A stretch of 64,000 nucleotides of DNA, taken from a bacterium OL-1 (lineage in GTDB: Bacteria; Actinomycetota; Coriobacteriia; Coriobacteriales; Atopobiaceae). The DNA is taken from positions 62,001-126,000 of the forward strand of contig LM994624.1 in assembly GCA_000752675.2 (NCBI GenBank), given 5' to 3'. Positions 1 through 64,000 of the stretch are shown one piece after another; position 1 is the first letter of the stretch; each line of letters begins with the position of its first letter. A program made the translations under genes and the position numbers. The notes below the pieces were generated by a model, which was given only the letters and a program-made list of their open reading frames with translations, ran no database searches and had not been told where the DNA came from.

Positions 1-813
1 GTCTGACGAGACAAACGCCTCACCCTCGCCGGGATCCACCGCGAGCACCGTGCCCTCCGCCTCGCTGGAGTTCTGGTATGCAATGGAGATGTTCTCGGCA
101 CCCACGTTGTACAGGGCCGTCTTTGCGTCTGACTGGCTAAGGCCCACAACCGAGGGTACCGTGCGCGCAACCGCCACGGTGATGGTCACCGAGAGGTCGT
201 CGCCCGTGCGCGTGCCTGCCACAGGGTCCATCGAGATGACCTTGCCCACGTTGTCGTCGGAGAGGACCTCGTTGACGTTGACGGTGAAGCCAAGCGGCGA
301 GAGGGTCGAGCGGGCTTCGGTCTCGGTCTTGCCCACCACGTCGGGCAGGGTCTTGCCGCCCCAGTACTCGTTCACGTAGGTGTACTTCACCACGAAGGCC
401 GCTGCGGCGAGAAGCGCGACAACCACGAGGACCACGGCGAGCGGGTGCACGCGGCTGCGGTGCTTGTCGTTCGCCGTTACTGGTGAGTCGATGGCCATGG
501 GCGCATAGGGGGTCACGCGCGTAAAGTCCGCGTCATTGATGGGAGCGTAGGGGTCGTCCATCGCGTCGATGCCGTCGGGACCCTCACCGGACGAGACGGC
601 GTGGGGCACCACGATGGTGGACATATCGTCGCTCGCGGTGTCACCAGTACCCTCGGGCGATGGCAGCGCGGCAAGCTGGGTCGCGTTAGGGTCCGTAAGC
701 ACCGTGGCGTCGGGATCCGCAAGCCGCGTGGCATCCGGGTCCGCAAGCCGCGTGGCATCCGGGTCGTCGCGCTTTGCCCGCGTGGCTTCTCCCCCAAGCT
801 CTGGATCATCCAT
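1..813 (-). CDS. PASTA-domain membrane protein (C-terminus beyond window)
   Basis: Incomplete: 271 codons are visible and the reading frame runs off the left edge. The ATG at 813 follows GGGGAGG at a good distance. The N-terminal ~120 residues are cytoplasmic, acidic and Thr/Ser-rich, with four tandem repeats of the form DPDATRLA. One membrane segment follows (HPLAVVLVVVALLAAAAF, about residues 126-146). Outside it lie one full PASTA domain (starting LPDVVGKTETEARSTL) and a second that begins VPSVVGLSQSDAKTAL. PASTA domains bind peptidoglycan or muropeptides and are usually found on PknB-type kinases. No kinase domain is present here, so this is a kinase-less PASTA protein; the Thr-containing repeats could be kinase substrates (inference). 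Confidence 0.85.
   Translation of the reverse strand, partial: MDDPELGGEATRAKRDDPDATRLADPDATRLADPDATVLTDPNATQLAALPSPEGTGDTASDDMSTIVVPHAVSSGEGPDGIDAMDDPYAPINDADFTRVTPYAPMAIDSPVTANDKHRSRVHPLAVVLVVVALLAAAAFVVKYTYVNEYWGGKTLPDVVGKTETEARSTLSPLGFTVNVNEVLSDDNVGKVISMDPVAGTRTGDDLSVTITVAVARTVPSVVGLSQSDAKTALYNVGAENISIAYQNSSEAEGTVLAVDPGEGEAFVSSD
671..766 (-). repeat. Four tandem 24-bp units in the PASTA protein gene
   Basis: Units lie at 671-694, 695-718, 719-742 and 743-766. The last two differ at one base; the first two are degenerate. Each encodes eight residues of the pattern D-P-(D/N)-A-T-x-L-x. Confidence 0.85.
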
Positions 814-923
814 GTCGCAACCTCCCCGGACCAACGGTGTCTGCTGAGCTGCTCTCCATTGTGCCCCAACAGGGAAAATCGCGCCGCGCAAACGCCGTTC
901 GCGGAGCCGGCAGCCGCACACAC

Positions 924-959
924 AAAAAAGCGGCCCCGGAGCACTGGCTCCGGGGCCGC
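924..959 (-). terminator. Rho-independent terminator of clpB
   Basis: A perfect 13-bp GC stem (930-942 with 947-959, loop ACTG) is followed on the minus strand by six T residues (929-924). It lies about 45 bases beyond the clpB stop codon. Confidence 0.92.
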
Positions 960-1005
960 GCTAACGCCGTGACTTGCACCGCCGTTTGGCAGCGTCCTTC
1001 TCGCC

Positions 1006-3711
<2,706 letters not shown>

Positions 3712-3796
3712 ATGCATCACTCCCTATGGTCCGCACGGCCTGAGGGGCGGCGGAATTCTGTTTATCGTTGTTGAGTATTCCCCCCTGAGGGGCGAT

Positions 3797-3828
3797 ATAT
3801 ACATAAATCTAAGTGTTATTGTATTAGA
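3797..3828 (-). promoter_or_regulatory. clpB promoter with HAIR-like inverted repeat
   Basis: TCTAAGT (3808-3814), seven bases, then TATTAGA (3822-3828): an imperfect 7-7-7 inverted repeat. On the minus strand it abuts ATGTATAT (3804-3797), a likely extended -10. The dnaK promoter has the same layout at 29182-29212. The 7-7-7 geometry matches the HAIR operator of HspR although the bases differ from the streptomycete consensus. Confidence 0.7.
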
Positions 3829-3976
3829 TTTTCGTATGTGACGGCACGCAGGGTTTGCCGGCGAGAAGGGCCGGCGTGCCGCCCGGTGGCGCTTCTCGGC
3901 ACCCGAAGCTTCTCGGTTCTCGGCCCAGCCGCCTCTTGCCGTGCAGCACCGGGCGTCCCTCGCCAGCCCTCCCCCT

Positions 3977-4067
3977 CAAAAGTGAACACGAAATCAATCC
4001 GAGGACTCACGCAGCAGCGTTATTCCAGAGGACAATTCGTGGCAGGTCGTTTTCGTGTTCACTTTTG
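3977..4067. repeat. Intergenic inverted repeat with 17-bp perfect arms
   Basis: CAAAAGTGAACACGAAA (3977-3993) is repeated exactly in inverse orientation at 4051-4067, around a 57-base core with no coding potential that I can see. It lies between the clpB promoter and the 3' end of the CPBP protease gene. Confidence 0.85.
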
Positions 4068-4099
4068 CGGGGAGGGCGCCCGTGCGGCAGGGACAACGA

Positions 4100-5179
4100 T
4101 TAAGAAATGGAGCTTTTCTCCGCAGCCGAGGCACCGGTCGGTACGGCACCGCCGGCAGCAGTGGCGCCACTGGAGTTCGCGGCACCCTCGCCGGCCCAGA
4201 TGTCCGTCGGCGTGACGTTCCGCCGCTCGCCAAGCCACCAGACCAGTGCACAACCGGCGAGCAGCACAACCGTCGCCATCGCGGAGCCCTCGATCCCAAA
4301 GCCGGGGTCATACGCAAAGCCCGCCACGGGCGTGGTCCCCAGCGCCACGCCAAAGACCACAAACGGCGTGGTTCCGCCGCTGTTGGGCAGCCCAAGCAGT
4401 ACGGTCTGCGTGAAGTTCCAGCTCGCATGCAGGCCAAACGCCGCCCACGGGCTGTCGAGCTTCCAGACCACCAGTGCAAACAGGACGCCAAAGAGCGCCA
4501 GGTTGGCAAGGGCAAGCACCGTGACGCCACTGTTCGCCAGATGCAGCATGGTGAAGAACGCCGCACTCAGCGCAATCGCCACCACGTGGCTCCCCGATGT
4601 CTGGAGCGTCCGCTGGTAGAGGTAACAGCGACAGACAAGCTCCTCGGCGGAGGACTGTACAAAGACGGCGAGAAACACCACGACAATCCCCGCCACATTC
4701 ACGCCTACAAGCGAGAGGGAAACGCTGCCCCCAAGCACCGCGACCAGCGCGCAGGCACTGTTGAGCACGAACCCCAAGAGCAGCCCCAGGCCCAGCATGG
4801 CGGGCGTGTTGCCCGCAGTCCGCCGGGTGATGGTCCCCAGGATGGGCCTCTCGCGCTTGCTCGCGCGCAGGTAGATGAGAAACACAATCCAGATGCCGAT
4901 AAAGACAAGGTAGGACGCCATCGTGTAGATTGCCGCCGCCGCAGAGGTGGAGTAGCCACCCTCCGTGAGCCCCAGCGCGCCCAGACCGTCGTGGAGCGCG
5001 AGGACGTTCACCATGTCCTGCACGCCCTCGCCCAAGGTCACGGCGCCGTAAGCGATTGCCGCGACAAGAGTCGAGACGACCCCGCCCACAACAGACCCCA
5101 AGATCATCAGCGCAAACGCCAGAGCATAGCTCCCCACCAGGCAAAACACGCTCTTGGGGGTCAGACGTCCTTCTGCCAT
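4100..5179 (-). CDS. CPBP (CAAX-type) intramembrane metalloprotease
   Basis: A 359-residue polytopic membrane protein, about eight hydrophobic segments. The Abi/CPBP motif 1 is visible as SSAEELVCRCYLYQRTL (two Glu plus Arg) and motif 2 as FFTMLHLANSG (His and Asn), the metal-binding and catalytic residues of this family. The ATG at 5179 is preceded by GGGGAGG; an upstream in-frame GTG at 5182 is less well placed. The C-terminal ~45 residues are polar and Ala/Gly-rich. It is the last gene of a three-gene run after an SPFH protein and a small ribbon-helix-helix protein, so it may act on membrane proteins under SPFH control (inference). The substrate is unknown; immunity or stress roles are known in the family. 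Confidence 0.85.
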   Translation of the reverse strand: MAEGRLTPKSVFCLVGSYALAFALMILGSVVGGVVSTLVAAIAYGAVTLGEGVQDMVNVLALHDGLGALGLTEGGYSTSAAAAIYTMASYLVFIGIWIVFLIYLRASKRERPILGTITRRTAGNTPAMLGLGLLLGFVLNSACALVAVLGGSVSLSLVGVNVAGIVVVFLAVFVQSSAEELVCRCYLYQRTLQTSGSHVVAIALSAAFFTMLHLANSGVTVLALANLALFGVLFALVVWKLDSPWAAFGLHASWNFTQTVLLGLPNSGGTTPFVVFGVALGTTPVAGFAYDPGFGIEGSAMATVVLLAGCALVWWLGERRNVTPTDIWAGEGAANSSGATAAGGAVPTGASAAEKSSIS

Positions 5180-5215
5180 CACAGCCTCCCCTGGGTGCCG
5201 CCGTCGGCGGGTACG

Positions 5216-5416
5216 CTAGCCCTTCTCGCCCGGGGCGGCGCTGCCTTTGTTGTTCTCGCCACCGCGGTCAGGAAGCCTCCCAGCACGCCGGAGCGAGTCT
5301 CGCAAGATCCACTCAACCTGTGCGTTTGCGCTGCGCATGTCGTCTTCAGCCCAGCGCTCGACCGCGGCCCAAATCTCTGGGTCGACACGCAGGGGATATT
5401 GCTTACGACGTGTCAT
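5216..5416 (-). CDS. Arc-like ribbon-helix-helix DNA-binding protein
   Basis: Small 66-residue protein. The N-terminus [20 protein letters not shown] is a beta strand with alternating basic and polar residues followed by helix 1, and [15 protein letters not shown] gives helix 2, the layout of Arc/CopG repressors. The last 15 residues are Gly/Asn-rich and probably disordered. It lies 21 bases after the SPFH gene stop and 36 bases before the CPBP gene start, so the three are probably cotranscribed. It most likely represses its own operon; no toxin gene adjoins it, so an antitoxin role is not supported. Confidence 0.75.
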
Positions 5417-5437
5417 GCGCAGGAGCCTCCGCAGACC

Positions 5438-6445
5438 TTAGTACAGCGACCCGGTGTTGAGCACCGGCTGCGCCTCGGACTCGCCGCAGAGCACCACCAT
5501 GAGATTGGACGCCATGGTTGCCTTGCGGTCCTCGTCAAAGTCAACGATGCCGCCGTCGGAGAGCTCGGTAAGCGCCATGTCCACCATCGAGACGGCTCCC
5601 TCGACGATCTTCTTGCGAGCGGCGATGATGGCCTCGGCCTGCTGACGGCGAAGCATCGCGGGCGCAATCTCGGGAGCATAGGCAAGGTGCGTGAGACGCG
5701 CATCGTCAACTTCCACACCGGCAGGCGCCAGGCGCAGGCCCAGCTCCTCCTTCAGGCTGTTGGAGACCTCCTCGATGTTCGAGCGCAGCGTGATGCTGGT
5801 ATTGGCAGCATCGTCATCCTCCATGTGGTCGTAGGCGTAGATGCTCGCCACGTGTCGCAGTGCGGTCTCGGTCTGCATGGACACATAGGAGATGTAGTTG
5901 TCCACGTCAAAGAGAGCCTTGGCGGTGTCGGACACGCGCCACACCACAACCGTAGCAATCTCGATGGGGTTGCCCTGCTTGTCGTTGACCTTGATGCGCT
6001 CGCCGTTGTGCGTGCGCGCGCGAAGCGACACCTTGGTCGAGATGCCCGCCGCCTTGACCGTAAGGGTGCCCTTCTTGCCGCCCTCCTCGGCGACCTCCCC
6101 GTCCGGACCGGACTCGCTCATCTTACGGCTGTAGAAGGGGTTTGCCCAATAGAAGCCAGACTCGCGGATGGTGCCAATGTAGTTGCCAAAGAGAAGGCAG
6201 ACCTTGGCCTCGCCCGGCTGGAGGGCGATAAACCCGGAGCTCAGGACAAAGCCCAGCGCAAGCAAGAGGAAGCCAACGAGCATCATGGGGCCGGCGTACG
6301 GCGGCTCCGGCAGTCCCGCGTCATCCGCCGTGGCGAGAAGCATGATGGACCACACCAAGCCCACGCAGCTTGCCGCAAAGACAAGCACGGTGATAACGAG
6401 CATTGCCCAACCCGACTTAGCCTTGATGAGTTTCTCGGACGTCAT
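5438..6445 (-). CDS. SPFH/Band 7 domain membrane protein
   Basis: The 335-residue product starts with two membrane segments (about 15-37 and 55-78), followed by the SPFH domain: [20 protein letters not shown], then [10 protein letters not shown], then [20 protein letters not shown]. After it comes a helical, charged stretch ([20 protein letters not shown]). These flotillin/prohibitin/stomatin-like proteins assemble into membrane-associated rings and often scaffold or regulate proteases. The start follows AAAGGGG. The downstream CPBP protease and ribbon-helix-helix regulator form a plausible membrane-quality-control operon. Confidence 0.88.
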
Positions 6446-6628
6446 CTCTACCCCTTTCCGCTTCGGCCTCCATCATACGTGCCGGGCCGATTGGTCTCAA
6501 TGTGATATCACAATAATATGCACATTGGACACATTCGACAATATCTGTTTGGGTAAGCGTTTTTTAGGGGCCTCGTCGGCATGCGGATGGAAGTCGCAAA
6601 GACTCGTCGGAATGCCGCAAGCTGCGCC

Positions 6629-6678
6629 ACTCAACGTATTGAGTAAATTTACTCAGTATGTTGAGTATAATTACTCAA
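6629..6678 (+). promoter_or_regulatory. Array of five alternating operator half-sites around a TATAAT box
   Basis: Half-sites ACTCAA (6629), TTGAGT (6639), ACTCAG (6651), TTGAGT (6661) and ACTCAA (6673) alternate in orientation every 10-12 bases, about one helical turn. Two give clear palindromes: TTGAGTAAATTTACTCAG and TTGAGTATAATTACTCAA. A perfect -10 hexamer TATAAT (6666-6671) lies inside the second palindrome, 46 bases before the ATPase start. A repressor bound here would block the promoter. Confidence 0.8.
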
Positions 6679-6717
6679 CAGATAAGAAGTGCCAGCTAGA
6701 GGCATTGGAGGAACACC

Positions 6718-7911
6718 ATGTTTCAGAGGCATCAGGTGCAGACAATTGCCGCACGCATGGTCGAAGACGGCAGCCCCCTTATCCAGGTTGTTGTTGGCCC
6801 TCGGCAGACCGGCAAGAGCACCATGCTCTCCCAGGCCCTCGAGTCGGTAGACCTCGAGCGTTCCTTCGTTAGCGCCGATGACGCAATAGTTCCCAGCCCA
6901 GAATGGCTACAGACGGAATGGCAGCAGGCCCGCAACATGACTGGGAACGGCTCGCGGCCTGTTGTCTTTGTTGTCGACGAAGTCCAGAAGGTTCCGCACT
7001 GGCCAACAGTCGTCAAGTCCCTCTACGACGCAGACCGCCGCACGAATACACCCGTTCGCGTTGTTCTCAGCGGTTCATCAGCTCTTCTGCTGCACAAGGG
7101 CCTTGAGGACTCTCTCATGGGGCGTTTCGAGCTTATACGCTCGCCGCACTGGAGCCTTGAGGAATGCTCGCAAGCGTTTGGCTATAGCCTCGATGACTAC
7201 CTGTACCTGGGAGGATATCCGGGGGCAGCGCGATTTGCGGATGACGAGAAGCGCTGGGGCGCCTACGTGCGTGACGCGATAGTGGAGCCCACTATCTCTC
7301 AAGACGTTCTCGCGCTCGACCAGGTGAGAAAACCCGCCCTCATGCGCGCACTGTTCAAGCTGGGCGCTGCCTACTCCGCGCAGGAGCTCTCGTACACCAA
7401 GATGATCGGGCAGCTCCAAGACGCAGGGAATACTACGACGCTTGCGCACTACCTAGGTCTTCTTGGAAAGGCAGGCATGCTGTGCGGACTACCCAAATAT
7501 GACCCCAAGCCAGTCACACGACGCAAGAGCTCGCCACGCCTCATGGTATTTGACACAGCGCTCATGACCGCACCGAGCGGCATTGGGCGCATGGTCTACG
7601 AATCTGATCCGGCGCGCAGGGGTCACCTTGTCGAATCTGCCGTTGGAGCGCGCCTCCTTGCACGTGCCCCTGAAGAAGGCTTCGAGCTCTTCTGGTGGCG
7701 AGAGGGAACGAGCGAGGTCGACTTTGTTGCCTCACGAAATGGCGCACTCTCGGCCATCGAGGTAAAGGGTGGCGGAGAATCCCGTCAGAGTGGCATGGGA
7801 GAGTTTCTTGCACGCCACCCCAAAGCAAAGCGCATCGTCGTTGGCGGAAGCTCTGCCGGAGCATGCACCTTGGATGACTTTCTGCGCGACCGCGTTCCGC
7901 TCTTCTTCTAG
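6718..7911 (+). CDS. AAA_14/DUF4143-type ATPase
   Basis: 397 residues. The N-terminal half is a P-loop ATPase: Walker A VGPRQTGKST, Walker B VVFVVDEVQKVP and sensor-like LSGSSALLL. The C-terminal half is DUF4143, with the usual FWWREGTSEVDFVASRNG near the end, which resembles a PD-(D/E)XK nuclease core (here EVDF and AIEVKG). Proteins of this large family are common in anaerobes and their function is mostly unknown. A good ribosome site (GGAGG) precedes the ATG. The gene stands alone under the operator array at 6629-6678 and ends at a shared terminator. It carries no evident DNA-binding domain of its own, so the repressor must be another protein. Confidence 0.9.
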   Translation: MFQRHQVQTIAARMVEDGSPLIQVVVGPRQTGKSTMLSQALESVDLERSFVSADDAIVPSPEWLQTEWQQARNMTGNGSRPVVFVVDEVQKVPHWPTVVKSLYDADRRTNTPVRVVLSGSSALLLHKGLEDSLMGRFELIRSPHWSLEECSQAFGYSLDDYLYLGGYPGAARFADDEKRWGAYVRDAIVEPTISQDVLALDQVRKPALMRALFKLGAAYSAQELSYTKMIGQLQDAGNTTTLAHYLGLLGKAGMLCGLPKYDPKPVTRRKSSPRLMVFDTALMTAPSGIGRMVYESDPARRGHLVESAVGARLLARAPEEGFELFWWREGTSEVDFVASRNGALSAIEVKGGGESRQSGMGEFLARHPKAKRIVVGGSSAGACTLDDFLRDRVPLFF

Positions 7912-7962
7912 CCATAGCCTGCCGCCACGGCATGCCACCGCACCGGCACGCTGCGCCTCTGA

Positions 7963-8010
7963 CAAGAACGGGGCCGCAGGGCAGAACCTGCGGCCCCGCA
8001 TACGTTCTTG
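7963..8010. terminator. Bidirectional terminator hairpin
   Basis: A 12-bp GC stem (7969-7980 with 7987-7998) lies inside an outer pairing of CAAGAACG (7963-7970) with CGTTCTTG (8003-8010). It sits between the converging ATPase and GH84 genes. Confidence 0.8.
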
Positions 8011-8019
8011 CGGTTTGCT

Positions 8020-11000
8020 CTACGCCCTGCGGCGAAGGCGTCCCGCAACCGCAAGGACGGCCCCCGCCGAGAGAAGCGCGCCCAACACCAGCGCCGGGGA
8101 GGTGTCGTCGCCGGTGTTGGGTGTCCCCTGCCCCTTGGACGCGGGATTCGCGGTCCCCGTGCCCAAAGTGGTGCCGGAGGTGTCGTTGTTGCTGCCAGGC
8201 ACGGTCAGGCCAGCGTTACCAGTGTCCGCGCCGCCTTCGGACGGTGCGTGCGTGTCCCCGCCCTCGGCAGGCTCTGCAGGCGCAAGGTCGCGCAATGCGT
8301 TGGCAATGGCAACGCGAGCTGCCTCGATTTCTTCAGCGGTTCCGCTGTCGAGCAGTGCGCGCCCAGCGTCGGCCGCGGCGTCAAGTGCCGCCGCAGAGTC
8401 TGCCGTGTACGCAGCGGAGTCAACGGCCTCCGCCGCAGCAATGGCCTCCCTCAGGGCAACAACGCTCACCAGGTTGGCGCGTGCGTCAATGACGGCCTGG
8501 CCAAGGTCCCGGCTCTGGGCGGGGTCGTGCTCAGCCTTCGCGGTGGCAAGCGCCTGGGCAAACGGGGCCCAGCTTGCAACCGTGTAGTCGTCCTCGGAGA
8601 GGGACTCAGCATCGGCGACAATCGCGTCCAGGTCATACGCGACAAGCGCCGCCTTGGCCTCACGCAGGGCCGCAGTCGCCGTGGCGACCTCTTCGGCCGT
8701 TCCGGCTTCCAGAACGGCTGCGGAGTCGTCGTAGGCCTTCTGGTATGCAGCGTAGCTCTCGGCCGTGTAGCCGCCCGCCGAGGTCTTCCCGAACTCCCCG
8801 CGCTCGGCAACGAGGCCCGCCGCGTCAACGAGCTCCCCCTCGGAGGCGAGAAGCGCGTCAGTTGCGCTCATAAGCTCGCCTGGCGTAGTCGCCTCGTTGG
8901 CAAGTAGCCCTTTGAGCGCCGCAAGCGCGCTATCGTACTGGTCGCGCGTGCTGGTGGTGTAGGCTCCGGGCGAGAAGATCACCTCAGCATCGCGCACCGC
9001 CTGACCGGCGCGGTCTGCACCGGTCTTGTCGAAGGCCAGGGCATCGCGAGCAGCCTTGAGCGACGCGGCGAGCGCGTCGCCGTCCGCCTGCGAAAGATTG
9101 TCCGCCGCCTCGAGGGCAGCGGCCGCCGCGTCATAGGCCTCGGTATAGGCCTGGTAGCTCCCCATGGAGTAGGTTCCGTCGTCGTTGGATACGTGCTCCG
9201 CAACCAGCTCGGGAAGCTCGACCCCCGTATAGCGCTCGACCTTGGCAGCAAGCGCGCTCTCAAGCGACGCCTGGGCTGAATCGACGTAGCTCTGCGTGGC
9301 GTTTGCAGCCTCAAGCGCAGACTTGGCGTTCTCGATTGCCGCCTCGAACGATGCCCTGCTGTCCGACGTCCAGGAGCTCGTGTCGGTGCCCTTAGCGGCG
9401 TTGTAGGCTTCCGTCAGCGCTGCCTTATCGGCAGCCGTTGCCTCTTCAAGTACGAACACTTCGGCTACCTGTGGCTTTGCTCCCTGCCAGGAGACGGTGA
9501 TGTCCTTCACGGCCGAGAATGGCACGGTCCTGGCGGTCGCGGCGCGGGCAAACGTGAACTCGGCGATGGGCTGGTCAAGCCGGCCTAGCTCGATCTTCTC
9601 GGTGTCGTCGTAGGTGTCGCTCGTGTAGACCGTCGCTGTGACGGTGGCGTTGCTCGGCGTGCCGGAGGAAACAATGCGCACGCCCTGCTTGGGGGCACCG
9701 TTAGTGGAGAGCGGCTCAGACACGTGATAGGTCACGCTGCCAGAATCGGACGAGGGCGCCCAGGCTGTGGAGGTCTTGCCGTCAATGAGGTTTGCGGGAG
9801 ACATGCCGGGCTGCTCGACGCTGGTCGAGACCACGTCAGCGTCGCCATACGGGGAGACATACTCGCCACCGTTTATGAGCAGCTCGCCTATCTCGACCCA
9901 GCGCTGGGTGTAGGTGCCGGTAAAGCGGATGCGCACGTAGCGGGCAGTCACATCGAGCTCGTCCGTGCCGTTGGGATCGCTCTGGTTGCCCTGCGTTGCG
10001 GACGTCTTGGGGTTGGCGGTGTACATGTTGCCAGGATTCTGCGAGTCATGCGTGAGCCACGCCGCCGTCTTTGCGGTGCTGGTATCGAACTCGTTGGGAA
10101 CAATCTCGTCACCGTTGATCTTGAGGACAGGAGTCCACTCGGCAGCGCCGGCAGTCCGCGCGACTTCCACGACCGCATTGCGAATATAGTCGAAGCTGGT
10201 CTCGGGCACGTAGTAGGCAATCGAGTGGATAACTCGCTCCTGGCCCAGATCAAAGGTCACCGTGTCGCCCGCGTTGGGCCCATGGTTGTTCTTGTACGTG
10301 GTGGTCACGTTGCCGTCAAAGAGCTTTGCGGCCTCGAAGGCGCCCACGGCACCGGTCTTGCCCACAAACGAGGGCTCGGTCTTTCTCGCATAGCTTGCCG
10401 AGAAGCCCTTGAATGCCACCTGGGCATCCCCCGTGGCGCGAACGCCTACAAAGCGAGCAGCAACAGGCGCTGCGGAGGCATCGAACTCGGTCCACTCGAG
10501 CGCGTTCTGCGAGTACACGAGCGAGGCACCCGCGGGGATAGCGCTCTTACCAGCGTCGATGGTCACGCCGTTGCGCATGGCGCCCAGATCGACAGCCAGG
10601 AAGGAGCCGCCGGCAAAGGCAACGGTCCCGTCGGAGAGCGTCACGGTGCCGTTCTTCGCGGAAGCCGAGAGAGACACGCCCTCTATGTTGGTGCGGATGG
10701 TACCCAGGTTGGTGGGCGTGCCCTTTGACGCGGTGACCTCGTTCAGGACCCACCAGCCATTGGTGTCTCGCGTGGCGCGGATTCGGATGGCCCTTACCTC
10801 GCGCTCGGAGAACTCAAGGGTCTGGCTGGTAGCAGAGGTCACGTCTGCGACCTTCTCCCAGGTGTCCGCGCCCTCGCCCTGGACTTCGAGCACGCCACCC
10901 TCGAGGGTGTCTCCAACACCGCTGCCATTGGGCTTGTTGCCCTGGACAATGCGGACGCTCCCCACACTCTTGGGCTGCGAGAAGGTAATGGTCACCGCGT

Positions 11001-13950
11001 CATTTGCGGCGATGTTCCTGCCAGAGCCCGTACCGGTTGCCCAGAGCGCCGTAGCGTCCTGCCCGTCCACGACGTTAGCCTCGGCGTAGCTCTGATAGCG
11101 AGACATGCCCTCGGAGAGCGTGACCGCAGCCTCTACCTGGGACTCGCTCGCCTCGCCCCTCGTAGCATGAAGCTCGAGCACCTTCCACCACTTCTCGGTC
11201 TTGGCACCGTTCACGACTTTGATGGCCTTGGCCTCCACGGGCGAGGAGAGCGAGATGTTCTGGCTGGGGTCACCGTTCACGTTGCCCACCTCGTGCCACT
11301 GGTCATCTGCGCCCTGGTAGTACGCCATACCGGAGGCAATCGCGTCGCCAGAGTCCTGCTTGAAGACGATGCTCCCAATAGTCTTGGCACCATCGAAGGC
11401 CACTACCACAGCAGCGCCCTCGACGGTGTAGTCCTTGCCCTGCGCATTCTTAAACCATCCGTAGGTGCCATCTTGGGCGTCACTTGCCGAGGTGGGACTG
11501 CCGTAGCCGGTGTCGACCTGGTTCTCGAGCGAGACGGTGCCGGTGTAGACCGCCGGATCCTCGTCTGCCGCCTGGTTGATTGCGATCTCCTTGATGGTGG
11601 GCCAGGCGTCCTTCTCGTTGTCCTGCGTCGCCACGATGCGCACGCCATAAGCGTTGGCAATGCCCAGGCCCTCGGCCTTCACAACCTGGCCCGTCTCGTC
11701 TGTGTGGCCTTCGATGTCATGCCAGGTGGTACCATCGAACCACTGCAGCTTGGCGTGGTCCATGAAGTCCTTGCCATCCCCCTGGGTGAAGCTCACGCTC
11801 TCGAGAGTGAAGGGACGCGTCTTGGTGAGCCCAAAGTAGGTGCCTGCCGTGAGCTTGTTGGGCGACTTGTAGATGACGCTTGTCGAGGTGTCTCCGTCAT
11901 AGGCATTGGAAGTGTCGCCGGCGGGGGCATCGGTGCGGTTGGTCACAAAGCGGGTGATATCGGCGTTGGGGTTGGACGCAAGCTCTGCCTGGTCCGCCAC
12001 GTAGTCTGCCAGGGCATTGACAGTAGGCGTAACGTAGGCCTTGCCCACGCGGGCATACTCGGTGTGGTTCACGTAGTGGTAGCCGTGGCCGTTGGCGGCC
12101 TCCAGGGACGCCGTTGCCGTAGAGTGGTGCGAGAGGAGCCCCGTGGTGTCTCCAGCGAGCTGTGCGCGAAGCGCCGCGAGGTCGGAGAGGGCTGCGGTGG
12201 TGAGGTCCTCCCAGGTCTCGACCCAAGGGCTCATCTGGTTGAGCATGGCCTCATTGCCCGCGTTTGCCTTGTAGTCGCGCGCGGTCTGGCGGAGGTCCGA
12301 GAAGACCTTCTCCATTGCAGCGATGTCATCCGTGGTAACGCTGCCAGCGGAGAGCTTGGCCTGGAAGCTCGTAAGCTGGTCCTTGATGGCCGCCGACTCG
12401 CCGTTCTCCCAGGTGGTGCCGCCGCCGTACATGCGGAGCATGTTGCGGGAGAGCTCGCAGAGCGCGTCGGAGCCCTTGGTGGCAACGGGAGAGTTGTGGT
12501 CGACGTAGGAGTAGGAGTCCTCCCAGGCCTGATCGGCTCGGCCGTAGCCCTGCCACAGGTTCCAGGTGAAGTCCGCGTTCATGAAGATTGCCTGCTTGGA
12601 AGGCTCAGACTGCTGCATGGGGTTGAGTACCACGCCCTCGACGCTGCCGGGGGTAACATCAGAGCCCAGGAAGTTCTGGTAGCCGCCCATGTGCAGGGCG
12701 TCCTTGTCGTTGTCGGAGCAGGGCCAGTTGATCCACATGAAAGGCGAGCGCCCAGAGTTGGCCTTGAAGCGCGTGGCAAAGCCGTTGTCGATCTTGCCCC
12801 ACACCTGGTTGCCGGTGTTGACCACCTGGATGTTCTCAGGGAGGTTGCCGTACCAGGATTCGCCGGCGCCCATGTAGTTGACGGGGCAGAAGATGATTGT
12901 GTCCTTGAGGCCGGGGTACTTAAGCGAGCCGTCCTCGTTGGCAGCCTTCTGCTGGTCGTGAATCCAGGCGGTCATGTCGATGAGGAGCCTGGTGTAGAGC
13001 GCGGAACCCTGGTTGCCCGCGTCGTCGGCGAGAATGGCAATCTGCCGCACGCCGTGGTCCATAACCTGCTGGAACTTTGCCTTAAGGGTGGCTACGGAGC
13101 TGTCGTAGTTGGAGGACGTGATGGGGTTGCTCATGAAGGGGTGAAGCGCGTAGACAAAGCGGCACTTGGAGTCGTTGCCCGCCTTGGCAAGCGGATCGAT
13201 CTTCTCGCGCAGCTCGTCCTCGGTGTAGAGGTCACGCCAGTTGGAGTTGTGCTTGGAATCGTCCTTGGGCGCGTACACGTAGGCGTTGAGCTTGTAGTAG
13301 CCGCCCCAGGTCATGAGGTTCACGCGGTCCTCGGTGCTCCAGGGGTCACCGTAGTAGCCCTCGATGAAGCCGCGGGTCTTAACGTCGGCGTAGTCGCAGA
13401 TGGTAAACGCGCGCAGCGTGGCACCGTCGGTCTGCTGGAGGATCTGGTAGAGCGTCGTGAGGCCGTAGTAGGCCGCGTCGGTGCTGTTGCCCAGCACGAT
13501 CAGCTGGTCGGCGCCGTCGCCAGCGGGAACGGAGGCGAGAAGGTAGGCGTCGGTCTTGTCGAAAAGACCATCAGCTACGGCAAGGGAGCCGGTCTCGACG
13601 AGCTGGTCTACGTAGGCGTCAACGGCACCGCCGGACCCCTTCACGCCCACAAGAATCGAGGTCGTTCCGCGTGACGTGGGCACGGACTCGGAACCAGCAG
13701 CAGTCATGCCCTTGAGCGCGAGAACCTCGGCCAAGCGGGCTTGGGTCTCGGCGTCAATGCCGTCTTCGACAACGGTCGTGACGGTCGAACGCAGGGTCTG
13801 CGTGCCGCCTGCATAGACGACGCTGTGCGGCGTGGGATAGATCTGGTAGGTCTCATCCGCGAGCGCACGCGTGGGGGCAAGGGCGACCCCCGGCACAATA
13901 AGCGCCATGGCGGCGAGAAGGCCCAGCACCCTCGTATGGATTGACCTCAT
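8020..13950 (-). CDS. Secreted wall-anchored GH84 beta-N-acetylglucosaminidase
   Basis: 1976 residues. Signal peptide MRSIHTRVLGLLAAMALIVP ending near TRALA. The GH84 N-domain is followed by the catalytic barrel (GFIEGYYGDPWSTEDRVNLM; LNAYVYAPKDDSKHN) with the substrate-assisted catalytic Asp pair in AILADDAG (about 309-310). A helical GH84 C-domain, at least three F5/8-type (CBM32-like) modules and about five FIVAR-type helical repeats follow. The C-terminus has TPNTGD, a hydrophobic segment and RLRRRA, a sortase signal with Thr instead of Leu. The ATG at 13950 is preferred over the one 15 bases upstream because GGAG lies five bases before it. Relatives include clostridial NagH/NagJ and bifidobacterial enzymes removing GlcNAc from mucin or hyaluronan-type glycans. 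Exact substrate is not decided by sequence. Confidence 0.93.
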   Translation of the reverse strand: MRSIHTRVLGLLAAMALIVPGVALAPTRALADETYQIYPTPHSVVYAGGTQTLRSTVTTVVEDGIDAETQARLAEVLALKGMTAAGSESVPTSRGTTSILVGVKGSGGAVDAYVDQLVETGSLAVADGLFDKTDAYLLASVPAGDGADQLIVLGNSTDAAYYGLTTLYQILQQTDGATLRAFTICDYADVKTRGFIEGYYGDPWSTEDRVNLMTWGGYYKLNAYVYAPKDDSKHNSNWRDLYTEDELREKIDPLAKAGNDSKCRFVYALHPFMSNPITSSNYDSSVATLKAKFQQVMDHGVRQIAILADDAGNQGSALYTRLLIDMTAWIHDQQKAANEDGSLKYPGLKDTIIFCPVNYMGAGESWYGNLPENIQVVNTGNQVWGKIDNGFATRFKANSGRSPFMWINWPCSDNDKDALHMGGYQNFLGSDVTPGSVEGVVLNPMQQSEPSKQAIFMNADFTWNLWQGYGRADQAWEDSYSYVDHNSPVATKGSDALCELSRNMLRMYGGGTTWENGESAAIKDQLTSFQAKLSAGSVTTDDIAAMEKVFSDLRQTARDYKANAGNEAMLNQMSPWVETWEDLTTAALSDLAALRAQLAGDTTGLLSHHSTATASLEAANGHGYHYVNHTEYARVGKAYVTPTVNALADYVADQAELASNPNADITRFVTNRTDAPAGDTSNAYDGDTSTSVIYKSPNKLTAGTYFGLTKTRPFTLESVSFTQGDGKDFMDHAKLQWFDGTTWHDIEGHTDETGQVVKAEGLGIANAYGVRIVATQDNEKDAWPTIKEIAINQAADEDPAVYTGTVSLENQVDTGYGSPTSASDAQDGTYGWFKNAQGKDYTVEGAAVVVAFDGAKTIGSIVFKQDSGDAIASGMAYYQGADDQWHEVGNVNGDPSQNISLSSPVEAKAIKVVNGAKTEKWWKVLELHATRGEASESQVEAAVTLSEGMSRYQSYAEANVVDGQDATALWATGTGSGRNIAANDAVTITFSQPKSVGSVRIVQGNKPNGSGVGDTLEGGVLEVQGEGADTWEKVADVTSATSQTLEFSEREVRAIRIRATRDTNGWWVLNEVTASKGTPTNLGTIRTNIEGVSLSASAKNGTVTLSDGTVAFAGGSFLAVDLGAMRNGVTIDAGKSAIPAGASLVYSQNALEWTEFDASAAPVAARFVGVRATGDAQVAFKGFSASYARKTEPSFVGKTGAVGAFEAAKLFDGNVTTTYKNNHGPNAGDTVTFDLGQERVIHSIAYYVPETSFDYIRNAVVEVARTAGAAEWTPVLKINGDEIVPNEFDTSTAKTAAWLTHDSQNPGNMYTANPKTSATQGNQSDPNGTDELDVTARYVRIRFTGTYTQRWVEIGELLINGGEYVSPYGDADVVSTSVEQPGMSPANLIDGKTSTAWAPSSDSGSVTYHVSEPLSTNGAPKQGVRIVSSGTPSNATVTATVYTSDTYDDTEKIELGRLDQPIAEFTFARAATARTVPFSAVKDITVSWQGAKPQVAEVFVLEEATAADKAALTEAYNAAKGTDTSSWTSDSRASFEAAIENAKSALEAANATQSYVDSAQASLESALAAKVERYTGVELPELVAEHVSNDDGTYSMGSYQAYTEAYDAAAAALEAADNLSQADGDALAASLKAARDALAFDKTGADRAGQAVRDAEVIFSPGAYTTSTRDQYDSALAALKGLLANEATTPGELMSATDALLASEGELVDAAGLVAERGEFGKTSAGGYTAESYAAYQKAYDDSAAVLEAGTAEEVATATAALREAKAALVAYDLDAIVADAESLSEDDYTVASWAPFAQALATAKAEHDPAQSRDLGQAVIDARANLVSVVALREAIAAAEAVDSAAYTADSAAALDAAADAGRALLDSGTAEEIEAARVAIANALRDLAPAEPAEGGDTHAPSEGGADTGNAGLTVPGSNNDTSGTTLGTGTANPASKGQGTPNTGDDTSPALVLGALLSAGAVLAVAGRLRRRA

Positions 13951-13971
13951 CTTCTCTCCTTGCATAGTGAG

Positions 13972-14003
13972 GCGCGCGGGACGAAGCGGGCCATCCCGCG
14001 CGC
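13972..14003 (-). terminator. Hairpin between GH20 and GH84 genes
   Basis: A 10-bp stem GCGCGCGGGA / TCCCGCGCGC with a 12-base loop lies in the 69-base gap. There is no T-tract, so it may be a processing or partial termination site rather than a strong terminator. Confidence 0.55.
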
Positions 14004-14019
14004 ACGGGCTTCCATGCGC

Positions 14020-17000
14020 CTACGAGCGCTTCTTGCGAATCACGATGCCAGCGGCGACAAGTGCTGCCGCAGCAGCCACCAGCAGCGCCACAAACGCCAC
14101 GGGCGGAAGGGCGTCTCCCGCGTTGGGCAGAGAGGAGCCCTTGGATGCCGTTATTCCGGGCGCGGTGGTGCCGGCCGCGGCGGCCTTGTCCGAGGTGGCA
14201 TCCGTACCGGTGGAGGAACCGCCCTCGCTGTTGCCCTGGTTGCTCTGGTTGCCCTGGTTGTCAGGGTTATCGGGCGCCTGGGGGTCAGAGGGGTCGACAG
14301 GATCGCTCGGGGCATCCGGGCCTGCGGGATCAACGGGATCCGAAGGATCGACAGGCGTATCGGGATCCGTGGGGGTGTCGGGGTCGGTGGGTGCGTCGGG
14401 GTCCGTGGGCTCATCCGGGTCGGCAGGATCCACGGGCGTCTCGCCAGCGGGAACAAGCGCAAGCATTGCCGAGCGCAGCGACGCCTTGGCGGCACTTACG
14501 TCCTCGAGCGCGGGTGCGCCAGAGGCCAGCAACTCCTTGGCGGAAGCCATCTCCTGCTGCAGGAGCTTCCAGCCCTCGGCCTCGTAGGCCTTCTCGTCCA
14601 GGCTGCCAGCCTGCTCGACGAGGGCGCTCAGGCCGTCGATGTCGACCGTGATGTCCACGTAGCGAACGCGAATCTCGGCGGCGCTCGCAAACTTGTTCCT
14701 GTTCTGCGCGCTGGTTCCATCGGTGGTGATGAAGTACAGACGCACGTTGGTCACGTTATCCGCAGGGGCATCGAAGGTGATGGTCTTTGCGCCGGTGGAA
14801 GACTCGAGCGTCCCGGAGGCAACGGTCTTGTAGACGGGCTCAGCCGCGCCTTCTGTCGCCGGTGACACGCCATTGTCCTGGGTGCGCACGTCGACGCGGT
14901 ACTGGAGCAGGCGACCGTTCGTCGCGTCGCTGCGCGGCACGTAGACCACGGCATCGACGGTGCGCGGCTGGTCAAGCGCCACGTCGATCCAGTGAGGCAT
15001 GGTGTTGTCGGCTGCCCCCTGCCATTGTGAGTGCCAGAAGCTCCCCTCGTCGCCATCGATGGCGGCAGCGGCAGGCCCGTTGGGCCTGGTCTCCCCGTTG
15101 AGCTCCTCGGAGCAGGCCGTCACACCCGTGAGCTTGGCAAAGAGGTCGCTCGCAGTGCGTGTCTCGAGCCCGTTGATAGCGGCTTGCAGGGACTCTGCAT
15201 AGAGGTCAACGGTCGCCTGCTGGGCCTTGGGAAGACCGCGCACCACATTGTCGCGTGCCGACGTGAGCGCGGCAACGCTCTGGGTGGTGTAGTCGTTCAG
15301 GTCCGCAGGGATAAGGGCGAGAAGTGCGTCAACGCGGGCATAGCTGGCACCCTCGTAGTCAAGCTGAGCAATGCGGGCGTCGAGCTGCTCCTTGAGCGAC
15401 GCCGCCTCGTCGGCCGAGGGGTTAACGGCGTCCACGACCTCACGGGCACGGGCAACCAGCTCTGCGAGCTGGGCGTCGTTTGCCTCCGCAAGGATGCCAG
15501 AGGCCACAACGAGGGACTGGTCAAGCGCCACGGTGCTGGCAAAGCTCGCCGCGCGAGTCAGGCGCACGTTGTCAACGTAACCCTTGGAGGAGTTGGTCTT
15601 GCTGCCAATGCGCTCGACGGGAAACATGCAGGTGGCCTTGAGCTTGGTGTCGGCATCGGTGCCAAGTTGCTCGATAAGCTCGCCGTTCACATAGAGGGAC
15701 ACCTTGTTCTTCTCGTTCTTGAACTCGAGATCGACCCAGGTGCCTACTGGCAGCTCGTAATCGAAGGAGTAATCGTGGTTCTCGCGCGTGATGCCCACCT
15801 TGCCCGTGGAGCCCTGAACAGCCTTGATCTGGCCGTAGTCGCTCTCGAAGAGGACCTGGTCGGAGGTATCGGGGCTTGTGCGCTTGACCTTCACGCGCAG
15901 GTCGTTGCCAAGGCCGGCGGTCTTGAGCGTGGAGTCCTCGCTCACGCTCACGTAGCTCTGGCCACCCTCGAGCGAGAGGGCCTTGACGCCATCAATGGTG
16001 ACGAGCCGGGCGTTTGCGCCCTTGGCCAGGTCGTTTCCGTTACCCGAGGCATCCGAGAGGTCGTCCAGGCTCCAATGCGCGATCACACCGTCCTCGTTGG
16101 CTGTGGTCTCATAGCCAAAGTCGGTCTGCGGGGCCGCGCCCACAGATGCCACCGCCGCACGAGCAGTGGCAAGGTCGCGCGAGCCCTTGCCCCACGCCGC
16201 AGAGGCGTAGAGACCGGCGGACTGGTCGATGAGCTGGTAGACGTCGAACTGTGAGACGCCGTTCTCGCGCTTGCCGCACATGTCATTCCACACGGCAAAG
16301 GACCCGCCCAGCATCTGGGCGTCACCCGCAGGGATGGTCACGTTGCCCATGGTGTTGATGGCCCCGTTGTAGACGGTGTTGGCGTCGAGCCCGGTGCTGT
16401 GGTAGTAGCCACCGTTGGGCACGATGTAGTACTTGGAGTCGAGGGAGTCGATAAGGCCAAAGCCAAGGTCGTACATCTCCTTGGCGTCCGCCCAGCCAGT
16501 GCTCCAGATGTTCATCTCACGGCGCTCGCCGTTGGGGCCCGTGCCAGAGACCGCCACGGAGCCCTTGATGTGGGTGAGGCTGCCCCACACGCGAGCGGTA
16601 CGACCGGAGTCCTCGGCATAGGTGAACAGGTCGTTCACGAAGGTGCGGTACGCGTCGCCATTGGCCTCGAACTCGTCCGCGCCAATATGGATGGTGGTCT
16701 GGGCATCAAAGACGGGGTTTTCGCCCGTGGTGTACTCGTCCCAGATGGAGAGCGCAAAGGCGAGGGAGTCGTCGTACTTGTCGCCAAGGAGGTTGAGGTG
16801 GTCGTTGCCGCGGCGCGTGGCCGAGGTGGGAGTACGCAGGTCGGGGCGCACCTTGGTGAGCGCCAGCGAGTGGGCCGGCATGTCGAACTCGGGGACCACG
16901 TTCACGCCCATGGCGCGGGAGTCCGTGATGAACTGGCGGAACTCGTCCTTGGTGTAGAAGACGTCCGTCGAGGTGAGGTCGGCCTTGTTGAGGCCACCGT

Positions 17001-18972
17001 TGCCGCCTGCCTTGACGTCTGACTCCAGGCGGAAGCCCGAGTAGGCCTGGTCGATGGTCTCGTTGGTGTACTCCTCGACCCAGATGTAGTTGTCTGAGAG
17101 GTGCACCTGGAAGTCGTTCATCTTGTACCAGGAGAGCTCTTGGGACATCTGGCGCAGCCAGTCCATCGAGAAGGTCTTGCGTCCCACGTCCAGGATGAGA
17201 CCGCGCACCTTGTAGAGCGGGTAGTCGCGGGCGGTGCCGCAGGCGATGGTGCCGTTGCCCGAGGACTTGAGTGCCTGAAGGATGGTGCGGGTGGACCAGT
17301 AGGAACCGGTCTGGGTGCAGGCGGTGGTCACGACCTTGTCGGTGACCTCCATGAGATAGCCCTCATCCTGGAGACCCAGGGACTCGTCGGAAGTGAGAGC
17401 GAGAACAACGTCGCCCGCCCCAGCGGTGGAGGCGTCTCCCCTCTCGACGGATAGCTTGCCGCCAAAGAGGTCGGCGTAGTCTGCCGCGAGCGCCTCGGCG
17501 GTGGACCTGAGGGAGTCGTCCGCGTAGAGCACCCGAGAACCCATGGCGAAGGAGCCCGTTGTTCCCTTCCACTCGCGGAGCTCGGGAACAACGGTGGGCG
17601 CGGGGTTGTCGCCGGCGGCCTTCTGGTAGGCGCCAGGCACGGTGATGGTGAACTCCTTGAACTGGTAGTCGCCCGTCTCCTTGTTGGTGGCCTTGAAGGA
17701 GACCTTCACCTGGGTGTCAACAACGGGCTGGTAGATGGGGATGTTGCCGCTCTCGTCCTGCGCACCTATGACCTGCTCGTAATCGGTGCCGTTGTAGGCG
17801 GCCTCGATCTTCTCGGAGGCGGGGATGGTCACCTTGAGCGTGGTGTCGCCCTTCTTGGGTGCCTCCACCTCGATAGCGTCGAGCATGCCCTGCACGGTGT
17901 CCGTTGTAGCAGTGGGCTCGCCGCCATAGACCTCCATCTCGTAGAGAGACACGGTACCCCAGGCGGCACCGCCGTCGGGGTCCGCGTGGGTGCTGCCGGT
18001 GATGAGCAGGCGGACGAAGCGAGCCTGCTTGACCTCGTCGAGCCTGATGGTGTCGGTGGTGCTTTCGGGATGGCCGTCCTTGGTGTAGACGTCGGTCCAT
18101 CCGTCATCGGTGGCGGGGGCCGTCTCACCCGTGGCAATCTGGAGCTTGTAGCCGGTGGGCTTACGCTGCTCCCAGTAGAGCCTCACGGTCTTAACGTTGC
18201 GAAGCTGTCCCAGATCCACGTAAATCCAATGGGAGGTGTTCTCGGGGTCGTCCGAATTTGCGCTTGCCCAACGGCTAGCTTTGGTCGAGGTGTCGCCGTC
18301 GAAGGCCTTGTCTGCAGTGAACTGCGTGCCGGACTCGACGCTGTCTGCCTGGGCACTCTTGCCCTCGGCGACGTTGGCCGAGGGGTCCTGCGGCGCCGCA
18401 AGCTGGTGGTCGAAGACCTCGAGCTCGTAGATGGAGACGGTATCCCACTCCACGCCGCCGTCGGGGTCCGTCGCGGTGAAGGAGTCTATGTAGAGACGCA
18501 CGTAGCGGGCTCTGACAGCGTTCGTGAGGTTGATCACGTCCGTTGTCGACGCGGGTCTGTCGGAGGAGACGTGGGCGTTCTTCCAAGCATCGCTTGCGAC
18601 ACCCGGAGCAGTCTCTCCGGTTGCGTACTGAATCCGGTAGGCCGTGGCCTTGCGGTTCTCCCAGAAGACCTTCACTGACGCAACGTTCTTCTCGGCACCA
18701 AGGTCCACGTAGATCCAGTGGGCCCCGCCGCCTGAGTCACGGTCGCTTCCCCACCTGGAGGTGCGACTGGTCTCGTCACCATCCGTGGCGTTTGAGGCGC
18801 GTACAGAGTCCGCCTCCTGGCTGTCGGCAACGGCAGTCTTGTTGAGCGCAAGGTCATCGCTGGGTGCAGCGGCCATCGCACGCACCGGAAGCAGCGCGAG
18901 CTGTGCGATGAGCGCGAGAAGCACGCAGGCGAGAAGCACCGCGCGCGCACGCGATTGGTAATGCCTGTCCAT
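14020..18972 (-). CDS. Secreted wall-anchored GH20 hexosaminidase or lacto-N-biosidase
   Basis: 1650 residues from the ATG at 18972, which has AGGAG five bases upstream. Order: signal peptide (to about AMAA), two F5/8 modules (about 40-350), an Ig-like segment, GH20b and the GH20 barrel (VRGLILDVGRKTFSMDWLRQ; VVPEFDMPAHS), with the catalytic Asp-Glu pair in IHIGADEFE (about 766-767). A LamG-like domain (HWSLDDLSDASGNGNDLAKG), FIVAR helices, another F5/8 module and a Pro/Asp repeat linker follow. The anchor is LPNAGD, a hydrophobic stretch and RKKRS. GH20 enzymes use the substrate acetamido group and release GlcNAc, GalNAc or lacto-N-biose. The architecture recalls bifidobacterial lacto-N-biosidase, but the specificity is inferred. 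It lies between GH2 and GH84 genes in the same direction. Confidence 0.92.
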   Translation of the reverse strand: MDRHYQSRARAVLLACVLLALIAQLALLPVRAMAAAPSDDLALNKTAVADSQEADSVRASNATDGDETSRTSRWGSDRDSGGGAHWIYVDLGAEKNVASVKVFWENRKATAYRIQYATGETAPGVASDAWKNAHVSSDRPASTTDVINLTNAVRARYVRLYIDSFTATDPDGGVEWDTVSIYELEVFDHQLAAPQDPSANVAEGKSAQADSVESGTQFTADKAFDGDTSTKASRWASANSDDPENTSHWIYVDLGQLRNVKTVRLYWEQRKPTGYKLQIATGETAPATDDGWTDVYTKDGHPESTTDTIRLDEVKQARFVRLLITGSTHADPDGGAAWGTVSLYEMEVYGGEPTATTDTVQGMLDAIEVEAPKKGDTTLKVTIPASEKIEAAYNGTDYEQVIGAQDESGNIPIYQPVVDTQVKVSFKATNKETGDYQFKEFTITVPGAYQKAAGDNPAPTVVPELREWKGTTGSFAMGSRVLYADDSLRSTAEALAADYADLFGGKLSVERGDASTAGAGDVVLALTSDESLGLQDEGYLMEVTDKVVTTACTQTGSYWSTRTILQALKSSGNGTIACGTARDYPLYKVRGLILDVGRKTFSMDWLRQMSQELSWYKMNDFQVHLSDNYIWVEEYTNETIDQAYSGFRLESDVKAGGNGGLNKADLTSTDVFYTKDEFRQFITDSRAMGVNVVPEFDMPAHSLALTKVRPDLRTPTSATRRGNDHLNLLGDKYDDSLAFALSIWDEYTTGENPVFDAQTTIHIGADEFEANGDAYRTFVNDLFTYAEDSGRTARVWGSLTHIKGSVAVSGTGPNGERREMNIWSTGWADAKEMYDLGFGLIDSLDSKYYIVPNGGYYHSTGLDANTVYNGAINTMGNVTIPAGDAQMLGGSFAVWNDMCGKRENGVSQFDVYQLIDQSAGLYASAAWGKGSRDLATARAAVASVGAAPQTDFGYETTANEDGVIAHWSLDDLSDASGNGNDLAKGANARLVTIDGVKALSLEGGQSYVSVSEDSTLKTAGLGNDLRVKVKRTSPDTSDQVLFESDYGQIKAVQGSTGKVGITRENHDYSFDYELPVGTWVDLEFKNEKNKVSLYVNGELIEQLGTDADTKLKATCMFPVERIGSKTNSSKGYVDNVRLTRAASFASTVALDQSLVVASGILAEANDAQLAELVARAREVVDAVNPSADEAASLKEQLDARIAQLDYEGASYARVDALLALIPADLNDYTTQSVAALTSARDNVVRGLPKAQQATVDLYAESLQAAINGLETRTASDLFAKLTGVTACSEELNGETRPNGPAAAAIDGDEGSFWHSQWQGAADNTMPHWIDVALDQPRTVDAVVYVPRSDATNGRLLQYRVDVRTQDNGVSPATEGAAEPVYKTVASGTLESSTGAKTITFDAPADNVTNVRLYFITTDGTSAQNRNKFASAAEIRVRYVDITVDIDGLSALVEQAGSLDEKAYEAEGWKLLQQEMASAKELLASGAPALEDVSAAKASLRSAMLALVPAGETPVDPADPDEPTDPDAPTDPDTPTDPDTPVDPSDPVDPAGPDAPSDPVDPSDPQAPDNPDNQGNQSNQGNSEGGSSTGTDATSDKAAAAGTTAPGITASKGSSLPNAGDALPPVAFVALLVAAAAALVAAGIVIRKKRS

Positions 18973-19060
18973 GTGGGCTCCTGTCCTTCCTGGTCTGGCA
19001 GGGGTTTGGTGCAGCAACGTGATTGCGTTGGCCAAATGGCGGGGTAGCCAACGGTCACAA

Positions 19061-19088
19061 GGGAGGGCGCCCGAAAAGGCGCCCTCCC
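19061..19088 (-). terminator. Hairpin after the GH2 gene
   Basis: An 11-bp stem (19061-19071 with 19078-19088) with a six-base loop CGAAAA. On the minus strand it is followed by TTGTG, a weak T-tract. It lies 20 bases past the GH2 stop. Confidence 0.6.
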
Positions 19089-19107
19089 AAGGTTGGGGGG
19101 GCAGAAA

Positions 19108-22100
19108 CTAGCGGCGCCTTCTCCAGGCGACGGCTCCGGCTGCCACGCCGAACGTGCCAAGCGCGCCGAGAAGGCCCGCAAGGGAGGCGGGATCGCCAGC
19201 GTTGGGAATCTGACTGGCCTGGGGCTTGTTGGGTACAGGCTTGTCTCCGGAGGCAGCGGGGCTGCCGCTTACGTCCTGGTTGCCGGCGTCGGGGGTCGTC
19301 GAGCCAGAGTCCTCGGGGGACGCGGGGTCGCCGGGGCCAGCGGGATCAGTTGGGCTGCTTGGGTCAGACGGGTCGCCGGGGTCCACAGGGTCGGCGGGGT
19401 CCACAGGGTCGACGGGGTCGACAGGGTCGACGGGGTCGACGGGAGCCGCATCCTCAACCCTCACGTCAAAAGTCCCCTCGTGCCCCTGGTAGGTCACGGT
19501 CACCTCGAGGCTCGCCGCCTCGGCCAGCCCAGCGTCCAGGGACGGGTCGAACGAGAAGGCCGACGCGTTGTCTGCCCCGTAGGCCACCTCGGTCGTGGTG
19601 CCGTCGCTCCAGGAGAGCTCGAGGACCAGGCCGGAGGGATCGAGCTTCTCGCCCACCTTGTAGATGCTCTTGGTGGGGCCAGACTTGACGGCAATGCCCT
19701 GCAGCGTTGGCGCTGCCACGTTGATGGTGGTCGTTCCCTCCACGGTGCCGGAGTAGTCGCCAATGCCCTCCACTGTGACCGTGGTCTTGCCGGGCTGCGC
19801 GGCGTTTGCAATGCTCACGAGGTAGTCGATGCCATAGGTGAGCTCGCCCTGCTCGCCTGTGACTTTGACGCTGAGGTCGGTAGGAGTCACGGGATGCTCT
19901 GCGTCAACGCGCTCGACAGTCACGCTGGCGGGGATCGCGACCGTGATGCCGTTCTCAACCTTGGAGATGTCGGTAGTCTGGGCGGCGGTGCGAAGGCGAA
20001 TCTCGCTGGCGCTCATGAACTTGTCGTTGCCGGAGTCGCCATAGGTGTGCACCGCCTTAAGACGGAAGTGCTTAGCGGTGGTGGGCTGGTCAAGCGTCGC
20101 AATCTGCCAACCACCGGTGTAACCGGCGTCCACAGGAGACTCCCAAGTACCGCTGCCAACGTTCTCCCACGTCTGGCCGTCGTCGCTCGCCTGGACCAGG
20201 TACCCCGTCACAGTGCCATTCTTGCCGTTGGCCTGGCGAGGCAGGTAGCGCACGGCCTCGACGGTTGCTGGCTCGGCAAGCTCCATGGCAATCCACAGCT
20301 GGTCAAAGGATGCAAAAGGGCTCCACTCGGAGTGATAGTGCGTGCCGGGCTCGCCGTCGAAGGCAAGCTCGACCGGCCCCTCGTTGCCAGACCCCGCATG
20401 CGCGCTGCCAGTAGTGGGCGTGATGTTCTCAACCGGATAGTCGTGGGAGTCGTCCTCGGGCGCAAGACCGGCATCCTCCGCGGGCGCCGCGAGGTTGATC
20501 GTGAAGACGGAGCGCGTGGCGTGGTCCTCGGACTCGAGAATGATGTTCACGCGGTTCTGGAATGCCGGCAGAACGGTGATGGCCGCGTTGTCCAAGGGCC
20601 TGGCATCAACCGTTGCGGAGAGGGCGCGCGTGGAGTAGCTGCCGCTGGCAAGCGCCGCAGAGCTCACCTGCTTGCCGTTGACGGAAAGGCTCTCTAGCTC
20701 AGCGGCGGTGTTTGTCGTAAAGCTTCCCTTTGCCTCGAAGAGCTGGATCTCTGTCACGCAAGTGCAGGGCTTTGCCTTGCTCGCCAGCGTCTTGTCGACG
20801 TTGGTGAAGGTGAACCTCACAAAGGTCGCGAGCGTGGGCTCGAAGTCGTAGGCGTAGGGCTTCACGCGGCCGCTCTGGGCGCCAATGGTCTCCTGCGTGG
20901 CAACCGGGCGCCAGTCCTTGCCGTCCTCGGAGACCTCGACCTTGGTGGTTCCGGCGTCGGGGAAGCAGGCAGACCACGAGTCGTCGACAAAGTAGATTAC
21001 GGCGCGGCCCAGGCGCTGCTGCGTGTTGTAGTTGAAGGTAATGCTTGATGTGGTGTTGCCCTCCTGGGCGTATGCGTAGTTGGACCAGCAGCTGGGGTTC
21101 GCGCTTCCGTCGCCCGGGGCATGCGTGGTAACGCCATCGTTGACGGCAGAGAGCGTGTCGGACTGTTTGCCCTCGGGCACGCTCTGCGAGAGGCTCATGA
21201 GCGCACCGGAATTGGCGACGTTGTCACCTATCGTCAGGGTCTCGCTCTGCACGCGGACGGTGGCGGTGACGGTCATGTCCTTGCCAAAGACGTTGGCGGT
21301 TCCCTCGATGGTCACGGTGCCGGCAGCGTCATAGGCACTCGCCGCAGGCTCCGCCCACTTCACGGGGAAGCTTGCGTTGAGAACGCTGCCGTCGGCCATG
21401 GCCGCCGGTCGCGATTCCGGCAGGATCGCCGGGGTTCCCACCGGCGTAGTGGTTGAGTAGTTGAGAAGAGCTGCAACCTCGTCGAGAACGGTGACGGTGC
21501 AGGAGACCCTGATGCCATCCACCTCGCCGGCAACCTGGAAGGTTCCCGGCGCAGAGAGCGCCTCATTGCTCACGTTGTCCCAGGTAACGGCCTTGTTCTC
21601 GGCTGTTCCGTCCGTGTAGCGCACCTCAATCTGCTCGGGAAGCGCAAGCGAGGTGCCCGTCTTCACGTAGTGGAAGCGGGAGTAGCGCAGGCTCGAGACG
21701 GTCCTCTCGGCAGGCGCGTCGCCCGTGCCAACGGAGGAGATCGTGACGCTCGCGGACTGGAGGCCGTCGGAGGTCACCTTGACCGTAATGTCACCAGAAC
21801 CCGTGGCGCGGACGATGCCCACGAGCTGTCCGGCCCAGGCATTGCGATTGTCATCGCGGTAGGACTGGTGGTCGGGAGAGGAGCCGTTATCCACGCCCGC
21901 CAGTTCGCCGGCGCCCGTGACCTCGAACTTCACGTTGTTCTGCGCGTCGGGGACAACGTTGCCGTCCTTGTCCTTGACGCCCACAGTGACGTAGGCAAGG
22001 TCGCCGTTGGCAGAGACCTGCACGCGGTCCACAGTGGCCTCGAGCTGGGTTGCCGCGCTGGTAGTGGTCACGCTCTGGCGGCCGTCCCAGTCCGCGGTCG

Positions 22101-24489
22101 AGAGTTCCTGACCGTTCTCGTCATATGCCTTTGCCCAGATGGTGCCGTCCGCATAGGGGACGCTCCAAGAGAGGTAGAGGTTCTCGTGGTTGGTGTTGCT
22201 CTTGTCGGCACCCTCGTAGACCTGGTAGGTGTAGCCGGCATCGGTGGCCTTCTTGGTGAACTTCTTCTTGCCGAGCGACTGGGCCTGGGTGGACCCGGCG
22301 GGCGTGAAGAAGAGCTCGACCTCGGGGGCGTCGGTGTAGACCACAACCTTCACGTTGTTCCCAGTCTTCTTCACCATGTCGCTCTCCCATGCGGGGAGGA
22401 CGTGGAGGGTGTGGACCGAGTCGTTCCACTGGCTCTGGTAGAGGTAGTAGGAGTCCTTGGGCAGACCCGCGGTGTCGATGATGCCAAAGTAGGAGTTCTT
22501 GGGAGCGATGCTCCAGTCTCCGCCCTGCGTGCCGGGGGCGGTGCCGTTCCACGGGGTGGGTTCGCCCAGGTAGTCGAAGCCCGTCCAGACGTACTCGCCG
22601 GCAACGAAGTCGCGAGTGATCGTGTCGAACCAGGCTTTTGCAGCGACGTGTCCCCAGCCGACGGCCGAGGTGTCGTACGAGGTCAGCTGGTGACCGCCAG
22701 CGTCGGTTTGGCTCCCCAGCGTGTTGTACACACCACGGCTGTTGACGGCCGAGGCGGTCTCCGAGCCGTAGAACTTCCACTCCCGGTGCTCGCGGTGCAG
22801 GCGGTCGTACATGCTGCCGTCGGCGTAGTTGATGCCCGTGAGGCCACCTGCCGCGAAGATGTTCTGCGGGCCGTAGGCGGTGCTGCCACTCTTGAGCTGG
22901 TTGTCGCCAAGCGTGACTGGGCGGGTGGGGTCGGCCTCAGTGGTCCACCTTATTAGGCTTGCCTGCGCTGCGGCGTCAAAGCCCGCCGAGGAGCCCGTGG
23001 TCATCTCGTTGCCCACAGACCACATGATCACGGAAGGTGAGTTGAAGTCGCGGGCAATGGTCTGCTTGAGGTCGAACTCTGCCCAGGTCTCCCAGGCGGT
23101 GGCACCAAGGATCCGTGACTCTCCGATGGTCTGGTTAAAGAAGCGGGCGTAGTCATTGCTGTTGCCGTTCTTGGCCGCGGTCCAGCCGTCAAAGACCTCC
23201 TCGTCCAGCAGGATGCCTTGCTCCTGGCAGACCTCGACCAGTACGCGCGACGGGCTGTTGTGCGAGGTGCGAATGGAGTTGCAGCCCATCTCCTTGAGGA
23301 TTCTCACCTGGCGCTCGACAGCCGCACGGGAATCCACGGAACCCAAGGCGCCCTGGTCCTGGTGCATGCAGACGCCCTTGATCTTGACGTTCTGGCCGTT
23401 GAGCGAGAAGCCCGTGTTGGCATCGTAGTTGAACCAGCGGTAGCCATAGGTAGTGTCATAGGTGTCCACGGTCTGGCCGTCCACCTTTACCTCGGTTCGC
23501 ACCGTATAGAGGTTGGGGGACTCGGTGGACCAGAGGCTGGGGTTTGCTGCTTCGAGCTGGGACTCGATGGTCTTTGTCTCCCCTGCAGCAAGCGTTTGCG
23601 GCTGGGTGGTAATGGAACCGATGGCCTGCTCAGGGCTGCCGTCCTTGGGGAAGACCGTCTGGCTAAGCGACACGGCGACGTCTGCGTCACCGCTGTTAGA
23701 GACGGTGGACGAGAGCTTGGTGGTAACGGCGCCGCTGCTCTGCGCCTGGAGGTCCGGCGAGGTCACACGCACGCCGTCCTTGGCCACGGCGACCTTGCCG
23801 GTCACCACGAGGTCCACGTTGCGGCCAATGCCCGAGCCAGAGTACCAACGGCTCGAGGGCGTCTGGTGGTTGACCTTCACGGTGATGACGTTCTCCTCGC
23901 CCGCCTTGAGGTAGGGTGTGAGGTCAAACGAGAAGGGCGTGTAGCCGTAGGGGTGGTTGCCCAGCTGCGTCCCGTTGATCCATACCGTGGTATCCATGTA
24001 GACGCCATCGAAGTCGATGCGCACCTGCTTGCCTGCGAGGGCCTGGTCCACGTAGAAGCTCTTGCGGTACCAGCCTACGCCGCCAGGCTTGTAGGCGCTC
24101 TCTGCCTCCATGGAGGGCGAGTAGTCCTGGTCGATGCTGTAGTCGTGGGGCAAGGTGACGTACTCCCAGGTGGAGTCGTCAAAGGCCTGGGCCTCAGCAC
24201 CGCTGGCGTCGCCCAGGTAGAACTTCCAGTTGTCGTTGAAGCTCTGGGTGCGAATACCTGTGTCGCTGATGTTGTTAACGTAAACAACTTCCGGCACAGA
24301 AGACATCTGCATGGAGGACTGGGAGCGTACCTCGGGTGTGTCAGCGGTACCTTCCGCAATGGCAGCGACGGGCGTCGCAGAGAGAATCATTGCCCCCGTG
24401 GCAAGCGCGCAGAGCGCCCTTCGTATTCCGAGAGAGATGTACCACCTTCCACCTCGTGTTCGTTTAGCCGAGCACGTGCCTACAGTCAT
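19108..24489 (-). CDS. Secreted wall-anchored GH2 beta-galactosidase
   Basis: 1793 residues. A long signal peptide has a basic n-region and WYISLGIRR, reminiscent of YSIRK-type signals. The GH2 sugar-binding domain (YKPGGVGWYRKSFYV), Ig-like domain and barrel follow. The acid/base is Glu495 in MWSVGNEMTTG and the probable nucleophile Glu577 in FYGSETASAVNSRGVYN, with the family signature GEYVWTGFDYLGEPTPW. Downstream are bacterial Ig-like domains, two F5/8 modules, a Big_3-like domain and a DPVDPVDP-rich wall-spanning linker. The anchor is IPNAGD plus a hydrophobic segment and RRRR. The ATG follows GGAGG by seven bases. It probably removes terminal beta-galactose from mucin or milk glycans ahead of the GH20 and GH84 enzymes. 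Confidence 0.93.
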   Translation of the reverse strand: MTVGTCSAKRTRGGRWYISLGIRRALCALATGAMILSATPVAAIAEGTADTPEVRSQSSMQMSSVPEVVYVNNISDTGIRTQSFNDNWKFYLGDASGAEAQAFDDSTWEYVTLPHDYSIDQDYSPSMEAESAYKPGGVGWYRKSFYVDQALAGKQVRIDFDGVYMDTTVWINGTQLGNHPYGYTPFSFDLTPYLKAGEENVITVKVNHQTPSSRWYSGSGIGRNVDLVVTGKVAVAKDGVRVTSPDLQAQSSGAVTTKLSSTVSNSGDADVAVSLSQTVFPKDGSPEQAIGSITTQPQTLAAGETKTIESQLEAANPSLWSTESPNLYTVRTEVKVDGQTVDTYDTTYGYRWFNYDANTGFSLNGQNVKIKGVCMHQDQGALGSVDSRAAVERQVRILKEMGCNSIRTSHNSPSRVLVEVCQEQGILLDEEVFDGWTAAKNGNSNDYARFFNQTIGESRILGATAWETWAEFDLKQTIARDFNSPSVIMWSVGNEMTTGSSAGFDAAAQASLIRWTTEADPTRPVTLGDNQLKSGSTAYGPQNIFAAGGLTGINYADGSMYDRLHREHREWKFYGSETASAVNSRGVYNTLGSQTDAGGHQLTSYDTSAVGWGHVAAKAWFDTITRDFVAGEYVWTGFDYLGEPTPWNGTAPGTQGGDWSIAPKNSYFGIIDTAGLPKDSYYLYQSQWNDSVHTLHVLPAWESDMVKKTGNNVKVVVYTDAPEVELFFTPAGSTQAQSLGKKKFTKKATDAGYTYQVYEGADKSNTNHENLYLSWSVPYADGTIWAKAYDENGQELSTADWDGRQSVTTTSAATQLEATVDRVQVSANGDLAYVTVGVKDKDGNVVPDAQNNVKFEVTGAGELAGVDNGSSPDHQSYRDDNRNAWAGQLVGIVRATGSGDITVKVTSDGLQSASVTISSVGTGDAPAERTVSSLRYSRFHYVKTGTSLALPEQIEVRYTDGTAENKAVTWDNVSNEALSAPGTFQVAGEVDGIRVSCTVTVLDEVAALLNYSTTTPVGTPAILPESRPAAMADGSVLNASFPVKWAEPAASAYDAAGTVTIEGTANVFGKDMTVTATVRVQSETLTIGDNVANSGALMSLSQSVPEGKQSDTLSAVNDGVTTHAPGDGSANPSCWSNYAYAQEGNTTSSITFNYNTQQRLGRAVIYFVDDSWSACFPDAGTTKVEVSEDGKDWRPVATQETIGAQSGRVKPYAYDFEPTLATFVRFTFTNVDKTLASKAKPCTCVTEIQLFEAKGSFTTNTAAELESLSVNGKQVSSAALASGSYSTRALSATVDARPLDNAAITVLPAFQNRVNIILESEDHATRSVFTINLAAPAEDAGLAPEDDSHDYPVENITPTTGSAHAGSGNEGPVELAFDGEPGTHYHSEWSPFASFDQLWIAMELAEPATVEAVRYLPRQANGKNGTVTGYLVQASDDGQTWENVGSGTWESPVDAGYTGGWQIATLDQPTTAKHFRLKAVHTYGDSGNDKFMSASEIRLRTAAQTTDISKVENGITVAIPASVTVERVDAEHPVTPTDLSVKVTGEQGELTYGIDYLVSIANAAQPGKTTVTVEGIGDYSGTVEGTTTINVAAPTLQGIAVKSGPTKSIYKVGEKLDPSGLVLELSWSDGTTTEVAYGADNASAFSFDPSLDAGLAEAASLEVTVTYQGHEGTFDVRVEDAAPVDPVDPVDPVDPVDPADPVDPGDPSDPSSPTDPAGPGDPASPEDSGSTTPDAGNQDVSGSPAASGDKPVPNKPQASQIPNAGDPASLAGLLGALGTFGVAAGAVAWRRRR
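19379..19441 (-). repeat. 9/18-bp tandem repeats in the GH2 wall-spanning linker
   Basis: Repeated units of the type GGGTCGACA / GGGTCGACG encode (D-P-V)n residues. Such runs can change copy number by slippage and so alter linker length. Confidence 0.8.
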
Positions 24490-24722
24490 GGTTGCGCCTC
24501 CACCTCAGACGGACCCGCACGATTGGCGGGCTGGACCCAAAGCGTGCATAGTAATGGGGTGGAGTTTCTCGGAGATAACGGCTCTGAACCTAAGCCAAAG
24601 CGGCAAACGGTCAATTTCGTCGGTGTGTGAGTACGTTACCAGAAATTGGATTCAACCTGAAAATACCAGTGGCACCAGTAGGAGCTGACGCGACGGGCCA
24701 CTGCCTCGGTGCACCGTGCCAC
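24490..24722. other. Intergenic region upstream of the GH2 gene
   Basis: 233 bases with no gene. On the minus strand TTGACC is present near 24606-24611 as a possible -35, without a convincing -10. No known riboswitch was recognised. Confidence 0.4.
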
Positions 24723-24756
24723 AAAAAAACAACCCCGCCTACTCGGCGGGGTTGTT
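24723..24756 (-). terminator. Terminator of the dnaK-grpE-dnaJ-hspR operon
   Basis: A 12-bp stem AACAACCCCGCC / GGCGGGGTTGTT (24728-24739 with 24745-24756) is followed on the minus strand by a T-run. The hspR stop codon (24741-24739) lies within the stem, so translation termination and transcript end almost coincide. Confidence 0.92.
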
Positions 24757-25200
24757 GCTGCCGTTTCCGAGAAGCCCTCGCATGACCTGCTCGGGGCTCT
24801 GCCCATCGTAGCGGGCAAGCGCCGTAATCCTCTCGCGTATGCGGTACTCGTGGACCTCGTCCTCGAGCTCGCGCACGCGTGCGCGCAGGCGGTCGATCTC
24901 CTCGTCCCGCTCGCGGGCACGCTCGCGCATGTCCATGATGCGCACCACGCCGGCCAGGTTGATGCCCTCGTCGGTGAGCTTGGAAATGAGGTTCAGACGG
25001 TCGATGTCGGCCTGCGAGTATAGGCGGGTGTTGCCGCGCGAGCGCCCGGGGGTGACAAGCCCCTTCTGCTCGTACACGCGGAGGGTCTGCGGGTGCATTC
25101 CCGTAAGCTCCGCCGCCACGCTAATCATATACAGGGGCTTGTCCCTGTCGTGGGCGCCGCGTGCGCCACGGTCCTCAGATGCGCCGTAGTTACGAGCCAT
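24739..25200 (-). CDS. hspR: MerR-family heat-shock repressor HspR
   Basis: 153 residues. The HTH is [20 protein letters not shown] with the wing [19 protein letters not shown], the HspR hallmark. A C-terminal coiled-coil ([20 protein letters not shown]) mediates dimerisation. HspR in actinobacteria represses the dnaK operon and often clpB, with DnaK as co-repressor. The ATG at 25200 is chosen because it overlaps the dnaJ stop by 11 bases and gives a normal-length protein; the longer reading frame would extend into dnaJ. The 16 residues before the HTH are basic and acidic, without clear structure. Confidence 0.95.
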
Positions 25201-26149
25201 AGCGCTCGACGTCCCTCCTGTAGTCTCGCTTGTCGGCCTCCATGAGGGCGCCAAGGCTGTCGCGCTCCTTCTTGTTGAGCGACGTGGGAACCTTCACGCG
25301 GATGGTCACGTAGAGCGCGCCACGCGTGCCCTTGCGCTTGACGTTGGGCGCGCCCAGGTCGCGGAAGCGGAAGCACTTGCCGTCCTGCGTGCCGGCGGGC
25401 ACCTTGAGGCGCACCTCGGTGCCGTCGGGCGTGGGCACGTCGACCGTCGCGCCAAGCGCGGCCTCGTACATGCTCACCGGCAGCTCCATGCGGATGTCCG
25501 CGCCGTCGCGCTTGAAGAGCGGGTGCTCCTCCACATGCGTGGTGATCACGAGGTCGCCGCGCTGGCCGCCGTTGGCACCGTACTCGCCGCGGCCCCGGTA
25601 GCGAAGCTTGCCGCCATCCACGGCGCCGGCCGGAATCTTGACGGTGAGCGTCTGTTCCTCGCCCGTCGACGGAACGCGGTACGACACCTTGCGCGTTGCG
25701 CCATTGAGCGCCTCGTCAAAGGTGACGTCGATGCGCATGGTGAGGTCTCCGCCCTTGGCGGGGCGCTGCGCCTGCTGGCGACCTGCTCCGCCAAAGATAG
25801 ACGAGAAGTCAAAGCCGCCAAAGTCGCCACCCATGCTGTTGAAGATGTCGGACCAGTCGCCGTTGCCGCCCACGTTGGTGTAGGTGTACGTGCGCCTGGG
25901 GCCACCGGAGCCGCCGAAGTCCGCGCCGGGAATGCCGCCAAACATAAGCAGCTGGTCGTATTCCTTGCGCTTCTTCTCGTCCGAGAGCGTGGTGTATGCC
26001 TCGGAGATCTCCTTGAACTTCTTCTCGTCGCCACCGGCATCGGGGTGGTACTTGGCCGCAAGTTTGCGGAATGCCTTCCGGATCTCATCCTGGGTGGCGT
26101 CGCGCTTCACGCCCAAGATGTCGTAGTACGTTTTCTTACCATTGGCCAT
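25190..26149 (-). CDS. dnaJ: DnaJ-type co-chaperone (no zinc finger)
   Basis: 319 residues. The J-domain begins [20 protein letters not shown] and contains HPD ([12 protein letters not shown]). A Gly/Phe-rich linker follows ([15 protein letters not shown]) and then two beta-rich C-terminal domains ([36 protein letters not shown]). There are no CxxCxGxG repeats, so it is of the type II/CbpA kind, as usual in the operon with hspR. It stimulates DnaK ATPase and delivers clients. The ATG at 26149 is used because it fits the family N-terminus; a ribosome site GAGGGGG lies 13 bases upstream, longer than ideal. Confidence 0.93.
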
Positions 26150-26212
26150 GGTTTCGCACGAGCCCCCTCTCATATCAATGCGCCCGGACCGAGCGGCCCG
26201 GGCGCCGTTATA

Positions 26213-27061
26213 CTACTTTTCCTTTGCGGCGTCATTGCCCGAGCCAGGGCCCTTGTCGCCGCCGTCCTTGGCGTCGGAGCCCTTGTCGGCCGCGGCGTCC
26301 GCGGGACGCTTGGGTCCGCCGTAGGTCACGGTCACCATAGCGGTGCGGATGACCTTCTTGCCCATGCGGTAGCCCTTCTGGTAGACCTGGTCGACCGTCT
26401 CGTCGTAGGCGTCCTTGTCCTCGCGGCGGCCAACGGCCTGGTGCTCAAGCGGGTTGAACGGCTCGCCGGCGGGGTTGATCTCTTCGACGCCCTCCTTGGA
26501 GAGCACGCCCACCATCTTGTCGTGGACGGCCGAGACGCCATCGACGAATTGCTTGAACTGCTCGGACGTGGCGTCCTTCTCAACGCCAGAGGCGTGCTCG
26601 AGCGCGCGCTCCATGTCGTCGATGACGGGCAGCAGACTCACCACGAGCTTCTCGGCTGCGCGCTCGCGCTCGTCCAGACGCTCCTGGGCCGTGCGACGGC
26701 GGTAGTTGTCCCAGTCCGCCTGGAGACGGACCAGGCGATCGGTGGACTCGGCGGCCTCCTTCTTGGCCTTCTCGATGTCCTCCGTCATGTCGCTAAGCTT
26801 CTTCTGCAGCTCATCGCGCTCGGAGCGAAACTTCTTCGCGTCCTCGACGGCCTCCTGCTCAAGCACCTCGTCGGCAGCCTTCATGGCAGCGGCGCGCATT
26901 GCCGCGTCATCGTCCGGGTCGATGTCACCGGGGGCAGAGCTGGCGGCGGCTGTGGCCGCGCCCGCCGTGGCTGCCGAAGCGCCCGCGGGCGAGGGCTCGG
27001 CCTCGCTTGACTGCGCGGTGCCAGGCTTCTTCTCGTCTGCATCCTCGATTGGCACTTTCAC
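26213..27061 (-). CDS. grpE: Nucleotide exchange factor GrpE
   Basis: 282 residues, longer than the usual ~200 because of an Ala/Ser/Glu-rich N-terminal extension of about 65 residues (GASAATAGAATAAASSAPGD). The coiled-coil dimer region follows (RSERDELQKKLSDMTEDIEK), then the conserved LVRLQADWDNYRRRTAQER and the C-terminal beta domain ending VYQKGYRMGKKVIRTAMVTV. GrpE releases ADP from DnaK. Translation starts at GTG (27061), preceded by GAGGAGG five bases upstream. It lies between dnaK and dnaJ, separated from dnaK by a strong hairpin. Confidence 0.95.
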   Translation of the reverse strand: MKVPIEDADEKKPGTAQSSEAEPSPAGASAATAGAATAAASSAPGDIDPDDDAAMRAAAMKAADEVLEQEAVEDAKKFRSERDELQKKLSDMTEDIEKAKKEAAESTDRLVRLQADWDNYRRRTAQERLDERERAAEKLVVSLLPVIDDMERALEHASGVEKDATSEQFKQFVDGVSAVHDKMVGVLSKEGVEEINPAGEPFNPLEHQAVGRREDKDAYDETVDQVYQKGYRMGKKVIRTAMVTVTYGGPKRPADAAADKGSDAKDGGDKGPGSGNDAAKEK

Positions 27062-27126
27062 GTCACCCTCCTCATGCGTACCAGAGGGAGCGGCCTTCTC
27101 GGCCGCCCCCTAGACAGGTTATCTTG

Positions 27127-27164
27127 GAGATGCGGCGCCGCAGCATGGCCGCGGCGCCAATCTC
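27127..27164 (-). other. Hairpin in the dnaK-grpE gap
   Basis: GGCGCCGC (27134-27141) pairs with GCGGCGCC (27151-27158), extended by GAGAT/ATCTC outside a small internal loop. There is no T-tract. It probably stabilises the 3' end of the dnaK message or sets the DnaK:GrpE ratio by processing (inference). Confidence 0.65.
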
Positions 27165-27168
27165 TGGG

Positions 27169-29082
<1,914 letters not shown>

Positions 29083-29181
29083 GGTGTACGTTCCTTTCCT
29101 TTTGCGCCGCCGCGGCATTCGCCGTGCTCAGCGCTTTGTTCGCTCTTGTACGTTGTGTCTTATGCCCCCTGTCGTCCGACT

Positions 29182-29212
29182 TTATACATTATCTAAGTCT
29201 CAATACATGAGA
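29182..29212 (-). promoter_or_regulatory. dnaK operon promoter with HAIR-like inverted repeat
   Basis: TCTAAGT (29192-29198), seven bases, CATGAGA (29206-29212), followed on the minus strand by ATGTATAA (29189-29182), a likely extended -10. The same arrangement is at clpB (3797-3828): the TCTAAGT arm is identical and the -10 block differs at one base. Probable HspR operator. Confidence 0.72.
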
Positions 29213-29810
29213 TTTTTTGACGTTGCTCGGCGCAAGGGATGGGTACGTGGTCGGGGCGACACTTCACAGCCGCTCGGACAGCCATCCCCGCCAGTGTTGT
29301 TGAGAAGGAATTGGACGAAATGCGGCACGGGAAGGCCACAAAACGTCGGAATCCTTCTCAGCAGCGCGCGGGGGGGCCGCCCGCCCCCCGCCGGCGGCGG
29401 GCGGACTTCCGGTTGGCAGCAGTTTTGGTGAGACTCCTTATGTGGCCGCGGCACAGAGGCAATTCGCTGACCTGCGGTTCATCAGCCCTCGAACCGCTTT
29501 GTACCTGGGGTACCCCTGGAAAACCGTAGCCTAACCGTAGATCTGCGCCATGCTGCCCCCCGGCGGCGTGCTGTGGGCGGACGGCACCGCCACAGGGGCC
29601 AAACACGGCGGTCCGACAGGTGTCCAAACTACACACGGTGGGGGGGGCCGAGAGATGCAGAAGCCCAGGTCGACACAAACCTTAAACGCGACCGTGCGTA
29701 GTTCGGGGCAGATACAGGGCGCGAGAAGCGCCATCGGCACCACAGTGAGAAGAGCGGCCGCACGCCCAAAGACGTACGGCCGCAAAGGAAGGTCTTCTCG
29801 ACAAGAAACG
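29213..29810. other. 598-base intergenic region without a recognised gene
   Basis: Contains several hairpins: TGAGAAGGAATT (29301) against AATCCTTCTCA (29350), CCGCCCGCC (29377) against GGCGGGCGG (29396), and GCGGCCG (29754) against CGGCCGC (29777), the last probably serving as the 3' end of the GH3 transcript. No reading frame looks coding and no RNA family was recognised. Confidence 0.6.
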
Positions 29811-32800
29811 CTAGCCCTTCTCGCCAGCATCCTTTTCGGCAAGCTTGCGATCGAGCTTTGCCTGCTTGCGCTTGCTGCGCTTGTAGAGCTCGGGGTGCTC
29901 GCGCTCGCCCTTGGTGCGACGTGCGATAAGCGCAATGCCACCGGCAATGAGCGCTGCGACAGCAATGTCGACGCCGCGGATAATCCCCCACCACGGGGAC
30001 TCCGTCGTCTCCTGCACCGCACCGGGCACCATGCCCTGCATTGCTGAGGAGTTCACCACCGCGTAGGCCAGGTTGTGGATGGCCCTCCGCATGCAAGCTC
30101 GAGCGGTGGGGCTGTCGTAGTCCGAGATGGACCACATGACAGGTGCGTCCATGCACAGGTAGGTATCGCAACCGGCACGCATTGCAAGATCACGGTGGTT
30201 ATTTCCGCTCCAGACCCAGTAGTCAGAGATCACCATGCCCTCGAAGCCCCACTCCTCGCGCAGGATGTCGTGGAGCAGCGCGTAGTTGCAGTGGCCGATC
30301 ATGGTGCCAATGCAGGTCTGCGACGCCATGACCGCGGTGCCCGCACGCATGACCTTCTCGGCAATAGTGCCGGAGTCGTCAGACGTGTACCGCACGGTCT
30401 TTCGGGCCCCCTTGAGCGCGATCTCGAAGGGCCTGAGGTACAGCTCGCGCATGGTCTGCTCGTCAGCCCAGGTGCAGATGAGCTGAGAGCGGCCAGTCTC
30501 CGTGTCGTTGAGCACAAAATGCTTGAGGTAGCAGTACATGCCCTTGTCGCCCGCACCGGACACCACGCGCTCCGCCAGCTTGCCCGTGAGCACGGGGTCC
30601 TCGGAGTAGTACTCGAAGACACGGCCGGAGAAGAACGAGCGGTGCAGGTTGAGGCCAGGCGAGTACCAGCCCGAGATGCCGTGCGCCAGGCCCTCGGTCC
30701 CAATGGACTCGCCCATCCGGTAGAGCAGGTCCTTGTTCCACGTGGCTGCGGCCAGGGGCTGGTAGCCGTACGAGCAGCTCTTGGTCATGTCGTACCCGTG
30801 GTCGGAGCCCTGCACCTTGAGGCCGTTGGCACCGTCCATGTCGATGGTCGACGGAAGGCCAATGGAGTCGATGGCCGAGGTCACGTACGCATCACCCGAG
30901 AAGTTCCGCACGATGTCGGCCTTGTCGGCGTCCCAGTCGATCTGGTCGAGCAGCGCGTCCCACCTGGGGTCGTCGTACGCGGCGCCACGCAGGTCGGACA
31001 CCACAAGGCCATTCTTTGCGCCAGACGTGGGCGCCTCGGCCGCGTAGACCAAGCTGCCCTCGACGTTGCCAAAGCGCGCATCCGTCGCGGGGTCAAAGGT
31101 CACGAAGAGGTCATGGTCCTTAGAGAACTTATCGTCTATGGACTTGGTCGCCTCGTAGACTGGCTGGGTACCGGCCCAATCGGCACGCGAGAGGACCCTC
31201 GACTGGGCGCGCATGTAGTCGCTGCTCTCCTGGAGGCGGTTGGTGGCGGCAACGTACGTCTGGCCGTCCCTCTCCACGGCGTTGCCCTGGTCGTCCAGCG
31301 CGGACTGGGCGTCGCGCTCGGAGCGGCGCGTGTGCTCGGGGTCTGACCCGTCGTACCAGAGGGTCTCGTCCTGCGTGACCGTCGCCTGGCCGATCACCGC
31401 GTGGCTGTTCTCGCGGAGGCTCACCACGTAGTCCCCGGCCTCCAGCACGTAGCAGCCCACGGTCCCGCCGGGGTTCTCGTGCGTGTAGCAATAGGACGCC
31501 ATGTCCTCGCGGTCGAGCGAGAGCTCGAGCGTCTGGGACTGGCCGGGCTGCAGGAGGTCGGTCTTCGCGAAGTCGGCCAGCTGGCACGCGGGCTTCTCGA
31601 TGCCATCCGACCGGTCGAGCCCGGTGTAGGGCGAGGTCACGTACAGCTGCGCCACGTCCTTGCCGGCAACGGAGCCCGTGTTGGTGACCGTCACACGCGC
31701 GACGACGCGCTCGTCGTCGGCGTTCACGGAGTCGAGCGACTGCGAGAAGGCCGTGTACGAGAGGCCGAAGCCGAACGGGAACACCACCGCGTCGTCGTAC
31801 GAGAAGGACGGGTCGACAAGCGCCGCCGTCTCGTAGTAGCGGTAGCCCATGTACACGCCCTCCTGGTACTCGTTGAAGGTGCGCGTGAGCTCCCCGCCGT
31901 CGGTGAGGCTTCCCGACTTGATAGGCAGGTTGTCGTAGGTGTGCAGGCCCACGCTCGCAAACGAGGGGTCCGCCGTGAAGTCCCGCGGCCAGGTGTCGAC
32001 GGTGCGTCCGCTTGGGTTGGCGTCGCCGTCGAGCAGCGCGGAGAGCTCCGCGAAGCCGCGCTCGCTGGGGTGGCCGTAGTGGACGATCGCGTCCGCCTCG
32101 AGGTCGCCCGACATAAGGTCGCCGACCTCCATGGGTGCGGAGCTGACGATGACCACGACGACGGCGCCGCAGATGCGCTTCGCCGCCTTGATGGCGCCCC
32201 GCTCGTTCCCCGAGAGCGCGAGGTAGTGAGGCGTTCCGTCGGAGTAGGCGTCCATCTTCTGGTCCTGCCCCTCCTGGCCGGCACGGGTCACGAACACGAT
32301 GCCCGTGGCCTCGGGCCTCTCGGCGATGCCGTCGTAGATGGAGGGGGCGTACTCGTAGATGCGGCAGTCGCCGCCCAGCACGGAGCCCGCCTTGCCCGCG
32401 GCGGAGGCGCCCTCCGCCTCCTCGAGGGCCTCGGGGTCGCCGGCGGCGCGCATGGCGTCCGCCGCCGAGTTGTCGATCAAGAACTCCGAGAGGCCCTGCT
32501 CGGGGGTCACGGGGTCGACCGACCACTTGGCCGAGCCGCCCGAGGTGAGCTGCCCGTAGATCGGGCTGAGGTAGGCGCGCCCAAATGGCATGACCGTCGA
32601 GCCCTTCGCCAGCGGCAGGACGCCGGAGTTCTTGAGGAGCACCGTGCCCTCGTCCTGGATCTGGGCCGCCACCTTGTAGGCGGCCTCCTTTGCCTGTGCG
32701 GGGTCAGGAGTCTGCGGGGTGGTTCTCGTCATATCGGCGGCTGCGCCAGAGCAGCCGCCAAGGGCCGTGGCGGCCACGGCACCGGCGGCAATTCCACCGG

Positions 32801-32843
32801 TGGCACCAAAAAACTGCCGCCTGGTGATCGTTGTCTCTCGCAC
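29811..32843 (-). CDS. Domain-permuted GH3 glycosidase with Tat lipoprotein signal
   Basis: 1010 residues from a GTG at 32843 with GGAGGAG five bases upstream. The N-terminus TTITRRQFFGATGG is a twin-arginine signal ending in a lipobox, LGGCSG. The usual GH3 order is reversed: the alpha/beta C-domain comes first (DEGTVLLKNSGVLPLAKGST to about VFPFGFGLSYTAF), then an Fn3-like domain (VTVTNTGSVAGKDVAQLYV), then the barrel. The probable nucleophile Asp is in MVISDYWVW; KHFVLNDTETGR is the conserved Lys-His region. The permuted order is known for some ruminococcal and Butyrivibrio beta-glucosidases. A C-terminal membrane helix (VDIAVAALIAGGIALIA) and basic tail follow, so it could be anchored at both ends. 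It forms an operon with the small gene upstream; two bases separate them. Confidence 0.9.
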   Translation of the reverse strand: MRETTITRRQFFGATGGIAAGAVAATALGGCSGAAADMTRTTPQTPDPAQAKEAAYKVAAQIQDEGTVLLKNSGVLPLAKGSTVMPFGRAYLSPIYGQLTSGGSAKWSVDPVTPEQGLSEFLIDNSAADAMRAAGDPEALEEAEGASAAGKAGSVLGGDCRIYEYAPSIYDGIAERPEATGIVFVTRAGQEGQDQKMDAYSDGTPHYLALSGNERGAIKAAKRICGAVVVVIVSSAPMEVGDLMSGDLEADAIVHYGHPSERGFAELSALLDGDANPSGRTVDTWPRDFTADPSFASVGLHTYDNLPIKSGSLTDGGELTRTFNEYQEGVYMGYRYYETAALVDPSFSYDDAVVFPFGFGLSYTAFSQSLDSVNADDERVVARVTVTNTGSVAGKDVAQLYVTSPYTGLDRSDGIEKPACQLADFAKTDLLQPGQSQTLELSLDREDMASYCYTHENPGGTVGCYVLEAGDYVVSLRENSHAVIGQATVTQDETLWYDGSDPEHTRRSERDAQSALDDQGNAVERDGQTYVAATNRLQESSDYMRAQSRVLSRADWAGTQPVYEATKSIDDKFSKDHDLFVTFDPATDARFGNVEGSLVYAAEAPTSGAKNGLVVSDLRGAAYDDPRWDALLDQIDWDADKADIVRNFSGDAYVTSAIDSIGLPSTIDMDGANGLKVQGSDHGYDMTKSCSYGYQPLAAATWNKDLLYRMGESIGTEGLAHGISGWYSPGLNLHRSFFSGRVFEYYSEDPVLTGKLAERVVSGAGDKGMYCYLKHFVLNDTETGRSQLICTWADEQTMRELYLRPFEIALKGARKTVRYTSDDSGTIAEKVMRAGTAVMASQTCIGTMIGHCNYALLHDILREEWGFEGMVISDYWVWSGNNHRDLAMRAGCDTYLCMDAPVMWSISDYDSPTARACMRRAIHNLAYAVVNSSAMQGMVPGAVQETTESPWWGIIRGVDIAVAALIAGGIALIARRTKGEREHPELYKRSKRKQAKLDRKLAEKDAGEKG

Positions 32844-32845
32844 GG

Positions 32846-33115
32846 CTACTCCTCCCCCTCGGTGACCTGCACGTTGTAATAGCTCGAATCCCATGCCGTC
32901 TTGTCGTTGGGCGTCTCCACGTAGGTCTCGCCCTTGCCCAGGAAGGTATCGAGCGTGGAGCCAAGCGTGACGCCCGCCATGGTGGCGAGGATGGCGACGA
33001 GCGCCACGATCACCATGGGGATGATGAGCAGGACCCTGAACTTGGTGTTTGACATCTTGAGCTTTGCGGCCCCCTTGGCCGCAGGCGCGGTCTGCGCCGT
33101 TTTGTCGTGTGGCAT
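32846..33115 (-). CDS. Small membrane protein, detached N-terminal part of GH3 family
   Basis: 89 residues; ATG after GGAGG. One membrane helix (RVLLIIPMVIVALVAILAT) is followed by STLDTFLGKGETYVETPND and TAWDSSYYNVQ. The last motifs normally form the N-terminal stretch of membrane-anchored permuted GH3 enzymes, just before the domain that here begins the next gene. It looks like the original N-terminus, now a separate protein (from memory of the family; not aligned here). Confidence 0.75.
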   Translation of the reverse strand: MPHDKTAQTAPAAKGAAKLKMSNTKFRVLLIIPMVIVALVAILATMAGVTLGSTLDTFLGKGETYVETPNDKTAWDSSYYNVQVTEGEE

Positions 33116-33308
33116 TGTTCCTCCCCCTTCTTTGCCGTCCCCGCGGACGGCTTCCGACAAGCGCAGGGTATTGCGCGACATGCCAATGCGCGACAGACGG
33201 CGCGTTTGGTGCGCCAAGTGACAAAACCGGAAGCGGTATGCCAGTGGCGGCGTCTCGGGGATACCCCCTTGGCTCAACCGTTAAGATTCCTGCAGGGGGG
33301 GAGATCGT

Positions 33309-34016
33309 ATGTATCGGATACTCATCGTCGAGGACGAGCCGGACGCCGCGGCGGCGCTGCGCGACGCCATCAGGCGCTATGGCAACGAGCATGCGGAGCA
33401 GTTCCAGGTCGGCTGGATGAGAAACACCATCGACCTGGATGAACCCGCTTTTGACCTTATCTTCATGGATATTGACCTAGGCATTGAGAATGGCATGGAT
33501 GCTGCGCGCGAGATTCGCGAGTTCGACCGCTCGACGCCCATCATCTTTGTCACTAACCTTGCCCAGTACGCCATTCAGGGCTACGAGGTCAATGCACTGG
33601 ACTTCATTGTGAAGCCCTTCACGTATGGGAGCTTCTCCCTGCGGATGGATCGCGCAATGGAGGTCCTACGCAGGCGAGAGGGCCGATCAATCTCCATCCA
33701 GACCCGAGACGGACTCCGCATCTTCCCCGCCTCCAGCCTGGTGCGCGTCTGGATGCATGGTCACGACGTCAACTATGGGCTCTCGGATGGCAGCGCGGAA
33801 GCGGTACGCGGAAGTCTGAGAGAGACCGAGGCAACGCTTGGAGGGACACCGTTTCTCAAGATTTCCTCTGGATGCATCATCAACATGGCACACGTGCGCG
33901 GTGTGAGGGACTCGGCTATCACGTTATCCGATGGGAGCGTCTGCTACATAAGTCGAGCCAATAAGCGTCGGTGCCTGGAAGAGATCTCCCGCTACCTAGG
34001 CGGAGGTGGCGCATGA
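33309..34016 (+). CDS. LytTR-family response regulator
   Basis: 235 residues. The receiver domain has acidic residues EDEP and phosphoacceptor Asp in IFMDIDLG, with Lys in DFIVKPF. The C-terminal LytTR DNA-binding domain spans about 135-230 (FLKISSGCIINMAHVRGV is typical). It is followed with a four-base overlap by its sensor kinase and is divergent from the GH3 operon, which is a possible target. The start ATG follows GGGGGGAG. Confidence 0.93.
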   Translation: MYRILIVEDEPDAAAALRDAIRRYGNEHAEQFQVGWMRNTIDLDEPAFDLIFMDIDLGIENGMDAAREIREFDRSTPIIFVTNLAQYAIQGYEVNALDFIVKPFTYGSFSLRMDRAMEVLRRREGRSISIQTRDGLRIFPASSLVRVWMHGHDVNYGLSDGSAEAVRGSLRETEATLGGTPFLKISSGCIINMAHVRGVRDSAITLSDGSVCYISRANKRRCLEEISRYLGGGGA

Positions 34017-35410
34017 TGCCCGCGAGCCCCGCGTTGATCGCGTCAACGCTGTTCCTGTTACTTTTTCCTGTCGCAGAAATCGTTGCACCGGTGCTCATGC
34101 TTGCGGCAGCGCGTCCCCGAAGAGAGCCGTTCGCGCGGCGCGCAGCGATTGTCTTTGGTGTTGTCGCAGTGGTTGCGCTTGTGGTCTCGCCTCTTGCCTA
34201 TTTCACCATTATGGGCTCCGCAGACCCCGAGGGATACAACCGCATCTATTCTCTCGCTAGTTCAGTAGTCATTCTTGTGTCTCTGGTTCCCATAGCCATG
34301 TCCCTCTACGAGACCTCCGTATGGCAGGCACTGTTCTGCGCGGGCGCAGGCTATACCATACAGAACCTTGCAAGCGGAACTAGAGAGTTTCTCAAGCTCC
34401 TGCTCTCGCACTACCTTGGAATCTCGGCGGGCTTCTCGATGCAGACGGGAATAAACGTAGAGAATGCGCCCGCTACTGCCTTCATTACGTTCTTTCCCGT
34501 GCTGCTTGTTTACACGATTGCATACCTCGCATTTATCCGCCCCGCACGGCGGGAAAGCCTGGGCAACGTCGAGGATCACGGAATGCTTGTCGTACTTATC
34601 CTGGTAATACTGGTGGTCATCTCGTTTGACGTTCTCATAAAGAGTTTGGGCAACGTCACCGGGTTTCCCGCGCTTGTTGCACTGCGCGGCGTGCATGGCG
34701 TTGTGTGCTGCTTTGTCCTCTTTGTGCAGTTCGAAATCTTGAGCAAGCGCAGTCTTGAGCTCGAGCTGGCACAGAACCAGCGCATTGCCTCCGAGCGCGA
34801 GCGGCAGTACCAGCTGTCTCGCGCCAACATCGACGCAATCAACGTGAAGTGCCACGACATCAGGCACCAGATCCACCAGGCGGCCACCGGAGGCAAGGCG
34901 GTCGACCCAGAGTTCTTGGCAAGCGTCGAGCGCGAGGTTGCAGTCTACGATTCCCAAGCAAAGACTGGCAACGAGGCCTTGGATACAATTCTCACCGAAA
35001 AGGGCCTGCTTTGCGAGCGGGAGGGCATATCTCTTAGCGTTATTGCTGACGGCAGCGCGCTCGTAGCGCTCAGTCCCTCGGAAGTCTATTCGCTCTTTGG
35101 GAACGCGCTGGACAACGCCATCGAGGCCGTCTGCGCGTTGGCCGATCCCGGCCAACGTAGCATATCCCTGACCGTAAGGCAAATTGGAAGCTTGGCGACT
35201 ATCCATGTTGAGAACTATCTCGCTGGAGAGGCGCACTTCTCCGACGGGATTCCCCAGACCAGCAAACACGACTCGCAACAGCACGGCTTTGGCACACGTT
35301 CGATGCGCGAGATCGTAGAGCGACACGGCGGAACGCTCACGTTTGGACAACGCGGCCGCACCTTTACCGTTGACGCCATGATTCCGGCGCCGTTGGAGAG
35401 AAAAGGATAG
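34013..35410 (+). CDS. GHKL sensor histidine kinase (AgrC-like)
   Basis: 465 residues from ATG 34013, which overlaps the regulator stop (ATGA) and follows GGAGG by six bases. About seven membrane segments (1-225) form the sensor. The phosphoacceptor His is in NVKCHDIRHQIHQA, and the ATP-binding domain has GNALDNAIEAVCAL and HGFGTRSMREIVERHGGTL. This is the class that pairs with LytTR regulators and often senses peptides. No peptide precursor gene was recognised beside it. Confidence 0.92.
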   Translation: MMPASPALIASTLFLLLFPVAEIVAPVLMLAAARPRREPFARRAAIVFGVVAVVALVVSPLAYFTIMGSADPEGYNRIYSLASSVVILVSLVPIAMSLYETSVWQALFCAGAGYTIQNLASGTREFLKLLLSHYLGISAGFSMQTGINVENAPATAFITFFPVLLVYTIAYLAFIRPARRESLGNVEDHGMLVVLILVILVVISFDVLIKSLGNVTGFPALVALRGVHGVVCCFVLFVQFEILSKRSLELELAQNQRIASERERQYQLSRANIDAINVKCHDIRHQIHQAATGGKAVDPEFLASVEREVAVYDSQAKTGNEALDTILTEKGLLCEREGISLSVIADGSALVALSPSEVYSLFGNALDNAIEAVCALADPGQRSISLTVRQIGSLATIHVENYLAGEAHFSDGIPQTSKHDSQQHGFGTRSMREIVERHGGTLTFGQRGRTFTVDAMIPAPLERKG

Positions 35411-35452
35411 GCGGGCAAAAGTAAACGTGAGCTTTGGGGCCCAAAAGTGCAT

Positions 35453-35686
35453 CGAACTCACCTTCGTTACACAGAACCGGGGTCTCCATGCATCGAAATG
35501 GCCTTCGTTACACCCAGTTTTTGTGATGAAGTAATTAGGCTTCCTATATCTTGTGCTATATAAAACTTTTAACATCAATATGTTGTGTGTCAAATGGCTT
35601 CATACTTGGACATTCGCCAATATTACGTGTAACGAAGGCGAGTTCGGCGCAACGAAGCCAATTCTTGTGTAACGAAGGTGAGTTCG
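35453..35686. repeat. Paired inverted repeat element A
   Basis: Two direct copies of a 21-bp unit (35453-35473 and 35494-35514, 41 apart) face two inverted copies (35626-35646 and 35666-35686, 40 apart) across an AT-rich core of ~110 bases. The outermost copies (core CTCACCTTCGTTACACA) are identical in inverse orientation; inner copies diverge. The core has no convincing reading frame. See element B at 55921-56166. Confidence 0.85.
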
Positions 35687-35802
35687 GCGCAACGCGCGAC
35701 CGTCTACACGGCGCACCGCTCGCTTCCAAGGCCCAACATTGGGGGCGCCGGCCCCACATGCCGCGCATACAATGAAACGAGTCACAACCACGGGAGGTAC
35801 CC

Positions 35803-36363
35803 ATGAAGCTTCTCATCGCATCCGACATCCACGGCGCAGCCGACTGGTGCGCGCGCCTCATGGACGCCATCGGCGCCGAGAACCCCGACCGCGTGGTTCT
35901 TCTCGGCGATTTGCTCTACCACGGGCCGAGAAACGACCTTCCCGAGGACTACGCGCCCAAGAAGGTCATCGGCATGCTCAACGGCATTGCCGAGAAGGTC
36001 ATCGCCGTGCGCGGCAACTGCGAGGCCGAGGTCGACCAGATGGTGCTCGACTTCCCGTGCATGGCCGAGTACAACATCCTGCTTGACCCAGAGGCTAACG
36101 ACGGGGCGGGGATGACCATCTTCCTCACGCACGGACACGTGTGGGGGCCGGGGATTCACAACTCGGTCGACGTATGGCCCGAGCTGCCGCAGGGTTCGGC
36201 GCTGGTATACGGGCACACGCATAAGAAGGTTAACCAAACGAGTGACTCGCACCCAGGAATCACCGTGTTCAACCCGGGTTCGGTTGGCATTCCTAAGGAC
36301 GGGACTCACAGCTATGGCGTCTATGAGGACGGCCACTTTGAGTTCCGCGTGTGGGACGAGTAG
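35803..36363 (+). CDS. yfcE: YfcE-like metallophosphodiesterase
   Basis: 186 residues. Calcineurin-like metal ligands are visible as ASDIHGA, LGDLLYHGPRND, RGNCE, LTHGHVWG and VYGHTHKK. YfcE/MJ0936-type enzymes hydrolyse phosphodiesters in vitro; the natural substrate is not settled. The ATG follows GGGAGG. It is a single gene with its own terminator. Confidence 0.92.
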   Translation: MKLLIASDIHGAADWCARLMDAIGAENPDRVVLLGDLLYHGPRNDLPEDYAPKKVIGMLNGIAEKVIAVRGNCEAEVDQMVLDFPCMAEYNILLDPEANDGAGMTIFLTHGHVWGPGIHNSVDVWPELPQGSALVYGHTHKKVNQTSDSHPGITVFNPGSVGIPKDGTHSYGVYEDGHFEFRVWDE

Positions 36364-36386
36364 TACGGACGCATACCCGCAAACGC

Positions 36387-36424
36387 AACGGCGCCCAGAG
36401 CGGATCCGCTCTGGGCGCCGTTTT
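36387..36424 (+). terminator. Terminator of the phosphodiesterase gene
   Basis: A near-perfect palindrome with stem ACGGCGCCCAGAGCGG and complement is followed by TTTT. It may also stop transcripts of the opposing membrane protein gene ending at 36452. Confidence 0.92.
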
Positions 36425-36451
36425 CGATCGAACTTCTATAGTTCTCTTCCT

Positions 36452-36799
36452 CTATGCTTGCGCTTTCTTGAGCTGAGAGTAGCCAACAAAGCACAGAATC
36501 ATTTCGGCAATAACGAAGAAGAAGTACGGGATGAAGAGCACCATGGCCACTGCATATAGAATGCCAGCCGTAAGCGCAAAGGCCGACTTCTTCAAAAACG
36601 TCGCGAGAGCATTGAACACCACAGCAAGAGCAACCAATACCAGGTGCGGTATAACCATAGCTGTTGCAACTGCGGCTCCAAGCTGTTCAGACGAGCTCCC
36701 CGACCCCGCGTTTGCCCCTGACCAGTAAACCAGGCTATACACCAGATACGCCGCTCCAATAATCAGGGCGATAAGCAGAGGCTTGTTGATCTTCTTCAT
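36452..36799 (-). CDS. Small polytopic membrane protein
   Basis: 115 residues with three or four hydrophobic segments (LLIALIIGAAYLVYSLVYW; VIPHLVLVALAVVFNALATF; LTAGILYAVAMVLFIPYFFF). No family recognised. The ATG at 36799 has GGAG upstream. It follows a DUF5067-like lipoprotein gene by 51 bases and is probably cotranscribed. Confidence 0.75.
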   Translation of the reverse strand: MKKINKPLLIALIIGAAYLVYSLVYWSGANAGSGSSSEQLGAAVATAMVIPHLVLVALAVVFNALATFLKKSAFALTAGILYAVAMVLFIPYFFFVIAEMILCFVGYSQLKKAQA

Positions 36800-36850
36800 G
36801 TGGACTCCAGTCTGGCTCCGCATGCCTTGATGGGCATCCGAGCCATGAAT

Positions 36851-37351
36851 CTATGAGAGCGCGAATGTCTGCTGGGCAACGGGCGTCTTGTCAAGAGAAA
36901 CGAGCGGGTAAACCTCCACCTCGACATCAGACGTTCCCGAGACCGAATAGACCAGCGTTGCCTGCGTCGAGACGCCCGGCTTGACGTTCGTGGTGTACCC
37001 GCTCGTGTCAACGCTAGTGCTAATGGCCATATCGCGCTGGACGCCATCTTGGTAGACCTCGACGTTTGCCATGGTTGCCAGAGACTGGGCCTCATCAGAG
37101 TTGTTCGTGAACGTAAAGGTAATATCCACCGTTGGGTTGCCTTCGTAGTCGGTGTCTTGTGTGCAGCTGTCGATGGTTACCGAGAAGTCCTGCTCTGCCG
37201 TCTGCGCTTTCTCGGCAGGTTGTGACTGCTCCTGCTGGGAGGAAGCCTCACTGGTTGTCGAGCCTGAGGTGCTGGATGAAGACCCACAACCGGCAAGGGC
37301 CATCGTGAGAGCCATGGCTGCCGCGGCCACACAAACTGTTGTCTTTCTCAT
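36851..37351 (-). CDS. DUF5067-like lipoprotein
   Basis: 166 residues. The signal peptide ends in the lipobox LAGCGSS; a Ser/Gln/Glu-rich linker (SSQQEQSQPAEKAQTAEQ) follows, then an immunoglobulin-like domain (TVDITFTFTNNSDEAQSLAT; TNVKPGVSTQATLVYSV) as in DUF5067/DUF4352 proteins. It is exposed on the cell surface; function unknown. The ATG at 37351 is favoured since GGGAG lies five bases upstream. Confidence 0.82.
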   Translation of the reverse strand: MRKTTVCVAAAAMALTMALAGCGSSSSTSGSTTSEASSQQEQSQPAEKAQTAEQDFSVTIDSCTQDTDYEGNPTVDITFTFTNNSDEAQSLATMANVEVYQDGVQRDMAISTSVDTSGYTTNVKPGVSTQATLVYSVSGTSDVEVEVYPLVSLDKTPVAQQTFALS

Positions 37352-37485
37352 TGTCACTCCCTTGGTCAGAACGGATATCAGCCGGGTCCGTGGACGTTGG
37401 GCGCTGACAAAACTGTCAGATTGGCCCGAGCAACCTAACCCGGCCTCGCATGACTTGAGATACTAAGAACGCCGCAGAGTGCCTT

Positions 37486-38017
37486 CATTAGCTGGCAGCT
37501 AAATCACTGCGGACGGTCTTGCGAATGGCAGTCGCCGCGGGGCTTTCCGGGCATGATGGTCCGCTCGCCGCGCTCCCAAAGGAGATCGTCGCACTGCTCG
37601 ACACCCAAGCCGTGGTAAAGCGCATACGCAACAATCAGGTCTCTACGGCAATCCGGACGCAGTCGGCACACGCCACCACGTTCAAGCAGCTCAGAGGCAT
37701 CGTGAATCCCCAGCTGCATCCCAAAGGCAAGCTGCAGCAGCTTGTCGCGCGAGGCACGTCTGGTGCCAGCAAGAATCTGGTACGCGAAAGTTTGATTAAG
37801 GCGGCTCCGGTGGATGGCGTCGTTTCTCGGCATGCCACCTGCCGCCAAGCGGTCGTACGCCCATGCCGAGAGGCCTCGCTCGTCGAAGGATGCGCAGGCC
37901 AGGACCTCGTCGAGGTCTGCGTCGCGCGCTATGGCATGCCAGGAATCTTCCACGTCCGCCTCCATCCGCAATGGATGGTGGCAAAGCGCCGGGGCGCTTT
38001 CATTAGCTTGCTGCTAA
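37486..38017. repeat. Direct copies of a palindrome flanking an HTH gene
   Basis: CATTAGCTGGCAGCTAA (37486-37502) and CATTAGCTTGCTGCTAA (38001-38017) differ at two positions and lie directly after the stop and upstream of the start of the HTH gene. Each contains TTAGC-N5-GCTAA. The upstream copy could be an autoregulatory operator. Confidence 0.8.
37504..37953 (-). CDS. HTH protein, paralogue of the kinase-linked regulator
   Basis: 149 residues. The central part (HRSRLNQTFAYQILAGTRRA then RDKLLQLAFGMQLGIHDASE) matches the HTH protein encoded at 39283-39744 along its length, including RRDLIVAYALYHGLGVEQCDD against RRDAIIIFCLEHGMSRAQTDD. It is a Cro/CI-type DNA-binding fold by pattern. The GTG at 37953 has GGAGG five bases upstream; the ATG at 37965 lacks a ribosome site. 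It lies 88 bases after the Ser/Thr kinase gene, so HTH, kinase and HTH are neighbours. Confidence 0.72.
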   Translation of the reverse strand: MEDSWHAIARDADLDEVLACASFDERGLSAWAYDRLAAGGMPRNDAIHRSRLNQTFAYQILAGTRRASRDKLLQLAFGMQLGIHDASELLERGGVCRLRPDCRRDLIVAYALYHGLGVEQCDDLLWERGERTIMPGKPRGDCHSQDRPQ

Positions 38018-38041
38018 CATAGCCGGCGAAAAGCTTCGCAA

Positions 38042-39283
38042 CTACACGTTGAGAACAACAGCAAAAATGAGAAGCGCAAAGAACGCAACGCCGAGAACCG
38101 ACGCACCAAACAAGGCCCACTTGCCAAGTATGGCAAGGCGCGCCGAAGCGCCTGAATGTCTACCGCCGCCATACTTTCCGGCTCCAAGTATGGCGGCGGG
38201 CGCCTCGACCACACACAGCAGTGCAAGGTAGGCACCAATAAACAGCATGAGCAGCATTAACGTAACTGGGTATTGCTGGCCTGGAAACGTTATTGCCTGG
38301 GATGCCGCAAGCACAAACAACGCACCCAGAAACACACCGAGAAGCGCTACTGCAATGGAGCCTAGTTTCCGTGTGCCATCCGAAACCCGAAACGCCCCAA
38401 ACAACTGCACGGGGGTCACCAGAGTCAGATAGTTATCGCCGCGAGCGTTGGGGAGGGTTGCCGCGCCAGACGTCCAGCTGTCACTCGTGGCGACCGCGTC
38501 TGGCACCGCCTGAAGCACGACAGCGCGCAGCGCTCCCGCGCTCTGGTAGCGCTCGCTCGGCTCGAAGCTGCAGGCCTTCTCGACAATGCGCCGCAGCTCA
38601 GGCCGCACAACGGCGGAATCCGCAAGCGCCGCCGCATACCCCTCGGCGTCTGGGGTAACACCTGTGAGCATATAACCCAGCAGGCAGCCAATTGAGTAGA
38701 CGTCGGAGCGGCCGTCGGTCTGGGCAAAGCCGTACTGCTCGGGAGACGCAAAGCCCCAGGTACCAAGCCGGGTGGTGTCGCGCGGCGCACCTTCGACGTA
38801 GGTGCGCGCAATGCCCAGGTCGATAAGGACCGCCCCGCGCGGAGAGAGAATCACGTTCCTGGGCGACACGTCGCGATGAACGATGCCCTGCTCGTGGAGG
38901 GTGGTAACCGCATCGCACACGTCGGCGGCCACATGCGCCGCTGCCGTCTCGCCCATGCGACCGGCCTCGGCCACGCACGAGGCAAGCGACGCCCCATAGA
39001 CGTACTCGCGGACAATAACCACCTGGTCCGGCAGGTCATAGGTCTCGACCACGCGCGGCAGGTGCTTGTCGGCAGCGGACGAGAGACGCGAGAAGACCTC
39101 GACGTTTGCAACGTCACGCTTGACGCGCTTGCGGACCAGCGGGCCCTCGCCCAGATGCTCGGCGCCAGGTCTGCTCACGACCTCGGTCGAGCCGGCCTCC
39201 CCACTTGCGAGCACATGCTCCACACAGTAGGCCTCGTCCTTCTCGAGCGCAGCCATGAGCTGCGTGTCTGTGGGCGCGTCCAC
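38042..39283 (-). CDS. Membrane Ser/Thr protein kinase
   Basis: 413 residues. Kinase signatures: catalytic loop IVHRDVSPRNVIL (HRD...N), metal-binding DLGIART (DLG for DFG) and GFASPEQYG (APE-like). The ATP-site Lys is probably in PLVRKRVKRD. The Gly-rich loop is poorly conserved. Four hydrophobic segments occupy the C-terminus (about 285-413), so the catalytic domain is cytosolic and the sensor is likely membrane-embedded; there are no PASTA repeats. The GTG start at 39283 overlaps the HTH gene stop by one base (TAGTG) with GGGGAGG upstream, indicating translational coupling with the HTH protein, its probable target or partner. Confidence 0.9.
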   Translation of the reverse strand: MDAPTDTQLMAALEKDEAYCVEHVLASGEAGSTEVVSRPGAEHLGEGPLVRKRVKRDVANVEVFSRLSSAADKHLPRVVETYDLPDQVVIVREYVYGASLASCVAEAGRMGETAAAHVAADVCDAVTTLHEQGIVHRDVSPRNVILSPRGAVLIDLGIARTYVEGAPRDTTRLGTWGFASPEQYGFAQTDGRSDVYSIGCLLGYMLTGVTPDAEGYAAALADSAVVRPELRRIVEKACSFEPSERYQSAGALRAVVLQAVPDAVATSDSWTSGAATLPNARGDNYLTLVTPVQLFGAFRVSDGTRKLGSIAVALLGVFLGALFVLAASQAITFPGQQYPVTLMLLMLFIGAYLALLCVVEAPAAILGAGKYGGGRHSGASARLAILGKWALFGASVLGVAFFALLIFAVVLNV

Positions 39284-39744
39284 TACGCCTCCCCGTCGAG
39301 CAGGGTCTTCTCGCCCAGGCGCCACAACTCGTCATCCGTCTGAGCGCGGCTCATGCCGTGCTCGAGACAGAAAATGATGATGGCGTCGCGGCGGTTACGC
39401 GACCACAGCTCGGAGGCGCCGGCAAGCCGCAGCAGGCGCTGTGCCTCAACGAGCGAGCAACCCAGCCCAAAGGCCAGCATGATCGCGCTGTCGCGACCGG
39501 GGCGGCGCGTACCCTCGAAGATCTGGTAGCAGAACGTGGGGTTGAGCCCGGACGCACGGATGACCTGCGATTTCTTGAGCCCGTGCGCTTCTCGCACGGC
39601 CTCTGCGTACTCCGCGAGCGAGCGCTCCTCCAAGCTAGCGCGCGCAAGGTACTGCTCCGGTGTCGCCGACGCCAGCAGCTGCTCCAGAAGCTCCGCGGTG
39701 AGGCGCACGGGCCCGCCCGCAGTCTCGCCCCGCTCCCCCGACAT
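39283..39744 (-). CDS. Kinase-coupled HTH regulator
   Basis: 153 residues. The HTH region is GLKKSQVIRASGLNPTFCYQ followed by GTRRPGRDSAIMLAFGLGCS, an XRE-like pattern. The C-terminal helices (RRDAIIIFCLEHGMSRAQTD) are shared with the paralogue at 37504-37953. Its ATG overlaps the metA stop (TGATG) and its own stop overlaps the kinase GTG, so metA, this gene and the kinase are translated as one coupled unit. No direct link to methionine metabolism is visible. Confidence 0.83.
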   Translation of the reverse strand: MSGERGETAGGPVRLTAELLEQLLASATPEQYLARASLEERSLAEYAEAVREAHGLKKSQVIRASGLNPTFCYQIFEGTRRPGRDSAIMLAFGLGCSLVEAQRLLRLAGASELWSRNRRDAIIIFCLEHGMSRAQTDDELWRLGEKTLLDGEA

Positions 39745-40709
39745 CAGAACTTATCGACCATGCCATCAGCGTCCGCGTGGAGCTGGCGGATGGTCTGGGG
39801 AATGAGGTCCAGGTCGTAGGGGGTCATCTGGTAGACCCAGTTGAGCCAGTTGCGGTAGAGCAGGTTCGCGTGGGCACGCCACGTGAAGATGGGCTGGCTC
39901 TCGGGGTTGTCGTCCGGGAAGTAGTTCTCGGGCAGGCGGATGGGCAGCCCCTTGTGGAAGTCGCGCCAGAACTCGTCAGAGAGCGTGTCTCGGCCGTACT
40001 CGAAGTGGCCCGTCACGTAGACCTCGTGGAAGTCTGCGGTGGCAATGATGGCCGGACCGCTGGTGAAGCCCTCCGAGAGCACGTGCAGCTCGGGGTGGCG
40101 GGCAAGCTCGTTGGTATCGATTGCGGCGTGGCGTGAGTGCGGCATGTAGTGCACCTCGTCGAAGCCGTTGGTGAGGAAGTTGTACTCGTCGCACAGGCGC
40201 TGCGGGAAGACGCCAAAGAGCTTGGATCCAAGCTGCTTCTTGGGGATGCGGTACAGGTGCCAGAGGCCGGCCATGGCGCCCCAGCACAGATACATGGTGG
40301 AGAGCACGTGCTCCTGCGACCAGTCGATGATCCCGCAGAGCTCGTCCCAGTAGTCAACGTCCTCGAAGTCCATCTGCTCCACCGGCGCACCCGTGATGAT
40401 AAGACCGTCGTAGTTCTTGTCGGCAAACGAGTCAAACGTGTCGTAGAACTTCACGAGGTGGTCTTGCGAGACGTGCGTGGCCTCATGCGTGGAGACGCGC
40501 ATGAAGTCGCAGCTCACCTGCAGCGGCGACTTGGAGATGAGGCGCAGAATCTGGGTCTCGGTCTCGATCTTGGTGGGCATGAGGTTGAGAATTGCCACCC
40601 TCAGCGGGCGGATCTCCTGGCGCTCTGCGACCTCTTCTTCGAGAGCGAAGATGCGCTCCTCGTGCAGGATCTTCTTGGCGGGCAGGCCGTCTGGGATGTT
40701 GATGGGCAT
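39744..40709 (-). CDS. metA: Homoserine O-acetyltransferase (MetA family)
   Basis: 321 residues. First step of methionine synthesis from homoserine. The catalytic Cys is in YLCWGAMAGL, the His in VTGHFEYGRD, and the Glu of the triad lies in FEYGRDTL. In ITGAPVEQMDFEDVDYW the residue after GAPV is Glu. In this family Glu at that place indicates acetyl-CoA use and Gly succinyl-CoA use, so this is probably an acetyltransferase (metAA) despite the common succinyltransferase label. AAGGAG precedes the ATG. It heads an operon with the HTH and kinase genes. Confidence 0.94.
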   Translation of the reverse strand: MPINIPDGLPAKKILHEERIFALEEEVAERQEIRPLRVAILNLMPTKIETETQILRLISKSPLQVSCDFMRVSTHEATHVSQDHLVKFYDTFDSFADKNYDGLIITGAPVEQMDFEDVDYWDELCGIIDWSQEHVLSTMYLCWGAMAGLWHLYRIPKKQLGSKLFGVFPQRLCDEYNFLTNGFDEVHYMPHSRHAAIDTNELARHPELHVLSEGFTSGPAIIATADFHEVYVTGHFEYGRDTLSDEFWRDFHKGLPIRLPENYFPDDNPESQPIFTWRAHANLLYRNWLNWVYQMTPYDLDLIPQTIRQLHADADGMVDKF

Positions 40710-40981
40710 GCGTGACTCCTTGGCTGGTGCAAACGGGCAAGACGGACGTGCGCCGACGACGACAGTCGCGACGCAGCTAGCGCATTCGACGCATTCGCGC
40801 CGTGAGTGGAGCCATGTTTGCCCTGTTCCAGCTCATACAAGGTCCTTCTCGCCACGCGCACCCCATCTGGCACGCACGCCTTCACAGTATAGAGGAGAGC
40901 GCACGGACTGTCCCCCGTTTTCATGCGGCGATATTGTCGTGATGGTGGAAAAGCGCACGTACATGCCCCATACTGTGCAGC
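40710..40981. other. Divergent promoter region of metA and the helicase gene
   Basis: 272 bases, no gene. I see no SAM riboswitch before metA. GGACTGTCCCCCGTTTTCAT (40903-40922) is a palindromic motif related to one at 63054. The helicase ATG lacks a ribosome site and has CATACT seven bases upstream. Confidence 0.55.
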
Positions 40982-42250
<1,269 letters not shown>

Positions 42251-42317
42251 GAGCGGCGCCGGCGGCCCCCTCGTCATACCAACAAGCAAGTCACGACTCA
42301 CCCACAAGAAGGATCCA

Positions 42318-43607
42318 ATGAAGCAGCAGCGTCCGTATCCGCAGGTCATCGTCACGAGAAAGGCCGCCCGAGCGCTTGCCAGCGGGCATCCCTGGGTCTT
42401 CGAGGGCGAGGTCCGTCGCATGGAGCCCGCACCTGCGGACGGACGCGCTGCCCAGAACGGCGACGTGGTGGATGTGGTTGAGGAGAACGGCACCTGGCAG
42501 GGCGTGGGGCTTCTCTCCGAGCAGAGCAAGATTCGTGTGCGCGTAGTGAGCCGCAACGCCAACGACCGCATCAACGAGGCGTTTTGGTCGCGCAAGCTTC
42601 AGTGGGCGTGGGAGTATCGCAAGGCCGCCATGGGCTCGCGCGCCCTGCCAGGCTGCGAGCCGGACACCAACTGCTGCCGCGTGCTCTTCTCGGAGGCAGA
42701 CGGGTTCCCGGGCCTCGTCGTCGACCGCTATGAAGACGTGCTGGTCTCGCAGGTGGGCACCGTGGGCATGCAGCGGCTGCGCCCCACGCTCTACCCGCTG
42801 CTCCTCGACGTACTGCGCACGGACAGTCAGGACATCCGTGGCATCTACGAGAGAAACGACGCTCCTTCTCGCCTCAAGGAGGGCCTTGCGCAGGAGAAGG
42901 GCTGGTGGGCCGAGGGCAGCCGCCCCGCGCCGGAGAGCGCGCGTGTGATTGCGCACGAGAATGGCATCGCCTACGATCTTGACCTCGAGAACAGCCAGAA
43001 GACAGGGTTCTTCCTCGATCAGAAGTACAACCGCCGCGCTGTGCGCGAGTTGGCCCGCGGGCGCCGCGTGCTCGACTGCTTCTGCCACGTGGGTCCGTTT
43101 GGCCTCAACGCCGCAGCAGGCGGTGCCGCGTTTGTGCGCGAGGTCGACGTGAGCCAGACAGCAATCGACCTGGCACGCGAGAACGCGCGCCTCAACAACC
43201 TTGAGTCAACGATGGGCTTCACCTGCGCAAACGTTCTCGAGTACCTGCCCGCGCTTGTCTCGGACAAGAAGTGCCTGCGCGAGGAGGGCGGTCCCTTCGA
43301 CCTCATTGTCCTGGATCCGCCAGCGTTCACCAAGAGCCGCGGGACCGTGGACCATGCCGCCCACGGCTATCGTGAGATCAACGAGTGGGCTATGCGTCTC
43401 CTTCCGCGTGGAGGCTACCTTGCAACGTGCAGCTGCAGCCACTTCATGACGCGCGACCTTCTCGCCCGCGCCATTGCCGAGGCCGCGCACAACGCAAACG
43501 TTCAGCTGCGCCAGATCGAGGAGCGCCAGCAGGCGCCGGACCACCCCATCCTGTGGGGCGTCCCCGAGACCCACTACCTGGACTTTTTCGTGTTCCAGGT
43601 AGTGTAG
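42318..43607 (+). CDS. RlmI-like class I rRNA methyltransferase
   Basis: 429 residues. The N-terminal PUA domain (VTRKAARALASGHPWVFEGE) leads to an EEHEE-like region and the SAM-binding Rossmann domain (RRVLDCFCHVGPFGLNAAAG; FDLIVLDPPAFTKS). RlmI methylates C5 of a 23S rRNA cytosine; the family also contains related enzymes, so position specificity is inferred. Start ATG 42318 follows AAGAAGG. It lies 67 bases after the helicase gene. Confidence 0.88.
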   Translation: MKQQRPYPQVIVTRKAARALASGHPWVFEGEVRRMEPAPADGRAAQNGDVVDVVEENGTWQGVGLLSEQSKIRVRVVSRNANDRINEAFWSRKLQWAWEYRKAAMGSRALPGCEPDTNCCRVLFSEADGFPGLVVDRYEDVLVSQVGTVGMQRLRPTLYPLLLDVLRTDSQDIRGIYERNDAPSRLKEGLAQEKGWWAEGSRPAPESARVIAHENGIAYDLDLENSQKTGFFLDQKYNRRAVRELARGRRVLDCFCHVGPFGLNAAAGGAAFVREVDVSQTAIDLARENARLNNLESTMGFTCANVLEYLPALVSDKKCLREEGGPFDLIVLDPPAFTKSRGTVDHAAHGYREINEWAMRLLPRGGYLATCSCSHFMTRDLLARAIAEAAHNANVQLRQIEERQQAPDHPILWGVPETHYLDFFVFQVV

Positions 43608-43760
43608 GACTCTTACCTGCTGTTATATAGCCGCTTGGGGCTGGTGAAATTCGTCATTAGGGATTGCAGAATTACATCAGTAGGATAACAAGGCCCGCTT
43701 TATAAACTGTGTCATCTACGAGGGACTCTGGGCAGATTGGGCATACCCTACCCGCAGTTC

Positions 43761-43820
43761 CACACCGTTCTGCACGAACTTATACCGTCTTACACGGTTT
43801 TATACCGTCTTGCACCGCAT
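43761..43820. repeat. Three 20-bp tandem units
   Basis: Units CACACCGTTCTGCACGAACT, TATACCGTCTTACACGGTTT and TATACCGTCTTGCACCGCAT follow without gaps, with ACCGTATGCAG after them. They lie between the converging rlmI-like and tadA genes, in a 238-base AT-richer gap with no gene. Confidence 0.8.
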
Positions 43821-43845
43821 ACCGTATGCAGCGCCCTTGCCGCCG

Positions 43846-44343
43846 CTAGCCCCTGCTCCTGCGGCGCGCGCGGAAGAACGCGCGCAGCTGGTCAGCAGCC
43901 TCGTCCGCCAGCACACCTGACGTCACCTCGAACGCATGGTTGAGCCGCGGGTCGTGGCTCACGTCAAAGAGCGTGCCGAGCGCGCCACCCTTGGGGTCGG
44001 GCGCACCATACACGCAGCGGTCCACACGCGCGTTAACCATGAGCCCCGCACACATGAGGCACGGCTCGAGCGTCACGTAGACCGTGCACCCCGAGAGCCG
44101 CCAGCGGCCAAGCGCCCTCGCAGCCTCCTCCATGGCGAGAAACTCGGCGTGCGCCGCAGGGTCCGCGTCCTCCTCGCGGCGGTTATGCGCACGAGAGACA
44201 ACCTGCCCATCGCACACCACCACCGCACCTATCGGCACCTCGCCCTCATCTGCGGCGGCAGCGGCCTCGTCCAAGGCAAGGCGCATGAACCCAAGGTCCT
44301 CTTTGGCGGCGTCCTGGTTGTTGCCCCGCTCGTCTTGGTCCAT
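43846..44343 (-). CDS. tadA: tRNA adenosine(34) deaminase TadA
   Basis: 165 residues. The zinc site is PAAHAEFLAM (His, catalytic Glu) and TLEPCLMCAG (Cys pair). It converts A34 to inosine in tRNA-Arg(ACG). The ATG at 44343 has GAGGGG upstream; the longer frame would run through the divergent tRNA gene. The C-terminus ends in basic RRRSRG. Confidence 0.95.
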   Translation of the reverse strand: MDQDERGNNQDAAKEDLGFMRLALDEAAAAADEGEVPIGAVVVCDGQVVSRAHNRREEDADPAAHAEFLAMEEAARALGRWRLSGCTVYVTLEPCLMCAGLMVNARVDRCVYGAPDPKGGALGTLFDVSHDPRLNHAFEVTSGVLADEAADQLRAFFRARRRSRG

Positions 44344-44416
44344 CCCTCGCCCCTCTTGTACAGTCGCAAGCCCAACTTTTCCAGCATATGCGCTAGGATA
44401 TATCCACGCACCCAAC

Positions 44417-44502
44417 GGAGGGGTGGCAGAGTGGTTGATTGCAGCGGTCTTGAAAACCGCCGGGCGCGTTGCGTCTCGAGGGTTCGAATCCCTCCCCCTC
44501 CG
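44417..44502 (+). tRNA. tRNA-Ser(UGA)
   Basis: Acceptor GGAGGGG (44417-44423) pairs with CCCCTCC (44495-44501), discriminator G. Anticodon stem GCGGT/ACCGC encloses the loop CTTGAAA, with anticodon TGA at 44451-44453. A long variable arm (class II) and T-loop GGTTCGAATCC are present. The final CCA is not fully encoded (CC then T). Confidence 0.97.
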
Positions 44503-44588
44503 CCTCGCGCGTCCCATCACGAAGCACCGCACGCCGTCCACGTCTCCAGCACGTCCGCCACGGTCCGCCCGCCTGAAGGGAGCCTCGC

Positions 44589-45140
44589 ATGATCGCTCTT
44601 ATCATCATCATTGCCATCATCGTTGTTCTTGTCGTCTGGTTTGTGAGCATCTACAACGGCATCGTCCGCAAGGACAACCGCTGCGACAACGCCTGGCAGA
44701 CCATCGACGCCCAGCTGCAGCGCAGGAACGACCTCATCCCCAACCTGGTTGAGACCGTCAAGGGCTACGCCGCGCACGAGTCCGGCACGCTCTCGGCAGT
44801 TACGCAGGCGCGTGCCGCCGTCATGTCCGCCAAGACGCCCGAGGACAAGATGGCCGCCTCCAACGTGCTCTCGGACACGCTGAAGTCGCTCTTCGCCGTC
44901 TCCGAGGCCTACCCCGAGCTCAAGGCCAACGCCAACTTCCAGCAGCTGCAGTCCGAGCTCTCGGACACCGAGAACAAGATCAGCTACGCGCGCATGAGCT
45001 TCAACGACTGCGTGCTCGAGTACAACAACGCCATCGAGACCTTCCCCGGCAACGTTGTGGCTGGCTCCAAGTTCAAGGAGCGTCAGGGCTTCGAGGTCCA
45101 GTCCGAGGCCGTGCGCCAGGCGCCGCAGGTCAAGTTCTAG
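44589..45140 (+). CDS. lemA: LemA family membrane protein
   Basis: 183 residues. N-terminal membrane helix (IIIIAIIVVLVVWFVSIYNG) followed by a conserved helical domain: NAWQTIDAQLQRRNDLIPNL and NFQQLQSELSDTENKISYAR. LemA proteins lie in the membrane with a helical bundle; function uncertain. AGGGAG precedes the ATG. It has its own terminator, so it is separate from mgtE. Confidence 0.93.
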   Translation: MIALIIIIAIIVVLVVWFVSIYNGIVRKDNRCDNAWQTIDAQLQRRNDLIPNLVETVKGYAAHESGTLSAVTQARAAVMSAKTPEDKMAASNVLSDTLKSLFAVSEAYPELKANANFQQLQSELSDTENKISYARMSFNDCVLEYNNAIETFPGNVVAGSKFKERQGFEVQSEAVRQAPQVKF

Positions 45141-45185
45141 CCTCTTCTCGGCCGAGCCTCTTCTCGGCGACAATAGCAGGTCTAG

Positions 45186-45219
45186 CGCCGGTGGGGTAAC
45201 GCCGCCCCACCGGCGTTTT
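45186..45219 (+). terminator. lemA terminator
   Basis: An 11-bp stem CGCCGGTGGGG / CCCCACCGGCG with an eight-base loop, then TTTT. Confidence 0.92.
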
Positions 45220-45363
45220 GCTGCTGCGGGGGGGCGAAGCGTCGAATCCTCGAACGACCCCAGGAGCCAACCCGGCGCCAGGCCGCGGCCCCCTAACGTG
45301 GAGATTAACGAATCGTTAAGCAAACGCGATGGGGCCAGCAACCCCTCGTCATGGGCCCTCGTG

Positions 45364-45563
45364 TACAATGGCCTGTGCGCATGGCAAAGCGTATCGTGCG
45401 CGGTCATCAAAGGTCAAAGAGAAAGGCTTCCATGAAACCCCGACCTCACAGTCGATGACCCCTCCGGCGTGCTATTGGCAGCCCGCCGCATGGGGTGCCG
45501 TTCCACCACATATGCCGTGTGCGTAGCCTTACCCGGGTACACGCCGGCAGAGAAGGAGCACGC
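45364..45563 (+). promoter_or_regulatory. Long leader of the mgtE operon
   Basis: A possible -10 TACAAT lies near 45364. The ~190-base leader holds a nine-codon reading frame (45432-45458) and a long-range pairing of CCGGCGTG (45474-45481) with CACGCCGG (45540-45547), immediately before the mgtE ribosome site AGAAGGAG. No M-box (ykoK) riboswitch pattern was seen. Confidence 0.6.
45432..45458 (+). CDS. Putative leader peptide MKPRPHSR upstream of mgtE
   Basis: Eight residues and a stop, preceded by AGAAAGG. Two prolines, next to basic residues, fall within the first five codons. Proline-containing leaders such as mgtL control Mg2+ transporter genes in enterobacteria, and similar control has been described in actinobacteria. 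Its position 105 bases before mgtE suits such a role; the call rests on position and composition only. Confidence 0.5.
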   Translation: MKPRPHSR

Positions 45564-47417
45564 ATGATCTACCTCTCCCAACTCCTGGGAAACCCGGTTC
45601 TCGACCTCAACGGCGAGAAGATAGGCACCGTTTCTGACCTGGGCATCGCCACTGGCGAAGTCTTTCCCCGCGTCACCAGCCTTGCGTTCATGGGCCCCGG
45701 CCACACCCCGTTCATGATCAGCTGGCGCAAGTACGTCGACACCTACGACGAGCACGAGGTGCACCTTAAGGTCGTCGCCACCGACATCCGCTTCTCCTAC
45801 CTTCAGCCCAACGAGGTCCTTCTCGCACGCGACATTCTCAACAAGCAAATTGTTGATACCCGCGGCATGCGCGTGGTGCGCGTTAACGACCTCAAGCTCT
45901 CGGACACCAACTCCTCTCAGTTGCGCCTCCTTGGCGCCGAGGTGGGCATCCGCGGCATCCTGCGCTCGCTTTCCCCCGGCATCGAGCGGCTGGCGCTGCG
46001 CATTGCGCACACGTTTGGCAAGCAGCTTCCCGAGAAGATCATCGCGTGGAGCTACATGGACCTCGTCGAGCGCGACCTCTCCGACGTCAAGCTCTCGGTC
46101 TCGCACAAGACCCTCGACGACATGCACCCCGCCGACATCGCAGACATCATCGAGCGCCTGGACCCGCGTCTGCGCGGACAGGTCTTTGCCCAGCTTGACG
46201 ACGAGCAGCGCGCCGGCGCCATGGCCGAGCTGGACGACGACGCCATGGCCGCGCAGATCATGGGCAGCATGGACGAGGCGGATGCGTCGCGAATCCTCTC
46301 CGAGATGGACCCGGACGACGCAGCCGAGCTTGTCTCGGAACTTGATTACGACAAGGCCGAGAAGCTCCTCAAGCTCATGGGCGTCAACGAGCAGAAGGCT
46401 ATTCGCCAGCTTTTGGGCTACCGCGAGGACACGGCCGGCCGCATCATGACCTCCGAGGTGGTCTCGCTTCCCGAGGACAAGACCGTTGCAGACGCCGTCG
46501 AGCGCCTGCGCGGGCTGGACGAGGACTTTGAGAGCGTGCGCTACGTCTACCTAACCGACGAGGACGAGAAGCTCTCCGGCGTGGTCGCGCTGGGACGCCT
46601 CATTGTGTCCGACCCCGACACGCGTCTTGAGGACATTGCCACCACGGAGCTCAAGACCGCCAGCCCCGAGGACGACCAGGAGGACGTGGCCCAGGACATT
46701 GCCAAGTACAACCTGCTTGCCATGCCCGTTGTCTCTGACGAGGGCAAGCTGCTGGGCATTGTCACCGTCGACGATGCCCTGGACGTCCTGGAGGAGGAGC
46801 ACGCCGAGGACTTGCAGATTGCCGGCGGCACCAGTTCTGACGCGGATGGCACCGAACACGCACACGACCTGGTGTGGCTGCTGCGCCGCAACGCCTGGTT
46901 CTTCTTCTGGGTTGTGGCTACGGCCATCATCACCTTTGCGTTCAAGACCGACACCGGCACTTTCACGGCGGCACTTCTCGCCTGCGCGGCCATGCCGCTT
47001 GCGCTGGTGGTTGCCGACGACTCTGTGAGCTACGTCACCAACTTCTTCCTGGAGAATGACCCAGACGATGAGGACTCGCCCTCCACGCTTGGCTTCACGC
47101 TGCGCAGCATTGGGACTGGCCTTGTCTTTGCCTTCATCTGCACGCTGCTGGTGCTTGCATTTGTGAGCCTTGCGCTGCCGGACGCCTCCGACGCCGCGCT
47201 GGCACATGCGCTTCGCCTGGGATTTACCGCCGCGGCCGTCTCGGTGCTGGTCTCGTTCGCCCTTACGCCCATCTACCTGGTGATTCTTCGCAAGCGTGAC
47301 GAGAGGAACCAGGAGACCTCGGGCTTTGCGCTCGCCCTCATCTCTATGATCGTCGCCGCCGTGGTGTTCGCAGTCGCCATCGCCGTGACCGGCACGACCG
47401 GAATCGTCCTGGGGTAG
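45564..47417 (+). CDS. mgtE: MgtE-like magnesium transporter with N-terminal PRC barrels
   Basis: 617 residues. Two PRC-barrel-like domains come first (LLGNPVLDLNGEKIGTVSDL; DTRGMRVVRVNDLKL), an unusual extension. The MgtE N superhelical domain (HPADIADIIERLDPRLRGQV) and a CBS pair (RIMTSEVVSLPEDKTVADAV; LLAMPVVSDEGKLLGIVTVD) follow, then about five membrane helices. MgtE is a Mg2+ channel gated by cytosolic Mg2+ bound to the N and CBS domains. The acidic HDxxDxxE-like residues are plentiful. The ATG at 45564 follows AGAAGGAG. Four bases separate it from the Nramp-related gene. Confidence 0.9.
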   Translation: MIYLSQLLGNPVLDLNGEKIGTVSDLGIATGEVFPRVTSLAFMGPGHTPFMISWRKYVDTYDEHEVHLKVVATDIRFSYLQPNEVLLARDILNKQIVDTRGMRVVRVNDLKLSDTNSSQLRLLGAEVGIRGILRSLSPGIERLALRIAHTFGKQLPEKIIAWSYMDLVERDLSDVKLSVSHKTLDDMHPADIADIIERLDPRLRGQVFAQLDDEQRAGAMAELDDDAMAAQIMGSMDEADASRILSEMDPDDAAELVSELDYDKAEKLLKLMGVNEQKAIRQLLGYREDTAGRIMTSEVVSLPEDKTVADAVERLRGLDEDFESVRYVYLTDEDEKLSGVVALGRLIVSDPDTRLEDIATTELKTASPEDDQEDVAQDIAKYNLLAMPVVSDEGKLLGIVTVDDALDVLEEEHAEDLQIAGGTSSDADGTEHAHDLVWLLRRNAWFFFWVVATAIITFAFKTDTGTFTAALLACAAMPLALVVADDSVSYVTNFFLENDPDDEDSPSTLGFTLRSIGTGLVFAFICTLLVLAFVSLALPDASDAALAHALRLGFTAAAVSVLVSFALTPIYLVILRKRDERNQETSGFALALISMIVAAVVFAVAIAVTGTTGIVLG

Positions 47418-47421
47418 GCCC

Positions 47422-48681
47422 ATGGCAGAGGCAAAGAGCAGCACCAAGAAGACAGCCAAGAAGGCCGGACGCCTTGCGATTCTCGCCGCCATGGGGCCGG
47501 GCCTTCTCACCGCCATGGCTGGCAACGACGCTGGCGGCATTGCGACGTACTCCTCGACCGGTGCCACGTACGGCTACGGCATGCTCTGGACCGTGCCGCT
47601 CATGTGCGTCCTTCTCATTGTGGCGCAGGAGACCGCCGCGCGTATGGGCTGCGCCACGGGCAAGGGCTTTGCGGCGCTCATCCGCGAGCAGTTTGGCGTA
47701 CGCGTCTCGGCCATCGCCATGCTCGCGCTTATCATCTCCAACTTTACGGTGACGCTCTCCGAGTTTGCCGGCATTGCCTCGGGCATGGAGCTCTTTGGCA
47801 TTCCACTGCAGGTGAGCGTGCCCATCGCGGGCATTGCCACGTGGCTTCTCACGCAGAGCGGCTCCTACCACCGCGTCGAGAAGATCCTGCTGGCGCTTTC
47901 CTGCGTGTTCCTCGCCTACATCGTGAGCGGTATCATTTCCAACCCCGACTGGAGCCTGGCCCTGAAGGACACGGTGGTCCCACAGTTCTCGAGCGACCCC
48001 GGCTACGTGTCGCTGCTGGTGGCAAACGTTGGTACCACCATCTCGCCGTACATGCTGTTCATGGTGAGCTCCAACGTGGTCGAGAAGAACCTCAAGGGCT
48101 CCGACATCCCCGGCCAGCGCGCAGACAACGTCTCTGGCGTGATTGCGGCAGAGATCACCACCTGGTTCATCATCCTCACGACCGGCACCGTGCTCTACCC
48201 AGCAGGCGTCACCGTAAACAGCGCGGCCGACGCGGCGCAGGCGCTTGTGCCGCTTGCGGGGCAGTACGCCTCGGCGCTCTTTGCGGCTGGCCTTGCGGGG
48301 GCGTCGTTCCTGGCGGCGTGCGTGCTGCCCGGCATTACGGCGAGCGCCGTGTGCGAGGCCTTTGGCTGGGAGCGCGGCGTCGACCGCAGTTGGAACGAGG
48401 CGCCGGCGTACCGCGCCATCATCACCGGCATCACCATCCTCTCGGCGGGAATCGTGCTTATCCCCAACGTGGACCTCTTTGGCGTCATGATGCTGGCGCA
48501 GGTCATCAACGGTGTGTTGCTACCGGTGCTCATGGTGTGCATGGTTCTTATCGCAAGCGACAAGCGCGTCATGGGCCAGTATGCGAACGGTCGCGTGTGG
48601 ACGGCGCTCACATGGTTCACCATCGTGGTGGTCATTGTGCTCACGATCATCATGTTCGTGCTGCAGGCAATGGGGTTGTAG
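47422..48681 (+). CDS. Nramp-related transporter, probably for Mg2+ (NRMT-like)
   Basis: 419 residues, about eleven membrane helices of the LeuT/Nramp fold. In transition-metal Nramps helix 1 reads DPGN and helix 6 reads MPH. Here the equivalents are AMAGNDAGGIA and TISPYMLF: DPGN has become DAGG and the Met that prefers Mn2+/Fe2+ is a Ser. Loss of that Met is the mark of the Nramp-related magnesium transporters studied from Eggerthella lenta. The gene is cotranscribed with mgtE, which also points to Mg2+. An automatic mntH label would therefore probably mislead. Confidence 0.82.
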   Translation: MAEAKSSTKKTAKKAGRLAILAAMGPGLLTAMAGNDAGGIATYSSTGATYGYGMLWTVPLMCVLLIVAQETAARMGCATGKGFAALIREQFGVRVSAIAMLALIISNFTVTLSEFAGIASGMELFGIPLQVSVPIAGIATWLLTQSGSYHRVEKILLALSCVFLAYIVSGIISNPDWSLALKDTVVPQFSSDPGYVSLLVANVGTTISPYMLFMVSSNVVEKNLKGSDIPGQRADNVSGVIAAEITTWFIILTTGTVLYPAGVTVNSAADAAQALVPLAGQYASALFAAGLAGASFLAACVLPGITASAVCEAFGWERGVDRSWNEAPAYRAIITGITILSAGIVLIPNVDLFGVMMLAQVINGVLLPVLMVCMVLIASDKRVMGQYANGRVWTALTWFTIVVVIVLTIIMFVLQAMGL

Positions 48682-48855
48682 GCGTCGAGCCTTTAGTGCG
48701 GCTTTGCTGCTCACATTGCGAGCGAGTCGCCGGAAGCACCCTTTTGCCAGCAAATTCGACATAGGGGCCCTCCGGAGACGAATTGTCGCCGGAGAGCCGT
48801 ATTTGGTGAGAATTGCAACTTTCTGGGGCTTCCCAGCGCCCCGCCGACACGCTAC
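48682..48855. other. Gap between converging transporter and mtnA genes, with hairpin
   Basis: CTCCGG...CCGGAG encloses GAC-GAATT-GTC at 48770-48794, a possible bidirectional stop without a T-tract. Nothing else was recognised. Confidence 0.5.
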
Positions 48856-49929
48856 CTACAGCTCGTACGGCGCCGAGAGCAGGCCGTTCTCGGTGATGAT
48901 GCCCGTGATCAGGCTGTGGTCGGTCACGTCGAACGCGGGGTTGAAGACATCCACGCCCTCGGGCGCCATGCGCTCCTTGTACCACATCTCGGTGACCTCG
49001 TCGGGGTCGCGCATCTCGATGGGAATCTGCGCGCCGGTGGGGGTGTCGTGGTCGATGGTCGAGCTGGGGGCACACACGTAGAACGGAACGCCGTAGTGCT
49101 TGGCGAGAATGGCCACGCCCGAGGTGCCGATCTTGTTTGCCGCGTCCCCGTTGGCCGCCACGCGATCGCAGCCAACGAAGACCACGTCGATGCGACTCTG
49201 CTGCATAAGCATCGAAACCATGTTGTCGCACTGGAGCGTCGTGGTGATGCCGGCGTTGTAGAGCTCGAACGATGTGAGCCGCGCGCCTTGCAGCAGCGGA
49301 CGGGTCTCGTCGCAGTAGACGTGCATGTCGGTACCGGCCCAGCCCTGCTCAAGCGCCGTATACATGGGTGCCGTAGCCGTTCCGTACTTGGCGGTAGCAA
49401 GCGTGCCTGCGTTGCAGTGGGTGAGAATGCCCACGGGCTGGCCGGGCTTTCTCACCTGCTGCATGACCTTAAAGCCAATGGCGCCGATGTTGCGGCTAAT
49501 CTGCACGTCCTCCTCGCGGATGCGGCGCGACTCGGCGACAAGCTCCTGCTTGAGCTGGTCCACGGGCAGGTCGAGGCGGGCGTGGCAAAACGCGTCCATG
49601 CGGTTGAGCGCCCAGAAGAGGTTTACTGCCGTGGGACGGGAGGTTGCCAGGTAGTCCGCAATCTCTTTGAACTGGCGGTAGAACTCCTGCTGGTCGGTAG
49701 TGTCGATTTTGTTGGCGAGCATGGCCAGCCCCTCGGCCGCGGCCACGCCAATGGCCGGGGCACCACGCACGCGCAACTTCTTGATGGCTTCCCAAAGCTC
49801 CTCCTTGGTACGAAGGTTGATGCGCTTCACCGTACCGGGAAGAAGCGTCTGGTCGATGATGTCCAAAGACTCGCAGTCCTCCGGCAGCTTCACCGAGATA
49901 ACGCGGTCGAAGAATTCCTCTACGCTCAT
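48856..49929 (-). CDS. mtnA: S-methyl-5-thioribose-1-phosphate isomerase
   Basis: 357 residues. Family signatures: KLRVRGAPAIGVAAAEG, the catalytic Cys in THCNAGTLATAKYG and Asp in VGCDRVAANGDAANKIGT. It isomerises 5-methylthioribose-1-phosphate to the ribulose form in methionine salvage; related proteins act on 5-deoxyribose-1-phosphate. No other mtn gene is nearby, so a 5-deoxypentose disposal role is also possible. The ATG at 49929 follows GGGGAG by nine bases. Confidence 0.92.
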   Translation of the reverse strand: MSVEEFFDRVISVKLPEDCESLDIIDQTLLPGTVKRINLRTKEELWEAIKKLRVRGAPAIGVAAAEGLAMLANKIDTTDQQEFYRQFKEIADYLATSRPTAVNLFWALNRMDAFCHARLDLPVDQLKQELVAESRRIREEDVQISRNIGAIGFKVMQQVRKPGQPVGILTHCNAGTLATAKYGTATAPMYTALEQGWAGTDMHVYCDETRPLLQGARLTSFELYNAGITTTLQCDNMVSMLMQQSRIDVVFVGCDRVAANGDAANKIGTSGVAILAKHYGVPFYVCAPSSTIDHDTPTGAQIPIEMRDPDEVTEMWYKERMAPEGVDVFNPAFDVTDHSLITGIITENGLLSAPYEL

Positions 49930-49999
49930 ATGGTGCTCTCCCCTCTCCCTTCGTATGGGCGCCCGGGGCGAGCAGTGCCGCCACAGGCTGACCCAATGC

Positions 50000-51109
50000 C
50001 TACTTGCTTGCCTTATCAAACTCGTCCTTAAACGAGCCAAACATCTTACCCATGCTGTTGAGGCCACGTCCAAGGGCGCGGGCCGCCTCGTCACCGGCAC
50101 TGCGGTTAGCCGCGGACTTCTTGGCCTTGGTGGCAGTTGCGGCGGGCTTGCTCTTGGCGGCGGGCTTTGACGCAGTGCCGGCCGCAGGCTTCTTGACGGC
50201 GTAAGTCGTGGGTCCAGACGACGTGGCCGCGCGCTCCTCGGCACCGGCCTTCAGCGTGGCCGTGGGCTCGGACACGCGGACGTCAGCTGCCTCGGTTGCG
50301 GGAAGCTGGTTCTTCTCGGCAGTGGCACGCAGCTCCTCGGCCTCCTCGCGGGCACGCTCCTCCTCGTTCTCGGTGCGGGCGTCGTCTATGGCGCGCTTGG
50401 CCTTGCCTAGCGCCTTACCCAGCGCAAACGAGCCCTTGTCAACAGCCTCGCTGGTGGCCTTGCCGGCCTTCTCGCCAAACTCTGCGCCGCGGATCTTTGC
50501 CTTTGCCGTGGCCTCGCCCGCCTTGGCGGCAAGGCCGCCGTTGAGTTCCAGCTTGGAGGCCTCGTCCTTCACGATCATGCGACCCTTGGAGTAGCCCACT
50601 AGCATGCTGGGCGGAATCTCCACCGAACCCACCAGGGCCGTGGCCATGCCGCCATCGCCCACCAGGAACTTTGTCACCTTGCCCGTGGCGTCATCGAACT
50701 CCGCGTCGCCCACGTAGCCCAGCTCGCGGCCAGACTCGGTGCGGGCGTCCATGCCGGCCCACATGATGCAGGCGTCCCAGTCCACGCCCAGACGCTCGCG
50801 CGCCTTGTCGTCGAAGGCCTTGTCCTCGTCCACAACGCGGAAGCCCTTGTCGCAGGCTGCCAGCGAGTCATACGCCACAAAGACGTCTTCGCGCTTGACC
50901 ATGCCCGCCACATCCGGACGAGCCACCAGGTAGCCCACCATAGAGCGGCCGTTGGGCGTGAACACGGCCATGTGAATCTTACCGAGCTTGGAGAGGCGCT
51001 CACCGCTCTGCTCGCCCTCGGGTGCCTTCTCGCCCTTCTTGGGCTTCTTGGCGCGGGCCTTCTTGGTGATGAAGACCTTCTTGCCCTGCATGTCGCTGAT
51101 CTTGGTCAC
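50000..51109 (-). CDS. PRC-barrel protein with Lys/Ala-rich tail
   Basis: 369 residues from GTG 51109 (GGGGGAGAG upstream). Two PRC-barrel-like regions are seen (HMAVFTPNGRSMVGYLVARP; GRELGYVGDAEFDDATGKVT). An Ala/Lys-rich helical part and a histone-H1-like tail follow (KSKPAATATKAKKSAA). The tail suggests nucleic-acid or cell-surface polyanion contact. PRC barrels also occur in the MgtE protein of this window. No enzyme motif seen. Confidence 0.75.
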   Translation of the reverse strand: MTKISDMQGKKVFITKKARAKKPKKGEKAPEGEQSGERLSKLGKIHMAVFTPNGRSMVGYLVARPDVAGMVKREDVFVAYDSLAACDKGFRVVDEDKAFDDKARERLGVDWDACIMWAGMDARTESGRELGYVGDAEFDDATGKVTKFLVGDGGMATALVGSVEIPPSMLVGYSKGRMIVKDEASKLELNGGLAAKAGEATAKAKIRGAEFGEKAGKATSEAVDKGSFALGKALGKAKRAIDDARTENEEERAREEAEELRATAEKNQLPATEAADVRVSEPTATLKAGAEERAATSSGPTTYAVKKPAAGTASKPAAKSKPAATATKAKKSAANRSAGDEAARALGRGLNSMGKMFGSFKDEFDKASK

Positions 51110-51263
51110 GGTATCTCTCCCCCTACCGCCCGTGTGCCTAAGGCGCGCGGTGACTGTGCCGCTCGGCAGCACGGGTACCAAACAAGGTAGCGGGGCACCC
51201 TCCGGCACCCCGCCATGTTACGCACTCATGCGCCGCTCTCGCGAGCCTAGCGAGATGAGCAGC

Positions 51264-51710
51264 CTACTCTGCAGGCTTCTCGGCGTTGTCGACAACCTCG
51301 ACGTGCACGGACTGCGCGGCGGACTCGTTGGCGGCGGCTGCATCGCCGGCCATGCTCGAGACGCGGTCGGTCACGGTGTTCACGGCATCGGAGACCTGCG
51401 CGGACGTGCTGGAGACCGCCTCGGAGAGCGAGTCGCGAAGCTGGTCCATGCGCTCGCGAGCAAGGTCGACCTTGGCGCGGAGCTCGTCGGTCTTGGCGTC
51501 GACGCCAGGACGGACGTCGCCCAGGCGGTCCGAGACGCTGCGCGCGCCGCGCTCGTAGGTGTCAACGGCAGAGTCCCACGCGTCGTTCATGGCGTCGGCG
51601 GCCATAGCGCGGCTCTCCGCACCGGGGCGAGGAGCCAGCATCATGCCGGCGACGACGCCTGCAGCAGCACCAAAGATGCTGCCAAGGATGAAACTAGCGG
51701 TCTTGCTCAT
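51264..51710 (-). CDS. YtxH-like small membrane protein
   Basis: 148 residues. N-terminal helix FILGSIFGAAAGVVAGMMLAP ends with the APxxG turn typical of YtxH proteins, followed by a long amphipathic helical, coiled-coil-prone tail (KVDLARERMDQLRDSLSEAV). General-stress association is known for the family. AGGAGG precedes the ATG. It lies 154 bases before the PRC-barrel gene. Confidence 0.82.
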   Translation of the reverse strand: MSKTASFILGSIFGAAAGVVAGMMLAPRPGAESRAMAADAMNDAWDSAVDTYERGARSVSDRLGDVRPGVDAKTDELRAKVDLARERMDQLRDSLSEAVSSTSAQVSDAVNTVTDRVSSMAGDAAAANESAAQSVHVEVVDNAEKPAE

Positions 51711-51809
51711 GACATCCTCCTGTCGTTTTGGGACGCAGATGCGACCCTCTTGCTTCCAACCACAAGTTCGGCCAGCGAGTGGCGCGAGCGAAGTACCTTT
51801 TGGAGCGTA

Positions 51810-52628
51810 CTACCTCACCGGACGGGGGCGCGGCATGTTGTCCATGTCCCAGTCGCCCTGGTCGTGCAGGTCGGCATCGGGTGCCGCGGGCTCGGGCTGA
51901 GCCTCGGCAGCAATGTCGTCCGGCTCGTCGAGCTCCTCGTCCTGGGCGGGAGCGCCAGGTGCGGGCACCGGGGCGGGCGAGACGAGCGTGGACTCGGGGC
52001 TTGCGGGGGCCTCGGGCGCTGCGGCGGGCGCGGGCTCCTCGGGGGACACGGGTTCCTCGGCAAGCGTGGCCTCATCCGGCACGGGGTGCTGGTCCGGGGC
52101 GCCGTCCTCGGCAGCGCCCTGCTCGGCAGCCTCGTCTCCGCCATCGGCCGGCTCCGAGACGCTCTGTACCAGGTTGACGATGCCATCGACAATGGCGTCG
52201 ACGTCGGGCTCGGGCTCGCCACCGCCGGTAAACGCCCACTCCATGATCCACACGGCACTCGAGAGCGCGGAGGTCACCAGGACGTCATCGGGGCACGGGA
52301 ACACCACGTCAAAGGCACGCTCGTTGCCGGGCACGGGATAGGTGCGGCCGCAGGTGATGTCGCCGGCAATGTTGGTTCGCGCGAGAAGCTCGACCGTCAT
52401 GTGCTCGAGAAGGTGCGCGAGCTCGGTGTTACCCATCGAGTCGCGGAAGCGGCGACCAGCGTCACCCATGCACACGTGGTCCGCAATTTCGGGCATGAGA
52501 TGAAAGACGCGCGCGGTTGCCTCGATATCCTCGCTGGTCATGAGCGGAGCATCGGGGGCCATCTCAACAAGGGCGTCGAGGTCCCTCGGCCCTACCGTGA
52601 CCTTCTTGATTTCCACGAGCTGGGCCAT
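51810..52628 (-). CDS. Orphan cyanophycin-synthetase-like N-domain protein
   Basis: 272 residues. The first ~135 residues resemble the N-terminal domain of cyanophycin synthetase: SMGNTELAHLLEHMTVELLA parallels the GHVxEHxALEL motif, followed by the GRTYPVPGNERAFDVVFPCP beta region. The ATP-grasp and Mur-ligase domains of that enzyme are absent. The remaining ~135 residues are low complexity, Pro/Ala/Glu-rich and acidic (PAPAAAPEAPASPESTLVSP). Function unknown; similarity judged by motif only. Confidence 0.6.
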   Translation of the reverse strand: MAQLVEIKKVTVGPRDLDALVEMAPDAPLMTSEDIEATARVFHLMPEIADHVCMGDAGRRFRDSMGNTELAHLLEHMTVELLARTNIAGDITCGRTYPVPGNERAFDVVFPCPDDVLVTSALSSAVWIMEWAFTGGGEPEPDVDAIVDGIVNLVQSVSEPADGGDEAAEQGAAEDGAPDQHPVPDEATLAEEPVSPEEPAPAAAPEAPASPESTLVSPAPVPAPGAPAQDEELDEPDDIAAEAQPEPAAPDADLHDQGDWDMDNMPRPRPVR

Positions 52629-52793
52629 CGTGCGGCTCCCCTTCTTTTGCGCCCGCGAGTGCGGACAGGCGGTCTAGTCTAGGCTCCATTGTAGTTAAAA
52701 CCCAGACTGAGCCGTCGGCGCATGGCCGGACGGCGCGCGCCGGGCGGCAACGCGCAGGGTAGAGCCCAACCAAAGCGCGGCCAAACGCTGCCC

Positions 52794-54302
52794 TTAGGCG
52801 CCTTGTTCCCCTTCTTCGCCGCGCGATTCGCCCGAGTCGGCCTGATGTTGCGACTTTTCACGCAATTTAGCGACGCGGGACTGGAGCTGCGCGGCAGGGG
52901 CGGGCTTCTCGGCGGGCTCTGAAGCAGGCGCGGTGGCCTCGTCCTTCTCGGGCGCCTTGCCCTTGTCGTCCTCGGAGGCCTCTGCCTGCTCGTCAGGCGC
53001 GGGCTCCTCCTCTTCCGAGGGCTCGGGCGCCGTCACGCGGAGCATGGCCACGCGGCGGCCACGCATGGACTGCACGCGGAAGGTGTAGCCGTCCTTGGTG
53101 ATGACGTCACCGGGGTGCGGGAGCTTGTCGGCCGTGTCGGTGATGAAGCCGGCGATGGTCTCGTACTCCTCGTTGTCCTCCACGGGCCAGCCCAGGTCGA
53201 TGGCGTCGTCCAGCGAGAAGCGGCCGTCGACAAGCCACTCGCGGTCCGAGAGCTTGGTGAGGTACTTGTTGTCGGGGTCGAACTCGTCCTCAATCTCGCC
53301 CACGATCTCCTCGACGATGTCCTCGATCGTGATGACGCCGGCCGTGCCGCCGTACTCGTCCACCACGATAACCATCTGGTCGTGGCTCGACTGCATCTCG
53401 GAGAGCAGCGGGATGATGTCCTTGGTATCGGGCACGAAGTCCGGCGTGCGCATGTGGCGCGAGATTTTCTCGGTGCCGCGGCCGTCATCGATGATGGGCG
53501 AGATGAGGTCCTTGATGTGGGCGATGCCCACGATGCGGTCGACGTTGCCGCGGTAGATGGGGATGCGGCTGAAGCCGGTGCGACGCATGACGGAGAGCAC
53601 CTCGTTGAGCGTGGCGTCCTCGCGCATGGCGCACATGTCCACACGCGGCACCATGACCTCGCGGGCGATGGTGTCGCCCAGGTCGATGACCTCGTGGATC
53701 ATCGACTTCTCCTCGTCGGAGAGCTCGTCGGAGTCGGTGACCATGTACTTGATCTCGTCCTCCGAGACCTCCTGGCGATCCTCGGTGGACTTCACGTGCA
53801 GCAGACGCGCGATGCCGTTGGCGCTTGCGGAAGTGAGCCAGATCAGCGGCTTGACGGCATGCGAGAACCCGCGCAGGAAGCCAGCGACGCGCTTGGAGAC
53901 GCCCTCGGCGTCGGCCATGGCGATGCGCTTGGGCACGAGCTCGCCCACCACGATGGAGAAGTACGACACGATGAGGGTGATGAGTACCGTGGCCAGGCCG
54001 TTTGCGATGCTGACGTCCATGCCAAAGCTAGAGAGCCACAGGCCAAGCGGTTCGGAGAGGCTGGTTGCGGCAAACGCAGACGAGAAGAACCCAACAAGCG
54101 TGATGGCAACCTGGATGGCGGCGAGGAACTGCGTGGGGTCCTCAATCATGTCTGCCGCAGTGGCCGCCCTGGCGTCACCCTCCTCGGCGTCATGGTCTAG
54201 CAGCACTTTCCGCGCTGTAGAAAGTGCCATCTCCGACATCGAGAAGTACCCGTTCACAAGGGTAAGCAGAAACGTGACGAGAATCGATAAGGCTATGTCC
54301 AT
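52794..54302 (-). CDS. CorC/HlyC (CNNM-like) membrane protein
   Basis: 502 residues. The DUF21 membrane domain (NGYFSMSEMALSTARKVLL; FLAAIQVAITLVGFFSSAFA) with four helices is followed by a CBS pair (VMVPRVDMCAMREDATLNEV; IVDEYGGTAGVITIEDIVEE) and the CorC_HlyC domain (LVDGRFSLDDAIDLGWPVED). A Glu/Pro/Ala-rich tail of ~85 residues ends it. CNNM/CorC proteins transport or regulate Mg2+. The start ATG at 54302 has GGAGG 14 bases upstream, longer than usual. Confidence 0.92.
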   Translation of the reverse strand: MDIALSILVTFLLTLVNGYFSMSEMALSTARKVLLDHDAEEGDARAATAADMIEDPTQFLAAIQVAITLVGFFSSAFAATSLSEPLGLWLSSFGMDVSIANGLATVLITLIVSYFSIVVGELVPKRIAMADAEGVSKRVAGFLRGFSHAVKPLIWLTSASANGIARLLHVKSTEDRQEVSEDEIKYMVTDSDELSDEEKSMIHEVIDLGDTIAREVMVPRVDMCAMREDATLNEVLSVMRRTGFSRIPIYRGNVDRIVGIAHIKDLISPIIDDGRGTEKISRHMRTPDFVPDTKDIIPLLSEMQSSHDQMVIVVDEYGGTAGVITIEDIVEEIVGEIEDEFDPDNKYLTKLSDREWLVDGRFSLDDAIDLGWPVEDNEEYETIAGFITDTADKLPHPGDVITKDGYTFRVQSMRGRRVAMLRVTAPEPSEEEEPAPDEQAEASEDDKGKAPEKDEATAPASEPAEKPAPAAQLQSRVAKLREKSQHQADSGESRGEEGEQGA

Positions 54303-54519
54303 GCGCGAGTGCGCAACCTCCTTGGACGACGCGGGTGCGGCTGCAGGCCGGGTGGCGGCAGCCGCGGCTGTTTTCTAATTCTATAAGAAATACCCGTTGG
54401 ACGCGGAGTTACGCACGAGTCTTAACCCAATGGTTCGTATCGACTTTATGCGTTCGCGAGGGTGCCATATGCGGCTGGTACGATGTGTGGCCCAAAGGCC
54501 GACCAGCGAAGGGAGCGCC

Positions 54520-55845
54520 GTGGCCGAAGACACCGACAGCACGCGGGATCCGCTTGATCCCATTCCCGACGTTGACTGGGCAATGGAGATGGGAGACGCC
54601 GAAGACGGACTTGGGCCCATATCGTATGACCAAGCAAGCACCAGCGCAGAGGCGGGACATACCCGCGTCATGCCTGTTGCTGCTCCCGGGGCCCGCTTGG
54701 ATGGCACGCAGCCCAGCCTGTATCGGAGAGATTCTCCCAGTGCAGAGCACGGATATGCGACAGCCAGCGAAAACGGATATGCCGGGTATACCGGGAGGCC
54801 CGATGCGCGAGCTCAAAAGCCGAGGCGCCGCCCAAAACGGGCCCGGCACGGGTTTCTGAGCTTTATCTTGTGGCTGGTGATGCTCGCGTGCCTGGGGTTA
54901 ATGGCAATCAGGTGCCTTCCGGCATCGTACTCCGATGGTCGCGCGGTGCCGGAGCTCGTCTCATTTGTTCCGGCTCTCTTTGTGCCGGTGCTCGCATGCC
55001 TGGTTCTGGCTGCGCTGTGGCGACGCCGGGTTTTGCTCGTTGTGAGCGCAGCGGCTCTCGCAACCATTGCCGCCTGGCACATCGGGTACTTTGTCCCAAC
55101 GTCGCGCGTGAGCTCTTCAGCGATAACGAGTGTGCAGGCGTCGGCCTCTACCAGCGATAACGCCGCGCGCATCATGACGCTCAACACGTACAACGGAAAC
55201 GCCTCCGCGGCAGAAATCGTCGCCCTGGTCAAGAGCTACAACGTGGAGGTCCTCTGCCTGGAGGAGCTTACGGATGCCGAGGTGCAGGCGCTGAGCACGG
55301 CGGGGCTCGATACCGTCCTGCCATACCACGTGATTTCCGATGCGGCGTCAGAAATCAACAACGGAGGGCGCAACGGCATCTGGACGGCGGCGCCCATGTC
55401 GAATGTGTCCACCAACCTACTCCCCATTAACACGAGCTCGATGCCAGCGGCCGATATTGTGGTGGGTGAGACAACGGTGCGCATCGTGGCGGTGCACCCC
55501 AACTCGCCCGTGCGCGGCGCTCAGAGCGAGTGGAGCCAGGGGCTTTCTGTCATCCAGTCGCTTTCTGGGTACAACCACGCCTACCTGCTGTGCGGTGACT
55601 TCAACTCGACGTGGAATCACGCGCGCTTCCGCGAGCTTCTTGGTGATACGTTTGTGGATGCCGGGGAACAGAGCGGACAGGGGTTCCACATGACGTACCC
55701 CTCAAGCGGCAAAGTTCCCTCGCTCATCGAGATCGACCACTTTGTGTATTCAAAGTCCTCGGGCATTGTGGTGAGCAACCTTGAAGCGGTGGCTGTCAGC
55801 GGAGCGGACCACCGAGCGCTGATAGGAATCCTCGAAGCGTCCTAG
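54520..55845 (+). CDS. Membrane endonuclease/exonuclease/phosphatase-fold protein
   Basis: 441 residues from GTG 54520, with GGGAG five bases upstream. The ~110-residue N-terminus is acidic, disordered and Tyr/Ser-rich. Three membrane helices follow (FILWLVMLACLGLMAI; FVPALFVPVLACLVLAAL; VVSAAALATIAAWHIGY). The extracellular EEP domain has MTLNTYNG, LCLEEL, LLCGDFNSTW, IEIDHFVYS and SGADHRALIG, the metal and catalytic residues. Similar actinobacterial proteins are surface nucleases or phosphodiesterases; substrate unknown. Confidence 0.88.
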   Translation: MAEDTDSTRDPLDPIPDVDWAMEMGDAEDGLGPISYDQASTSAEAGHTRVMPVAAPGARLDGTQPSLYRRDSPSAEHGYATASENGYAGYTGRPDARAQKPRRRPKRARHGFLSFILWLVMLACLGLMAIRCLPASYSDGRAVPELVSFVPALFVPVLACLVLAALWRRRVLLVVSAAALATIAAWHIGYFVPTSRVSSSAITSVQASASTSDNAARIMTLNTYNGNASAAEIVALVKSYNVEVLCLEELTDAEVQALSTAGLDTVLPYHVISDAASEINNGGRNGIWTAAPMSNVSTNLLPINTSSMPAADIVVGETTVRIVAVHPNSPVRGAQSEWSQGLSVIQSLSGYNHAYLLCGDFNSTWNHARFRELLGDTFVDAGEQSGQGFHMTYPSSGKVPSLIEIDHFVYSKSSGIVVSNLEAVAVSGADHRALIGILEAS

Positions 55846-55895
55846 GGCGGGGCACCGCAGGTGCCCCGCCCCCTCCCGCGCAACGCGCGGGAGGG
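55845..55895 (+). terminator. Two consecutive hairpins after the EEP gene
   Basis: GGGCGGGGCACC pairs with its complement (55845-55856 with 55860-55871), starting at the last base of the stop codon. CCCTCCCGCG (55871-55880) pairs with 55886-55895, followed by ATTTG. No strong T-run. Confidence 0.72.
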
Positions 55896-55920
55896 ATTTG
55901 CATCGAACTCGGCTCCGTTA

Positions 55921-56166
55921 CATAAAAAGCCTCTATCGGACGGAATTCTTGCTGTCCCCGCATAAAAAGCCTCTATCGGACGGCAGCAACGTTCGCTCGA
56001 AATCAAACTATTAACTACATTTTCAAAATTTTGCAATTTTAGACGATTATATCCAGAACCATGTATGTTTATTTAGATGCTTGATGTTTCGGCTCCAAGG
56101 CGGCCGTCCGATAGAGGCTTTTTATGCAACGGCATCGATTTGACCGTCCGATAGGGCGTTTTTGTG
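55921..56166. repeat. Paired inverted repeat element B
   Basis: Two direct copies of a 23-bp unit containing AAAAAGCCTCTATCGGACGG (55921-55943, 55961-55983) face two inverted copies (56104-56126, 56144-56166) across a 120-base AT-rich core. Both pairs have a 40-base period. Inner copies are identical; the right outer copy is degenerate. The sequence just before it (55900-55924) matches the start of element A at 21 of 25 bases. Confidence 0.88.
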
Positions 56167-56224
56167 CAAGAACCACACGCAGCACGTATGGAAGGCCCCA
56201 GCATTAGCCCGCCAACGACCAGGC

Positions 56225-57205
56225 TTACATCGTGGTGCCGAACAGCCTTTCGCACAAATCTCGGCGCCGGGCGAGCATGTTCGCGTTCATGGGGTTGCGA
56301 CGAATACCAAGTTGTTGCTCGAGCTCAGCAGTAAATGCATTGAGCGCTTCCCCGTTCTTAAGAATGCCATTTGTAAGAGTCATTACCTTATAACCCATGG
56401 CTTCCAGAGTCGCACGACGACGCTCGCCTTTCGTCTTTTGGCTTGAATTGAGGTGGTTGTCGTCGCTGTCATATTCGCAGGCGACTCTAGCGTTCTTCCA
56501 ACAGAAGTCTGGCTTAATGGAACGCTGGCCTGCGAGGGGCCAGTACTCCTGAGGCACGAGTAATTTCCGATTCATCTCAAATCCGCCAAGGCCCGCACCG
56601 CCGCTTGGCCTTCCCAACTGGAAGTAGATTGCGATGTCGGTTTCGCGAGGAGAATTTGAATCGGGGACAGCAATTTGCAGTGCGTCGCTTGCTCCCGTTG
56701 CCCCGCGAACTCGGAGCGCACGGGCAGCCGATATGTATTCTCGACACTCAGCGTAGCTTACAAGTGGGTCAACATCCCAAACAACGCCCTCATCTGTCCA
56801 CGGAACCAAGCCGTATGTCCCCATAAGCTCACAGGCAACTTGCGCCAGAGATACCGTATCGAGGGTAAGGCCGAGCTGAGCAATCACCACAGGGGCTCGG
56901 CATATATAGATGCCATCCCCCGCTTCAATGAGCTGTTTGGACCCAAGAGGTGCTCGCCATTTATGAATGTGTACATTTGCAACGAAGCATCGACCAAAGG
57001 AACCACCAAATACAAGATCTAGGGGCTGATTTTCCTCGCACAGACATAGGTCGCGGGCGCGAGCGACTTGTCGTGTGATATCAAAAGCTCGCGACCCAAA
57101 AGCCGAAGCGATTTCATCCTCGCGCACGGTACCGCCCACGGAACGCGCTGACCGCCAGAAGCGAAGCGCCGAACTCGACCCCACACAGATTGCCTTGGTG
57201 TCCAT
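56225..57205 (-). CDS. DUF559-type (Vsr-like nuclease fold) protein
   Basis: 326 residues. The C-terminal part has PDFCWKNARVACEYDSDDNH, then KTKGERRRATLEAMGYKVMT, the Asp, Glu and Arg-rich pattern of DUF559/Vsr-type PD-(D/E)XK proteins. The N-terminal half is unlike known domains, though actinobacterial relatives often carry AbiEi-like regulator domains there. GGGGAGG lies five bases before the ATG. ATTAC-ATCAA-GTAAT (57261-57275) is a palindrome near its promoter. Lower GC than the neighbours and adjacency to element B suggest an accessory insertion. Function unknown; defence is possible. Confidence 0.7.
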   Translation of the reverse strand: MDTKAICVGSSSALRFWRSARSVGGTVREDEIASAFGSRAFDITRQVARARDLCLCEENQPLDLVFGGSFGRCFVANVHIHKWRAPLGSKQLIEAGDGIYICRAPVVIAQLGLTLDTVSLAQVACELMGTYGLVPWTDEGVVWDVDPLVSYAECREYISAARALRVRGATGASDALQIAVPDSNSPRETDIAIYFQLGRPSGGAGLGGFEMNRKLLVPQEYWPLAGQRSIKPDFCWKNARVACEYDSDDNHLNSSQKTKGERRRATLEAMGYKVMTLTNGILKNGEALNAFTAELEQQLGIRRNPMNANMLARRRDLCERLFGTTM

Positions 57206-57440
57206 GTTGCCCTCCCCTAGCGATGTTCCTTGGCATTCCCTTGGGAGGAATGTATCACTAATTACATCAAGTAATTTTTCTTATCCCCATCTCTCGTTAA
57301 GCAATATTTTGGAAAATACAAGGTAGATGCTACTGTGTGACAGCTATGTGTCAGAAAGTGGTATGTGCACAGTCAGTAAGATGCAAGTGCCATCCCCTAT
57401 GCTTGGACCATCGTAAAGCCAAGAGTAAGGAGGAATTACC
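57206..57440. other. AT-rich divergent promoter region
   Basis: 235 bases between the DUF559-type gene and the small gene. The palindrome ATTACATCAAGTAAT (57261-57275) lies 56 bases before the left gene and may be an operator. No RNA gene seen. Confidence 0.55.
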
Positions 57441-57713
57441 ATGGCGCTCTATTGGCCGGAAGCAAGGGTCGCGTTGGAAATAGTGGACGATCCCGCATCA
57501 AAGCCGTACGAAGGCCCGGATGACTGGACCGTACTGCACGTGACTTGCGCAGACATTTATGATGTCCATAGATTCCAGAAGATTGGACGAGAGCTCGGGG
57601 GGCTCCTCGGAGAAGATACTTCATTCATGGATGACCCGTTGTGGCAACGAAAGAACGCCGAGCTTCATGCCCAGCTCACGGGAGGAATTCCACCTTTCGG
57701 CGTCTATCGTTAA
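57441..57713 (+). CDS. Small protein resembling a single nuclease-fold core
   Basis: 90 residues; AAGGAGG precedes the ATG. The segment ALYWPEARVALEIVDDPAS then DDWTVLHVTCADIYD lines up with the C-terminus of the divergent neighbour (FCWKNARVACEYDSDDN then YKVMTLTNGILKN). It appears to be a stripped-down relative lacking the Arg-rich helix, perhaps a partner or remnant. No other family recognised. Confidence 0.65.
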   Translation: MALYWPEARVALEIVDDPASKPYEGPDDWTVLHVTCADIYDVHRFQKIGRELGGLLGEDTSFMDDPLWQRKNAELHAQLTGGIPPFGVYR

Positions 57714-57737
57714 CGAGTGACACACCCTCGCATGCAC

Positions 57738-57770
57738 ACAAAACAGCCGGCCAGCAAATTGCTGGCCGGC
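57738..57770 (-). terminator. Terminator between small gene and EF-G-like gene
   Basis: A perfect stem GCCGGCCAGC / GCTGGCCGGC (57746-57755 with 57761-57770) is followed on the minus strand by TGTTTTGTG. It probably serves the EF-G-like gene and may stop the converging small gene too. Confidence 0.85.
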
Positions 57771-57803
57771 ACTGAGTTCAAATATTGTAAGCGTACGAGC
57801 CTA

Positions 57804-59879
57804 CTACTTCTCCCCGGTGGCGCGCTTCTCGGCGTACTCGGCAGCAAGCTTTGCCTGGATGTCATGCGGCACCTGCTCGTAACCCGAGAGCTCCATCTCG
57901 AACTCGCCCGTACCACGCGAGAGCGAGCGCAGGCGCGTGGCGTAGTCCGTGACCTCGGCATACGGGATGGTTGCCTCGATGGTAGTCTCGCCCGCGGCAA
58001 CGCCTGTACCAGCGGACATACCCTCAACGCGACCGCGCGAAGCAGAAACGTCGCCCATCACGGAGCCAGCGTAGCTGTCTGGCACGGTGATGCGCAGGTG
58101 CGCCATAGGCTCGAGAAGCACCGGCTCGGCCTGGGCAACGGCCTTCTGGAAGCCAATACGTGCCGCCGTCTTGAACGCCATCTCGTTGGAGTCCACGGGG
58201 TGATACGAGCCATCGTACACGGCAACCTTGACGTCGATCATGGGGTATCCAGCCAGCACGCCTTCGCGCATGGTCTCCTGCACGCCCTTGTCGATGGCCG
58301 GGATAAAGCCGCGCGGAATGTGCCCGCCCACGACCTCGTCCACAAACTCGTAGCCGTTACCGGGGTTGGGCTCGATGCGCAGCCAGCAGTCACCATACTG
58401 GCCAGCGCCGCCGGTCTGCTTCTTGTGACGACCCTGGGCAGAAGCCACGCGTCGAATGGTCTCGCGATACGGAATCCGCAGAGCCACGGTGTGTGCCGTC
58501 ACGCCCGCGCGATCCTCGAGGCGATCAAGCAGCACGCTCACCTGTGCCTCACCAATGGCCGAGATAACCGTCTGACCGGTGTCCTCGTCGCGCTCAACCT
58601 TGAGCGTGGGGTCGGCATCGGCTGCTTTCTCGAGAAACGCGTACAGCTTGCCCTCGGTGCCGCGCTTATCGGGCTCGATTGCGATACGGTAGAGAGAGTT
58701 GGGGAAGCGGAACGCCGCAGCCTCGACCTTGCCGGTGACGGAAAGCGTGTCGCCTGTCATGGCCTCGAGCTTAGGCACCACCACGATGTCGCCGGCCGCC
58801 GCAGAAGGAACCTCTTCGGTCTCACGACCGCACATGAGATAGAGGTGCCCCAGGCGCTCGGTCTTGCGCGTGCGCGCGTTGGTGAGCTCGATGCCCTGCG
58901 TGAGGGTGCCAGCCAGCACCTTGAGGAAGGAGAGGCGTCCGTTCTGCGGGTCGTTGAGGCTCTTGAAGGCAAAGGCAACGGGGCGGTCGTCGTCCGGTGA
59001 GATGTCAAGCTGCTCGCCATTGACCAGCGGGATGCGACCAAAGTCCGCCATCGTGGGGAACCAGCCAACAATGGCGTCCATAAGCGAGAAGAGGCCCTCC
59101 TCGCGCACGCAGGAGCCAGCAAAGACGGGGACGAACACGCGCTCGGCCATGGCCTTGCCGAGAAGTCCTTCGAGCTCGGCCTGGGTGATCTCGCCGCCCT
59201 CGAGGTAGCGCATCATGAGCTCGTCGTCGGCCTCGACCACGAGCTCGGTGAGGTTGGCGCGCGCCTCGTCAGCGGTGTCCTTGTACTCGGCCGGAACGTT
59301 GGTCACCACGGGCTTGCCGCCCTCGAGGTGGCGCGCCTTCATGTGGACCACGTCGATGACGCCGCCAAACGCGTCACCGGTGCCCATGGGAATGGTGACG
59401 GCGCCCAGATTGTTGCCGTAGTGCTCGCGCAGCCCCTCGAGCGTCACGTCGTAGTCTGCGTCCGGCCTATCGCAGCGGTTCACAAAGATGGCGCGCGCGA
59501 GCGAGAGGTTCTCGGCGGCGTACCACAGGCGCGTGGTCACGGTGCCAAGGCCGCCTGCCGCGTCAACCACGAAGAGCGCCGTCTCGCACGCGCTCATGGC
59601 TGCATAGGCATCGCCGACAAAGTCCGGATAGCAGGGCGCGTCAAGCACGTTGATGCGAGTGTCCCCCCAGACGACGGGGGCAATGGTGGTGGAGATCGAG
59701 AAGCCGCGCTCGCCCTCCTCCGCGTCGTAATCAAGCGTGGGCTTGGTGCCGGCGTGACCGCCCAGACGGGTCGTCTTGCCCGTCAGGTGCAGCATGGCCT
59801 CGGCCAGCATGGTCTTGCCCACGCCGCCTTGGCCCACAAGGACCACGTTCTTGACCTTCTCAGTGCCCTTTGTAGCCAT
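57804..59879 (-). CDS. EF-G-like translational GTPase
   Basis: 691 residues. Five-domain EF-G layout, but the GTPase motifs are altered: P-loop GQGGVGKT in place of GHIDAGKT, G3 DAPCYPDF in place of DTPGH and G4 NRCD in place of NKxD. Domain II (LSFLKVLAGTLTQGIELTNA), III/IV (VVGGHIPRGFIPAIDKGVQE) and V are present. These changes are typical of the actinobacterial EF-G paralogue (EF-G2-like); its role is unclear and it is not the main elongation factor. ATG 59879 follows GGAGG. Confidence 0.9.
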   Translation of the reverse strand: MATKGTEKVKNVVLVGQGGVGKTMLAEAMLHLTGKTTRLGGHAGTKPTLDYDAEEGERGFSISTTIAPVVWGDTRINVLDAPCYPDFVGDAYAAMSACETALFVVDAAGGLGTVTTRLWYAAENLSLARAIFVNRCDRPDADYDVTLEGLREHYGNNLGAVTIPMGTGDAFGGVIDVVHMKARHLEGGKPVVTNVPAEYKDTADEARANLTELVVEADDELMMRYLEGGEITQAELEGLLGKAMAERVFVPVFAGSCVREEGLFSLMDAIVGWFPTMADFGRIPLVNGEQLDISPDDDRPVAFAFKSLNDPQNGRLSFLKVLAGTLTQGIELTNARTRKTERLGHLYLMCGRETEEVPSAAAGDIVVVPKLEAMTGDTLSVTGKVEAAAFRFPNSLYRIAIEPDKRGTEGKLYAFLEKAADADPTLKVERDEDTGQTVISAIGEAQVSVLLDRLEDRAGVTAHTVALRIPYRETIRRVASAQGRHKKQTGGAGQYGDCWLRIEPNPGNGYEFVDEVVGGHIPRGFIPAIDKGVQETMREGVLAGYPMIDVKVAVYDGSYHPVDSNEMAFKTAARIGFQKAVAQAEPVLLEPMAHLRITVPDSYAGSVMGDVSASRGRVEGMSAGTGVAAGETTIEATIPYAEVTDYATRLRSLSRGTGEFEMELSGYEQVPHDIQAKLAAEYAEKRATGEK

Positions 59880-60107
59880 GGTTCCTCCTCGAGCCGCATG
59901 CCAGGGCGGCATCGCCGAGGAGAAGCGCAACGGCGAAGCCACCGTGCCTTTGTCACTGCGCGGCATCTGCCGCGCGTTGGATTCACCTTACCCGCGCGAG
60001 CTGCGACGGATTCGCACGCATCGGGCAGCGTGGGCGCATGCGCCGCAGGCGCGATGCCGCAGGCGAGAAGAACCGCGCCTGCGCGGCCCCAGCCGCCGCG
60101 CCGCAGC

Positions 60108-60139
60108 AAAAAAGAAGCCCCGGGCACGAAGCCCGGGGC
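60108..60139 (-). terminator. Terminator of the radical SAM gene
   Basis: Stem GCCCCGGGC / GCCCGGGGC (60117-60125 with 60131-60139), then TTCTTTTTT on the minus strand. Confidence 0.92.
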
Positions 60140-60176
60140 CAGCGATCACAATGCGCGAGAAGCAAACCAGCCGCAG

Positions 60177-61649
60177 CTAGTCCTGCTTGACGGCCTCCTC
60201 GACCTTGGCGTCCTCCTCGGCGATGAGCTTTGCCTTGAGGGAAATCTTCTCGTTGGACATCTTGTCTGCATAGATCTTCTTGCCGGTGGGGTGCTCCTCA
60301 AGCCACAGGCGCTCGGCCTCGGGCGCCCACTTCTCGGCGTAGGGCGTGGTGCGCGCGCAAAGGTGGTCGACGTCCTCCGGCGAGATGTACTCCGTGGACT
60401 TGGCGTCTGCCGCGTGCACGATCTTGGGCAGCATCTCGGGGTTCTCGAGCATGGGGCAAGGACGCAGCATGTTGTCGTTCCAGGGGTAGTTCTCGCGATA
60501 GGCCTGGAAGACGGGCTGACGCAGGCAGTCAAGAAGGTCCTGATCCTTGATGTTGGCATTGGAGTAGTGGATGAAGACGCACGGCTCAACGTCGCCCTTG
60601 GCGTTAATGTGGCAGAACACGCGGCCGCCGGCGATGCAGCCGCCAACATACTCGCCGTCGTTCTGGAAGTCCATCGCAAAGATGGGCTTGCCGCCGGTGA
60701 TGCCGCGCACCTCGCGGATGCGGTGCAGCATGTACTCACGCTGCTCGACGGTGGGCATGAGGTCGGCGTTGGCGCCCTCGCCCACGGGCATATAGTGGAA
60801 GTACCAGGCCCAACGGGCACCCTTGCTGATGATGAGGTCGAGGTACTCGTCGGACGTGACGGTCTCGGTGTTGGCGCGGGTGTAGGCCGTGGAGGTACCA
60901 AAGAGCAAGCCGTTCTTGTGGAGGAGGTCCATGGCGCGCATGACCTCGTCATAGGAGCCGTCGCCGCGGCGCGCGTCGTTGGTGTCCTCGTAGCCCTCGA
61001 GCGAGATGGAGAACACGATGTTGCCCAGACGCTTGACCTCGTCGCAGAACGGCTGGTCGATGAGGGACGCGTTGGTGAAGATGTTGAAGAGGCAGTCGTT
61101 GTGCTCCTCGGCAAGGCGCAGGACGTCCTTCTTGCGCACCAAGGGCTCGCCGCCGGTCATCATGTAGAGGTGGCAGCCAAGCTCGGAGCCCTGCGTGACG
61201 ATCTTGTCGCACTCCTCGTACGTGAGGTTCTGCCACTTCTCGTAGTCAGCAGACCAGCAGCCAATGCAGTGCTTGTTGCACGCGCTGGTGGGGTCAAAGA
61301 TGATGATCCAGGGCACGTTGCACTGGTACTTGTCGGCGTTGGCCGTGGTGTTGCGCAGGCCGCGGAAGGCGGACTCGTAGCCGCCGTTGAGCACGACGGT
61401 CTTGAGCACGTGCGGGTCGGTCTCGTCGATGACGCTCCAGAGGAACTGCTCCCACTTGGAGCCGGGATAGAGGCCAGCCTTCAGGCCGCGCGTGACGCCA
61501 GGAGCGGTGTCCTTGAGCAGGTTGCCTGCCATGTTGATGAGCTTGTCGAGGTTCTTCTCGCGATCATCACCAGAGGCGGCCTTGATGATCTGGTCGAGCG
61601 CGACGCTGAACGCCTTGCGCTCTGCCGCGTGAGCAATCTTTGACTGCAT
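60177..61649 (-). CDS. Radical SAM protein with SPASM-like C-terminus
   Basis: 490 residues. The radical SAM cluster is CNKHCIGC (CX3CX2C) in DPTSACNKHCIGCWSADYEK, with MTGGEP as the SAM-binding GGE motif. The C-terminal cysteines (GGCIAGGRVFCHINAKGDVE, then PCVFIHYS and LRPCPML) suggest an auxiliary FeS cluster as in SPASM enzymes. Such proteins modify peptides or enzymes in anaerobes; no substrate peptide gene is evident. AAGGGAG lies six bases before ATG 61649. Confidence 0.87.
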   Translation of the reverse strand: MQSKIAHAAERKAFSVALDQIIKAASGDDREKNLDKLINMAGNLLKDTAPGVTRGLKAGLYPGSKWEQFLWSVIDETDPHVLKTVVLNGGYESAFRGLRNTTANADKYQCNVPWIIIFDPTSACNKHCIGCWSADYEKWQNLTYEECDKIVTQGSELGCHLYMMTGGEPLVRKKDVLRLAEEHNDCLFNIFTNASLIDQPFCDEVKRLGNIVFSISLEGYEDTNDARRGDGSYDEVMRAMDLLHKNGLLFGTSTAYTRANTETVTSDEYLDLIISKGARWAWYFHYMPVGEGANADLMPTVEQREYMLHRIREVRGITGGKPIFAMDFQNDGEYVGGCIAGGRVFCHINAKGDVEPCVFIHYSNANIKDQDLLDCLRQPVFQAYRENYPWNDNMLRPCPMLENPEMLPKIVHAADAKSTEYISPEDVDHLCARTTPYAEKWAPEAERLWLEEHPTGKKIYADKMSNEKISLKAKLIAEEDAKVEEAVKQD

Positions 61650-61864
61650 TACGTGCTCCCTTACTAATGCGCTTCCCTGTACGCAGATTTTTGACCTGCG
61701 TTTAAATCTGAGAGAACTATACGCCCGCCAAGTCAAACATACAAGGAAATATTGGCCCCTGCGCTGGGACTACGTAGTTGGCAAGGCGCGGGCACCCAAC
61801 GCGTTTGGTGCGTGTATGCTGAGAGTCACGCCTTGCACCAACTGCCCTCGTTGACTGGAGACCC

Positions 61865-63046
61865 ATGGGATATCGCACCTACACCTGCCCCATCGCAAAG
61901 TCCTGCGGTGGCTGCGAGTGGCTCGCGGTACCCTACCCCATCCAGCTTGAGCGCAAGCAGGCGTTGGTCGAGGAGGTCCTGGGCCAAGCCGCGCGCCGGG
62001 ATCACGGCACGCTCGAGAAGATCTGCGGCATGGATGAGCCACGCAGCTACCGGCACAAGGCGGCCACGCCGTTTGCGCCGGGCTCGCGCGGGCGCATGCG
62101 CTGTGGCTTCTATGCCGCCGGCTCGCATCGCATTGTGCCCTGCTCGTCGTGCCTGGTAGAAGCCCCTGGTGCGCGAGACGTGCTCAACGCCGTGGCGCGC
62201 GCGGCCGAGCGCTGCGGCATCCCCGCCTACCAGGAGGACCGCGGGAGCGGCGTGCTGCGCCATGCCGTGGTGCGCATGGGCTACGCCACTAAGGAGTGCC
62301 TGCTCACAGTGGTTACCAATGGCCCAAGGCTTCCGCGTGCCGAGAAGTTCGTGAACGACATACGTCGCAACCAACCGCAGGTCACAAGCATTGTCCAGAA
62401 CATCAACGAGCGCCGGACCAACGCGATTCTCGGCCGGCAGTGCATCACGCTGTACGGTCCAGGCGTCATGCACGACCGGCTGCTGGGCTGCTCGTTTGAG
62501 ATTGGGCCCACGAGCTTCTACCAGACAAACCCCGCGCAGACCGAGGTGCTGTACCGGCTTGCCATTGCCGGGGCGGGCATTGTGCCCGGGATGCGGCTGC
62601 TCGACGCGTACTGCGGCACGGGAACCATTGGCGTCTGCGCTGCGCACGAGTGCCCGGACGTGGAGGTTGTGGGCGTGGAGCAGGTTGGCGGCGCGGTGGC
62701 GGCGGCGCGACGTAACGGCATAGCCAACGGGCTGGACAAGCGCTGCCGTTTTGTTCGGGCAGACGCCACGGAGTACCTGGTAGCGGCAGCGCGCAACGGG
62801 CGCGCCGAACGCTTTGACACGCTCATCATGGATCCTCCGCGCGCTGGCTCGACGCCGGAGTTCCTCTCGGCGGTATGCGCGCTTGGGCCCGAGCGCGTTT
62901 CGTACGTCTCGTGCAACGTGCTCACGCAGGCGCGCGACATCGAGCTGCTGCGCGAGGGCGGCTACCGGCTTGAGCGCGTGCAGCCGGTGGACATGTTCCC
63001 GCACACCAAGCACGTGGAGTGCGTCGCGACGCTCGTGCGAAGATGA
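61865..63046 (+). CDS. RlmD/TrmA-family RNA uracil-5-methyltransferase
   Basis: 393 residues. The N-terminal FeS cysteines are in CPIAKSCGGCEW and CSSC. The SAM domain has LLDAYCGTGTIGV, and DPPRAG with catalytic Cys in SYVSCNVLTQARDIELL. Members methylate U in 23S rRNA (U747, U1939) or tRNA U54; the cysteine cluster favours RlmC/RlmD type. There is no TRAM domain at the N-terminus, which makes the exact target uncertain. CTGGAG precedes the ATG. Confidence 0.9.
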   Translation: MGYRTYTCPIAKSCGGCEWLAVPYPIQLERKQALVEEVLGQAARRDHGTLEKICGMDEPRSYRHKAATPFAPGSRGRMRCGFYAAGSHRIVPCSSCLVEAPGARDVLNAVARAAERCGIPAYQEDRGSGVLRHAVVRMGYATKECLLTVVTNGPRLPRAEKFVNDIRRNQPQVTSIVQNINERRTNAILGRQCITLYGPGVMHDRLLGCSFEIGPTSFYQTNPAQTEVLYRLAIAGAGIVPGMRLLDAYCGTGTIGVCAAHECPDVEVVGVEQVGGAVAAARRNGIANGLDKRCRFVRADATEYLVAAARNGRAERFDTLIMDPPRAGSTPEFLSAVCALGPERVSYVSCNVLTQARDIELLREGGYRLERVQPVDMFPHTKHVECVATLVRR

Positions 63047-63072
63047 GACAAAGGGGCTGTCCCTTTGTCTCA
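63044..63072. repeat. Palindrome overlapping the methyltransferase stop codon
   Basis: TGAGACAAAGGG (63044-63055) pairs with CCCTTTGTCTCA (63061-63072) across GCTGT, a perfect 12-bp stem beginning at the TGA. No T-tract. Related to the GGACTGTCCCCC motif at 40903. Confidence 0.85.
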
Positions 63073-63097
63073 AGAACAGTTGGCGCCACACAGCGCA

Positions 63098-63128
63098 GCG
63101 CCCGCCCCTGGGGTCAGGGGGCGGGCGC
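63098..63128. terminator. GC hairpin between converging genes
   Basis: GCGCCCGCCCCT pairs with AGGGGGCGGGCGC (one bulged G). There is no T-run on either side, so it is a weak or factor-dependent terminator for the pilin-like gene. Confidence 0.6.
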
Positions 63129-63164
63129 CGTGTAACGCCGTATTACTGTGTGCCGGGCGCGTCG

Positions 63165-64000
63165 CTACTTGCTGCGGCGACCCCTCCTCCTCACCATTAC
63201 GGCAGCTGCGAGCACTGCCGCTGCGGCAACCGCAAGACCAACGGGCAGGGCGGTCTGCGTGGCGTCACCGGTGTTGGGGATGGCCGGCTTCTTGGGCTCC
63301 TCCTTTGCCGGCTCGGGATCCTTCGCAGGCTCGGGCTCAGGCTCGGGCGCCGGGGTCGGTTCCGGCTCAGGCTCGGGCTCCGGCGCGGGCGCGGTGTAGA
63401 CGTTCTCGAAGGTCACTGCGTCGGCAGCGGTTCCGTCGGAGGTGGAGATGGACGTGCTTGTCCCCAGGACGCCAGCGCCGTCATCGGTCACCGTGTAGGT
63501 CACGTTGTAGACGGTGTTGTCGTACGTCCAGCCCTCGGCGTTGCCTGCGACCTCGTACGCCTTGTAGGAGTACGTGCCGGCCTGATCAAAGGTGACCGAA
63601 CCCAGCGAGACCGCGCCATCGCCGTTGATGATGCCCGTGGTCACGCCGTTCTCGCCGGCGCTATCGGGCAGGATCGAGCCGTTCAGCGCCTCCAGCGCAA
63701 AGGTGAACGTAGGGTACGCGTCGGGCTTGTCACCCGAGACGATCTTGGTGACGGTGGGCAGCGCGGTGGTCACCGCAGCGGCCTTGTAGGTGTTGGTAAA
63801 GGTGGGCGCGGTGGCCGAGCCGTCGTCGTAGACCGGATCGGAGACGCTCAGCGTGCCATCGCCGTTGTCGGTCACCGTGACAGAGGCGGTGTGCTTGGTC
63901 TGGTCGTAGGTGACGCCCGCCTTGCCATTTGCGACCTCGGAGATGGTGTACGTGAAGGTCTTGGAGGTCTCGCCAGCAAGATCGCCCAGGTGGTACGTGA
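63165..64000 (-). CDS. Wall-anchored FctA/Spy0128-like pilin-domain protein (N-terminus beyond window)
   Basis: Incomplete at the right edge; 277 codons visible. At least two repeats of the pilin isopeptide domain are seen, with TYSYKAYEVAGNAEGWTYDN and FTYTISEVANGKAGVTYDQT, each E-V-x-x-x-x-G-x-T-Y-D; these Glu residues usually take part in isopeptide bonds. A Pro/Glu-rich wall-spanning stretch (PEPEPEPTPAPEPEPEPAKD) leads to IPNTGD, a hydrophobic helix and RRRGRRSK. It is likely an adhesin or pilus-like surface protein. A sortase gene is not in the window. Confidence 0.88.
   Translation of the reverse strand, partial: TYHLGDLAGETSKTFTYTISEVANGKAGVTYDQTKHTASVTVTDNGDGTLSVSDPVYDDGSATAPTFTNTYKAAAVTTALPTVTKIVSGDKPDAYPTFTFALEALNGSILPDSAGENGVTTGIINGDGAVSLGSVTFDQAGTYSYKAYEVAGNAEGWTYDNTVYNVTYTVTDDGAGVLGTSTSISTSDGTAADAVTFENVYTAPAPEPEPEPEPTPAPEPEPEPAKDPEPAKEEPKKPAIPNTGDATQTALPVGLAVAAAAVLAAAVMVRRRGRRSK

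Follow-up and report, generated by a model that had tools for sequence, protein, structure and literature searches.

A probable two-part system of dispersed four-site DNA elements and a linked DUF559/Vsr-like protein in Atopobiaceae

In RAYT/REPIN systems, a long-kept nuclease gene adjoins a copy of its repeat, many small palindromic copies are found in intergenic regions, the repeat and the protein diverge together, and the copies persist over the long term (PMC2817692, PMC8049555). The sites of Noc and SlmA are sparse around the terminus (PMC4726725). The pairing of a single-copy nuclease with its dispersed repeats has been described chiefly for RAYT/REPIN. If an independent case with an unrelated protein and unrelated DNA were at hand, the question of why bacteria keep repeat populations would become testable by comparison, and many natural protein-site pairs with different specificities would be useful for studies of the recognition of 25-bp sites by nuclease-fold proteins. 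Here, paired repeats were examined in a 64,000-nucleotide stretch of DNA (the window; positions 62001-126000 of contig C8) from a genome (G000) placed in the Tractidigestivibacter/Olsenella group (Coriobacteriia), the positions of which are given by contigs C2, C8, C9 and C10.

Two elements of common build were found in the window (Table 1), each with two 25-bp units about 40 bp apart, an AT-rich core and two inverted units facing the first pair. Element A spans 35448-35691 and the B element 55919-56168. An earlier note on this DNA had described the first as two direct and two inverted copies around an AT-rich core, and this was borne out, with periods of 41 bp on the left and 40 bp on the right; the outer 21 bp, said to be identical in inverse orientation, are exact reverse complements (35453-35473 and 35666-35686). 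The reported recurrence of the layout with a different unit also held, as four B units were located at the second site, which had a four-site score of 132 compared to at most 74 in the shuffled window. The 'matching entry sequence' of this second site is explained by a relic A-type outer unit, read as such because an intact A element starts at the same point in related species. By inspection, the A unit (TGCATCGAACTGCCCTTCGTTACAC) and the B unit (TGCATAAAAATGCTCTATCGGACGG) look like diverged forms of a single unit. The two instances were to be regarded as chance or unrelated if further copies were lacking. When searched genome-wide, a degenerate A pattern gave 42 matches (0 for the reversed control) and a B pattern 45 (0 for the control); thus, further copies exist, the paired repeats are real and chance is ruled out. 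Elsewhere in the window, 8020-24489 holds three consecutive ORFs of great length (1981, 1671 and 1793 aa) on the minus strand.

Table 1. Features of the A element, the B site and the linked gene in the window.
Feature	Position	Strand	Basis
A element, outer left unit R1 (TGCATCGAACTCACCTTCGTTACAC)	35448-35472	+	
A element, inner left unit R2	35489-35513	+	
A element, AT-rich core, 113 bp	35514-35626	.	
A element, inner right unit R2'	35627-35651	-	
A element, outer right unit R1'	35667-35691	-	
Relic A-type outer unit, remnant where the B allele took the place of an A element	55899-55923	+	alignment to same-site A elements of related species
B element, outer left unit R1 (unit consensus TGCATAAAAATGCTCTATCGGACGG)	55919-55943	+	
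B element, inner left unit R2	55959-55983	+	
B element, AT-rich core	55984-56103	.	
B element, inner right unit R2'	56104-56128	-	
B element, outer right unit R1'	56144-56168	-	
Linked gene P0001, 326 aa, DUF559/Vsr-like PD-(D/E)XK protein; stop codon 57 bp from the B element	56225-57205	-	

By pattern and model searches, 12 A-type and 11 B-type elements were detected in the genome that contains the window. All 23 were intergenic and were found in all four gene orientations, as judged by a simple codon-usage gene finder. Their neighbours were unrelated housekeeping genes in every orientation, and a regulon was rejected on these grounds. The A units of this genome were all within elements of ~240 bp, one relic excepted; named relatives with A units were Tractidigestivibacter and Olsenella, and no A units were found in the viral contigs searched. 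The architecture of the elements is conserved. Among 85 elements measured in five genomes, 78 had a spacing of exactly 40 bp on both sides, and the R2-to-R2' distance was 138-141 bp for A and 144-146 bp for B. One B element (L039, G000:C2:460770-461058) carries a third right-hand unit, which is an exact 40-bp tandem duplication, and one A element of G005 (L158:1985-2065) has an internal deletion that brings its left units next to the outer right end, and seems to be a copy in decay. In some A cores (e.g., L015, L045 and L016), the centre was CCCAGGTAGA-like and not, as usual, ACAACATGTTGT-like, which would fit variation among core modules. A copy of the C10 element with its flanking genes was detected at ~99% identity in a genome of another family (L059 and L086; G034:C86, about 9.6-9.8 kb), probably as a result of contamination or misbinning.

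Mirrored units, R2 and R2' above all, were more alike within an element than in shuffled pairs, and directly repeated units had a weaker within-element likeness in A and C. The likeness of mirrored units could equally reflect a symmetric complex, hairpins or conversion between the arms. A hairpin-only function was judged unlikely, as the A and B spacers do not pair, though the mirrored units co-vary. This co-variation would also be compatible with a structured RNA, an option raised by the earlier note, or with a terminator or transcriptional regulatory element, and RNA folding of the strand is favourable (z -7.5), as expected for any long palindrome. By contrast, the spacers of A and B are non-complementary, the orientation of the neighbouring genes is arbitrary, promoter or terminator signals in the element were not above chance, and an Rfam search at gathering and permissive settings gave no match at the element. 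An RNA or regulatory role is thus very unlikely.

Orthologous A elements differed at 10.2% of positions in the units, compared to 24.6% in the spacers, 22.0% in the cores and 24.4% in the near flanks. The units therefore evolve ~2.4 times slower than spacers and flanks (0.10 vs. 0.245) and are held by selection in place. For all 23 elements of the genome under study, an element occupies the matching position in one or more of G001, G003 and G005, the match for the window's A element being by one flank only. This conservation of units at orthologous sites across species weighs against MITE-like, non-autonomous copies of an ordinary transposon, which would be dispersed and intergenic, occur in more than one family and have inverted ends, as the TGCA...TGCA of both A and B. 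A copy with a transposase between its arms was not found in this genome or in a non-exhaustive search of others, and the whole element is a palindrome, present on a single side of the linked gene. A MITE origin is thus improbable, and for the MITE/REPIN-like option of the earlier note a plain MITE is not supported, given that no parent transposon was found and the copies stay at the same sites across species. By eye, no target-site duplication was evident at the A copies, and an empty site was not encountered.

Elements have also switched type at the same locus. Five loci whose flanks are orthologous on either side (the window B site, L010, L015, L036 and L038) had an A element in certain species and a B element in others, and most of the intergenic stretch differed at these switched loci. 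In the left flank of the window B site, conservation extends into an A-type R1, and homology resumes near 57803, revealing that element and gene were swapped as one cassette. A and B alleles have been exchanged, and the close relatives G001 and G002 hold the A and B allele, respectively. Identity between G000 and G005 at this site was 99.6% over 3.3 kb compared to a flank average of 92.7%, which suggests a recent exchange. The share of elements was found to track the resident allele, with an A/B ratio of 31/20 in the presence of the A gene and 30/67 in the presence of the B gene (Fisher p = 8e-4, shared descent ignored). Elements left without their cognate gene by an allele swap would be expected to decay, but A elements were not significantly more decayed in genomes with the B gene.

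The gene swapped with the B element, P0001, is the key to the elements, a connection that the earlier note did not make. Its product matched DUF559 (PF04480) at 17.7 bits, below the Pfam gathering cut-off of 20.6; DUF559 matches were obtained for 8 of 22 clade members at E up to 1 (best, 1.3e-5), and no transposase family matched the clade protein. Homologues at ~35% identity or more were detected in four genera by a family-wide search, and the clade formed a supported branch (100/99) with one gene per genome in the listed carriers. Gene and element are linked: a four-site element (score 93-139) was located just 3' of the stop codon in each of the 36 assessable clade genes, which represent four genera, compared to scores of at most 76 in 5'-side control stretches of the same size. 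The clade gene L242, which ends at a contig edge, is outside these 36. The distance from stop codon to element was -7 to +85 bp, with the exception of the truncated gene L244 (G007:C7:94972-95850), which is broken by stop codons after ~243 aa and retains a B-like element. At 20 further loci, the element was present in all six inside the clade (L271 and L272 by relaxed scan only) and in none of 14 paralogues outside it, a control that was slightly less sensitive since these were scanned at stricter, fixed 40-bp settings.

Residues E188, D233, E244 and H251 were invariant in 22 sequences and are taken by us, from knowledge of the fold, to form the active site. This invariance is in line with a predicted active PD-(D/E)XK nuclease. 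A structure model of the protein was poor (mean pLDDT 47, from a two-row alignment), and its weak fold matches to I-Bth0305I and TnsA are a hint only; a sequence search of solved structures with the protein gave no match. The divergence of protein and unit is correlated, as unit similarity rose with protein similarity (Mantel rho 0.30; 4 of 5000 permutations). Linked and dispersed elements were of the same unit type in G000, G003, G004, G005, G074, G129 and G132, with G116 as an exception in which the dispersed type differs from the linked one. Nuclease residues, lineage-specific units and the swapping of divergent alleles would all be expected of a self-marking or defence system, in which DNA that bears the elements would be spared by the nuclease or would block it, and the species-specific units would mark DNA as self. 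Matches to known defence families were weak only, however, and we regard such a role as unlikely. No relatives of the protein were detected in viral contigs.

In other Atopobiaceae genera, the four-site build was kept with different unit sequences. The A model gave weak matches in G023, G074, G116, G129 and G132, and the B model gave none outside the genus. By inspection, the units were TGCGCAGAAGTGGCCTTCGTGCGAG in G023, TGCATGAAACTCGCCTTCGTGCGAC in G074 and TGTGCAAAAGTGGCGTTCGTGCCAC-like in G129, G116 and G132. Overall, genomes carried about 10-26 copies of about 210-265 bp. For G023, ~26 elements were detected, despite which no clade gene was found in its 6-contig assembly. Among 25 parsed G023 elements, the R2-R2' spacing was 118, 148-150 or 159 bp, which steps by whole helical turns (Rayleigh R 0.96 at 10.5 bp, for copies that may share descent). 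Dispersed loci common to several genera were not found, weak single-flank matches aside.

The positions of the elements on the chromosome were compared to that of the terminus, as inferred from GC skew and parS only. In the genome under study, a parS-like cluster is on C8 and a GC-skew flip on the 692-kb contig C10, which holds one of the 23 elements. The G023 origin was located near 1.89 Mb (parS and a parA/parB-yidC-rnpA-rpmH block), with a same-sign skew flip near 0.74-0.84 Mb, and none of its 26 elements was within 190 kb of the terminus antipode. Combined over the two genomes, the depletion had a p of about 3e-4 by a test picked after seeing the data; a mean-distance test in G023 was weak (p = 0.04). 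Thinning near the terminus, as for Noc and SlmA sites, would be expected if the elements were chromosome-organising or nucleoid-occlusion-like sites, that is, fixed platforms for which the linked protein is a DNA-bound marker and not a mobiliser. Conservation of units in place, unrelated neighbours in every orientation and a copy number of about 13-26 also favour this possibility. By contrast, nuclease residues are kept in the protein, the loci are not clearly common to genera, and the terminus was placed by indirect means. A role of this type is a tentative reading, and it is compatible with the explanation that follows.

Based on sequence comparison, the DUF559/Vsr-like PD-(D/E)XK nuclease-type protein and its cognate dispersed elements probably form a two-part system. 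The linked protein would recognise the 25-bp unit, and four sites in fixed helical phase may allow both arms to be joined across the core in one complex. Rare nuclease-dependent copying or replacement could seed new copies, which may be retained because of a benefit from the bound element, in line with a proposal made for RAYT/REPIN. The suggestion in the earlier note of a REPIN-like element, or of sites for a recombinase or nucleoid protein, thus pointed in the right direction in so far as the element is dispersed and a nuclease-like gene is linked to it. In the open-access literature searched, neither these elements nor a DUF559 protein paired with dispersed repeats of its own were found to be described. 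With considerable reservation, we propose that an undescribed chromosomal system of Atopobiaceae may be at hand, in which nuclease-fold protein and four-site elements would co-evolve as allelic specificity pairs, bound elements would serve chromosome organisation or division timing, and sites would be re-coded when the allele changes.

This system was not filed under a known family because two defining features of RAYT are absent and the design of Noc and SlmA sites is different. Similarly to RAYT/REPIN, a gene has its own repeat alongside, palindromic copies of the linked type are dispersed, and both diverge jointly and persist. By contrast, the protein here is DUF559/Vsr-like in place of an IS200/IS605-type HUH tyrosine transposase; four 25-bp units are arranged within about 210-265 bp, compared to two short hairpins in a REPIN; and the element is downstream of the gene only, with none in the upstream controls, whereas a RAYT gene is flanked by two inverted REPs. 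The elements are short, non-coding and intergenic with inverted ends, as are MITEs, but differ in that a parent transposon was not found, target duplication was not evident by eye and selection acts on the units at fixed sites. Like the sites of Noc and SlmA, they number in the tens, are specific and seem to be thin near the terminus; those sites, however, are single short palindromes read by ParB-type or TetR-type proteins, compared to compound four-site elements and a nuclease-type protein here. The protein itself resembles DUF559/Vsr-like endonucleases, including EDxHD homing endonucleases, in its conserved PD-(D/E)XK-type residues and in its weak fold matches to I-Bth0305I and TnsA.
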